DNA from: Rhodopirellula sp.
GTDB lineage: Bacteria > Planctomycetota > Planctomycetia > Pirellulales > Pirellulaceae
NCBI GenBank assembly: GCA_002701385.1
Contig: NZVD01000084.1
Coordinates: forward strand, 27,432 to 68,833
Length of the DNA: 41,402 nt
Direction of reading: 5' to 3'
A model generated the notes under the pieces. The model was not told the DNA's origin. It made no database searches and saw only the letters and a list, made by a program, of their open reading frames with translations. Position numbers and translations under genes: made by a program. Below, piece after piece: positions 1 through 41,402 of this stretch; position 1 is the stretch's first letter, and each line of letters starts with the position of its first letter.

Positions 1-2
1 TG

Positions 3-293
3 AATTCGGTGTTGATGCCACATGTTCTTAGATTCAATGAACCAGAGTGCAGATTAGCCGTTGAGAAGATCAATGACATGCTAGGACTATCTGGTGGTGC
101 AGAGGGATTGGCCAGTGCCTTTAGCCAATATAGTGAGGCATTGAACTTGCCGGCTAGCCTGTCATCCATGGGCGTTGAACGCGAAGATTTAGTGGGGATT
201 GAGCCGCTTGCTGTCGCCGACCACTGTAGTCTCACTAATCCTGTTGACGTGACTGAACAAGGCGTTGCAGAGGTGTTGGCATCAGCCTTCTAG
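3..293 (+). CDS. Iron-containing alcohol dehydrogenase, C-terminal fragment
   Basis: This is the 3' end of a gene that starts before the window; the reading frame is open from base 3. The first residues, NSVLMPHVLRFN, match the conserved C-terminal-domain segment of iron-containing alcohol dehydrogenases (the 'lPHVmrFN' helix), and the remaining roughly 80 residues have the alternating helical pattern and the short 'NP..VTE....VL..AF' ending common in that family. These enzymes oxidise alcohols or reduce aldehydes with NAD(P) and a divalent metal. The catalytic metal ligands lie upstream and cannot be checked. The family call is fairly secure; the substrate is unknown. No obvious terminator follows before the next gene. 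Confidence 0.75.
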   Translation, partial: NSVLMPHVLRFNEPECRLAVEKINDMLGLSGGAEGLASAFSQYSEALNLPASLSSMGVEREDLVGIEPLAVADHCSLTNPVDVTEQGVAEVLASAF

Positions 294-406
294 AACTCAC
301 AAATAAATTGCTGTTTATATTTGGGGAGAGGCCTCTATAATTAACCAAGGACCAGAAGACTTTCGGCTTATCATACATCTGGTATTACAGGAAAAGGCAA
401 TAGGGT

Positions 407-2326
407 ATGTTTCGGATTTTGACGTTAGGATTTACGTGTCTCCTTGCTCTTGTGGGGGGGGAGTCCACAGTGAAGGCACAGAATAAGGCACCCAATGGGG
501 TCGTGAAGAAAAAGGCGAAGCCGAGTGAGATTAAGTCGAAATTACCGGCGGCATTTAATAGCGTCCCAAATGTCAATCTTCCGGTGAAGCCAGTCAAGGC
601 AGAGCAGATTGCTAAAGTGCGGGAAAGCGCGGCGAAGATCGATCAGTTCATCAATGCCAAACTTGCTTCCGAAGGTATCGACCCTAATTCTGAAATTGAT
701 GACGCGCGCTTTGTTCGGCGAGCATACCTGGATATTACCGGCCAAATCCCGACCGGTCGCGAAGCGTACTTATTTGTCCGGTCTAACTTGTCGAACAAAC
801 GTGAAGTACTAATCGACTATTTACTTAATTCGATTGGTTACTCGAGCCATATGTTTAATTACCTCGCAGACAATTGGCGGATTGTTGACAAATCGTCGAA
901 CAACACTTACATCCGCCCTTGGGCAGACTGGGTAAAGAAAAGTTTACGTCAAAACAAGCCGTACGATTTAATGGTGCGGGAGATGTTAACGGCCGATGGA
1001 CAAATCTTTGACAATCCGGCTGTCGGATATCGGCTTCGTGACGTGGGGATGCCGCTTGATCATCTGAATAACACAGTGCGGGTATTCCTGGGTACTCGGA
1101 TTGGTTGTGCACAGTGCCATGACCACCCCTTTGATAAATGGACTCAGAAGGAGTTCTATCAGTTGGCTGCATTTGAGGGAGGGTTGCGAACTCAATTACC
1201 ACGACCCGAGTATGCTCAACCTAACCTGAAAAAGGCGACTGCCGATGTGGGAGAGCGAAGTCGGGAAGCAAATCGAATGCGTCAAATTGAGCGTTGGAAT
1301 CGCTACGGTGTAGTAGAGACTGCCGCGAAACTGAAGTTCCCACACGACTATGGCTATGATGATGCGAAGCCTAATGAAATTGTGTTGCCCGAAATCCTGT
1401 TTGGAAAGCGACCTGCAGTGCCGGAAAATGCTTCTCGTCGGCAGGTGTATGCGCATTGGATGACCTCCAGACAAAATCCACGCTTCACCAGAGCCATTGT
1501 AAATCGCATGTGGAAACGTGCCTTTGGTGTGGGAATGTTCGAACCTGTTGATGACATGACAGACTACACGAAGGCCTCCAATCCCGAGCTCGAGACATTT
1601 CTGATTTCAGAGATGAAAAGGCTGAATTATGATCTGAAGGAATTCATGCGAATCGTCTACAACACGGATGCCTACCAACGATCAGTGACCTATCATGATA
1701 TTGATCTCAGCAAGCCGTATCATTTTCAGGGGCCAGTGCTCAGACGTATGTCGGCTGAACAGGTTTGGGATAGTATTCTGGTGTTAACCGTTAATAGCAC
1801 GGATAAATATCTCCGGCCTAACGACAACCCCTTTATTGCAGCCGTACAGGCAGAGCCCGGTCTGAGTGTCCAGCAGTTGAAGGCAAAGGTGGACGAATAT
1901 GATAGTGCCGAAAAGAGTAAACGCGATCATAATCGCCGCCACACCTATCGGGGCTTAGTTCTGCGGCGGGCATCCGAATTGCCACAACCGCTACCAGCGG
2001 GTCACTTCCTGAGACAGTTTGGCCAAAGTGATCGTGAAATCATAGCGGATGGATCTACCGAAGGAACCGTACCACAACTACTTGCTTTATTTAATGGGCC
2101 AATCACTCATATTATGTTGGAAGCCGGATCGGTAGTGCATCGCGAAGTCATGGGGGCTCGGCCCAACGATCGGTTGACGGTCGTATTTCTGAGTATCCTT
2201 GGCCGAATGCCCACGGATGAAGAACGCGTCGCTTGTTTTCGGGAGATTCAAGAAAACGAGGCCGCCGGGATGGGGAATGTCATCTGGGCGTTACTTAATA
2301 CACGTGAATTTCTGTTTGTCCAATAA
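407..2326 (+). CDS. DUF1549/DUF1553 domain secreted protein
   Basis: The 639-residue protein has an N-terminal signal peptide (about residues 1-25, ending VKAQ), then a DUF1549 region and a DUF1553 region. The hallmark CAQCHDHPFDKW (CxxCH at residues 234-238) lies at the end of DUF1549, and 'RAIVNRMWKRAFG' and the C-terminal 'WALLNTREFLF' are typical of DUF1553. There is no PSD1 cytochrome domain in front, unlike the paralogue at 13174-15531. Planctomycetes carry many such proteins, usually next to DUF1501 genes; their biochemical function is not established, and a c-type heme or exported redox role is only suggested by CxxCH. An AAAAGG ribosome-binding site lies 9 bases before the ATG. The DUF1501 gene starts 34 bases downstream, so the two are probably cotranscribed. 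Confidence 0.9.
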   Translation: MFRILTLGFTCLLALVGGESTVKAQNKAPNGVVKKKAKPSEIKSKLPAAFNSVPNVNLPVKPVKAEQIAKVRESAAKIDQFINAKLASEGIDPNSEIDDARFVRRAYLDITGQIPTGREAYLFVRSNLSNKREVLIDYLLNSIGYSSHMFNYLADNWRIVDKSSNNTYIRPWADWVKKSLRQNKPYDLMVREMLTADGQIFDNPAVGYRLRDVGMPLDHLNNTVRVFLGTRIGCAQCHDHPFDKWTQKEFYQLAAFEGGLRTQLPRPEYAQPNLKKATADVGERSREANRMRQIERWNRYGVVETAAKLKFPHDYGYDDAKPNEIVLPEILFGKRPAVPENASRRQVYAHWMTSRQNPRFTRAIVNRMWKRAFGVGMFEPVDDMTDYTKASNPELETFLISEMKRLNYDLKEFMRIVYNTDAYQRSVTYHDIDLSKPYHFQGPVLRRMSAEQVWDSILVLTVNSTDKYLRPNDNPFIAAVQAEPGLSVQQLKAKVDEYDSAEKSKRDHNRRHTYRGLVLRRASELPQPLPAGHFLRQFGQSDREIIADGSTEGTVPQLLALFNGPITHIMLEAGSVVHREVMGARPNDRLTVVFLSILGRMPTDEERVACFREIQENEAAGMGNVIWALLNTREFLFVQ

Positions 2327-2360
2327 CCAATTACTCCCGTAAATAAAGAGAATTCCATAG

Positions 2361-3644
2361 ATGTTTGATAAAAGCTCAACATTAAAAATGAACGAAGTGG
2401 ATCGTCGTCGATTTATGGGCCATGTGGCCAGTTCTTTACTCGGCGTTACCGCGGCGCCTTTGGCAGCTGATGCCCTGGATGCCGGAGATCGAGTGGCGGG
2501 CTCGAAGAAGCAGGTAATTTATCTATTCATGACTGGAGCGATGAGTCATGTAGATACGTTTGATCCCAAGCCGGGAAGTAAGGTTCAGGGAGATACCAAA
2601 GTTATTAACACCAGGACCCCGGGGATTAAATTTGGCGAGCACATGCAGAAGCTGGCCGGATTCAGTAATGACCTGGCCGTCTTGCGTGGTATGAGTCAGG
2701 AAACTGGTGCTCACGGTCCCGGGCAGTATCTGATGCGGACCAGCTATAAAGAAATCGCCACGACTTCGCACCCGGGATTAGCATCATGGGTACAGCGGCT
2801 AGATGGTCGAATCAGTCGTCAGCTTCCGGCTTCCGTAACCATCGGTGGTAAAGGGGGAAGTCCAGGATACTTAGGAGCCAAATTTGCTCCTGTTCCCATA
2901 GGTGATCCGAATCGGGGATTACAGAATGTAAAAATGCCGTCCTATCTAAAAGAGCCCCATTTCAATCGGCGTTTGTCCTTGTCTGCCACGTTCGATAAGA
3001 ATTTTCGCTCGCAGGCTAAGAATAACCAACACGTCAATGGATATGATGATCTTTACAACGAAGCCGTAGGGCTGATGAAAAGTGAAGGATTAAATGCCTT
3101 CGATTTGAATCAGGAAGAAGATTCGGTGCGAGATAAATACGGTAGAAACCGACTAGGTCAGGGCTGTTTGCTGGCTCGGCGTCTGATTGAGAGCGGTGTT
3201 CGGTTTGTGGAGGTTATTTCTGGTGGATGGGACATGCACCGCGGGGTGTTTGACTCCATGGCGACGAAAGGCCCAGAGCTGGATAGTGCGGTTGGTGCAC
3301 TTTTGCAGGACTTGAAACAGAGTGGCATGCTGAAGAATACGCTCGTCGTGATCGGGACGGAGTTTGGACGTAAGCCAAATATCAATGTGAATGTAGGGCG
3401 TGACCATCACCCGGCAGCGTTTTCCACCGTCTTGGCTGGGGCCGGAGTTAAAGGAGGCCAGGTCTATGGTCAAACGGATGGCGATGCCTTTTATGTCGAG
3501 GATCAGTCAGTATCCGTGCAAGATTTTAACGCCACCATCGCTAAAGCGATTGACCTTCCGTTTGAAGAAGAAATCTTCTCTCCAACAGGTCGCCCTTTCA
3601 ATATTTCCAATGGTGGGACGCCGATTAAGGAAATCGTCGGCTAG
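2361..3644 (+). CDS. DUF1501 domain protein (Tat-exported, sulfatase-like fold family)
   Basis: The 427-residue protein has a twin-arginine style leader: DRRRFMG (residues 14-20) followed by a hydrophobic stretch rich in A, L and V. The body shows DUF1501 landmarks: 'QVIYLFMTGAMSHVDTFDPKP' near the start, 'GCLLARRLIESGVRFVEV', 'GWDMH', 'VVIGTEFGRKPN' and 'GRDHHP'. DUF1501 proteins are relatives of the alkaline phosphatase/sulfatase superfamily and nearly always follow a DUF1549/DUF1553 gene, as here. No enzymatic activity is established for the family. I kept the first ATG; a second in-frame ATG at 2388 also precedes the RR motif but has no visible Shine-Dalgarno sequence. A strong terminator lies 19 bases after the stop, ending this two-gene unit. 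Confidence 0.9.
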   Translation: MFDKSSTLKMNEVDRRRFMGHVASSLLGVTAAPLAADALDAGDRVAGSKKQVIYLFMTGAMSHVDTFDPKPGSKVQGDTKVINTRTPGIKFGEHMQKLAGFSNDLAVLRGMSQETGAHGPGQYLMRTSYKEIATTSHPGLASWVQRLDGRISRQLPASVTIGGKGGSPGYLGAKFAPVPIGDPNRGLQNVKMPSYLKEPHFNRRLSLSATFDKNFRSQAKNNQHVNGYDDLYNEAVGLMKSEGLNAFDLNQEEDSVRDKYGRNRLGQGCLLARRLIESGVRFVEVISGGWDMHRGVFDSMATKGPELDSAVGALLQDLKQSGMLKNTLVVIGTEFGRKPNINVNVGRDHHPAAFSTVLAGAGVKGGQVYGQTDGDAFYVEDQSVSVQDFNATIAKAIDLPFEEEIFSPTGRPFNISNGGTPIKEIVG

Positions 3645-3662
3645 GAATTTGGTAAAATAGTT

Positions 3663-3697
3663 ACCGCAGTGAGTGATCGGCTCGCTGCGGTTTTTTT
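3663..3697 (+). terminator. Rho-independent terminator after the DUF1549-DUF1501 pair
   Basis: An 11-bp stem (ACCGCAGTGAG pairing with CTCGCTGCGGT, one G-T pair) with a 7-base loop is followed at once by seven T residues. It ends the transcript of the DUF1501 gene. It also argues against the longest possible start of the next gene, a GTG at 3669 that would lie inside this stem. Confidence 0.88.
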
Positions 3698-3731
3698 ACG
3701 TAACTCAACGGTCGAGAATAGGGTTGTTTTT

Positions 3732-4748
3732 ATGCTTCGTAAACATTGGACCAATGTGACGTCATCCGCTTTACTGCTCACATGTATAGCCATCTTTGCG
3801 GACACCGCGGTAGCCCAGAAGAGCGTTTGGGAAAAAGGAGCCGTTCTACAGCTGGTTAGTGAAAAAGGAGCAGGCGAGGGGCCTGCTTGGAATCCTGCTG
3901 TTGGGTTGGTTTCCAGCTTTGGTAGTGTTTATTTGCATGACGTGGAGAATCCACAACGAGGTGAACCTCAAATCTACATTAAGGATTTGGGAACCAATGG
4001 TCTGCTATGGGACGCTCAAGGACGTTTGCTGTGCTGTCAGCCGAGCAAGCAGCGAGTCATAAGAATTGAAAAGGACGGCTCTCAAACCGTGCTGACTGAC
4101 AAATACAACGATGCACCCTATAACCAACCCAATGACATCACGGTGGATAATAAAGGGCGTATCTTTTTCTCAGACCCGAAATATGGTCCTTATGAGAACC
4201 TGCCTCAAAAGGATTTTGATGGGAATCCGGTGGAGGGCGTTTACATGATTGACACCGACGGCTACGTAACTATCCAACTTATGCATGATGTAGATCGGCC
4301 CAACGGAGTTTTGGTATCGAAAGATCAAAAGCACATTTGGGTTGCAGGGAATAACAATAATAATGAGGGTGGCGAGCGGAAACTGTTTCGTTTCGAACTG
4401 ATGAGCTGCTGTGGTGGTATTTTAGCTGATACCAAAGAAATGATTTTTGACTGGGAGGACGGTCGTGGACCCGATGGTATGGTCCAGGATTCAAAAGGCA
4501 ATGTTTATGTCGCTGGTGGTTTGAACAAAGACGACGCTGCACATGAAACCAATCGTTTCAAAGGTGGTATTTACGTTTTTAATTCCAAAGGAAAGTACAT
4601 CGATTTCATAGCTGTACCGAAGGATGAGGTCACGAACTGCACTTTTGGCGGCGAGGATATGAAAACATTGTTCGTGACGGCGGGCGGTTCCCTGTATAGT
4701 ATCCGGACAAAAAACAAAGGGTGGTTACCCGTAACTGACCGTAAATAA
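3732..4748 (+). CDS. SMP-30/gluconolactonase-like secreted beta-propeller protein
   Basis: Starting at the ATG at 3732 gives 338 residues with a clean signal peptide (about 1-29, ending AVAQ); a longer in-frame start at 3669 falls inside the upstream terminator and was rejected. The sequence matches the SMP-30/gluconolactonase/LRE family: EGP (E49), PND (N134), PNG (N191) and PDG (D248) sit where the divalent-metal ligands of SMP-30 lactonases are, separated by propeller-type 'G.I.F.DP' and 'G..VYVAGG' strands. Known relatives hydrolyse sugar lactones such as gluconolactone. An exported version beside a dehydrogenase and a sulfatase would fit extracellular or periplasmic sugar oxidation. The exact substrate is not determinable here. 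Confidence 0.85.
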   Translation: MLRKHWTNVTSSALLLTCIAIFADTAVAQKSVWEKGAVLQLVSEKGAGEGPAWNPAVGLVSSFGSVYLHDVENPQRGEPQIYIKDLGTNGLLWDAQGRLLCCQPSKQRVIRIEKDGSQTVLTDKYNDAPYNQPNDITVDNKGRIFFSDPKYGPYENLPQKDFDGNPVEGVYMIDTDGYVTIQLMHDVDRPNGVLVSKDQKHIWVAGNNNNNEGGERKLFRFELMSCCGGILADTKEMIFDWEDGRGPDGMVQDSKGNVYVAGGLNKDDAAHETNRFKGGIYVFNSKGKYIDFIAVPKDEVTNCTFGGEDMKTLFVTAGGSLYSIRTKNKGWLPVTDRK

Positions 4749-4779
4749 ATTCCTTGTTTTCTATATTGAGACAAATAGT

Positions 4780-4829
4780 ACCTGTCAGTGAATCGCCAGG
4801 TTCCAGAGGCTTGGCTTCAACTGACAGGT
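4780..4829 (+). repeat. Inverted repeat / possible leader stem-loop before the PVC dehydrogenase gene
   Basis: A perfect 10-bp inverted repeat (ACCTGTCAGT and ACTGACAGGT) encloses a smaller stem (GCCAGG with CTTGGC, one G-T pair). No T-tract follows, so a simple intrinsic terminator is unlikely on this strand. It lies 31 bases before the start codon at 4861, so it may be a structured 5' leader, an mRNA-stability element or a processing site between the lactonase and dehydrogenase genes. Confidence 0.5.
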
Positions 4830-4860
4830 TAAAGAAAAATCCACTTATAAAGGTTTAGAA

Positions 4861-7800
4861 ATGAATAGAGTACTGGTTGTTATCGCATTGATCTTGGCGG
4901 TAAACGCTAATGGAGTTGCTGCCGAGCAGGACGGAGATTCCTACATCCAGAAGCCCATTGTGGTTGAGTCTGTCGTTCGTGGCCCCGACGGGAAAATTAA
5001 GGTCGACATACCGGAAAAGCCGGAAAGTGCGATCGATATGAAAGCCGGGCCTAAGCCGCAGTGGATCTGGAAGTCGGAAAAGTCTTTTAATAACGACCAG
5101 ATTATCGTAACGAAAACGATCAACGTAGAATCAGTAGCCGCATCGTTGTCAGCATCCTGTGATAACTCTATGGATATTGTGATCAACGGTAAAAAGGTTC
5201 ACTCGGATAGCTCGTGGGAGTCCGCATCGCATCTCAATATTCAGAAGTATCTAAAATCAGGTGCCAATGAGTTTAAGTTTGAGTGCAATAATGAAGGTTC
5301 TGTAGCAGGCTTAGTGGTTAAGTTGGGATTCAAGGCCAAAGATGGAAAAGTGTCCTATGCCGTGAGTGATGATAGTTGGATGATTGCCAGAAAGGACAGT
5401 CCTAAGGAGTTTACCAAAGCGGTGGTTCTCGGGCCTCTTGGACGTGGTCCCTGGGGTAATGTGCTTGATGGACAAGCTGGCGGGGACGTTGCTTTGCAAA
5501 GCGTCGTGCCCAACGGTGTATTTCAAGTCCCTGATGGATTTCAAGTGGAGGAACTCTATACGGTTCCCAAGGGGGAACAGGGGTCCTGGGTATCCATTGC
5601 GTTTGATGATAAAGGCCGGTTAATTGCATCAGACCAAGGTGGCAAAGGTCTCTATCGAGTGACGCTTCCCGCCATTGGATCGGATGAGGTTACGCGGGTT
5701 GAAAAACTTAATATTGGATTGTCGAGTGCACAGGGGATGCTTTACGCATTCGACTCCTTATACGTATCAGTTAATGGTGGTCCGGGAAGTGGTTTTTATC
5801 GCCTGCAGGATACGACCGGGGACGATCAATTCGACAAGATGGAAAAGGTTGCCGAATTCAGAGGTGGCGGAGAACATGGTCCCCACTCGGTACGGCTCGG
5901 TCCTGATGGGAAATCCATCTATGTGATCGCAGGAAACCACACCGATCCTCCGACAGGCTTTAGTCGCAGTACAATCCCGACGAACTGGTCGGAAGATCAT
6001 TTGTTACCACGGCAGTGGGACGCGCGTGGACACGCTGCCGGAAAATTGGCCCCCGGTGGTTGGATCGCGAGAACGGATGAACAAGGTAAGGATTGGGAGA
6101 TGTTCTCAATAGGTTACCGAAATCCCTATGACTTTGATTTCAACGCGGACGGTGAGATTTTTGCCTATGACGCTGATATGGAATGGGATATGGGAACGCC
6201 TTGGTATAGGCCTACACGAGTCGTCCATGCAACCAGCGGAAGTGAGTTTGGCTGGAGAAGTGGAACTGGGAAATGGCCAGCCTACTATGGTGATAGCCTT
6301 CCGCAGGCAGTCGATATTGGGCCCGGTTCACCTGTTGGAGCGTGCTTTGGGTATGGAGCAAAATTCCCTGCGAAATTCCAAAAGGGATTTTACTGCCTGG
6401 ATTGGACGTTTGGGACGATGTACGTCGTGCATACAGAGGCCTCGGGTGCCAGCTACAAAGCAGTGAGAAAGGAATTTCTGTCACGGTCAGCATTGCCTCT
6501 GACGGATGCTGCGATTGGTCCAGATGGATCGATGATATTTAGTGTGGGAGGGCGTGGTACGCAGTCTGCACTTTATCGCGTGACTTATGTGGGAGACGAG
6601 TCGACCGATGCTGTGGATGCTCGGGACAGGAAGTTTGCCAAATTACGTGACTTGCGGCGTTCGCTGGAAGCCTTTCATGGTGAATCTGCAACGGGGGCAG
6701 TTGCACTGAGCCTAGCGAACCTGGGGCATCCCGACCGCCATATTCGTTATGCCGCACGTGTTGCACTTGAATTTCAACCGATCAATGAATGGGAAAACGA
6801 AGTACTGTCTTTGGCTGACCCAACTGCTCTTATCAATGGGGTGATGGCTCTGGCTCGGCAAGGTTCAGAATCACTGCAAGTCAAAGCGGTAAATGCTTTG
6901 CTTACGGTTGATTATGAAAAACTGGATCAACAAGGAAAGTTGGATCTACTGCGAGCCTATTCGCTTGTCTTTGTACGACTCGGAGCTCCAGGCGTAGAAG
7001 CCGCGTCCGATGTGCTTGCACAGTTGGATGACAAGTTCCCTGCGAAAGATATGTTCCTCAATCGAGAACTGGTAACGGTTTTGGTCTACTTGAATTCACC
7101 AACAGTGGCAGGGAAGACGCTGAAGCTGATGGCCGCCGATGAAGTAACCGATGGCGAAGAGATCACTGATTTGTTGACTCGTAATCGTGGTTATGGGGGC
7201 ACCATTGCCAAGATGCTAAGCAATCGTCCGGAAATTCAAAAGATCCATTACGCGTATGCATTACGCAATTTGCGCTACGGTTGGACACTGGAACAGAGGA
7301 AAGAATACTTGCAGTGGTTTGTTGGAGCCAACGAACGCTCTGGTGGAGCTAGCTATACGGGATTCTTAAAGAATATCCAAAGTGAAGCGTTAGCGAATAT
7401 GTCTGACGACGAACGTAAATTGCTGGCAGGCGAAGTGGTCTTCACGCCTCCGAAAGAAGAAGATCTTCCGAAGGCTGCTGGTCCCGGTAAAGCCTGGAGC
7501 TTGGAAGAAGTATTGTCTTTGGCTGGAGATGGCCTGTCGGGCCGAAACTTTGAGAACGGACAAAAGATGTTTGCCGCCGCGAAGTGTCAATCGTGCCATC
7601 GATTTGATGGAGCTGGTGGATCTACCGGGCCGGATCTAAGTAACGTAGCAGGTCGCTTCAGCAATAAGGATCTCGCGGAAGCAATCATCCATCCGAGTAA
7701 AGTGATTTCTGATCAATATCGAGCGATGAACATCGTAACAGTCAATGGGCAGGTTCTTAATGGTCGGGTGACGAGTGAGTCGGGGGATGAAATCACCGTG

Positions 7801-7986
7801 TTGACGGATCCTGTTGACGCAACGAAGCTAGTGACTCTAGCAAAGGATGATATCGACGAAATGTTCCCTTCGAAGCAGTCGTTGATGCCAGAAAAATTGC
7901 TCAATACTCTTAATCGAGAGGAAGTCCTGGACTTGCTCGCGTTTCTAAAGAGTCGCGGGAACCCGAATGCGATTGAATTTAAATAA
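4861..7986 (+). CDS. PVC-type dehydrogenase with HEAT-like middle and C-terminal heme-binding domain
   Basis: The 1041-residue exported protein (signal peptide 1-22) has four parts. Residues about 65-200 look like a jelly-roll sugar-binding domain ('QWIWKSE', 'VINGKKVH', 'VLGPLGRGPWG'). Residues about 215-590 are a beta-propeller of the PVC-type membrane-bound dehydrogenase family ('GSWVSIAFDDKGRLIASDQG', 'GPHSVRLGPDG', 'GYRNPYDFDFNADGEIFAYD'). Residues about 600-860 are alpha-helical and HEAT-like. The C-terminus is a Pirellula/Verrucomicrobium-type heme domain with CQSCH at 909-913 and 'GPDLSNVAGRFSNKDLAEAIIHPSK'. The architecture suggests a sugar or alcohol dehydrogenase passing electrons to its own cytochrome, but no substrate is known. 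The sulfatase follows 35 bases later. Confidence 0.88.
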   Translation: MNRVLVVIALILAVNANGVAAEQDGDSYIQKPIVVESVVRGPDGKIKVDIPEKPESAIDMKAGPKPQWIWKSEKSFNNDQIIVTKTINVESVAASLSASCDNSMDIVINGKKVHSDSSWESASHLNIQKYLKSGANEFKFECNNEGSVAGLVVKLGFKAKDGKVSYAVSDDSWMIARKDSPKEFTKAVVLGPLGRGPWGNVLDGQAGGDVALQSVVPNGVFQVPDGFQVEELYTVPKGEQGSWVSIAFDDKGRLIASDQGGKGLYRVTLPAIGSDEVTRVEKLNIGLSSAQGMLYAFDSLYVSVNGGPGSGFYRLQDTTGDDQFDKMEKVAEFRGGGEHGPHSVRLGPDGKSIYVIAGNHTDPPTGFSRSTIPTNWSEDHLLPRQWDARGHAAGKLAPGGWIARTDEQGKDWEMFSIGYRNPYDFDFNADGEIFAYDADMEWDMGTPWYRPTRVVHATSGSEFGWRSGTGKWPAYYGDSLPQAVDIGPGSPVGACFGYGAKFPAKFQKGFYCLDWTFGTMYVVHTEASGASYKAVRKEFLSRSALPLTDAAIGPDGSMIFSVGGRGTQSALYRVTYVGDESTDAVDARDRKFAKLRDLRRSLEAFHGESATGAVALSLANLGHPDRHIRYAARVALEFQPINEWENEVLSLADPTALINGVMALARQGSESLQVKAVNALLTVDYEKLDQQGKLDLLRAYSLVFVRLGAPGVEAASDVLAQLDDKFPAKDMFLNRELVTVLVYLNSPTVAGKTLKLMAADEVTDGEEITDLLTRNRGYGGTIAKMLSNRPEIQKIHYAYALRNLRYGWTLEQRKEYLQWFVGANERSGGASYTGFLKNIQSEALANMSDDERKLLAGEVVFTPPKEEDLPKAAGPGKAWSLEEVLSLAGDGLSGRNFENGQKMFAAAKCQSCHRFDGAGGSTGPDLSNVAGRFSNKDLAEAIIHPSKVISDQYRAMNIVTVNGQVLNGRVTSESGDEITVLTDPVDATKLVTLAKDDIDEMFPSKQSLMPEKLLNTLNREEVLDLLAFLKSRGNPNAIEFK

Positions 7987-8021
7987 ATTGTTGAATAACG
8001 ATTTCTACGAAAGTGGACATA

Positions 8022-9446
8022 ATGCGTACCAAGAACCTACTTGCTATTTGTTTCCTGTTGTTGGCTCAATACGTGACCGCGGCTGAAAAGCAAAAGCCGA
8101 ACGTTCTTTTCGTGTTTGCCGATGATCAATGCTTCGAAACGTTGGCTTCGTCTGGTCACCCCGTTATCCAGACCCCCAATCTCGATCGATTGACTCGGCA
8201 GGGAACGACCTTTACTCATGCCTTCAATATGGGGAGTTGGAGTGGAGCGGTGTGTGTCGCCAGTCGCTGCATGCTCAATACAGGTAGATTCATCTGGCGG
8301 GCGAATGCGATTTATCGTGACACTGCTAAGGAGATGCAGGCGGGACGATTTTGGTCCAAGCATATGGCATCTGCTGGTTATCATACCTACATGACTGGAA
8401 AGTGGCATGTCCGTGCTGATGCCGCGAAAGCATTTCAAACGACCGCACACATTCGAGGCGGAATGCCCAATCAGGTCCCCGAAGGTTATAACCGCCCATT
8501 AAGTCGTAACGACAAAAAATGGTTGCCTTATGACCCGCAATGGGAAGGATTCTGGAAAGGGGGTAAGCACTGGAGTGAAGTGGTGGCCGATGACGCTATC
8601 GACTTTTTGAACAAAGCGAAGGATGACGAAGATCCTTTCTTTATGTACATCGCTTTCAATGCACCGCATGACCCTCGACAGTCTCCCAAGGAATATGTGG
8701 ATAAGTATCCTCTGGAAGATGTTGATTTACCAGTGAACTTTCTAGAGGAGTATCCATATAACGAAGCGGCCGCAACCGGACGGGAACTCCGGGACGAGAT
8801 GCTGGCTCCGTTCCCACGAACGGAATATGCGGTGAAGGTAAATCGACAGGAATATTACGCGATCATTACGCACATGGATTATCAAATTGGAAGAATTTTA
8901 GAGCACCTAGAGAAGACCAAGCAGGATCGGGATACCTATATCATTTTCACAGCAGACCACGGATTAGCTGTCGGACATCATGGCCTGATGGGTAAGCAGA
9001 ATCTGTATGAGCACAGCGTTCGTGTTCCGTTCATCGTCGTCGGTCCGGATGTTGCCAAAAATGTGAAAAATGATGCAAATATCTATCTCCAGGATGTCAT
9101 GCCTACGACTTTGGAACTGGCAGGGGTCGAGAAGCCGGGGCATGTAGAGTTTAATAGCTTGCTGCCGTTACTTCGCGGTGAGCAGAAAGAATCCAATTAT
9201 CCTGCTGTTTACGGAGCGTATCTTCAGAATCAGCGGAGTGTACGAGCTTTTGGTTACAAGATGATTCTGTATCCGACGATTAAGAAAGTTCGCCTTTACA
9301 ACTTAGAATCGGATCCCGAAGAACAATACGATCTGGCCGGAGACAAAACAACCACCTCGATTCAAAAGAAGCTATTTGCAGAATTGCTCAAGCTTCAGGA
9401 AGAATTGGGAGATGATTTAGATCTGACTTCAACCTTTAGCTTTTAG
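8022..9446 (+). CDS. Secreted sulfatase (arylsulfatase/iduronate-sulfatase type)
   Basis: The 474-residue protein from the ATG at 8022 has a signal peptide (1-21, ending VTAA); a GTG nine bases upstream is a weaker alternative. Sulfatase features are complete: 'PNVLFVFADDQ' with metal-binding D34-D35, the formylglycine motif CVASR (C78-R82, fitting the C-x-P/A-S-R rule) and 'FTADHGLAVGHHGLMGKQNLYEHSVRVPF' with the metal/substrate residues. Cys78 would need oxidation to formylglycine by an anaerobic-type or FGE enzyme not present in this window. It releases sulfate from a sulfated compound, plausibly a marine polysaccharide. Its last 11 bases overlap the end of the convergent lipoprotein gene. 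Confidence 0.92.
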   Translation: MRTKNLLAICFLLLAQYVTAAEKQKPNVLFVFADDQCFETLASSGHPVIQTPNLDRLTRQGTTFTHAFNMGSWSGAVCVASRCMLNTGRFIWRANAIYRDTAKEMQAGRFWSKHMASAGYHTYMTGKWHVRADAAKAFQTTAHIRGGMPNQVPEGYNRPLSRNDKKWLPYDPQWEGFWKGGKHWSEVVADDAIDFLNKAKDDEDPFFMYIAFNAPHDPRQSPKEYVDKYPLEDVDLPVNFLEEYPYNEAAATGRELRDEMLAPFPRTEYAVKVNRQEYYAIITHMDYQIGRILEHLEKTKQDRDTYIIFTADHGLAVGHHGLMGKQNLYEHSVRVPFIVVGPDVAKNVKNDANIYLQDVMPTTLELAGVEKPGHVEFNSLLPLLRGEQKESNYPAVYGAYLQNQRSVRAFGYKMILYPTIKKVRLYNLESDPEEQYDLAGDKTTTSIQKKLFAELLKLQEELGDDLDLTSTFSF

Positions 9447-10071
9447 TCGGAAGTTTTTCCAATGTCTGATGCTTGGATTGGAAAATCATTTCCGGATGTT
9501 GTTTAAGAAACGCTCGAATCTGGTCTGTCGTAGATTCAACGCGGACGGCTTTAAGCTGTAGCTGCTCTTTGCCGTCGACTTGAACTGGCGTTTCCGTAAT
9601 CGTGCCCAGCAAGAGACCCTTTTCAACGACGTCCTTTAGTTTTCGAGGGTCGACCCACCAGAGTCGGAGTTGCCTCGCCTTTTTGTCGAATTGATACCGC
9701 GCAAGCATAAAATTTCCAGCGTCGTTGCTCCTGTCTTTCTTGGTGAGAGGTAAGGAAATGAAGTGGTCTTCACCGATCTGCGTTGCCAGGAAGTTGCGGA
9801 TTTCGTTTTGTAACTCGTTGTCGTTGTTTAGGTACTGACCACCTGCTCGCATCCAGCCATTTCGTTTGGGGTGTCGTCCGATCAGTAATGTCTCCGTTTC
9901 CCGTTCGGTCGTGCCGTCTTCCTTTGTCGTAAGAGCAACCCATTGCCCATAGAGGTCGGCGTCGTGAATGGAAGTCTTAGGAGATGATGCAGGGTTTTCA
10001 AAGGATGGTAATGCGCATCCGCTAAGCATTAGGAGTAAGCTACCAAGGTGCAAGGCTGGTCGGATGAGCAT
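9436..10071 (-). CDS. Putative lipoprotein of unknown function
   Basis: I do not recognise the family. The 211-residue protein begins with a lipoprotein signal (hydrophobic stretch then lipobox LSGC, cysteine at residue 19). The rest is soluble and mixed alpha/beta with 'LYGQWVALTT' near the mature N-terminus, a pattern seen in small lipocalin-like or other compact lipoproteins, but this is not enough to assign a fold. It starts 2 bases after the msrA stop with an AGGG ribosome-binding site, so it is very likely cotranscribed with msrA. The 3' end overlaps the sulfatase gene by 11 bases, tail to tail. Confidence 0.75.
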   Translation of the reverse strand: MLIRPALHLGSLLLMLSGCALPSFENPASSPKTSIHDADLYGQWVALTTKEDGTTERETETLLIGRHPKRNGWMRAGGQYLNNDNELQNEIRNFLATQIGEDHFISLPLTKKDRSNDAGNFMLARYQFDKKARQLRLWWVDPRKLKDVVEKGLLLGTITETPVQVDGKEQLQLKAVRVESTTDQIRAFLKQHPEMIFQSKHQTLEKLPTKS

Positions 10072-10073
10072 AA

Positions 10074-10604
10074 TTACCCTACTAACAGGTGAGGGAATTT
10101 GTTGGTGAGCTTGGCCAGCTTTGGGCCGACCGATGCAATACAGTAGGGGTTTCCTGGGTTTTTCGCGAAGTAATTGTGATGATAGTCTTCGGCAGGGTAG
10201 AACTCCTCTGCCGCTACTATTTCAGTAACGATCGGGTTTGGCCACAATGAGGATTCGTCAATTTGAGTGAGAACACGCTGCGCGCCTTCTTTCTGGGATT
10301 CGTTGTGGTAGTAAATTCCGGAGCGATATTGAGTGCCGATATCTGCTCCCTGACGATTAAGAGTGGTTGGGTCATGCACATGCAGCATCACTTCAACAAG
10401 GACTTCAAAGGGAATGATCGTTTCGTCAAAGTCGATCTGGATTACTTCGGCATGCCCCGTTCCACCTGTGCAGACATCTTTGTACGTAGGATCTTTCATT
10501 TGACCGTTGCTATAGCCCGGCCTTACCGCGTTAACTCCTGTCAATCGCAGGAATACTGCTTCAACGCACCAAAAACAACCAGCTCCAAATGTGGCTATCG
10601 CCAT
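10074..10604 (-). CDS. msrA: Peptide methionine sulfoxide reductase MsrA
   Basis: The 176-residue protein carries the MsrA active-site motif GAGCFWCVEAVF close to its N-terminus (catalytic Cys10), followed by 'GYSNG', 'HAEVIQIDFDE', 'LHVHDPTTLNRQGADIGTQYRSGIYY' and 'AEDYHHNYFAKNPGNPYC'. It reduces methionine-S-sulfoxide in proteins and free methionine to methionine, using thioredoxin. There is no signal peptide, so it is cytoplasmic. Length is normal for a stand-alone MsrA without a fused MsrB. A GAGGGAG ribosome-binding site lies 9 bases before the ATG. The lipoprotein gene follows 2 bases after its stop codon. Confidence 0.97.
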   Translation of the reverse strand: MAIATFGAGCFWCVEAVFLRLTGVNAVRPGYSNGQMKDPTYKDVCTGGTGHAEVIQIDFDETIIPFEVLVEVMLHVHDPTTLNRQGADIGTQYRSGIYYHNESQKEGAQRVLTQIDESSLWPNPIVTEIVAAEEFYPAEDYHHNYFAKNPGNPYCIASVGPKLAKLTNKFPHLLVG

Positions 10605-10725
10605 GAGTATTTACTCCCTCGAGTTACAAGACAATTATCCTATTTAGAGTTTACAATATGAGTCGGGAACCGGTGGCGTTTAACCGCGCGCGATTATGAA
10701 AACTGTTATTGGAGTAACGAAGACG

Positions 10726-11646
10726 ATGCGAAATTTAGTAGTCCTGGCATGCATATGTAGCCTCTGTATGTCAGTTTCGCTTCAAGCAGAAGAGGTTGTT
10801 TCCTTTGCGAAGCATGCTGATGGCGTGGATGTACTTGTGGGCAACCGTCTGGTTGCTGAATATGTGCATACGGAAGAGCCTCTCGGTCGCCCTTTCATTA
10901 GTAATGTTAAGACCCTGGATGGGATTCAGGTGACTCGGAATTACCCGGTCACCAAGAAGGATCAGCAGGACCACCCTCATCATCAGGGAATATTTCACAC
11001 ATTCTCGCAGGTCAACGGGATTGATTATTGGCATATGAAAGGTATTACCAAGCACCGCCAAATGACCCATGCACCCAACTCGAAGGGCAAGCCACTAGGG
11101 TTCATTGCCGAGAGTGTCTATTTGGCTACCGATCAAAAAACGCCACTATTAAAAGAAGTGATTGCCTATCAATTCGTAATTTCTGAACTCGGTCTGCTGA
11201 TTGTTGTCGATGCAACCATTACGGCTGAAGCCAACAACGTTGTATTGGGGTCAAAGGAAGAAGGTGGACTGGCCGTGCGAATGTCGAGTGATTTGCGTGT
11301 CGAGGCCGGTGCAACCATGGTAGACGATCAGGGGCGAAATGGCGGCCGCGATATCTGGGGTAAGCAGGCTCGATGGGTAGACAACTCAGGAAAGAAACAG
11401 GGGCAGTGGGTTGGTGTGACTCTGATGACCCACCCGGACAACGAAAAACTGTACCACTGGCACGCACGGGATTACGGCTTACTTACGGCCAATCCATTGG
11501 GCCCGCTAAACACTGCTCCCAGCCAAACTCTTCAGCTTGGGGATTCCAAACGCTTTCGCTACGGTGTCATGATACACTCGCACGATTCGCCCAAAAGTTA
11601 CCAGCCTGACGCTGCTCAGAAAGCGTATGAAAAGATTGCCAAGTAA
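10726..11646 (+). CDS. DUF6807 (PmoA-like) secreted protein
   Basis: From the ATG at 10726 (GGAG 11 bases upstream) the 306-residue protein starts directly with a signal peptide, MRNLVVLACICSLC...LQAEE; an ATG 30 bases earlier would put ten extra residues in front. The sequence shows the DUF6807 pattern 'RPFISNVKTLDGIQVTRNYP', 'DHPHHQGIFHTFSQVNGIDYWHM', and a late 'GLLTANPLG' and 'FRYGVMIHS'. The family is often named PmoA by automated tools but is unrelated to particulate methane monooxygenase; its function is unknown and it is common in planctomycetes near carbohydrate genes. The conserved His cluster (HPHHQG) may bind a metal or sugar. It is transcribed divergently from msrA. Confidence 0.82.
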   Translation: MRNLVVLACICSLCMSVSLQAEEVVSFAKHADGVDVLVGNRLVAEYVHTEEPLGRPFISNVKTLDGIQVTRNYPVTKKDQQDHPHHQGIFHTFSQVNGIDYWHMKGITKHRQMTHAPNSKGKPLGFIAESVYLATDQKTPLLKEVIAYQFVISELGLLIVVDATITAEANNVVLGSKEEGGLAVRMSSDLRVEAGATMVDDQGRNGGRDIWGKQARWVDNSGKKQGQWVGVTLMTHPDNEKLYHWHARDYGLLTANPLGPLNTAPSQTLQLGDSKRFRYGVMIHSHDSPKSYQPDAAQKAYEKIAK

Positions 11647-11674
11647 CCGGGATTCCAGTTAGACAATTTGGGAG

Positions 11675-13114
11675 TTATGCCAGGATGTCTGTGATGACTT
11701 TGCCGTGGACATCTGTCAGGCGGAAATCACGGCCACTGTATCGATAGGTGAGCTTTTCATGATCGAGCCCCATGATATGCAATAGCGTGGCATGGAGGTC
11801 ATGAACGTGAACTCGGTTTTCGACCGCAGTCAGTCCAAATTCATCAGTGGCTCCATAGGAGAATCCGGGCTTAACGCCTCCGCCAGCCATCCAGACAGTG
11901 AATCCGTAATGGTCATGGTCTCGGCCCTTTTGACCTTCTGAAGTTGGAGCTCGTCCAAATTCCCCGCCCCACATGACTAATGTGTCTTCGAGCATCCCTC
12001 GTTGTTTGAGATCCTCTAGCAAAGCGGCAATGCCCTGGTCGCAGGCGTCGGCCAGACGTTTGTGGCCACCCACGATATCTCCATGGCCGGTATCCCAGGC
12101 AATGTCATATCCATCGATCGTTAATGACAGTTGGACCATACGGACCCCACGTTCCACAAGACGGCGTGCTAACAAACAGCCTTTGGCATATTGGGTAGGT
12201 CCGTAAAGGTCGAGTGTTTTCTGAGTTTCTCGAGTGACGTCAAATGCCTCAGGCACAGCGAATTGCATACGGAAGGCCATTTCCATTGCCTGAATGCTGG
12301 ACTCAAGAGCAGCGTCTTGCTCCTGATTTCGTAAGTCGATCTGATTGAGTTGAGCTAATAAATCGGCTTGCTCGCGTTGAGAGCCTCGGGAGAGATATTG
12401 GTTTTTTAAGTCGCTTACGATGCGATCCGGGTGCATCGAGTTAATGTTCACATAACAACCGGAATAGGCCCCTGGTAGAAAGCTGTTGCTGTAATTTGCT
12501 GTCTTGCCCCGCGCCTGTGCGTGAGGTGACATGGCAACGAAACCGGGGAGGTTATCGGTTTCAGCACCCAGACCATATACCAGCCAGGAACCGAGGCTTG
12601 GGCGCACAGCCTGAATGTGCCCCAGATTGAACATTAGAATCGCTCCGGCATGTTCTGGGATGTCAGTGTGCATCGAGTGAATGAAGCAAAGGTCATCCAC
12701 TTTTTCTGCTACCTTAGGGAAGATGTCACTCACCCATTTTCCACTTTCACCATATTGTTTGAAACCGAAAGGCGATTTCATAAGGCCGTTTTTAGTATTC
12801 CGTAAGGATTTACGATCAACCAATTCGGGACGCTGTCCTGAATATTTTTCGATGAGAGGTTTGTGATCAAATGTATCGACCTGACTTGGCCCGCCCGGCA
12901 TAAATAGTTGGATAATGCGTTTGGCTTTGGGAGCGAAGTGGGGAGCTTTCGGGAATAGTGGCGAAGAGGGTGAAGGAGCATCTGCCGAGGCCGTTTGCGA
13001 AAGCATTTGCTGCAGGCCAAGCGTGCCAAACCCAGCTCCGAAACGACTGAGCATTTCCCGACGTGAAATACCAAGGATGGATGGATCTAATGTAGGGATC
13101 TTTTTGTTTCGCAT
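11675..13114 (-). CDS. DUF1501 domain protein (Tat-exported)
   Basis: The protein carries a Tat-type leader ISRREMLSRFG followed by a G/L-rich hydrophobic segment. DUF1501 landmarks are present: 'RIIQLFMPGGPSQVDTFDHKP', 'AGAILMFNLGHIQAVRPSLGSWLVYGLG', 'KGCLLARRLVERGVRMVQL', 'WDTGHGD', 'MWGGEFGRAPTSEG' and 'GRDHDHYGFTVWMAGGGVKPG'. I chose the ATG at 13114 (479 residues); a GTG at 13129 would add five. It follows the PSD1-DUF1549-DUF1553 gene by 59 bases on the same strand, the usual planctomycete pairing. Compared with the DUF1501 protein at 2361 it is longer and clearly a distant paralogue. Function of the family is not established. Confidence 0.9.
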   Translation of the reverse strand: MRNKKIPTLDPSILGISRREMLSRFGAGFGTLGLQQMLSQTASADAPSPSSPLFPKAPHFAPKAKRIIQLFMPGGPSQVDTFDHKPLIEKYSGQRPELVDRKSLRNTKNGLMKSPFGFKQYGESGKWVSDIFPKVAEKVDDLCFIHSMHTDIPEHAGAILMFNLGHIQAVRPSLGSWLVYGLGAETDNLPGFVAMSPHAQARGKTANYSNSFLPGAYSGCYVNINSMHPDRIVSDLKNQYLSRGSQREQADLLAQLNQIDLRNQEQDAALESSIQAMEMAFRMQFAVPEAFDVTRETQKTLDLYGPTQYAKGCLLARRLVERGVRMVQLSLTIDGYDIAWDTGHGDIVGGHKRLADACDQGIAALLEDLKQRGMLEDTLVMWGGEFGRAPTSEGQKGRDHDHYGFTVWMAGGGVKPGFSYGATDEFGLTAVENRVHVHDLHATLLHIMGLDHEKLTYRYSGRDFRLTDVHGKVITDILA

Positions 13115-13173
13115 GATTTCGCTCGTCACTTTGTTTGGTTGGCAGGTAGAGGCAGAAAAGGCTGTTAATCAGT

Positions 13174-15531
13174 TTACCTTATGAACATCAGTTCATTAGA
13201 ACTAAGCAATGCCTGGCAGTATTGGCTCCACCGATCTAGTTTATCACCCGGTTCAGCCGGATCGGTATTGGTTGTGAAGTTTAGTCCCAATTCAAGTTCC
13301 TGGGGTGATGGCTCTCGATTGTAAAGCAACTGATAAGCGTATTGGATTCTGGCCACAGGGTCTTCTGATATTCTTGATAGGCGAGCCTGGAAAACCCGGG
13401 CTCGGTCGACCATGAACGAACTATTTAAGAGGAATAGAAATTGTTGTGGTACGGTTGTTGTGGACCGTTTTGCAATCGACGCCCGTGGGGCTGCAAAATC
13501 GAAGAGTTTCAGGAAACGGTCTGATGCAAATTGATCCCCGTTGCGACTCGTGGAAGCATAAACCGTGCGGCGATTGCTTCGTAAAATGTCACCTTGCGGC
13601 GGACCGGTGAAACGTAAGTCGAGTTCCCCGGTGGCCTGCATGATCGTGTCTCGCCAGACTTCTACGTCCATTCGTCGAGGGGAATATCGCCAAAGGTATT
13701 TGTTGTCACCATCAATCCTATAATGCTCGTCGTTGTAACGACTGCTCTGTTTGAAAGTGGATGAAAGCAATATGGCCCGATGTAGACGTTTTAGTGACCA
13801 ATTGGATTGCACAAGTTCGCTGGCAAGCCAGTCAAGCAATAACGGGTGACTGGGTTCATTGCCGAGTGTCCCGAAATTACTCGGGGACGTAACGAGCGGA
13901 CGACCGAAGTGATGCATCCAAAGACGGTTGACCATCACTCGAGTAGTCAGTGGATTATCTGGGTGGGCAATCGAATCGGCAAGTTGCTTGCGACCACTGC
14001 CCATGTCGTAGAGTGCGGGCGTTGGGCCTTCCACGATACGTAGGAATCGCCGTGGCGCCTCTGGCCCTCGCTTTCGGATGTCACCTCGTAGTGCCACATG
14101 CATATTGTTGCTTCCGGTATCACGTAGCGTATGTGCTTCGTCGAATCGTGGAGGCACTCGTTTTTGAGCTTCGTCACGCTGACGCTGAATGTTATCGCGC
14201 TGAGACTTTTGCTGTTCCGTCGCCTGATCGCCAGCCTTGTTGATGGCGTCGTTAGCTTTTTTGAGTTCTCCGTTTAGCCGGTTTACTTCGTTTTGTGCTT
14301 GATTGAAAGCATCCACAATGGGTTGGGGAGCGATAGGTGTGACTACAGAGGTCGAATTGTTGAAAATGCCGGCCAACGAGTAGTAATCCAACGTGGGTAT
14401 TGGGTCGAACTTATGGTCATGACAGCGGGCACAGGCAACTGTAAGCCCAAGGAAGCCGCGAGTAATAGTATCAACGCGGTCGTCCAGGGTTTCAGATTTC
14501 GCGGCGGCGGCACTGTCTGGATCGCCACCGTCTGTCCGAAATGTTGGTCCTAATGCCAGAAAGCCAGTGCCAATTGACGATTCAACGTCGCCGTCGATAT
14601 CTCCGGCAATTTGTTGGCGGACAAAGTCATCGTATGGCATGTCAGCATTGAGTTTGCGGATGACCCAATCTCGGTAACGCCATGCATGTGCATTAGGCCC
14701 ATTATCGGTGAAACCGCCGAAACCTTCGTTGTACCTGGCAACGTCTAACCAGTGACGTCCCCATTTTTCTCCGTACTTAGGCGAACTTAGGAGCTGATCC
14801 ACAAGTTCGGCATAGGCAGTTGGGGAATCCGAAGCGAGGAATTGGTCAACTTGCTCTTGAGAAGGCTGGAGTCCCAGCAAATTGGTGTAGAGCCTACGGA
14901 TCAGTGTTCGGCGATCGGCTTCAGGCGATGGCGCAAGTTGATTGGCTTCCAATTCGGCCAATACGAAATAGTCAATAGCTGAATCAGGCCATTGCTGTTG
15001 ACCGACCGCGGGTAGATCCGGACGCTGGACATCTCGGAAAGCCCAGTGATCTTGCTTGGCATTTTGCCAGTTAACTCCTTCTCCACCGGTATTAGCCAGT
15101 GGGGTGTCCGAGGCAGGCCATGGAGCACCATTGGCAATCCATTGAGAGAGTAGCTCGACTTCTTTTTCCGTTAGTTTGCCGGCTGGCGGCATTTCGTAGC
15201 TTTGGTACTTTACCGAGGAAATGAGTAGGCTTTCATCCGGTTTGCCGGGAATAATTGAAGCCCCCGAGTCTCCCCCTTTGAGCAAAGCCTGGCGACTATC
15301 CAGTAATAGTCCGCCCTTAACGACTTTCGAGTCGCTACTGTGACATTCGTAACAGTGCCTTACCAAAAGAGGGCGAATGTTGGTTTCAAATGCCTCTAAT
15401 TGTTCGGCAGTGAATGCCGGTTCTTCTGGCGTGTCCTGCCCAACCAAAGTCGGGGCAAGAACAAAAGTTAAACCTAGTAGCGTGACGGCCAATAGGTATC
15501 TGAAGCTGGGGTTAGATCGCTGAATAAACAT
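13174..15531 (-). CDS. PSD1-DUF1549-DUF1553 cytochrome-domain protein
   Basis: The 785-residue exported protein has a signal peptide (1-31), a planctomycete cytochrome C (PSD1) domain with CYECH at 60-64 and 'GGLLLDSRQALLKGGDSG...PG.P..S.L', then 'YEMPPAGKLTEKEVELLSQWIANGAPWP'. DUF1549 follows (about 175-400) with a second CxxCH, CARCHDHKFDP, at 367-371. A charged, heptad-like segment (about 415-470, rich in Q, N, E, R and K) probably forms a coiled coil. DUF1553 occupies about 500-785. The two CxxCH sites make at least one covalent heme likely. It heads a transcript with the DUF1501 gene downstream. Biological role is not known; the combination is found in large numbers in planctomycetes. 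Confidence 0.93.
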   Translation of the reverse strand: MFIQRSNPSFRYLLAVTLLGLTFVLAPTLVGQDTPEEPAFTAEQLEAFETNIRPLLVRHCYECHSSDSKVVKGGLLLDSRQALLKGGDSGASIIPGKPDESLLISSVKYQSYEMPPAGKLTEKEVELLSQWIANGAPWPASDTPLANTGGEGVNWQNAKQDHWAFRDVQRPDLPAVGQQQWPDSAIDYFVLAELEANQLAPSPEADRRTLIRRLYTNLLGLQPSQEQVDQFLASDSPTAYAELVDQLLSSPKYGEKWGRHWLDVARYNEGFGGFTDNGPNAHAWRYRDWVIRKLNADMPYDDFVRQQIAGDIDGDVESSIGTGFLALGPTFRTDGGDPDSAAAAKSETLDDRVDTITRGFLGLTVACARCHDHKFDPIPTLDYYSLAGIFNNSTSVVTPIAPQPIVDAFNQAQNEVNRLNGELKKANDAINKAGDQATEQQKSQRDNIQRQRDEAQKRVPPRFDEAHTLRDTGSNNMHVALRGDIRKRGPEAPRRFLRIVEGPTPALYDMGSGRKQLADSIAHPDNPLTTRVMVNRLWMHHFGRPLVTSPSNFGTLGNEPSHPLLLDWLASELVQSNWSLKRLHRAILLSSTFKQSSRYNDEHYRIDGDNKYLWRYSPRRMDVEVWRDTIMQATGELDLRFTGPPQGDILRSNRRTVYASTSRNGDQFASDRFLKLFDFAAPRASIAKRSTTTVPQQFLFLLNSSFMVDRARVFQARLSRISEDPVARIQYAYQLLYNREPSPQELELGLNFTTNTDPAEPGDKLDRWSQYCQALLSSNELMFIR

Positions 15532-15645
15532 AGCTTTATTCTAGCAAGATTTCGCCGATATTCCGATGCCGATTGGCAACCAGAAAAGATTCTGAAGCCG
15601 GTCGGAGCTTTGGCATTGATAACTGCCGTGGTTGGTTGTGACTGG

Positions 15646-16569
15646 TTACTGCTGCATGAGCGTGGCAGGTAGCGTTGGTGTCGCGCCAGGTTTTGATGCA
15701 ACATAAGCTCCGAGACGATTCGCCAGTTCCACCGTTTCCTGTAAAGGTTTCGATAGTAGCAAGCCTGCAACAATACCGGCTGTACAGGCATCGCCGGCAC
15801 CAACTGAGTCGGCGGGTTCGGAGTCTTGCGAAATTGTAAGCGTGGGCGGCTTGCCATAGAAAACGTCACTATGAGTTATGATTGTTGTTCCGAGCGGTCC
15901 TTGGGTGTAAACGACATACTGTATCGGGGTGTGATGGAGGATTTGCCGGCAAGACTCAATGGCTGATTGAGTGGGAGCGATGTCGAGTGCTGAAAGAACA
16001 ATATCCAGTTCTTCTTGATTGAGTTTTAGGACGTCTGCATGATTACAGCCGTGACGTAGAATTTCACGAGAGTGGTAATGTTGTCGCAAATTAACGTCGA
16101 AGATACGGAGAGCCTGTGAGGCGTTCTCAATAAACCGCTGAATCGTAGCTTGGCTCGTAGGGCTTCTTTGCCCGAGTGTTCCAAAGCAAACCACAGCAGT
16201 AGATTTACTCAGGTTTGCAAGCGTTTCAGTCCAAGTGTAATGGTCCCAGCAGACTCCTTCGACAATTTCAAATCGGTGCCCGCTGGCTTCCCTGTGTACG
16301 AGGGCTCGGCCTGTCGGCAATTTGTCATCGAATTGAATATAGTCAGTGTTTAGACCGAATTGACTTAATTGGTTAACCGCTTCTGTGGCTAGCGAGTCGT
16401 TTCCCAGTCGGACTGCGGGAACACCACGAAAGCCATGTGATGCAAGGACCTGATGAGCCTGGACAGCAAAGTTGACCGGAGCTCCCCCAAGTATCGGCTG
16501 GTCGTCGATGATGTCAAACAGGAGTTCACCGAGTCCGACGATTAGGCGGGGCTGTGTAGGGGCATTCAA
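15646..16569 (-). CDS. PfkB-family sugar kinase (fructokinase-like)
   Basis: The 307-residue cytoplasmic protein has the PfkB fold signatures: N-terminal 'GLGELLFDI' and 'LGGAPVNFAVQAHQVLASHG', and the C-terminal signature DSVGAGDACTAG with the catalytic base Asp260 and the anion-hole GAGD. The N-terminal 'GGAPxNxA' form is typical of fructokinases and related hexose kinases, which phosphorylate a sugar with ATP. Length is normal. It precedes the PSD1-DUF1549-DUF1553 gene by 114 bases on the same strand, so it could feed a sugar from that system into glycolysis, although cotranscription is unproven. The substrate could equally be another sugar or a nucleoside. Confidence 0.9.
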   Translation of the reverse strand: MNAPTQPRLIVGLGELLFDIIDDQPILGGAPVNFAVQAHQVLASHGFRGVPAVRLGNDSLATEAVNQLSQFGLNTDYIQFDDKLPTGRALVHREASGHRFEIVEGVCWDHYTWTETLANLSKSTAVVCFGTLGQRSPTSQATIQRFIENASQALRIFDVNLRQHYHSREILRHGCNHADVLKLNQEELDIVLSALDIAPTQSAIESCRQILHHTPIQYVVYTQGPLGTTIITHSDVFYGKPPTLTISQDSEPADSVGAGDACTAGIVAGLLLSKPLQETVELANRLGAYVASKPGATPTLPATLMQQ

Positions 16570-16695
16570 CGGTCTATTAACGCTTTGACGGGCGGCTTGA
16601 GGGATGTTGTTGTTTGATGTTGATCACACCGACCGATCTCGTAGTTAGTTCGAATGCGATCAGCCGATACTACCAACAGGTTGGTTTCACCATTC

Positions 16696-18099
16696 TTATT
16701 CTGCAATTGACGCGGCACTATCAGGACGGATTTTGAGAAATTTGGCGGCGATAAAGGCTAGTGGCGCACCTACAAAGCTTAGTAATGCTCCCATTTTTGC
16801 TCCGTCTAATACCTCGCCTGCAGCAGGAAACGCTGCTGTCGAGACAAACAACGCGACTGTAAACCCGATCGAAGAAATAATTCCAATCAGAAGAATATGC
16901 CGCATTGTCATTCCGGCTGGTATTTCCAGCCGGAATACTGATTTGGCGAGAATCGTAAAGAGGCAAATCCCAACGGGCTTGCCAACCAGCAGCCCAAATA
17001 AGACTAAATAGGTACCCGTGCCCAGTGAATTGAAAACGACGCCAGCATTGGCGAGTCCAAAGAGCCCGAGGACAATTTCAATGGGGTTTTTCCACCATTG
17101 CATGAGTTCATTCAGCGTATCTTTGCGATTGAGTTCCTCGCGAGCAAAGATTCCCAGATCAGTATGGGCATGAGGTAGGCAGGGAATGATCGGGACAAGT
17201 CCTAAGGCGGGATGGATTCCGGCTAAGTCGAAGGAGACCCAACAGAGTACTCCGGGTATGAGTAAATACGGCCAGAAATTCTGAATCTTCGCTTTCCGCA
17301 ATCCCCAGCACATTGCCATAGCCGTCGCCGTGAGAATAAACCATTGGGGTTCGATAGGCTTACTAGGATAGAACACGGCGAGGATAGCCAACCCAGCGGC
17401 ATCATCGGCGATCGCTAGCAGCAGTAGAAATGCGATTGCGGGGTGTGATGGCCCAAAGATCAGGCGAGCGACCATATAGGTAAAGGCGATGTCGGTTGCG
17501 CAGGGAATTGCCCAGCCGTCGCCATAGGCAGCTGTTTCGCCAAGTATAACCGCCAGTCCCAAATACAAGAGGGCTGGTCCGGCAATCCCTCCGACAGTTG
17601 CCAGTAGTGGCGTTGCAGCCTTTTTCGGATTTGAGAGAGAGCCCCCCGGCAATAACGCTTCCCAGACTTCTCCAGCCGCGGTGGCGAAAAACAGAGCCAT
17701 GAAAATGTCATTGATGAGGAAGTGGAGGGTAATTCCATGGTTGTGTCCCGAGGCATCCGGACGTTCAATGATGCGATGATAAAGTTCGGCAAAGATGCCA
17801 CGATCGGCGTCAGTGTTGCCCTCGGTGTCTGCCGTTGCTGCCGCGGCATTCTCATGGTCGTGATCGTGGGTATGTTGGTTGCCGTCGTCGTGCTCGTGCT
17901 CATGTTCGCCATGCTCTGCATGTCCATCGTCGTGATGAGTCGCGGCGCCGACAATCGAATATTCGACGAAGTTGTGGTAGGAGTCGTTGTCGAGATTGGC
18001 CCAGAACAGGGCAAGGATTGTGCCCGCGATTAAAAAGATCGAATTTTCAAACAGGAAGTTGATCGGTCGAGGGAGTCGGCTTGGTGCTGCGTGGGACAT
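16696..18099 (-). CDS. nhaA: Na+/H+ antiporter NhaA with His-rich periplasmic loop
   Basis: The 467-residue polytopic protein matches NhaA: 'LINDIFMALFFATAAGEVWEALL' (helix II), 'PCATDIAFTYMVARLIFG' (Asp equivalent to E. coli D133), 'LAIADDAAGLAILAVFYPS' (the D163-D164 pair) and a C-terminal 'SIGFTVALFVSTAAF'. It exchanges sodium for protons across the cytoplasmic membrane. E. coli NhaA has 388 residues; much of the extra length is an insert between helices I and II, predicted periplasmic, where residues 55-83 contain 11 histidines alternating with Asp and Glu, followed by an Ala/Asp-rich linker. That segment may bind Zn, Cu or Ni or sense pH. It is divergent from the amt gene. Confidence 0.93.
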   Translation of the reverse strand: MSHAAPSRLPRPINFLFENSIFLIAGTILALFWANLDNDSYHNFVEYSIVGAATHHDDGHAEHGEHEHEHDDGNQHTHDHDHENAAAATADTEGNTDADRGIFAELYHRIIERPDASGHNHGITLHFLINDIFMALFFATAAGEVWEALLPGGSLSNPKKAATPLLATVGGIAGPALLYLGLAVILGETAAYGDGWAIPCATDIAFTYMVARLIFGPSHPAIAFLLLLAIADDAAGLAILAVFYPSKPIEPQWFILTATAMAMCWGLRKAKIQNFWPYLLIPGVLCWVSFDLAGIHPALGLVPIIPCLPHAHTDLGIFAREELNRKDTLNELMQWWKNPIEIVLGLFGLANAGVVFNSLGTGTYLVLFGLLVGKPVGICLFTILAKSVFRLEIPAGMTMRHILLIGIISSIGFTVALFVSTAAFPAAGEVLDGAKMGALLSFVGAPLAFIAAKFLKIRPDSAASIAE

Positions 18100-18288
18100 G
18101 GTTGCCTGACGGTTCTTGGTAATTCGACGGAATCCGCCGGTATTGAATTAATAGCTATATTTTGCCAAGAATATGGCGTTAATGGTAGCGGGGGATTGAA
18201 AAGAACCTGCCGGAAAGGCTATATTCAAAGAGGTTTAACTACTTAAAGATTCCTCTCCCGGATCAACTCATCTAAACCTTTTTAGATA

Positions 18289-18308
18289 AAACGCATGGCG
18301 GTGCGTTT
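18289..18308. promoter_or_regulatory. Palindromic operator candidate upstream of amt
   Basis: AAACGCA and TGCGTTT form a perfect 7-bp inverted repeat with a 6-base spacer (TGGCGG). The right arm overlaps the proposed -35 element of the amt promoter candidate, which is where a repressor or class-II activator would bind. A hairpin in an RNA from farther upstream is the alternative. Confidence 0.4.
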
Positions 18309-18333
18309 GTAGTTTCGGAGCGGAAAATATAAT
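18306..18333 (+). promoter_or_regulatory. Sigma70-type promoter candidate for amt
   Basis: TTTGTA (18306-18311) and a consensus TATAAT (18328-18333) are separated by 16 bases. Transcription would start near 18340, giving a leader of about 140 bases before the amt ATG. The -10 match is perfect, the -35 match is partial. Confidence 0.4.
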
Positions 18334-18479
18334 GTCCCTCCTGACAGCATATTTCAAAAATAGGAATGTGTTTGTGTTGTTGAGGTATGTCGTGTTTTAA
18401 ACGCGACCTTCTGATTGACAGCTTTCTCGGGCCTTGCTGGCAAATTGTTTTTATCTATTCGATCGAGAAGGAGATGGAC

Positions 18480-19961
18480 ATGAAACGTCTATTTCAATTT
18501 GGAATGTTGACAGCCATGCTGTTGGCAATGTTTGCTGTGCCGGCGGTTTGGTCACAGGAAGAAGGCGGCGAAGCGGCAGCCGAACCGGCAACGGAACAAG
18601 TCGCAGCAGAAGGTGGTGCCACCGAAGAAGAACCGGCAGGAGTCTCCGTGTCGGAAGATGTTATAAGCGAAGCTGCTGCTCCAGAAGTGGAGCCGGAAGA
18701 AAGTGCAAATGCTGCTGATTACTGGGGAGCTTATGAAAAGGATGAGATTGCGTGGACGCTTAACAATCTCTGGATCATGCTGGCAGGGTGTCTGGTTTTT
18801 ATAATGCACCTTGGTTTTGCAAGTCTGGAATGTGGTTTGACACGCCAAAAGAATACGATCAATATTCTTTTTAAAAATACGATGATCATTTCTATCGGAT
18901 TGTTGACCTACGCTTTGGTTGGTTTCAATCTGATGTACCCTGGATTCGACGTGGAAGCGGGTGAAGGCTTCTTGAAATTGTCTGCCATTCCAAGCTTTAT
19001 CACGACTACGGATGTGGCAAGTTTGTCTCCGGAATATAACGCAGGTTATACGTGGTACACGGACTTTTTCTTTCAGGCGATGTTTGCTGCCACCTGTGCA
19101 ACAATTGTATCTGGAGCAGTCGCCGGTCGTATTAAACTAAGTTCATTCCTAGTCTTCAGTACCTTGCTTTTAGTATTTTGCTATCCAGTAACTGGTGCCT
19201 GGAAATGGGGAGGTGGCTGGCTTCATCAAGATGGTTTCTATGACTTTGCTGGGTCTACACTAGTTCATTCAGTTGGTGGTTGGGCGGCTTTGGTGATGGC
19301 TCTAATACTCGGCCCCCGTATTGGAAAATACAACGCGGATGGTACTTCCAACGCGATCCCAGGTAGTAATATGCCGCTGGTTGCAGTGGGTGTCTTCCTG
19401 TTGTGGTTTGGGTGGTTTGGCTTTAATGGTGGCTCGGTTCTTTCTGCAAATGCTGTAAGCGTTTCACTTGTGCTTGTAACCACTTCCATGGCTGCCGCTG
19501 CGGGTGGGTTAGCCGCAGGGCTCACCTCATGGTTAATGGATAAGAAGCCTGATGTATCGATGGCATTGAATGGTATCCTGGCAGGCCTGGTTGGTATTAC
19601 TGCAGGTGCCGACCAAATGGCGATCTGGGAATCAGTTGTCATCGGAGCCGTTTCCGGTGTGCTTGTTTATTTTAGTGTTGTAACGGTTGACAAGAAGATA
19701 GACGATCCAGTGGGGGCGATTAGCGTTCACTTGGTATGCGGTATATGGGGAACTCTTGCCTGCGGTGTTTTTGGTGAGTTGGCCAGTGGTGAGCAGTTTA
19801 TTACTCAGCTTAAGGGCGTTCTTGCCGTTGGGGTTTATGTTGTAATCTTCACTGCCATTGTTGGGCTTGCTCTCAAGAATACGGTTGGTATCCGCGTCGA
19901 TCCCGAGGAAGAAGAAGTTGGACTTGATGTGTCGGAACACGGTATGAAGGCTTATAACTAA
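18480..19961 (+). CDS. amt: Ammonium transporter (Amt family)
   Basis: The ATG at 18480 follows AAGGAG by 6 bases and is preferred over earlier in-frame ATGs (18387, 18474). The 493-residue protein has a signal peptide (1-25, ending VWSQ), then an acidic Ala/Glu-rich segment (about 26-90), then the Amt core of 11 membrane helices: 'WIMLAGCLVFIMHLGFASLECGLTRQKN', 'FFFQAMFAATCATIVSGAVAGRIK', 'LVHSVGGWAAL' and 'SVHLVCGIWGTL' supply the paired pore histidines. It conducts ammonium or ammonia across the cytoplasmic membrane. The acidic linker is much longer than in E. coli AmtB. No glnK/PII gene is next to it. A strong terminator follows, so amt is monocistronic. Confidence 0.95.
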   Translation: MKRLFQFGMLTAMLLAMFAVPAVWSQEEGGEAAAEPATEQVAAEGGATEEEPAGVSVSEDVISEAAAPEVEPEESANAADYWGAYEKDEIAWTLNNLWIMLAGCLVFIMHLGFASLECGLTRQKNTINILFKNTMIISIGLLTYALVGFNLMYPGFDVEAGEGFLKLSAIPSFITTTDVASLSPEYNAGYTWYTDFFFQAMFAATCATIVSGAVAGRIKLSSFLVFSTLLLVFCYPVTGAWKWGGGWLHQDGFYDFAGSTLVHSVGGWAALVMALILGPRIGKYNADGTSNAIPGSNMPLVAVGVFLLWFGWFGFNGGSVLSANAVSVSLVLVTTSMAAAAGGLAAGLTSWLMDKKPDVSMALNGILAGLVGITAGADQMAIWESVVIGAVSGVLVYFSVVTVDKKIDDPVGAISVHLVCGIWGTLACGVFGELASGEQFITQLKGVLAVGVYVVIFTAIVGLALKNTVGIRVDPEEEEVGLDVSEHGMKAYN

Positions 19962-19993
19962 GACTTCATAGATACTGTTGTTTTAGACAACCG

Positions 19994-20028
19994 AAAGAGG
20001 CGGTCAGCAGGTCTGGCCGCCTCTTTTT
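19994..20028 (+). terminator. Rho-independent terminator after amt
   Basis: A perfect 10-bp stem (AAAGAGGCGG with CCGCCTCTTT), which can be lengthened inside by TCAG/CTGG, ends in five T residues (20024-20028). It lies 32 bases after the amt stop and 16 bases before the next gene, separating the two transcripts. Confidence 0.92.
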
Positions 20029-20044
20029 CGTTTGGATTCCATGC

Positions 20045-20827
20045 ATGTTTGAAAATATCCGTCTTGTCGACCTCAGCGTACCGCTGAGCCATCAATCTAA
20101 AAGCGAGCCCTTTCCGGCGGAAATTGAATACTTGGACCACGAGCAAGGTGGAAAACAGATGACTTCGCTCTTCGGAATCGATAAAGAGCAACTCGAGTTT
20201 TCGGACGGAGGTGGCTGGGCAATCGAGAAGATTAACGCGATCACCCACACTGGTACCCATGTCGATGCACCCTATCACTATGGCCCTGCTTCCGATGGCA
20301 AGCCGGCACGAAAGATAGATGACGTACCGTTAGAGTGGTGCTTTGCTCCCGGCGTTTGTCTGGATGTGACTCATTTAAGCGACGGAGATGAAATCACGGT
20401 CGAGGTTCTGCGAGAGGCGTTAGCGGCCATTGGACATCAGCTAGCACCTGGGGAAATTGTGTTATTGCGGACCGATGCAGATAAGCGTCTGGAAACCGAG
20501 GACTATTTCCAGCAACCAGGGTTGGGGCGCGCCGGTACATTGTGGTTAGTCGAACAGGGGATAAGAGTTATCGGGATCGACGCTTATACGATCGATCGCC
20601 CCTTTCACAGCATGAAACACGATTTTCAAGAATCCGGAGATGGAAGAGTGATTTGGCCGGCGCATTTTGCTGGGATTACCAAAGAGTATTGCCAGATTGA
20701 GAAGTTGGCTAATCTCGACCAGCTCCCATTCCCTACGGGCTTCTATGTCAGTTGTCTGCCCGTCAAGATTGCCGAGGCCAGTGCCGGGTGGTGTCGAGCT
20801 GTGGCAATGGTACCAAAGACTAAATAA
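20045..20827 (+). CDS. Cyclase-family metal-dependent hydrolase (kynurenine formamidase-like)
   Basis: The 260-residue protein carries the family's metal-binding motif HTGTHVDAPYH (residues 68-78; consensus HxGTHxDxPxH), preceded by 'IRLVDLSVPLSH' and followed by 'LLRTDADKRL' and 'IRVIGIDAYTIDRPF', all typical of the 'putative cyclase' family that includes bacterial kynurenine formamidase KynB and isatin hydrolase. These enzymes hydrolyse amides or lactams with Mn or Zn. No kynurenine-pathway genes are nearby, so the substrate is open. No signal peptide is seen. It starts just after the amt terminator and has no obvious ribosome-binding site; it converges on arsC. Confidence 0.87.
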   Translation: MFENIRLVDLSVPLSHQSKSEPFPAEIEYLDHEQGGKQMTSLFGIDKEQLEFSDGGGWAIEKINAITHTGTHVDAPYHYGPASDGKPARKIDDVPLEWCFAPGVCLDVTHLSDGDEITVEVLREALAAIGHQLAPGEIVLLRTDADKRLETEDYFQQPGLGRAGTLWLVEQGIRVIGIDAYTIDRPFHSMKHDFQESGDGRVIWPAHFAGITKEYCQIEKLANLDQLPFPTGFYVSCLPVKIAEASAGWCRAVAMVPKTK

Positions 20828-20828
20828 C

Positions 20829-20857
20829 GCCTGCGGCAAGTCAGTCTTCAGGCAGGC
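20829..20857. terminator. Weak convergent stem-loop between cyclase and arsC genes
   Basis: GCCTGC and GCAGGC form a perfect 6-bp stem with a 17-base loop in the 83-bp gap between the convergent genes. There is no T-tract on either strand, so termination function is uncertain. Confidence 0.25.
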
Positions 20858-20910
20858 AATTAACTTGGCCAATCGTCCCGCCGATTACACGCGAGGGGAG
20901 GATGGCGACC

Positions 20911-21258
20911 CTACCGTTCGAGCAACGTTTCAATTCGTTCCGGCGGACGGCCAATTACCGCCTGTTTGTCGGAAACGACGATAGGACGCTCAATGAGCTT
21001 TGGGTTTTCGCATAGTGTTTCAATCCATTGCTGTTCAGACAGTGTCTGTTCCGATAGCCCCAATTCCTGACATAGTGCTTCCTTTTTACGCACGATTGAC
21101 TCGGCAGGAACTCCAAGCAGGGAAATCACTTCGGTTAACTCGGCAACGGTGGGGGGAGTTTTAAGGTATTCAATGACCTCGACATCGATCCCTGCCTCTT
21201 GAATGAGTGCAAGGGATTGGCGGCTTTTGCTACATCGGGGATTGTGGTAGATCTTCAT
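20911..21258 (-). CDS. arsC: ArsC/Spx-fold arsenate reductase (glutaredoxin type)
   Basis: The 115-residue protein begins 'MKIYHNPRCSKSRQSL' with the catalytic Cys9 of glutaredoxin-dependent arsenate reductases, and has 'EVIEYLKTPPTVAEL', 'IVRKKEALCQELG' and 'NPKLIERPIVVSDKQAVIGRPPE', which supply the conserved arginines. It reduces arsenate to arsenite with glutathione and glutaredoxin, or may be the related YfgD/ArsC-like form. There is no arsB, acr3 or arsR next to it, so whether it serves arsenic resistance in this organism is unclear. Length and motifs are complete. It is divergent from the TPM protein gene. Confidence 0.9.
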   Translation of the reverse strand: MKIYHNPRCSKSRQSLALIQEAGIDVEVIEYLKTPPTVAELTEVISLLGVPAESIVRKKEALCQELGLSEQTLSEQQWIETLCENPKLIERPIVVSDKQAVIGRPPERIETLLER

Positions 21259-21388
21259 GTCAGGACTATATTAATTTTGTTTGGGGGACGGACGCAAAGG
21301 TGAAAGCAAACCAAAGGCTAGCGCCATAGAAAATAGCAATTTGGTGTTGAATGCGTTAATCTTAATCGATAGATGCCACATTCAGTGA

Positions 21389-21410
21389 TGTTACCAGCTC
21401 TGTGGTAACA
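21389..21410. promoter_or_regulatory. Palindromic site in the arsC / TPM divergent region
   Basis: TGTTACCA and TGGTAACA form a perfect 8-bp inverted repeat with a 6-base spacer (GCTCTG), located 45 bases before the TPM-domain gene start. There is no T-tract, and the symmetry and position between divergent genes suit a dimeric regulator. Which protein would bind is unknown. Confidence 0.4.
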
Positions 21411-21454
21411 AGCTTTGTTGTCAATTTATAGTTCGCAAGAGAATCAGGCTACCC

Positions 21455-22144
21455 ATGGTGAACGCTGAAAAGTTGTTTAGTGAAACTGAATTAATTGATA
21501 TCGAGACAAGTATCGTCAGTGCTGAAGAGAATACTTCGGCGGAAATTGTTGTTGCTGTAGCTACGGAATCCGGTCGTTATGACCGTGGAGAATGTCATTT
21601 TGGAGTTGTCGTCGCCGTCTTGGTATTAGTACTAGCTAATTTGGGATGGGCTACTTTCGGCAATGCTGAGGATGGATCATTTCTAGATGGCATACCGATT
21701 TACTGGCAATTGGCAATTGTCGTCGCGGGTTATTGTTGCGGGATGATCGCCGCATCCTACGATAGTCGCCTGCGGATGCTGCTAGGCACCGATGATGAGG
21801 TGGTGGAAGAAGTCTCCAAAGGGGCTCGGCTCGTATTCCTTGAACAAGTCTTGTCGTCAGAGCGTCAGGGAGGCGCTGTTTTGATTTATGTGTCGCTGGC
21901 AGAGTGTCGAGTCGCTGTTATGGTTGACGATCGAATTAAGGCAGCTTGCGGGGATAAATGCTCGCCGATGATTAACGATGTGCAATCTCGTGTGGGACGA
22001 TTAATGGGCGAGGGGAGTGTTTCTCAGGCGATCGTGGAAGGCGTTGAGCTTGCAGCATCTCGACTCAAGCAAGAGGTGCCCTATCGCGAAGACGATATTA
22101 ATGAACTGCCAAATCACGTTGTATTGATTCATCCTCGGCCGTAG
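21455..22144 (+). CDS. TPM-domain membrane protein
   Basis: The 229-residue protein has a TPM (TLP18.3/Psb32/MOLO-1, YgcG-type) domain split by two membrane helices. Residues about 1-42 ('IDIETSIVSAEENTSAEIVVAVATES') are the domain start; hydrophobic segments at about 50-65 and 85-103 follow; then 'QGGAVLIYVSLAECRVAVMVDDRI' and 'MGEGSVSQAIVEGVELAASRL' complete the domain. This arrangement is known for short bacterial TPM proteins. TPM domains have been reported to have phosphatase activity or roles in membrane-protein repair, but the role here is unknown. It precedes the sugar-dehydrogenase gene by 49 bases on the same strand. Confidence 0.8.
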   Translation: MVNAEKLFSETELIDIETSIVSAEENTSAEIVVAVATESGRYDRGECHFGVVVAVLVLVLANLGWATFGNAEDGSFLDGIPIYWQLAIVVAGYCCGMIAASYDSRLRMLLGTDDEVVEEVSKGARLVFLEQVLSSERQGGAVLIYVSLAECRVAVMVDDRIKAACGDKCSPMINDVQSRVGRLMGEGSVSQAIVEGVELAASRLKQEVPYREDDINELPNHVVLIHPRP

Positions 22145-22193
22145 GCAATGGCAGGAAATATGTAGTTCAGCATCATGTTGAAGGTGTAAGGAA

Positions 22194-24476
22194 ATGAAAA
22201 ATAAAGTCAGTTGTGCCTTGTTAGGTCTGGTGAGTGTAATCCTATTAAATCTGGTTTCGGTAAGTGGCCTGCAGGCTGCCGAGCCGATCGGTTTGACTGA
22301 ACGTGTGGAATGGACAAAGTCGCAGGTTAAAGGCTCGCCGGAACCTCCTAGTCCATATGTGGTTCGTGTCGCTTATCCGGACGTTCAATTCGAAAATCCT
22401 GTTGATGGAAAAACGATACCCGGGTTAGGGAAACTTGTTGTAGCAGAAGTGGCTGGCAAGATCTGGTTATTAGACGAAGATCGGAAAGCCAGTGACAAGA
22501 AGTTGGTAATTGATGTTGGAACTAAAGTTTATGGTGTCGCCGTCCATCCGGAGTTTCGGCAAAACGGCTACCTGTTTGTGATGTCGATAAGTCAGGACCG
22601 AGAAACCGAGGTCGGGTCACGCGTGTCACGCTATGAGGTGAAAGAGGGAGTGGCCTCTGCAGAGTCTGAAATGGTAATTATTGAATGGCCAACAGGCGGT
22701 CACAACGGAGGTTGCTTGGGGTTTGGAGAGGACGGATTCCTCTACATCTCTGCGGGAGATGGAAGTGGGATCGCTGATGAATTGCATACCGGGCAGGACG
22801 TAACGGATTTGCTTGGCTGCATCATGCGAGTGGATGTTGATGCAAAGAGTGATGGTAAGAATTATGCGATTCCGGCTGACAACCCGTTTGCTGATAGCCA
22901 GGATGCCAGGCAGGAGATTTATAGCTTCGGCCATCGTCAGATTTGGAAGTTTTCCCATGATCGGCAGACTGGATTGATGTGGGGAGGCGAGGTCGGCCAG
23001 GATCTGTGGGAAATGGTTTACACCATCAAAAAAGGCGGGAACTACGGTTGGTCTGTGATGGAAGGAAGTCATCCATTTCGGCCGGAACGAGAACGACATG
23101 CCAAACTGATTGAGAAGCCAATTGTGGAACATAACCACAATGATTTCCGCTCCATAACCGGAGGCTATGTTTATTACGGAGATCGGCTGAAGGAGTTGGA
23201 AGGACACTATATTTACGGCGACTTCGATACCGGGAAGATTTGGTCATTTAAGTATGACAGCGGCAAAGTACACTCGTGGTCGGAACTAGCGGACACTTCG
23301 ATTCGGCTTGTGTCCTTTTTAGAACAATCGGATGGGGAAATTCTGCTAGTTGACTACGCCAGTGGGCTGTTGCATGAACTTGTCAAAGCCCCACCTGTGA
23401 CTGAAGTAAATGATTTTCCTACGTTATTAAGTGAAACAGGACTGTTTAGGGACACCGCGAAATTGCTACCCGAAGACGGTGTGCTAAGTTACTCTGTCAA
23501 TTCTCCTCTTTGGTCGGATCATGCCACGAAGTTTCGGCACTTAGCAATTCCCGGGAAAGGCACGATCGATTTTGACGATGTACTGTATCCGGAAACGCCA
23601 CCGGCAGCACCACCTGGGTGGCGATTCCCAGACGGTACTGTGGCTGTGAAAACGTTCGCCGTGGAACTTGAAAAGGGTAATCCGGACAGTTTGAAGCGAC
23701 TAGAGACACGAATTCTTCATCACAAGAAAATGGACGGTGATGATAACGGCTATGGAGCTCAGGTCTGGCGAGGGTACACCTACGTTTGGAATGCCGAACA
23801 GACCGATGCTGTGTTGCTTGGCAAGGACGGTGGCGATGTAGAGTTTGTCGTCAAAGATAAATCCGCTCCAGGAGGCCAATATACTCAGCGGTGGCATTTC
23901 CCGAGTCGCTCTGAATGCACGCTTTGTCACACCATGGCATCTCGATACGTGCTGGGGATCAATACATTGCAAATGAATAAAGAACACGATTACGGTGGTG
24001 TGCTGGCGAACCAGATAGATACATTCAATCGCATCGGCTTGTTTACAGAGCCGCTGGAGAAGCCAGCCAAAGAGCTTCCGAAACTCGTCGACCATCGAGA
24101 TGACACGCAACCTGATCACCTGCGGGCGCGAAGCTATCTCATGAGTAATTGTTCTCATTGCCACCGGCGGTGGGGGGGAGGGAACGCTGAGTTTTCGTTG
24201 CTGGCCAATAAAACCCTCGAGGATGCGGCAGTGATTGGCGTACCGCCTGGGCAGGGCGCATTTAATCTTAAAAGCCCTGCATTAATAGTTCCCGGGGAGC
24301 CGGAGCGATCGCTAATTTACCATCGCATGACCTTAAAGGGTTTGGGGAAAATGCCGCATATTGCTTCGAATATCCATGATCAACCGTCCATCGAATTGAT
24401 TCGAAAGTGGATTGAGGGATTGCCTGAGAAGGACTATCTCAAAGAAACTGGCGTTGTCAGCGGTGACAGCAACTAA
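22194..24476 (+). CDS. PQQ-type sugar dehydrogenase fused to a C-terminal cytochrome-like domain
   Basis: The 760-residue exported protein (signal peptide 1-29) begins with a soluble glucose/sorbosone dehydrogenase-type propeller (about 55-400): 'VYGVAVHPEFRQNGYLFVMSI', 'HNGGCLGFGEDGFLYISAGDGSG', 'GHRQIWKFSHDRQTG', 'GEVGQDLWEMVYTIKKGGNYGWSVMEG'. The C-terminal part (about 405-760) has two CxxCH sites, CTLCH (575-579) and CSHCH (653-657), in the pattern of cytochrome-like proteins found fused or next to such dehydrogenases, including 'SVNSPLWSDHATKFR' and 'PGEPERSLIYHRM'. It probably oxidises a sugar or alcohol with PQQ and passes electrons to its own hemes. The cofactor and substrate are inferred from the family. 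Confidence 0.87.
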   Translation: MKNKVSCALLGLVSVILLNLVSVSGLQAAEPIGLTERVEWTKSQVKGSPEPPSPYVVRVAYPDVQFENPVDGKTIPGLGKLVVAEVAGKIWLLDEDRKASDKKLVIDVGTKVYGVAVHPEFRQNGYLFVMSISQDRETEVGSRVSRYEVKEGVASAESEMVIIEWPTGGHNGGCLGFGEDGFLYISAGDGSGIADELHTGQDVTDLLGCIMRVDVDAKSDGKNYAIPADNPFADSQDARQEIYSFGHRQIWKFSHDRQTGLMWGGEVGQDLWEMVYTIKKGGNYGWSVMEGSHPFRPERERHAKLIEKPIVEHNHNDFRSITGGYVYYGDRLKELEGHYIYGDFDTGKIWSFKYDSGKVHSWSELADTSIRLVSFLEQSDGEILLVDYASGLLHELVKAPPVTEVNDFPTLLSETGLFRDTAKLLPEDGVLSYSVNSPLWSDHATKFRHLAIPGKGTIDFDDVLYPETPPAAPPGWRFPDGTVAVKTFAVELEKGNPDSLKRLETRILHHKKMDGDDNGYGAQVWRGYTYVWNAEQTDAVLLGKDGGDVEFVVKDKSAPGGQYTQRWHFPSRSECTLCHTMASRYVLGINTLQMNKEHDYGGVLANQIDTFNRIGLFTEPLEKPAKELPKLVDHRDDTQPDHLRARSYLMSNCSHCHRRWGGGNAEFSLLANKTLEDAAVIGVPPGQGAFNLKSPALIVPGEPERSLIYHRMTLKGLGKMPHIASNIHDQPSIELIRKWIEGLPEKDYLKETGVVSGDSN

Positions 24477-24489
24477 TAGATTGAAGGTC

Positions 24490-24509
24490 TCCGGCGATGT
24501 TTTGCCGGA
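24490..24509. repeat. Short stem-loop between dehydrogenase and NRAMP-like genes
   Basis: TCCGGC and GCCGGA form a perfect 6-bp stem with an 8-base T-rich loop, 13 bases after the dehydrogenase stop. No T-tract follows, so it is at most a weak terminator or mRNA 3'-end protector. Confidence 0.3.
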
Positions 24510-24553
24510 ACAGAACTAAATAATTAAAAATATCGAACTCAGGTAAGTGATCT

Positions 24554-26596
24554 ATGGCGGACGACATTTCCTCTCAAGAAGTAGATACAGAATTGACAGA
24601 TAATGGCGCCGACTTCCAGGCACCATATCCCGGCGATAAGTCGATGCCTCAATGGGATACTGGGGGACTGATTGACGCACCCAAATTTACATTCAAGAAG
24701 TGGATCGGGATGTTGGGGCCTGGGCTGATTCTTGGCGGTGCAGCAATTGGCGGTGGTGAATGGCTGGTTGGACCTCAGGTTACCGCTCAATATGGCGGTG
24801 CGTTGCTCTGGCTTGCTACGCTTAGCATTATTGGTCAGGTCATTTATAACCTTGAGATCAGCCGATATACCCTTTATTCGGGTGAACCTATTTTTACTGG
24901 TAAGTTTCGTACCAAGCCCGGTAAGAATTTTTGGACCCTATGCTATCTGATTCTGGATGCTGGATCGATCTTTCCCTACTTGGCGATGACTGCAGCGATT
25001 CCATTGTTCGCGGCGTTATTCGGGATTGTTCCGACGCCTGAAGACGGTGAGGCGGCAATTGAGTTGTTCGGGATGGAGTTGTCACATGCCGCCACTGTCA
25101 AAACATTCGGATTGTCCATTTTTGCAGTCGCGTTGATTCCTCTGATTATCGGCGGAAAGATTCACGTCGCTCTGAAATGGGTCATGGGATTTAAAATTGT
25201 CACGGTGATGGGGTTCTTGCTGATTCTTGCGATTGGTTGGAGTAGCGCTGGGACCTGGACGGAGATCTTCAGTGGGTTTGTGAAGGTCGGGACTGTTCCA
25301 ATTGAGCGTATTGATGATAGCAATGGAAACGGCGTACTCGATGCGGGTGAAGACTGGGATGGCGACGGTGTTCTCGACGTCGTAGAACCGAAGTTTGTTG
25401 CTGAGGATGGGGCGCAGATGGCTAGTATTACAGTGGATGTAAATCCGCATGACGACATACAGGCCTCGGTGCTAAACGGCATTGCTATTCGTGATGATAA
25501 CGGAGAATACCTTGAGAAGATTAAGGTGAGTGAATCGGCGGGTGGGTTGGCACCAGGCGAATATTTCGTCCGATTTGATAATGACGGTAACGGATATATT
25601 GATGTCGACGGAGATAACGAACGTGATGGTGCAAGTGTCACTAACATTATAAGTGACCTCCTCAGCGGTAAAGGTTTTCCAGATATCGACTGGGCTCTGA
25701 TTGCATCGCTGTCAGCTCTAGTAGCTATTTCTGGTTCGGGTGGTTTATCGAATACACCGATTAGTAATTACACGCGCGACGAGGGATGGGGAATGGGACA
25801 CCACGTAGGTGCAATTCCCTCCGTGGTTGGCGGACTGGAGATTTCACTTTCACACCAAGGGACTGTCTTTAACCCAGACGCACCTGGTGCCATGCCGCGT
25901 TGGAAGCGTTGGTTTAAGCACGTGATGCGAGACCAATTAGTCGTTTGGATGCCCGCCTGTTTCATTGGGCTAGCTCTGCCCAGTATGTTAAGCGTTGAGT
26001 TCCTTGACCGAGGGGTGACTGTTCCAGACAAGTGGGTAGCCGCAACGATGACAGCAGACGGCGTAGCCAGTTCCGTTGCAGGGATCGAAATTCCGGATAA
26101 CATTTCTCATCTGTCAGCAGAAGAGCAGCAGGCGCTCAAGGACCAAGTGGAACAGGCTAAAGATGCGGGACTGGGTAAGACATTCTGGTTCCTGACTATT
26201 TTCTGTGGATTCTTAGTGTTGGCTCCGAGTATGTCCACTTCGGCCGATGGTATTATCCGTCGTTGGGTCGACTTGTTCTGGACAACGAGTGACCGGCTTC
26301 GCAGTATGCCGCCGGATGCCATTCGTATGGTCTATTTTGGAGTGCTTGCTTGCTATGCAACATTTGGGTTCATCATGCTTGGTTTCTTCAAACCCGATAC
26401 GTTGTTGAAGATTGCCACAACAATTTACAACTATGCGTTGGGAATTAGTTGCCTGCATACTGTTTACGTCAACAGAAGTTTACTTCCGAAGAAATTGCAA
26501 CCACGCAAGTCCGTTTGGATTGCGTTGTCATTTTTCGGTATATTCTTCCTGTTTATTGCATTAGTCTCGACGTTGAAACAGCTGGACGTCATATAG
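24554..26596 (+). CDS. NRAMP-like transporter with EF-hand-like extracytoplasmic insert
   Basis: The 680-residue protein has an NRAMP-type membrane core ('MLGPGLILGGAAIGGGEWLVGPQVTAQYG', helices to residue 670), but the family's metal-binding DPGN in helix 1 is replaced by GGGE (residues 66-69) and the helix-6 segment reads 'SGSGGLSNTPISNY' rather than MPH. The usual divalent-metal chemistry is therefore doubtful. Residues about 250-378, between helices 5 and 6 and predicted outside the cytoplasm, contain canonical 12-residue calcium loops starting at Asp255 (DSNGNGVLDAGE) and Asp267 (DWDGDGVLDVVE), and a third near Asp342 (DNDGNGYIDVDG). A second extra loop lies near 485-545. Typical NRAMP proteins have 400-450 residues. 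Substrate unknown. Confidence 0.83.
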   Translation: MADDISSQEVDTELTDNGADFQAPYPGDKSMPQWDTGGLIDAPKFTFKKWIGMLGPGLILGGAAIGGGEWLVGPQVTAQYGGALLWLATLSIIGQVIYNLEISRYTLYSGEPIFTGKFRTKPGKNFWTLCYLILDAGSIFPYLAMTAAIPLFAALFGIVPTPEDGEAAIELFGMELSHAATVKTFGLSIFAVALIPLIIGGKIHVALKWVMGFKIVTVMGFLLILAIGWSSAGTWTEIFSGFVKVGTVPIERIDDSNGNGVLDAGEDWDGDGVLDVVEPKFVAEDGAQMASITVDVNPHDDIQASVLNGIAIRDDNGEYLEKIKVSESAGGLAPGEYFVRFDNDGNGYIDVDGDNERDGASVTNIISDLLSGKGFPDIDWALIASLSALVAISGSGGLSNTPISNYTRDEGWGMGHHVGAIPSVVGGLEISLSHQGTVFNPDAPGAMPRWKRWFKHVMRDQLVVWMPACFIGLALPSMLSVEFLDRGVTVPDKWVAATMTADGVASSVAGIEIPDNISHLSAEEQQALKDQVEQAKDAGLGKTFWFLTIFCGFLVLAPSMSTSADGIIRRWVDLFWTTSDRLRSMPPDAIRMVYFGVLACYATFGFIMLGFFKPDTLLKIATTIYNYALGISCLHTVYVNRSLLPKKLQPRKSVWIALSFFGIFFLFIALVSTLKQLDVI

Positions 26597-26607
26597 TGCG
26601 AAGCGAG

Positions 26608-27327
26608 CTATAGCTCCTTCATCCCGTTGTAGAGGATCTTTTTGACGTCCATTGTGTCAGGTAACCCTGCGATGATTAGCGGGTTCCATACTTGATACGT
26701 GTTGTTGCGCATGTCCTCAATCGCTTCCTGCATCTTACTGAGTTGAGAGGCAGCGACGTCAGCAATGGCGGCAAATACTTTCATTACGTGCCGATGGGCT
26801 TGGCTACCCCGGAGAGGTAAGTAATGGCGACGCTTGATGTAGCCGATTAACATGTGCGCGTTGTCAATGTGATCTGGGATGTCATGGCAGTGTTCCGACG
26901 GTTCCTCTTTGTTGACATATTGAGTACCTTTGCGTGCTCCTGGATGCAGATCCTGTTGCATGATCTGATCTAGTTGATCAATTGGCACCATGCGTTCGAA
27001 GACCTTATAGGCAGCCCACATCATTTGCATTCGAGAGCGAGTCATGTCGTCGCCATTCTGTATGTATGCAGCGTTTCGAGCCATGGACATTAGGCGTTTG
27101 GCTTTGGTGGCAGTACGTCCCTCCATTTGATGGAGACGGCGAAGAGCTCCTTGTAATTCCTGGGCGATATGTGCTTTCATGCGAGCGACTGCGAGTTGGT
27201 TAGAGGCAACAGCAGCGACGAGATCACTTTTGGCCGCATTAAGTTTGTAGGCTCCGAGCTCTCGGAGGAAGTCCACCTGTAAAGCAAATACGTCACGCCA
27301 GATTTCAAATTTTTCTTTTAACTCCAT
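26608..27327 (-). CDS. Hypothetical helical protein
   Basis: I do not recognise this protein. From the second ATG (27327), which has AAGGAG 8 bases upstream (the ATG at 27333 is only 2 bases from it), it has 239 residues and is almost wholly alpha-helical and hydrophilic, with long amphipathic stretches rich in A, K, R, M and Q ('AVARMKAHIAQELQGALRRLHQM') and no signal peptide or membrane helix. A middle segment is dense in His and acidic residues (SEHCHDIPDHIDNAH), which might bind metal. The gene converges on the NRAMP-like gene, 11 bases from its stop codon. Good ribosome-binding site and coding character support that it is real. Confidence 0.65.
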   Translation of the reverse strand: MELKEKFEIWRDVFALQVDFLRELGAYKLNAAKSDLVAAVASNQLAVARMKAHIAQELQGALRRLHQMEGRTATKAKRLMSMARNAAYIQNGDDMTRSRMQMMWAAYKVFERMVPIDQLDQIMQQDLHPGARKGTQYVNKEEPSEHCHDIPDHIDNAHMLIGYIKRRHYLPLRGSQAHRHVMKVFAAIADVAASQLSKMQEAIEDMRNNTYQVWNPLIIAGLPDTMDVKKILYNGMKEL

Positions 27328-27493
27328 GGTCATCTCTCCTTGCGATTTGGATCGGTTACATTTGGGTAGATAAGTAACCGTCGAATTCGAGACTAATTAA
27401 CAATCAGTTGCGTTTCGGGGAGGCGGCGATCGGCCTGTTTTTGCTATGCTTTCGCAGTGGAAAACGATTCAATGGAATTGGAATGATGGGTAA

Positions 27494-28651
27494 ATGACTG
27501 AAGTAACCCGCAATAAGAATCAACACAAAGCTATCTGGAGTCCGGTAATCGACTACCTTGGCCTTGGAGGGCTTTCTGTCATTGTGGCCGTTGGGGCCTT
27601 AGTGTTTTTGCCGCCGAGTCATCAGTGGTGGGAGCAATTCTCGCGTGCACTGGCCGTAGAAAGCGGACTGCAAGGGCCGCATGGCGGGCGATTCGATTCG
27701 CTCACACTGTTCTGGCTGTTGACGATCATCATTAATCACCCGCACTTTATGGCATCGTACCGATTGCTATACCGGTCGCGGGAACAAATCCAGACCTATA
27801 AGTGGTCGTCCATGAGAGTGCCTATTATTCTGGCCATGTTGAGTATCGTGGTCATGCTATCCACGAGTACTGGACGTACGCCGGACGGCACCGCTGGTTG
27901 GTCGCTCGGTAGCGCGTTGTATTTAGTTATGTCGATTGGCTTAATTCTCTATCTCGGGTGGCATTACAACCTACAGGCTTGGGGGATCATTGCAACTTAT
28001 TTGTTTCTTGGGGGCATCCGGGTCGATCGTCAGGAGAAATGGATGATCAAGGGCGGGGCGTTGGTGTTGGTCGGCGTCCATGGCTTGCTTTATCTGGCTT
28101 CCTCTCCGCTGATGGAATATAGCCCCGGGTTTGTTTCATTTTGTGTCAGTGTAACGCCTTACGTTCCGGTAATCGTCTTTCCGTTTTTTATTATGGGCGG
28201 ACTCGGTTTTTATCGAACAGCTCAAAGGACCGGTAAGCAAATCCCGGTGAATGCTGTTGTGCCCTTCGTGGCAATCTACATGTGGTATTTCGTGATCCTG
28301 AGTTATCACGATGTCGTCGGAGTGATGGTGTTTGTACAGCTAGCGCATGCTTTACAGTATTTGGTTGTGACGACTCGAGTGGAGGCCAATGTGGCTACTG
28401 CGAAACGTGGAACATCCGGCGTCTTATTTTCGCTTTTGGTTTACACCATCTTGCTTGCGACGGGTTACCTGGTGCTGGAACTGCCAGGAGTGGTGGGTAT
28501 GAAGGTGGAAACGGCCGTTGCTTATCACTCCTTCGTTGAGATGTTGGTAGTGTCCATCAATCTACATCACTTCTTTGTGGACGGAGCCATTTGGAAGATA
28601 AGTAATCCGGCTGTTCGAAAAGACTTGTTTGCTCACTTGGAGGCCGGGTAG
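27494..28651 (+). CDS. Polytopic membrane protein with conserved-looking intramembrane histidines
   Basis: I cannot name the family. The 385-residue protein has about nine or ten hydrophobic segments and no cleavable signal. Histidines occur in or next to these segments in short motifs: NHPHFMASY (H82, H84), GWHYNLQ (H157), YHDVV (H272), HALQYL (H285), YHSFVEM (H345) and LHHFFVDGAIWK (H358-H359). Such spacing resembles integral-membrane metal or heme proteins, for example diiron or carotenoid-cleaving enzymes of the Brp/Blh type, but no specific match is claimed. Its stop codon directly abuts the ATG of a histidine kinase (TAGATG), so the two are almost certainly translated together, and this protein may be the sensor half of the kinase. 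Confidence 0.75.
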   Translation: MTEVTRNKNQHKAIWSPVIDYLGLGGLSVIVAVGALVFLPPSHQWWEQFSRALAVESGLQGPHGGRFDSLTLFWLLTIIINHPHFMASYRLLYRSREQIQTYKWSSMRVPIILAMLSIVVMLSTSTGRTPDGTAGWSLGSALYLVMSIGLILYLGWHYNLQAWGIIATYLFLGGIRVDRQEKWMIKGGALVLVGVHGLLYLASSPLMEYSPGFVSFCVSVTPYVPVIVFPFFIMGGLGFYRTAQRTGKQIPVNAVVPFVAIYMWYFVILSYHDVVGVMVFVQLAHALQYLVVTTRVEANVATAKRGTSGVLFSLLVYTILLATGYLVLELPGVVGMKVETAVAYHSFVEMLVVSINLHHFFVDGAIWKISNPAVRKDLFAHLEAG

Positions 28652-29305
28652 ATGCAGGACGAAAACGCTGATCAAGATCGATTGATCGTAGCTTTGCAAC
28701 AAGAGCTGGCATCGTTGGAAGAACGAATTAGTACGATTGAGCATGAGTTACATGATGGTCCACTGCAGCGTGTGATTGCCGCAAGGATGCAGATGCAGGC
28801 ATTGTTGAGCAAGCCGGATTTAACGCCTGATCTATCCGATCAATTTGAGGAATTGGATCAATCGCTTGCACTTGCCGTTTCACAAGTGCGGAGCATTTTA
28901 CAGTCGAATCAACAACCAGCTGTTCAGGATACTTTGGGATTGGATACCCTTTGTCAGGAATTTACGGAACCTGCTTTCCGGGTGTGGCTCTACGGTCCTT
29001 CGAAGATTACCGGAGTTTCAATAGAATTGTGGGACGCCGTGGTACGGGTCGTTCGCGAACTGATTTGGAATGCACGTAAACACAGCCAGGCAGATGGCGT
29101 GACGGTGACTTCACAAGAGAACGAACGGACATGGGTCATCGAAGTACGAGATCTGGGTAAGGGCTTTGATCCGGAGCAGGTCCCGGACGATTCATATGGA
29201 CTTTGCACTGCCGTCGAACGTGCACGGATGATGGGATTTGAGCTTGTCATCGATTCAGTACGTGGAGAAGGCACACGTGTTACACTACGGGGAACCATAG
29301 CATGA
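28652..29305 (+). CDS. NarL/DesK-type sensor histidine kinase (soluble, no sensor domain)
   Basis: The 217-residue cytoplasmic protein has a coiled-coil start, the HisKA_3 dimerisation/phosphoacceptor motif IEHELHDGPLQRV (phospho-His34 in the ELHD context), and an HATPase_c domain with N-box 'RELIWNARKHSQA' (Asn140), G1 'DLGKGFDP' (167-174) and G2 'GLCTAVERA'. It would autophosphorylate and pass phosphate to a LuxR/NarL-type response regulator; none is in this window. It has no membrane or sensor domain of its own, so sensing may be done by the abutting membrane protein. Its last four bases overlap the ATG of the deacetylase gene (ATGA). Confidence 0.88.
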   Translation: MQDENADQDRLIVALQQELASLEERISTIEHELHDGPLQRVIAARMQMQALLSKPDLTPDLSDQFEELDQSLALAVSQVRSILQSNQQPAVQDTLGLDTLCQEFTEPAFRVWLYGPSKITGVSIELWDAVVRVVRELIWNARKHSQADGVTVTSQENERTWVIEVRDLGKGFDPEQVPDDSYGLCTAVERARMMGFELVIDSVRGEGTRVTLRGTIA

Positions 29306-31035
29306 AGTCGTCGATAGGTATTAATTTGATTTTGCTACTGGGACTCGTTGTAGACCTTAGGGCTCAGCAGCCAGTGCCCGACAAATTGGTAGTCCTGACA
29401 TTTGATGATTCAGTCCGAAGCCACTACACGATTGTACGCCCCATCTTGAAAGAGTTTGGGTTTGGAGCCACGTTCTTTATTACCGAAGGATTCGAGTTTC
29501 AAACCGACAAAGAGAATTACATGACCTGGGAGCAGATTGCTGAACTCGATCAGGCTGGCTTTGAAATTGGTAACCACACACGGGACCACGTGGCCATTAC
29601 GGAGGCAAATTATAAAGAGCAACTTCAGGCGATAAATGATCGCTGTGAAGAATATGGTATCCCGAAGCCTACTAGTTTCGCTTTCCCGGGAAATAAATTT
29701 TCGGCGGAGATGATTCCTTGGTTGAAAGACATGGGGATCCAGTTTGCGCGTCGTGGAGGAACTCCGGAGTTTGATTATGACGAAGGTAGAGGAGTCGCAG
29801 TGGAACCGGGGTTTGACCATCCTTTGCTACTGCCGACAGCGGCAGATGCGCGTCCGGATTGGGGGATTGAGGAATTTGTGCAGGGCGCAAAGCAGGCTGA
29901 GTTCGGGCGTATTGCGATCCTGCAGTTTCACGGTGTGCCTGATGGAGCTCATGATTGGGTCAGCACGACCGAAGCCAAATTTCGTTCGTATATGCATTAT
30001 CTGAAATCCAATGGTTACCAAGTGATCGCCATGCGTGATTTATCAAAGTATCTGAGCGGCGGGTTGTTGCCAGTCAATGCAGATGAAATCATTTCCGATC
30101 GCCAGCAGTTAATGGCAGCTGGCAGGTCACGTGATGAATTCAGGGGGCCAAAGGATCGCCGCGACCTTGGGGCCTGGGCATCTATTATGAAACGCCATGG
30201 TTACACGGTAGCCGAATCGAGAATGGTTACGGGTTTGGACTTTAATACCATGGAGAGAGCGCTGGCACGCGCGCGAACAATAAAGCCTGTGGGGAAATCC
30301 ATTGAAGTTTTACCGTATCCCGGTGGTCGGCACCCTCGTTTGGGTTTTCGAGATGGTGAATATCGTCCAAGGCGGGAGACGAAGGTGAGTGTCTTTAGTC
30401 CCTGGGATAGCGAAGACTATTTGGTCGTTGATATTCCGGAAGCGATTTGGAATGTAACAGATCAGGGAAGGGAGTTGCTGTACCTCGCGCATGAAGATGT
30501 TCCGACGATGTGGGACCGCCTTGGCAAACGCGTGCTAGAGTCCGAATGGCAGAGAATTCGTGGTGGGTATGAATCGACCATTGAATTGCCTAATCGGGTG
30601 GTCATACAGACTCGGGTCTTTCCTCGGAAGGACTCGGTTGGATTGGAAATGGAACTAATCAACAATTCACAGTCCCGGCTGACCGGACTCTACACGCAGA
30701 ACTGTATTATGCTGGCAAAAATGTCCGGATTTAAATCGCAGTCACTGGATCACCGGCGAACGACTGAGTTCTTCACAGCGTGCGGCAATGAAGCGGAGGA
30801 CAAGTGGGTGATATACTCGTGGGAAAAGGTTACGCGAGCCTGGGGGAATATTCATTGCCCCTGTTTGCACAGCGATCCTCAATTTGATGACTTGGAGCCG
30901 GGTGAGAGCCAGATCATTCAAGGCTGGATCTCGTTCTATGAAGGTCGCGATGTAGAGGGGGAGATCGGGCTATTAAGAAAACAACAGGTGTTACGGCACC
31001 ATGGATCGGGAGTGCCTATTGGCACCACCGATTGA
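29302..31035 (+). CDS. Polysaccharide deacetylase-like protein with unknown C-terminal domain
   Basis: The 577-residue exported protein (signal peptide 1-21, ending DLRA) has a NodB-type carbohydrate esterase 4 domain at about 25-250: TFDD (33-36, catalytic base Asp35 and metal Asp36), NHTRDH (His92 and His96 as metal ligands), FAFPG (126-130) and LQFHG (His210). It would remove N- or O-acetyl groups from a polysaccharide such as chitin or peptidoglycan. Residues about 285-577 form a second domain I do not recognise, with 'FSPWDSEDYLVVDIPEAIW' and 'YTQNCIMLAKMSGF' and an apparent beta-sandwich character with several Cys residues. The gene overlaps the kinase gene by four bases. The catalytic residues look intact. 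Confidence 0.82.
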   Translation: MKSSIGINLILLLGLVVDLRAQQPVPDKLVVLTFDDSVRSHYTIVRPILKEFGFGATFFITEGFEFQTDKENYMTWEQIAELDQAGFEIGNHTRDHVAITEANYKEQLQAINDRCEEYGIPKPTSFAFPGNKFSAEMIPWLKDMGIQFARRGGTPEFDYDEGRGVAVEPGFDHPLLLPTAADARPDWGIEEFVQGAKQAEFGRIAILQFHGVPDGAHDWVSTTEAKFRSYMHYLKSNGYQVIAMRDLSKYLSGGLLPVNADEIISDRQQLMAAGRSRDEFRGPKDRRDLGAWASIMKRHGYTVAESRMVTGLDFNTMERALARARTIKPVGKSIEVLPYPGGRHPRLGFRDGEYRPRRETKVSVFSPWDSEDYLVVDIPEAIWNVTDQGRELLYLAHEDVPTMWDRLGKRVLESEWQRIRGGYESTIELPNRVVIQTRVFPRKDSVGLEMELINNSQSRLTGLYTQNCIMLAKMSGFKSQSLDHRRTTEFFTACGNEAEDKWVIYSWEKVTRAWGNIHCPCLHSDPQFDDLEPGESQIIQGWISFYEGRDVEGEIGLLRKQQVLRHHGSGVPIGTTD

Positions 31036-31073
31036 ATCGTGAAATCAGTGAAAATTAGAAAAGGAGCAGATAG

Positions 31074-31433
31074 ATGCCAAAGTTAAATGTAGAAGGTGTG
31101 GGTGAGTTCGAAGTTGAAGAAGGCACTCGGTTAGTGCTGGCTCTGACCGATACGGCACAGGTGGATCAGTTACATGCCTGTGGTGGCCAGGGGCGGTGTA
31201 CGACCTGCCGCGTGGAAATTACCGACGGAGCGCCATCGCAAATGACAGCTGCAGAAAAAGAAACGCTAACAGCGCGAGAATTGAGTGGTGTGCGTTTGAG
31301 TTGTCAGGTGTTGTGTCAGCAAGACATGACAGTGAATGTGATCAGTCGCCTAGAAGGAAGCGGTCGAGCTGATGCTGGTGGCCGCCCGGACGAAGAATTA
31401 CAACCTCAACCGGTTGAGTGGGTGGACGCCTAA
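31074..31433 (+). CDS. 2Fe-2S ferredoxin
   Basis: The 119-residue soluble protein has the plant/vertebrate-type 2Fe-2S cluster spacing, with Cys36, Cys42, Cys45 and Cys77 in 'HACGGQGRCTTCRVE' and 'RLSCQVLC'. It carries one electron and has no other domain. It starts 38 bases after the deacetylase gene on the same strand with AAAGGAG upstream, so it may belong to the same transcript. Its partner reductase or oxygenase is not identifiable from the window; the histidine-rich membrane protein of the same unit is one possibility. It converges on the HtrA-type protease gene with a 12-base gap. Confidence 0.92.
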   Translation: MPKLNVEGVGEFEVEEGTRLVLALTDTAQVDQLHACGGQGRCTTCRVEITDGAPSQMTAAEKETLTARELSGVRLSCQVLCQQDMTVNVISRLEGSGRADAGGRPDEELQPQPVEWVDA

Positions 31434-31445
31434 CCAAGTCGGGTT

Positions 31446-32720
31446 TTATTCCGCCGGACGTTCGCCCAGTGATAGAGTAATCTGTTTTGTCACGGATTGG
31501 CCATCTTCGATTCGGTGTATTTCGAGTACCGCCTTCTGGCCGCCGGGTGTCTCGCCGATGGTTTGGATTAACTGAGTGGTTGACTCAACGGGCGTGTCGT
31601 TGAACTTTGTGATGATGTCGTTCAGTTGGACACCGGCGAGATAACCTGGGGAATAACTTGGAGCAAATCCGGATACCTCGGCGCCGACGGAACTTTTCCC
31701 TTCGGGGATTTCGATTTCGTGAGCGGAAAGTTTGTCTTCGGTTGGATTGGACAATGAGAGTCCGAGCCATCCGCGGGAGACTCGCCCGTCACGCTCGAGA
31801 CGCTCGACAATCGATTTGGCTACGTATCCTGGCACTGCAAAGCTGATTCCCTGATAAGCATCTCCAACGATCGCCGTATTGACTCCGACCAGTTGGCCGT
31901 TTTCATTTACTAGAGGGCCGCCGGAATTGCCCGGATTCACCGCAGCATCTGTCTGAAGGAAGTCCTGGTATAGCGTCCCAACTTTGGCAGTGCGGTGGGT
32001 GGCACTAATGATTCCGAAGGTGATGGATTGCTCTAGGCCGAAGGGACTTCCCATTGCCCAAACCATCGTTCCAACCTGAACGGCGTCCCGAGGTGCCCAT
32101 TCAATGGGGATGAGGTCAGTTTGGTCAATCTTGATGAGAGCCAGGTCGGTGAGTTTGTCGACGCCAATGATCTCGGCTGTATGACGCGACTGGTCGGCTA
32201 GATGGACATAGACGAGACTGGAATCTTCGATGACGTGTCGATTGGTAAGGATGTAACCATCCTGAGAAATCACGATGCCTGAGCCCTGTCCCCGGGACGG
32301 GAATAGGTTTGATTCTGGAAGGATCCGCTGATTGTTTCGTGCCTGCACATCGAAGGCGGCTGTATGGATGTGCACGACGCTGGGCGTCACTATGTTGGAA
32401 ACCAATTCGGAGCGATGGGAAACCGAATCATTGATTCCGGAGGAAAGCTGCACACTTGCCGCATCATACCTCGCTTTGATTTTTCCGTATTCTAGCGAGT
32501 ACTGAATTTGCTGGACTAAATATGGAGTCCCAAAAACAAACAGGAGTAGTGTTGCCGTGGTAATTACCAGTCGTGCAAAACGATATTTTATGGCGGCCAT
32601 GGCCATGTCGCCGGATGTGGTGCTTCGCCCCTGTCCAGAGGAGGACTCAGTCCGGGTGCCCAGCTCGAGAGAGCGAGGTGCTGGCTGATCAGGAGAATAC
32701 TCGTTTTGTTCTTGATCCAT
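31446..32720 (-). CDS. HtrA/DegP-type S1C serine protease with one PDZ domain
   Basis: The 424-residue protein has an N-terminal cytoplasmic tail, one membrane anchor (about 48-68), a trypsin-like domain with His162 (TNRHVIED), Asp192 (TDLALIKID) and Ser266 (AAVNPGNSGGPLV), and a single C-terminal PDZ domain (about 320-410, 'GYLAGVQLNDIITKFNDTPV'). It degrades or handles misfolded envelope proteins, facing the periplasm or paryphoplasm. It is DegS/HtrA-like in having one PDZ and a membrane anchor, but the unusually long cytoplasmic extension (about 45 residues, S/T/E/Q-rich) is not typical of E. coli DegS. Catalytic triad is complete. Confidence 0.93.
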   Translation of the reverse strand: MDQEQNEYSPDQPAPRSLELGTRTESSSGQGRSTTSGDMAMAAIKYRFARLVITTATLLLFVFGTPYLVQQIQYSLEYGKIKARYDAASVQLSSGINDSVSHRSELVSNIVTPSVVHIHTAAFDVQARNNQRILPESNLFPSRGQGSGIVISQDGYILTNRHVIEDSSLVYVHLADQSRHTAEIIGVDKLTDLALIKIDQTDLIPIEWAPRDAVQVGTMVWAMGSPFGLEQSITFGIISATHRTAKVGTLYQDFLQTDAAVNPGNSGGPLVNENGQLVGVNTAIVGDAYQGISFAVPGYVAKSIVERLERDGRVSRGWLGLSLSNPTEDKLSAHEIEIPEGKSSVGAEVSGFAPSYSPGYLAGVQLNDIITKFNDTPVESTTQLIQTIGETPGGQKAVLEIHRIEDGQSVTKQITLSLGERPAE

Positions 32721-32868
32721 GACGCGTTTATGGAATGATGGCGACTTAGGTTAGATGCCCAAAGGGCTTTTGTTATTATAGCTTTAGCTACACGCCGCGA
32801 CGAATGGAAAAAGTAGGTAGTCTTTCTTTCGCCAATCTATTAGAGGTATAACCGAGTCTAGTTTCGCT

Positions 32869-33555
32869 ATGGAATTTGAGTATTTTGAGTTTCCTAACCC
32901 TTGCACAGCCAATAGCGATGGAGTTGTCGCGGCCGGCGGACTATTGAATTGCTCATGGGTCTATTCAGCCTATCAACAGGGGATCTTCCCATGGCCTGTG
33001 GATTTCCAAGGAGAGATGATAACCGCGTGGTGTAGCCCTGATCCTCGTGCGGTGTTCAGCTGGGAACGAGTGCACGTGCCACGGCGGCTCGGCCGAAAGA
33101 TTCGCAGCGGTCGATTTACTGTGACTAGCAATCAAGCCTTTGATGCTGTGATTCAAGCCTGTGCTGGACCTCGGACTATTGAGGGACAATCTGAAGACGG
33201 GACCTGGATCACTTCTGAGATGATGCAGGTTTACCGCGAATTGAACATGGCTGGTAAAGTGCACAGCGTCGAAGTGTGGGAAGGCGAGCTTCTGGTAGGA
33301 GGAATCTATGGAGTGTCCGTTGGAAGAGTCTTCGCGGGTGAATCGATGTTTCATCGAGTGAGCGATGCGTCCAAGGTTGGGCTGTGTACGTTACTTGGCC
33401 ATCTTGAAGCACAGGGATTTGAGCTCATGGATATTCAGCAGATGACAGGACACTGTGAATCATTGGGGGCAGAATTCATAGAGCGGGAAGCCTATCTTGA
33501 GGTCCTTCGAGCTGGCCTTGAGTCGCCTGTGGAATTTGGGGTGATTGCTAGCTAG
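32869..33555 (+). CDS. aat: Leucyl/phenylalanyl-tRNA--protein transferase
   Basis: The 228-residue cytoplasmic protein matches Aat: 'GVVAAGGLLNCSWVYSAYQQGIFPWP', 'WCSPDPRAVF', 'TWITSEMMQVYRELNMAGKVHSVEVWEGELLVGGIYGVSVGRVFAGESMFHRVSDASKVGLCTLLGHLEAQGFELMDIQ' are the canonical family segments. It transfers Leu or Phe from tRNA to the N-terminal Arg or Lys of proteins, marking them for ClpS/ClpAP degradation (the N-end rule pathway). Length is normal for the family. No clp gene is nearby. The gene is followed by the cyclophilin gene on the same strand, but a gap of about 180 bases argues against a tight operon. Confidence 0.96.
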   Translation: MEFEYFEFPNPCTANSDGVVAAGGLLNCSWVYSAYQQGIFPWPVDFQGEMITAWCSPDPRAVFSWERVHVPRRLGRKIRSGRFTVTSNQAFDAVIQACAGPRTIEGQSEDGTWITSEMMQVYRELNMAGKVHSVEVWEGELLVGGIYGVSVGRVFAGESMFHRVSDASKVGLCTLLGHLEAQGFELMDIQQMTGHCESLGAEFIEREAYLEVLRAGLESPVEFGVIAS

Positions 33556-33736
33556 GCTAAATCGTGGTAATCGTTAAATTACTGCTGGGGTTACCTGCAG
33601 AGGGAATTGGTCGACGTGACCTTTCTGAACATGGACCCGCAGTGTGAATACAACAGGATGTTTCAGATTTCCCGTTAGCGTTGTAAAGCTGAAACGAAAG
33701 CAATATAAAGAAAAAATTTTTAGAGGGAGTTGGCTT

Positions 33737-34255
33737 GTGAACTCAACAGCCATTATTCATACCTCCGTTGGTGACATCACCGTGGAGTTGTTTACAGAAA
33801 AGATGCCGATCACGGCAGGCAATTTTATCCGACTAGCCGAAGAAGGATTCTATAACGGGTTGCACTTCCACCGGGTGATCAAGGACTTCATGATTCAGTT
33901 TGGTTGTCCGCACAGTAAGGACCCAAGTCATCCTGCAGCAGGAACAGGGCAGAGTCCCCACGGTCGGATCCAGGACGAGCATCCGGAAGATGCTCAATTT
34001 TCGAATGAGCCGGGTACACTCTCGATGGCCAATACAGGCCAGCCCAACAGTGGTGGATGCCAGTTCTTTATTAATACCGTACACAATCATTATTTAGATT
34101 GGTTTTCTCCGGGGCCAAGTAAACATCCTGTGTTTGGCAAAGTGATTGACGGCATGGATGTAGTGTCTAGCATTGGGAATTGTGCAACCGCGCCCGGCGA
34201 CCGTCCATTGGAGCCTATTCAGGTGACCAGTATTGAGGTAGAAGTAGCAGAGTAA
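33737..34255 (+). CDS. Peptidyl-prolyl cis-trans isomerase, cyclophilin type
   Basis: I chose the GTG at 33737, which has GAGGGAG 7 bases upstream and gives a 172-residue protein starting [19 protein letters not shown], the natural cyclophilin start; a longer in-frame ATG at 33644 would add 31 residues of no cyclophilin character. Active-site landmarks are present: '[16 protein letters not shown]' (Arg, Phe and Gln of the catalytic site), '[26 protein letters not shown]' and '[14 protein letters not shown]'. It accelerates proline isomerisation during protein folding. No signal peptide is seen, so it is cytoplasmic. Confidence 0.94.
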
Positions 34256-34341
34256 GCTAACGCTCAGCCCCCTCGTAAGTATGGTTTTTGCGGTTCCTGC
34301 CCCCTTTTGACAAATTTTGGCGTTGTTCAAAATGTTAGAAT

Positions 34342-34371
34342 TTGGCAAATAATAGGTAATGGTGTTATATT
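34342..34371 (+). promoter_or_regulatory. Sigma70-type promoter candidate for the 34521 gene
   Basis: TTGGCA (34342-34347) and TATATT (34366-34371) are separated by 18 bases in an A/T-rich stretch. The start site would be near 34378, placing the stem-loop at 34380-34412 at the very 5' end of a leader of about 140 bases. Confidence 0.5.
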
Positions 34372-34379
34372 ATTAGAAG

Positions 34380-34412
34380 CGAAGTAATGGTCGTCGGACG
34401 ACCGTGGCTTCG
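34380..34412 (+). promoter_or_regulatory. 5' leader stem-loop before the 34521 gene
   Basis: CGAAG and CTTCG pair outside a perfect inner stem, GGTCGT with ACGACC around a CGG loop, the two stems separated by a symmetric 4-by-4-base internal loop. No T-tract follows. A stem this close to the predicted 5' end could protect the mRNA or be a protein-binding site. The inner palindrome could alternatively be a DNA operator just downstream of the promoter. Confidence 0.5.
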
Positions 34413-34520
34413 TTGATAAAACGTATAACAACATTTCGATGCGACGGAATTTGTTTCCCTCCTACATCTTACGCAGCGGGCTTCCCTGTTCGCTCATGAT
34501 GTTTTTGTAAGGACACTAAG

Positions 34521-37007
34521 ATGAAAAAGCTTTTAACAAGCGCTTTACTATTAGTAGCATTCTCAGTTCAACCTCTGCTATCGGCAGACGCGGAATTGGT
34601 AGCCCCGGGACTTGGCGATCCGGGCGATCTTGTCAAAATCAATATCGACACTGGTCGAACAGTGGACGGTAAAGTACTCATCTCCGGACGTGACGCCGGA
34701 CAGCAGTTGATGATCAATGGAGAGTACACATCGGGCCAAACTCGGGATCTCACCCGTGACGCTCAGATCACGATAACTCCCGAAGGCATCATCAGCATTG
34801 ATGAAACTGGTTATGTATCACCTGTCGCAGAAGGCGATGCAACGATTCATGTAAAGACATCGACCGGTCAGGATGCCAGTGTGCAAGTGACCGTGACGAA
34901 TATCGTTGTCGACCTGCCAGTTAATTTCCCTAACCAAGTAACACCTGTGTTCACCAAATTTGGCTGTAACGGAGGTGGTTGTCATGGTAAGAGTGGTGGA
35001 CAGAATGGATTCCGTTTGTCCTTGTTGGGATTTGAACCTGCAGAGGATTTTGAATTCCTCGTGAAGGAAGCCAAGGGACGTCGCCTCTTCCCTGCTGCTC
35101 CTGATCGTAGCCTCTTATTACAAAAAGGTGCAGGAACCCTGCCCCATGGTGGTGGTGCTCGGTTAGATCCGGAATCCGCACCGTATCGATTACTCTATCG
35201 TTGGATCGAACAGGGAATGCCTTACGGTAACGCAGATGATCCAGTGGTAACTCACATCAAAGTCTTCCCGGAAGAACGACTGATGGGGCGTGAAGCTGAT
35301 CAGCAGATCAATGTTGTTGCTTATTACTCAGACGGTTCCAGCGAAGATGTAACTCGAACAACTTCGTTTGATTCCAACGATACTGAAATGGCAGAAGTGA
35401 CTCCTAACGGCTTGGTGACGACAAGCAAGTTAACAGGTAGTGTCGCTGTCATGGCTCGATTCCAGGGTCACGTTGGCGTCTTCCGCGCGACTGTACCACT
35501 TGGTGTTGAAGTAGAAAATCTACCGAAGTCGAACAACTTCGTTGACGACTTAGTGTTTGACAAACTACAGCGTCTTGGCTTACCAGCTTCTGGTATTAGT
35601 AATGATGCTTCCTTCCTGCGTCGCGTAACAATTGACGTGGCCGGTCGCCTGCCAACTCTGGAAGAATCGGAAGCATTCCTGCAAAGTGAAGATCCGGAAA
35701 AGCGAAGCAAGTGGATTGATAAGTTGCTCGCTAGTACCGATTACGCAGATTACTTCGCGAACAAGTGGAGTGCGATCCTTAGAAACAAGCGTCGAAATGA
35801 TAATGATAAGATTTCTACTTATTCGTTCTATCAGTGGATTCGCAACAGTCTACACGAGAACAAACCATACGATCAGTTTGTAGGTGAAATTGTGACTGCC
35901 ACGGGTAGTCCAGCTAACAACCCAGCTGTGACTTGGTTTCGTGAAGTTAAAGACCAGGCTGCTCAGGTTGAAGATACCGCTCAGCTGTTCCTTGGACTTC
36001 GTATTCAGTGTGCTCGCTGCCACCATCACCCATTTGAAAAGTGGAGCCAGCAGGACTACTACGGTTTTGCCGCCTTCTTTAGCCGTATCGGCCGTAAGAA
36101 AGCTGACATGCCAGGTATGGACCGAGTATTCCACAATCGTGGAAAAGCATCGGCTAATAATCCGAAGACGAGTCAGGCTGTATTGCCAACCGGTCTTGGT
36201 GGAGAGCCATTTGATATTGCTGAAGAAGACGACCCACGTCAGTACTTAGCTGATTGGCTTGGACGTCCTGACAATGAATTCTTTGCCAAAGCATTGGTTA
36301 ATCGTTATTGGAAACACTTCTTTGGTCGTGGTTTGGTTGATCCGGAAGACGACATGCGAGTGACCAATCCTGCGTCGAATCCGGAACTGCTGAATACTCT
36401 GGCTCAAGATTTCATCGACAACGGTTACGATCTGAAACGCTTGGTGAAAACAATCGCTGGTAGCACGACTTATCAGTTGAGTAGCGAACCTAACGACTGG
36501 AATAAAGACGACAAGCAGAACTTCTCGCGATACTATCCAAAACGATTGAACGCAGAAGTACTTCTCGACTCGATTGACCAGGTCACTGGTACAACGACTA
36601 GTTTTGCTGGTGTACCAGTTGGAACTCGGGCGACTCAGCTCCCTGACAACGGTTTCAACTCATACTTCCTGACTGTCTTCGGTCGGCCAGAATCTAGCTC
36701 TGCATGTGAATGTGAACGAAGTTCTGAGGCTAACTTGGCTCAAAGTCTTCACCTGTTAAATTCCGGTGAGATTCAGGGTAAGTTGACCAACGGTGCCGGA
36801 CGAGCCGCCAAGCTATCTGCCGATAGTGGCCGCGACAATCAAGTTAAAATTCGTGAACTATACTTGCTTGCCTTCTCTCGAGTGCCAACTGCTGAAGAGA
36901 TTCAGATTGCTCAGGCTCATATCGAGAAATCAGAACAAGCAAAGATCGCTTACGAAGACATTGTCTGGGCATTGATTAACACGAAAGAATTCCTGTTTAA
37001 CCACTAG
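34521..37007 (+). CDS. DUF1549/DUF1553 protein with Ig-like (BIG_2) domains and CX4CH motif
   Basis: The 828-residue exported protein (signal peptide 1-22) has a first bacterial Ig-like region (about 45-130, 'VSPVAEGDATIHVKTSTG'), then a cytochrome-like block with CNGGGCHGK (C149, C154, H155; CX4CH), a second Ig-like region (about 250-330, 'VVAYYSDGSSEDVTRTTSFDS'), DUF1549 (about 345-530, with CARCHHHPFEKW, CxxCH at 497-501) and DUF1553 (about 570-828, ending 'WALINTKEFLF'). A TAAGGA site precedes the ATG. It has its own promoter candidate, 5' stem-loop and terminator, and lacks the usual DUF1501 partner downstream. Arg, Gly and Ala codons ending in T look more frequent than in its neighbours, suggesting high expression. 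Confidence 0.93.
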   Translation: MKKLLTSALLLVAFSVQPLLSADAELVAPGLGDPGDLVKINIDTGRTVDGKVLISGRDAGQQLMINGEYTSGQTRDLTRDAQITITPEGIISIDETGYVSPVAEGDATIHVKTSTGQDASVQVTVTNIVVDLPVNFPNQVTPVFTKFGCNGGGCHGKSGGQNGFRLSLLGFEPAEDFEFLVKEAKGRRLFPAAPDRSLLLQKGAGTLPHGGGARLDPESAPYRLLYRWIEQGMPYGNADDPVVTHIKVFPEERLMGREADQQINVVAYYSDGSSEDVTRTTSFDSNDTEMAEVTPNGLVTTSKLTGSVAVMARFQGHVGVFRATVPLGVEVENLPKSNNFVDDLVFDKLQRLGLPASGISNDASFLRRVTIDVAGRLPTLEESEAFLQSEDPEKRSKWIDKLLASTDYADYFANKWSAILRNKRRNDNDKISTYSFYQWIRNSLHENKPYDQFVGEIVTATGSPANNPAVTWFREVKDQAAQVEDTAQLFLGLRIQCARCHHHPFEKWSQQDYYGFAAFFSRIGRKKADMPGMDRVFHNRGKASANNPKTSQAVLPTGLGGEPFDIAEEDDPRQYLADWLGRPDNEFFAKALVNRYWKHFFGRGLVDPEDDMRVTNPASNPELLNTLAQDFIDNGYDLKRLVKTIAGSTTYQLSSEPNDWNKDDKQNFSRYYPKRLNAEVLLDSIDQVTGTTTSFAGVPVGTRATQLPDNGFNSYFLTVFGRPESSSACECERSSEANLAQSLHLLNSGEIQGKLTNGAGRAAKLSADSGRDNQVKIRELYLLAFSRVPTAEEIQIAQAHIEKSEQAKIAYEDIVWALINTKEFLFNH

Positions 37008-37059
37008 TTCAACACCTTCATAACATTTTCAATCGTTAATCGGCGTTTGAACCTTTAAT

Positions 37060-37099
37060 AAAAGCGTTTCCCTTGTTTTGCAGGGTGAAACGCTTTTTT
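37060..37099 (+). terminator. Rho-independent terminator after the 34521 gene
   Basis: AAAAGCGTTTCCCT pairs with AGGG-(TG)-AAACGCTTTT, giving 14 base pairs with a two-base bulge and an 8-base loop, and runs into TTTTTT (37094-37099). It ends the transcript 52 bases after the stop and confirms that the gene is monocistronic. Confidence 0.9.
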
Positions 37100-37257
37100 C
37101 GTGGTTTAACAAACGTTTGCAAAGACAATCAAAAGTGAACGGGATTTGGCACCCGCAATCAAAATAACTTGTAGTTCATCATAAAAAGTACGCCTAAGGA
37201 GGCCTTGTATCGCACCAACAATAGTAGTACCAGAATCTGTCGAAAAGGAGGGCACGA

Positions 37258-38373
37258 ATGAAGCGACGGTTGATAGTAGTGGGTATGCTCATAGCGGTCT
37301 TCATGACCATCATTGTTTTCCTCGTGATTCTTCCGAGTGAAAGCTATAGGCGATATCAGCTAGAAAAAGTTGGCGATTTCTCTGGCCCCGAATATGTAGC
37401 GGACGGTAGCCTGTTTACTGATCTACATACGTCCTATTTTACGGGAGGTTTAGATATTGAGGAGTTACGTCTGGGCGATACGAAGATCACGGAGGTGGGA
37501 TTGCGACGTATCTGTGAACTCGGCAATTTAAAAAAATTAGTTCTGAGTAACGTGGAACTCAGTGACACCGACCTTTTGTGTTTGTCTCCTTTAGATGGAC
37601 TCCGGCAGATCTACCTAAGAGGTACTGATGTTACTGGTTTGGGTTTAAGCTATCTGCGATTATCGGAAAATCCTTATCTTATCGATCTTTATAACACTAA
37701 GATATCCGATGAAGGGCTCAATCATCTTTCTCATTTAAAGTCTTGTACTTTTCTAAGTCTCGCAGAAACCGCTGTAACTTCTGCTGGAGTATCGAAATTA
37801 GTCGATATAGAAATCGAATCTTTGGATCTGTCTCGTTCACAAATAAATGACGACATCTGGGAAACGCTGACGCGTGCGGACGGCTTTTACACGGTTCGTC
37901 TGTCTGGTTGTGACCTTAATGGTAGCGAAATGCAAAGGCTGGCTAGTTGGACAAACTTAAACAGACTAGATCTGTCGGTTCCGAATGCTTTAGCACTGTG
38001 CAAAGGATTGGGAATTATTTCAGGTCAGGAATTAGATGACCGGACAAGTTCTTCAGGTAAAGCAAAAGCAGAGTTTTCAGAAGATTCGCAGTTGTTATCG
38101 TTAGCTTATCAACATTTTAGCTTGTTGCGGAAACTGGGAAAGCAAGTTCGTGTTGATGGCCAAATTAATGAAGCAGCTTTAAGAGAGTTGAGGGGGCTTG
38201 CCACGTTAGCGAACAAGGATCCTGAAGACGGAGAAGTTCTAGAGGGAATTCTCGGATATTTAGAGCGTAGATCGCCTTGCTTTCGCTCGCTTGATATTAC
38301 CAAGACAAAAATACCAAAACACCGAGTCGAAGCGTTAAAGTTATCGTTACCGGGTTGCCATATCGTTTACTAG
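37258..38373 (+). CDS. Membrane-anchored leucine-rich-repeat protein
   Basis: The 371-residue protein starts with a single membrane helix (about 8-26) without a clear cleavage site, so it is probably anchored facing outward. Residues about 65-255 are leucine-rich repeats of roughly 24 residues of the 'L..L.L..T.ITD.GL..L' type ('IEELRLGDTKITEVGLRRICEL', 'LIDLYNTKISDEGLNHLSHL', 'IESLDLSRSQINDD'), resembling the LRR class common in planctomycetes. The C-terminal ~110 residues ('HFSLLRKLGKQVRVDGQINEAALRELRGLA') are unlike a repeat and end in another 'RSLDITKTKIPKHRVEALKLSLPG' unit. Function unknown, probably binding. A perfect AAGGAGG site lies 6 bases upstream. Confidence 0.85.
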   Translation: MKRRLIVVGMLIAVFMTIIVFLVILPSESYRRYQLEKVGDFSGPEYVADGSLFTDLHTSYFTGGLDIEELRLGDTKITEVGLRRICELGNLKKLVLSNVELSDTDLLCLSPLDGLRQIYLRGTDVTGLGLSYLRLSENPYLIDLYNTKISDEGLNHLSHLKSCTFLSLAETAVTSAGVSKLVDIEIESLDLSRSQINDDIWETLTRADGFYTVRLSGCDLNGSEMQRLASWTNLNRLDLSVPNALALCKGLGIISGQELDDRTSSSGKAKAEFSEDSQLLSLAYQHFSLLRKLGKQVRVDGQINEAALRELRGLATLANKDPEDGEVLEGILGYLERRSPCFRSLDITKTKIPKHRVEALKLSLPGCHIVY

Positions 38374-38400
38374 CTAGATTGCTAGTGTTTATCGAAAGTG

Positions 38401-38419
38401 ATTCTGTACTCTACAGAAT
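38401..38419. terminator. Stem-loop between LRR gene and convergent membrane-protein gene
   Basis: ATTCTGTA and TACAGAAT form a perfect 8-bp stem with a 3-base loop in the 143-bp convergent gap. It is A/T-rich and not followed by a T-tract. A second small stem (AACC/GGTT at about 38441-38454) ends in TTTTT. Either or both may help end transcription of the LRR gene. Confidence 0.35.
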
Positions 38420-38516
38420 TAGTGTTGCCAAAATCACCAACCTCTAGTGGTTTTTGTTTGCTATAACGAAGCAATGTGAGAACAAGGAATGTTTTTGAAT
38501 TCACGCTAGTCCGCAG

Positions 38517-39110
38517 CTATGAATTCCTCTTGGAAAGGAACTTTGGCAATAGGGGTTGTTTCTTGCTTAGTTCTGGAATTGCTTTGGCTAGTTTCTTGTG
38601 GGCCGTCTCGGTATCGTTAACATACGACAGGCATTTCGCCCATAGACTTCTAATCCATTTCGCTTTCGCTAATTTCCAGGTCCACCACAGTGTGCTGACG
38701 GAGAATAGAGTGATCCAGAAAATGTCGATTTGCGAAAAAGCTCCAGCCCCAGAGAAATAACACGCGATGAGATATGTGATCAGGCAAAAATGGGGGAATA
38801 AGACAAACGGGGCCAGGTGTACAAAGCCGAGGAGAAACCAAAAGAGGCAGGCCAACCATCTTGCCCATTTAAAACAGCAAGTGCAGATGTAAAGAGTACC
38901 CAGGAAGGCAAACAGAATTCCCATCGCGATCATCGCAATCGGACTCCAAAGAATCACTCGTATCGAATCCTCGACGCCGTTGCTCATTAGGAATCCCAGA
39001 ATTCCTAATACAACACTAGCGAGCGCCCAGCGGAAGCCAACGTTGAACCCTGCATGCATGATTTTCAACCAAGGGACATCCAATTCTTTAGAATCTTGAT
39101 CCATCGTCAT
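38517..39110 (-). CDS. Hypothetical membrane protein
   Basis: I do not recognise this 197-residue protein. It has about four hydrophobic segments between residues 25 and 145 (for example 'ALASVVLGILGFLM', 'ILWSPIAMIAMGILFAFLGTLYI', 'LACLFWFLLGFVHLAPFVLF', 'IFWITLFSVSTLWWTW') and a basic C-terminal tail of about 45 residues (many Lys), predicted cytoplasmic. The start may be either of two ATG codons six bases apart; neither has a clear Shine-Dalgarno sequence. It is convergent with the LRR gene and divergent from the small membrane protein at 39218. Confidence 0.6.
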   Translation of the reverse strand: MTMDQDSKELDVPWLKIMHAGFNVGFRWALASVVLGILGFLMSNGVEDSIRVILWSPIAMIAMGILFAFLGTLYICTCCFKWARWLACLFWFLLGFVHLAPFVLFPHFCLITYLIACYFSGAGAFSQIDIFWITLFSVSTLWWTWKLAKAKWIRSLWAKCLSYVNDTETAHKKLAKAIPELSKKQPLLPKFLSKRNS

Positions 39111-39217
39111 CCATTTTCGTCTAGGATTTGGTTTGCAGGAGCTTGCGGTCAGTATACGCCAACATCCTTGGCAAATGCTTTATTTTTTAATTATTGATAG
39201 GAGGTTCGAGAGGCAAG

Positions 39218-39481
39218 ATGGAGGGATGGATTGTAATGTTAAGGATCCTGGCTCCAATCTTTTTGACTCTTGGTTTGGGCCAAGAATTGTTGTTTGACCT
39301 TAAACGCAAATATCGAGAGCGAACACTACGTCATGTGAAACTGCATAAGGCGATTGCAATTATTGCCATAGCGTCCTTTTGCTTTATGGCCTCTCCAGAC
39401 GGGGGAATCAGTGGAAAAGTGCTGGCCCTCGTAATCCCAGGTTTGTTCTACCTAGCGTTCAAACAAAAGGGACGTGCTTAA
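39218..39481 (+). CDS. Small hypothetical membrane protein
   Basis: The short protein (87 residues from the ATG at 39218; the ATG at 39236 and the TTG at 39194 are alternatives) has a first hydrophobic segment (LRILAPIFLTLGLGQELLF), a basic middle rich in Arg, Lys and His (KRKYRERTLRHVKLHK) and two more hydrophobic stretches (AIAIIAIASFCFMA and VLALVIPGLFYLAF). GGAGG lies 13 bases before 39218. I find no family resemblance. Coding status is likely but not certain. Confidence 0.5.
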   Translation: MEGWIVMLRILAPIFLTLGLGQELLFDLKRKYRERTLRHVKLHKAIAIIAIASFCFMASPDGGISGKVLALVIPGLFYLAFKQKGRA

Positions 39482-39623
39482 CCCACGAGCAAATTGTATC
39501 TCAAGACAGTGTTCTGGATTGAAGGCAGGTGTCTACAGGAACTAGCACTAAGGTGCTCAATGGATGTATATTTGAATCTCGTCAAAACTCAGACATCCGT
39601 CCTTGTGAAAGTAAAGGCTGTAA

Positions 39624-40517
39624 TTGATGCCCATTCCCGCTAATGCCCCGATGGTTGCTGTCCCGATGGTCACTCCATTCGATGCATCAGATCAGATTGA
39701 TTTTGATGCAGCCCAGCGTAATGTTGAGCGTTGGTGCCAAACGGCTAACCGTGTGTTTATCGTAGGCTCCCAATCCGGCGAAGAATTCATGATGAGTGAG
39801 CCCGAGCGAGTTGAGCTATTACATTGTGTAACCGGAGCCTTGGAAGGTGATCGAGTGACCGCGGGTGGCATTGACGCGCCTTCAGTCGTCGAGACGCTGC
39901 GGCAGGCAGAACGTTATGCCGAGGCTGGGGCAGAACTTGTTAGAATTCGCTTCCCGCGAATTGAGTCCGAGGTGTTGCCATACTTTGAACAGGTGATTCC
40001 ACGCTGTCCTGTGCCGGTACTTCTGATGCACCAAAGTAGTCCTGCAAGTTTTGGCGTCGCTGCAAAGCCTGCCGGGCCGCCCGAATTGTTGGGAGACGTC
40101 GCGTCAATGGATGGTGTGTTCGGTTATGTGACCGATCATGATATGCGATTCGAAGCGCGAGTTCGCAGGTTTGTGCCGAAAGATAAACGGTTTTGGATTT
40201 GCAACGGCAGCATGATTCTGTCTGGGACGCTCATTGGTTGTAACGGCACGACTACTGCCTTTTCGAACATTTGGCCCGATGCATTGCAGAATTTGCTTGA
40301 GCAAGGTATGGCAGGAAACTATGCAGAGGTGGAAGCTGTTCAGGAGCAGATTCGTCGGATTGATGAAATAATGCTGCCCTATTTGGCCACCGGAATTAAG
40401 ACCTGTCTGACCCTAATGGGTTTTGAAGGTATGAGGCCTCGTCAGCCTAGTCAGCCGATGGCAGACCATGATCTTCGGCGATTGCAAGTGGAGATGGAGT
40501 CAGCCGGTCTCATCTGA
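39624..40517 (+). CDS. DapA-family (dihydrodipicolinate synthase-like) protein lacking the catalytic lysine
   Basis: The 297-residue protein is a TIM-barrel member of the DHDPS/N-acetylneuraminate lyase family: 'MVAVPMVTPFDASDQIDFDAAQRNVERW', 'VGSQSGEEFMMSEPERVELL', 'VTAGGIDAPSVVETLRQAERYAEAGAELVRI' and late 'GTLIGCNGTTTAFSNIWPDAL'. Aligned by eye to E. coli DapA, the Schiff-base lysine (normally in GxK[ED]) falls at Val169 of GYVTD, and the YN[VI]P tyrosine region reads 'LLMHQSSP'. The usual aldol chemistry is therefore not expected. It may have another activity, a binding role, or use different residues. It starts without an evident ribosome-binding site and is convergent with the last gene. 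Confidence 0.85.
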   Translation: MMPIPANAPMVAVPMVTPFDASDQIDFDAAQRNVERWCQTANRVFIVGSQSGEEFMMSEPERVELLHCVTGALEGDRVTAGGIDAPSVVETLRQAERYAEAGAELVRIRFPRIESEVLPYFEQVIPRCPVPVLLMHQSSPASFGVAAKPAGPPELLGDVASMDGVFGYVTDHDMRFEARVRRFVPKDKRFWICNGSMILSGTLIGCNGTTTAFSNIWPDALQNLLEQGMAGNYAEVEAVQEQIRRIDEIMLPYLATGIKTCLTLMGFEGMRPRQPSQPMADHDLRRLQVEMESAGLI

Positions 40518-40535
40518 GATTCGATGCTGAGCAAT

Positions 40536-40554
40536 CGGCAGTGGTAGTCTGCCG
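40536..40554. terminator. Short stem-loop between the convergent genes at 40517 and 40577
   Basis: CGGCAG and CTGCCG form a perfect 6-bp stem with a 7-base loop, followed by TTT on the + strand. Its position just after the DapA-like stop suits a weak terminator serving one or both convergent genes. Confidence 0.45.
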
Positions 40555-40576
40555 TTTGGGATTCTCCCGTTTCGAC

Positions 40577-41245
40577 CTATTCCGGCTCATCGCCCTCGAG
40601 CCCATACGCCGATTCGGAGACGGTGTCGGTGGAGGCGTCCTTGTGTCTGGAATGATGAATGAGAGCGGCAATCGCTATTAGGGTAGGGACGCTTAAACCC
40701 CATACGCCAAACACTCCGGCAAGCACGACATAGATGAACATACAGATGTACAGCCATGTTAGATACAGCGGAACGCGACCCTGGCTTGCCAATTCTTCCG
40801 GCAGTAGTAGCTCGCGCCTCGATTGGCGTATTGAGTAAACAACGAAGGCGGTAAAGCCAGAGATCGCAACACAGGCCCAAAAATCCTCTTCCCCAAAGTT
40901 GCGTTCCATAAAGACAGAGAACATGATCCACAGCATCGCACCACCGACCAGTGCGGCCATAATTTGGAAGGAGCATCCTCTTGCAGTTGATTGCTCAAAC
41001 TTGGCGTTATCTTCTTCCGAATGGTATGCGGATACAGGTTGTCCCTGCTTGTCGGCTTGCTCAAGGTATTCTCGCTCTGCGATTGTACGATTGAGTGCCG
41101 CTCCCATCATGGAACCGAAAAAGGTGGTGATGGTGCCTCCGAAAACTATGGCAGCGATAATCGCGGCCAATATGACTATGCCAACGAGGACCCCGATACA
41201 CTGGAAGAGGCCTTCAATATCGTTTGCTACTTTATTGAGATCCAT
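40577..41245 (-). CDS. Hypothetical polytopic membrane protein
   Basis: I do not recognise this 222-residue protein. It has a first membrane helix at about 15-47 ('VGIVILAAIIAAIVFGGTITTFFG'), a hydrophilic loop (about 50-90, containing acidic and Lys residues), and four further hydrophobic segments (about 93-113, 120-138, 158-175, 176-193), ending in an acidic tail. The start has GGGAG 6 bases upstream, which supports it. No signal peptide is needed. The neighbours do not indicate a role. Confidence 0.65.
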   Translation of the reverse strand: MDLNKVANDIEGLFQCIGVLVGIVILAAIIAAIVFGGTITTFFGSMMGAALNRTIAEREYLEQADKQGQPVSAYHSEEDNAKFEQSTARGCSFQIMAALVGGAMLWIMFSVFMERNFGEEDFWACVAISGFTAFVVYSIRQSRRELLLPEELASQGRVPLYLTWLYICMFIYVVLAGVFGVWGLSVPTLIAIAALIHHSRHKDASTDTVSESAYGLEGDEPE

Positions 41246-41402
41246 TTGTTTCTCCCCGTACTTTCGCCTTGCAAATAAACCTTATCAAAGGCGGACGCGT
41301 TGAGACAATCCACAGAATTGCTACACACTAGGGAGAATTGTATGGAAAACGCTACATAGATGGGCGTCGCCCTTGAGCGTACCGAAAACAGCAGATTGAA
41401 TT

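Follow-up and report, generated by a model that had tools for sequence, protein, structure and literature searches.

A conserved membrane protein–kinase gene pair in Rhodopirellula as a possible split NarL-family sensor

The 41,402-nucleotide stretch of Rhodopirellula sp. DNA analyzed here (the window) carries a short NarL-type histidine kinase that has no sensor domain of its own. It lies between a membrane protein of no named family and a polysaccharide deacetylase-type protein, and a ferredoxin follows. This raises the question of where the kinase receives its input, and of how many of the four genes belong together. The genes are as follows.

27494-28651, + strand: membrane protein gene, 385 aa, 10 predicted transmembrane helices, family unnamed; proposed input half of a split sensor
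28652-29305, + strand: stand-alone NarL-type (HisKA_3) histidine kinase gene, 217 aa, without a sensor domain
29302-31035, + strand: polysaccharide deacetylase-type protein gene, 577 aa, NodB domain in the first 150 residues; optional member
31074-31433, + strand: [2Fe-2S] ferredoxin (Fer2) gene, 119 aa; optional member

Gene order in related genomes

The four reading frames and their spacings match the original prediction for this DNA. The membrane protein stop abuts the kinase start (TAGATG, gap 0), the kinase stop and the deacetylase start overlap by 4 bases, and 38 bases separate the deacetylase from the ferredoxin. A Pfam scan assigns HisKA_3 and HATPase_c to the kinase, Polysacc_deac_1 to the deacetylase and Fer2 to the ferredoxin. 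Purifying selection acts on all four genes: between the genome of the window (G000) and G006, dN/dS is 0.05 for the membrane protein (273 codons), 0.13 for the kinase, 0.10 for the deacetylase and 0 for the ferredoxin, which shows zero amino-acid changes over 119 codons.

The membrane protein has strong matches in 8 of 60 related genomes, seven of the genus and one of another genus (G012), and weak matches in G023 and G057. A ninth locus with both genes (L048) comes from a wider genome collection. The kinase directly follows the membrane protein, in unchanged order, in all nine orthologous loci that contain both. The two genes abut (gap 0) at six loci, are 3 bases apart at one and 32 bases apart at two that are close relatives of each other; at two of the nine (G006 and G007) a contig end truncates the membrane gene. 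Seven of the nine genomes of the genus have both genes, and the other two, G004 (69% complete) and G005 (89% complete), have neither the membrane protein nor a HisKA_3 kinase.

The deacetylase lies directly after the kinase in eight of the nine loci, with overlaps or gaps of less than 10 bases. The ferredoxin is found downstream in six. It is missing from G008, G001 keeps only a piece of it, and in G012 the contig ends before reaching it, pieces of the deacetylase and ferredoxin genes being located together on a different contig. G008 has no match to either the deacetylase or the ferredoxin, so the pair has been retained there without the remaining genes. Near-full-length deacetylase homologues (48-54% identity) occur in four genomes that lack the pair (G021, G022, G023 and G030), and 19 pair-less genomes have the ferredoxin (61-88% identity). 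Within the lineage the four-gene unit is genuine, yet only the membrane protein–kinase pair is constant; the other two genes often accompany it in the presumed transcription unit but can be dispensed with. Measured against two conditions set to refute the original prediction, an unconserved gene order and variable histidines, the results uphold the pair and not the unit of four.

Two genes upstream of the pair belong to the same conserved block.

24554-26596, + strand: Nramp-type metal transporter (NCBIfam NF037982, 86.8 bits against a cut-off of 50); upstream neighbor, context only
26608-27333, - strand: conserved helical protein outside any known family; its gene runs divergently to the pair and co-occurs with it

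Around the pair, Nramp, the 26608 gene, htrA and aat mostly retain their order across the nine loci, which makes inherited order a live alternative explanation for the adjacency of the pair. The 26608 gene and Nramp are flipped in some loci, with the order of the pair undisturbed.

The membrane protein family and its histidines

The membrane protein matches no Pfam family at E <= 1 and no NCBIfam family. Its predicted model has ten long helices (pLDDT 84.7, pTM 0.85), and the loop charges (K+R 10 versus 4) favor a cytosolic location for both ends. The PDB yielded neither a sequence match nor a confident fold match, and Foldseek found nothing similar to the model at E <= 0.001, either in the PDB or among viral models. 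The best VIA-align Z score, 6.9 to rhodopsin-like bundles, is typical of common helical arrangements, and a new fold is not claimed.

The family is present in 28 of 392 genomes of the phylum and at 54 loci of the genome collection. According to database records these belong to several phyla, with hosts among the planctomycetes, gamma- and deltaproteobacteria, myxococci, acidobacteria and others. An alignment of 51 family sequences contains no convincing Pfam or NCBIfam match, the best being DUF6057 in two rows (E 0.0071). Searches of the open-licence literature, judged by titles and the starts of abstracts, brought up no description of the family or of the pair, and one may still be published elsewhere.

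His84, Trp156, His157, Gln161, Trp264, His285, Gln288, Tyr289, His358, His359, Asp363 and Trp367 are invariant in the 51-row alignment, which has two rows from L069 and none from L048 (unread bases), from L052 or L055 (both cut), from L083 or from the additionally fetched loci. Because the genome-collection loci had been chosen by peptide patterns around His84 and His358/359, residue conservation was checked on 24 profile-found homologues. For this set 25 homologues were submitted and 24 aligned (L034 was not recovered), one is shared with the 51 rows, and L037, L038, L039 and L041 were left out. All 24 keep His84, His157, Gln161, His285, Tyr289, His359, Asp363 and Trp367, and partial conservation is seen for Gln288 (23 of 24), His358 (18) and Trp264 (14). 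The codons of the conserved histidines and the aspartate are located as follows.

27743-27745, + strand: His84 codon; 51 of 51 rows and 24 of 24 proteins, partly ascertained by the search pattern
27962-27964, + strand: His157 codon, motif W-H-x3-Q; 51 of 51 rows and 24 of 24 proteins
28346-28348, + strand: His285 codon, motif H-x2-Q-Y; 51 of 51 rows and 24 of 24 proteins
28565-28582, + strand: His358, His359 and Asp363 codons, motif H-H-x3-D-x3-W; His359 and Asp363 invariant in both sets, His358 in 51 of 51 rows and 18 of 24 proteins

The original prediction placed eight histidines in or near membrane segments, and 8 of the 13 histidines do lie inside helices of the model (82, 84, 157, 196, 285, 345, 358 and 359). 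Five of these are invariant in the 51 rows, and His82, His196 and His345 vary, although His196 is kept in the six aligned pair proteins. With four histidines and an aspartate at mid-helix positions on four helices, the protein may hold a metal or heme cofactor inside the membrane, which is compatible with the binding originally predicted.

Brp/Blh, the beta-carotene oxygenase (PF15461, BCD), is likewise a multi-helix membrane protein with histidines distributed over several helices, and its PH and WHF motifs are superficially similar. Homology to it was rejected in a comparison confined to sequence: PF15461 has no match in G000 or in the 51 rows (E <= 1), and profile-profile alignment (hhalign) with 13 planctomycete BCD proteins gave probabilities of 0.1 and 0.15.

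The genomic setting of the family differs outside this lineage. None of 73 distinct homologues has a HisKA_3 kinase in the flanking DNA covered, and a search at E <= 10 turned up no further one. That DNA reaches at least 1 kb to each side in only 41 cases. One of the 73, L011, is the remaining part of the pair protein of G007; the other 72 are kinase-free in the DNA covered. Other neighbors do recur, with TPR_2 in 19 of 81 upstream and 10 of 76 downstream genes scanned, and ASPIC/UnbV proteins in 8 of 81, in a survey of mechanical frames (some certainly wrong) that excludes frames with unread bases, cut frames and those above 900 aa. The absence of such a kinase near these homologues suggests that the basic role of the membrane protein is probably not signalling, and that the kinase pairing, if functional, would be a local recruitment.

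By eye, nine homologues (L018, L022, L023, L024, L036, L040, L082, L083 and L085) carry a C-terminal TPR-like fusion. In Methylophaga (L053:4362-7119 and L054:4173-6930) the homologue frame appears by eye to overlap the end of a GMC oxidoreductase-like gene, a hint of a role in electron transfer.

The kinase and its candidate regulator

The kinase matches HisKA_3 with 30.6 bits (Pfam cut-off 24) and HATPase_c with 39 bits (cut-off 26.4). Only 33 residues of the 217-aa core precede the phospho-acceptor His34, which agrees with the earlier description of a kinase without a sensor region. In all eight aligned pair kinases, H34, D35, G36, Q39, N140, K143 and H144 are invariant, as are the glycine-box residues D167, G169 and G171 (DxGxG), G183, G207 and T208. 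The HDxxxQ motif is that given for HisKA_3 kinase/phosphatases in PMC11502775.

This kinase is the sole HisKA_3 match in G000, and each of six other genomes of the genus with any match has exactly one. When 45 kinases are placed in a tree, a single branch of the best tree sets all nine pair kinases apart, but weakly, with a support of 67/93 and presence in 72% of bootstrap trees, in a bootstrap that had not settled; the G012 and L048 kinases have a very long branch (3.17). The group falls within or next to the order's NarL-type kinases, which mostly have long N-terminal regions. Short sensorless NarL-type kinases (210-271 aa) were also found at 11 loci in other genera without this membrane protein, so a missing sensor alone is no proof of a split system. 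In other genera, short sensorless NarL-type kinases at L214:2212-3436, L216:2672-3650 and L222:2372-3462 come, by eye, immediately after STAS-like proteins, and in two of these pairs the genes overlap.

No LuxR-type regulator gene is present in the block around the pair, and a linked one is not obligatory for the HisKA_3 family. Three G000 proteins score above the GerE cut-off. Two of them are receiver-LuxR (REC-GerE) regulators that lack an adjacent kinase and lie on contigs C49 and C40. The C49 regulator has relatives with at least 60% identity in 45 of the 60 genomes. In six other genomes, hand-picked from the match coordinates, they adjoin a NarL-type kinase, four in tandem (two with 4-base overlaps) and two divergently; both of the two kinases scanned have PAS domains and one also has a GAF domain. 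Since its relatives lie beside NarL-type kinases elsewhere, the orphan C49 regulator, found by elimination, is the likeliest target of the genome's only HisKA_3 kinase. Two genomes, both incomplete, speak against this partnership: G004 has the C49 regulator without the pair, and in G006 (85% complete) the pair is present and neither regulator was found. G005 has neither the pair nor either regulator.

The nearest known analogy is UhpC-UhpB, which senses sugar phosphates in Escherichia coli. According to PMC7096432, UhpC interacts with a histidine kinase and stimulates phosphotransfer. There, as may be the case here, a separate membrane protein partners a NarL-family kinase, and the adjacent membrane partner gene is found in 9 of 9 loci of the present pair. 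However, UhpC is a transporter homologue, whereas the membrane protein of the window matches no transporter family; no transporter family is hit by more than one of the 51 rows, the single hit being at chance level (Sulf_transp, E 0.72). UhpB has a membrane region of its own and an adjacent regulator, UhpA. The window kinase, unlike UhpB, has neither. The pair may at most work like UhpC-UhpB and is not a member of that system, because no test made identifies its membrane partner as a transporter homologue.

NarQ and NarX provide the best models for the kinase core (68.7 and 57.4 bits) and have the HDxxxQ motif in common with it, but these scores are far below the cut-offs of 553 and 578, and the kinase lacks a nitrate-sensing region, a HAMP domain and a linked regulator. 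Other planctomycete NarL-type kinase/regulator pairs (for example L259, L260 and L261) have a related kinase core and a regulator related to that on C49. Their kinases differ in length (431 to 837 aa); the two that were scanned carry PAS or GAF sensor domains, and no membrane partner was seen alongside.

The pair as a possible split sensor, and its surroundings

The first two genes may encode a split NarL-family sensor that acts on an unlinked regulator, a reading to which we assign a probability of about 0.45. The ten-helix membrane protein, with its cluster of invariant His, Asp, Gln and Tyr residues at the middle of four helices, would probably bind a metal or heme cofactor within the membrane, contact the 217-aa cytosolic kinase and stand in for its missing sensor region. 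The core of the kinase, with an HDxxxQ motif indicative of both kinase and phosphatase activity, would in turn set the phosphorylation of an unlinked LuxR-type regulator, most likely the one on C49. The predicted pairing of the two genes is borne out, as they abut or nearly abut and stay together in all nine loci. If the reading is true, it adds a new kind of input module to those of NarL-type kinases and opens a first functional approach to a family with strongly conserved intramembrane histidines and no convincing match in Pfam, NCBIfam or the PDB. It also offers a prediction of which of two orphan regulators the only HisKA_3 kinase of the genome controls. A broader proposal is that, in this planctomycete lineage, a member of a large, undescribed family of intramembrane metal or heme proteins came to serve as the detachable sensory half of a NarL-type kinase whose own sensor region had been lost, so that the state of a membrane cofactor or redox state is read out by an unlinked LuxR-type regulator; we regard this extension as unlikely.

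It is conceivable, if somewhat unlikely, that the two genes are co-transcribed yet functionally separate. The membrane protein would then act as a metallo- or heme enzyme within the membrane, which is probably what its homologues are, and a short N-terminal coiled coil or a diffusible signal would control the cytosolic kinase. The homologues that neighbor TPR proteins, ASPIC/UnbV proteins or (by eye, at the two Methylophaga loci) GMC-type oxidoreductases and no kinases would fit such a separation, as would the sensorless kinases at 11 loci in other genera. Against it, the pair is kept in G008 without the downstream genes and is never split in nine loci. The adjacency might instead reflect no functional link at all, the two genes being neighbors retained through slow rearrangement in a single lineage, much as Nramp, the 26608 gene, htrA and aat are syntenic in most of the nine loci. 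This is distinctly improbable given the zero or near-zero gaps despite deep divergence (37-43% identity of the membrane protein to those of G012 and G003), the flips of the 26608 gene and Nramp that leave the pair intact, and the fact that G004 and G005 each lack both genes.

As originally predicted, all four genes would form one system, in which a redox or ligand sensor controls the deacetylation of an envelope polysaccharide and the ferredoxin serves as electron donor. The close kinase-deacetylase order, the ferredoxin downstream at six loci and the two gene pieces that lie together in G012 speak for this. It is nevertheless very unlikely, because G008 lacks both downstream genes, the G001 ferredoxin is a fragment, both genes are widespread without the pair, and there is no sign of what the ferredoxin would reduce. 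Redox sensing, envelope remodelling with a polysaccharide target and electron donation by the ferredoxin are without support, as nothing found bears on them.

The divergent 26608 gene occurs in seven of eight pair genomes and is interrupted by a contig end in the eighth. Its product is 59-88% identical inside the genus and 55% identical in G012, with only weak matches elsewhere (25% in G014 and 21% in G032). The gene, also seen at L047:3845-4567 and L048:5084-5806, keeps its place between Nramp and the pair even when its orientation is flipped. The predicted fold of its product is not usable (pLDDT 60, pTM 0.48). A phylogenetic footprint of the 160-base gap between this gene and the membrane gene, made from four sequences with 62% mean identity, revealed no clear operator. 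The Nramp-type transporter keeps its place in most pair loci and has the opposite orientation in G003. It contains an insert with EF-hand-like DxNGNGxLDxGED repeats, recognized by eye (EF-hand_1 matches only at E 0.78).

The deacetylase matches Polysacc_deac_1 over residues 23-148 with 71.2 bits (cut-off 23.1). An assignment as the poly-GlcNAc deacetylase PgaB was rejected, with TIGR03938 scoring 54.8 bits against an equivalog cut-off of 321.9. The second half of the protein (about residues 270-560) has independent matches in many genomes, and therefore appears to be a separate domain of unknown function.

The ferredoxin matches Fer2 with 38.8 bits (cut-off 21), and by eye its cysteines have the CX5CX2C...C spacing. 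The G001 gene (C210:60628-60720) is a remnant that matches residues 89-119. The ferredoxin of G009, from another genus (L128), is 88% identical to that of the window, and those of genus mates are less so (78% in G002, 68% in G003 and 65% in G007), a pattern that suggests transfer.
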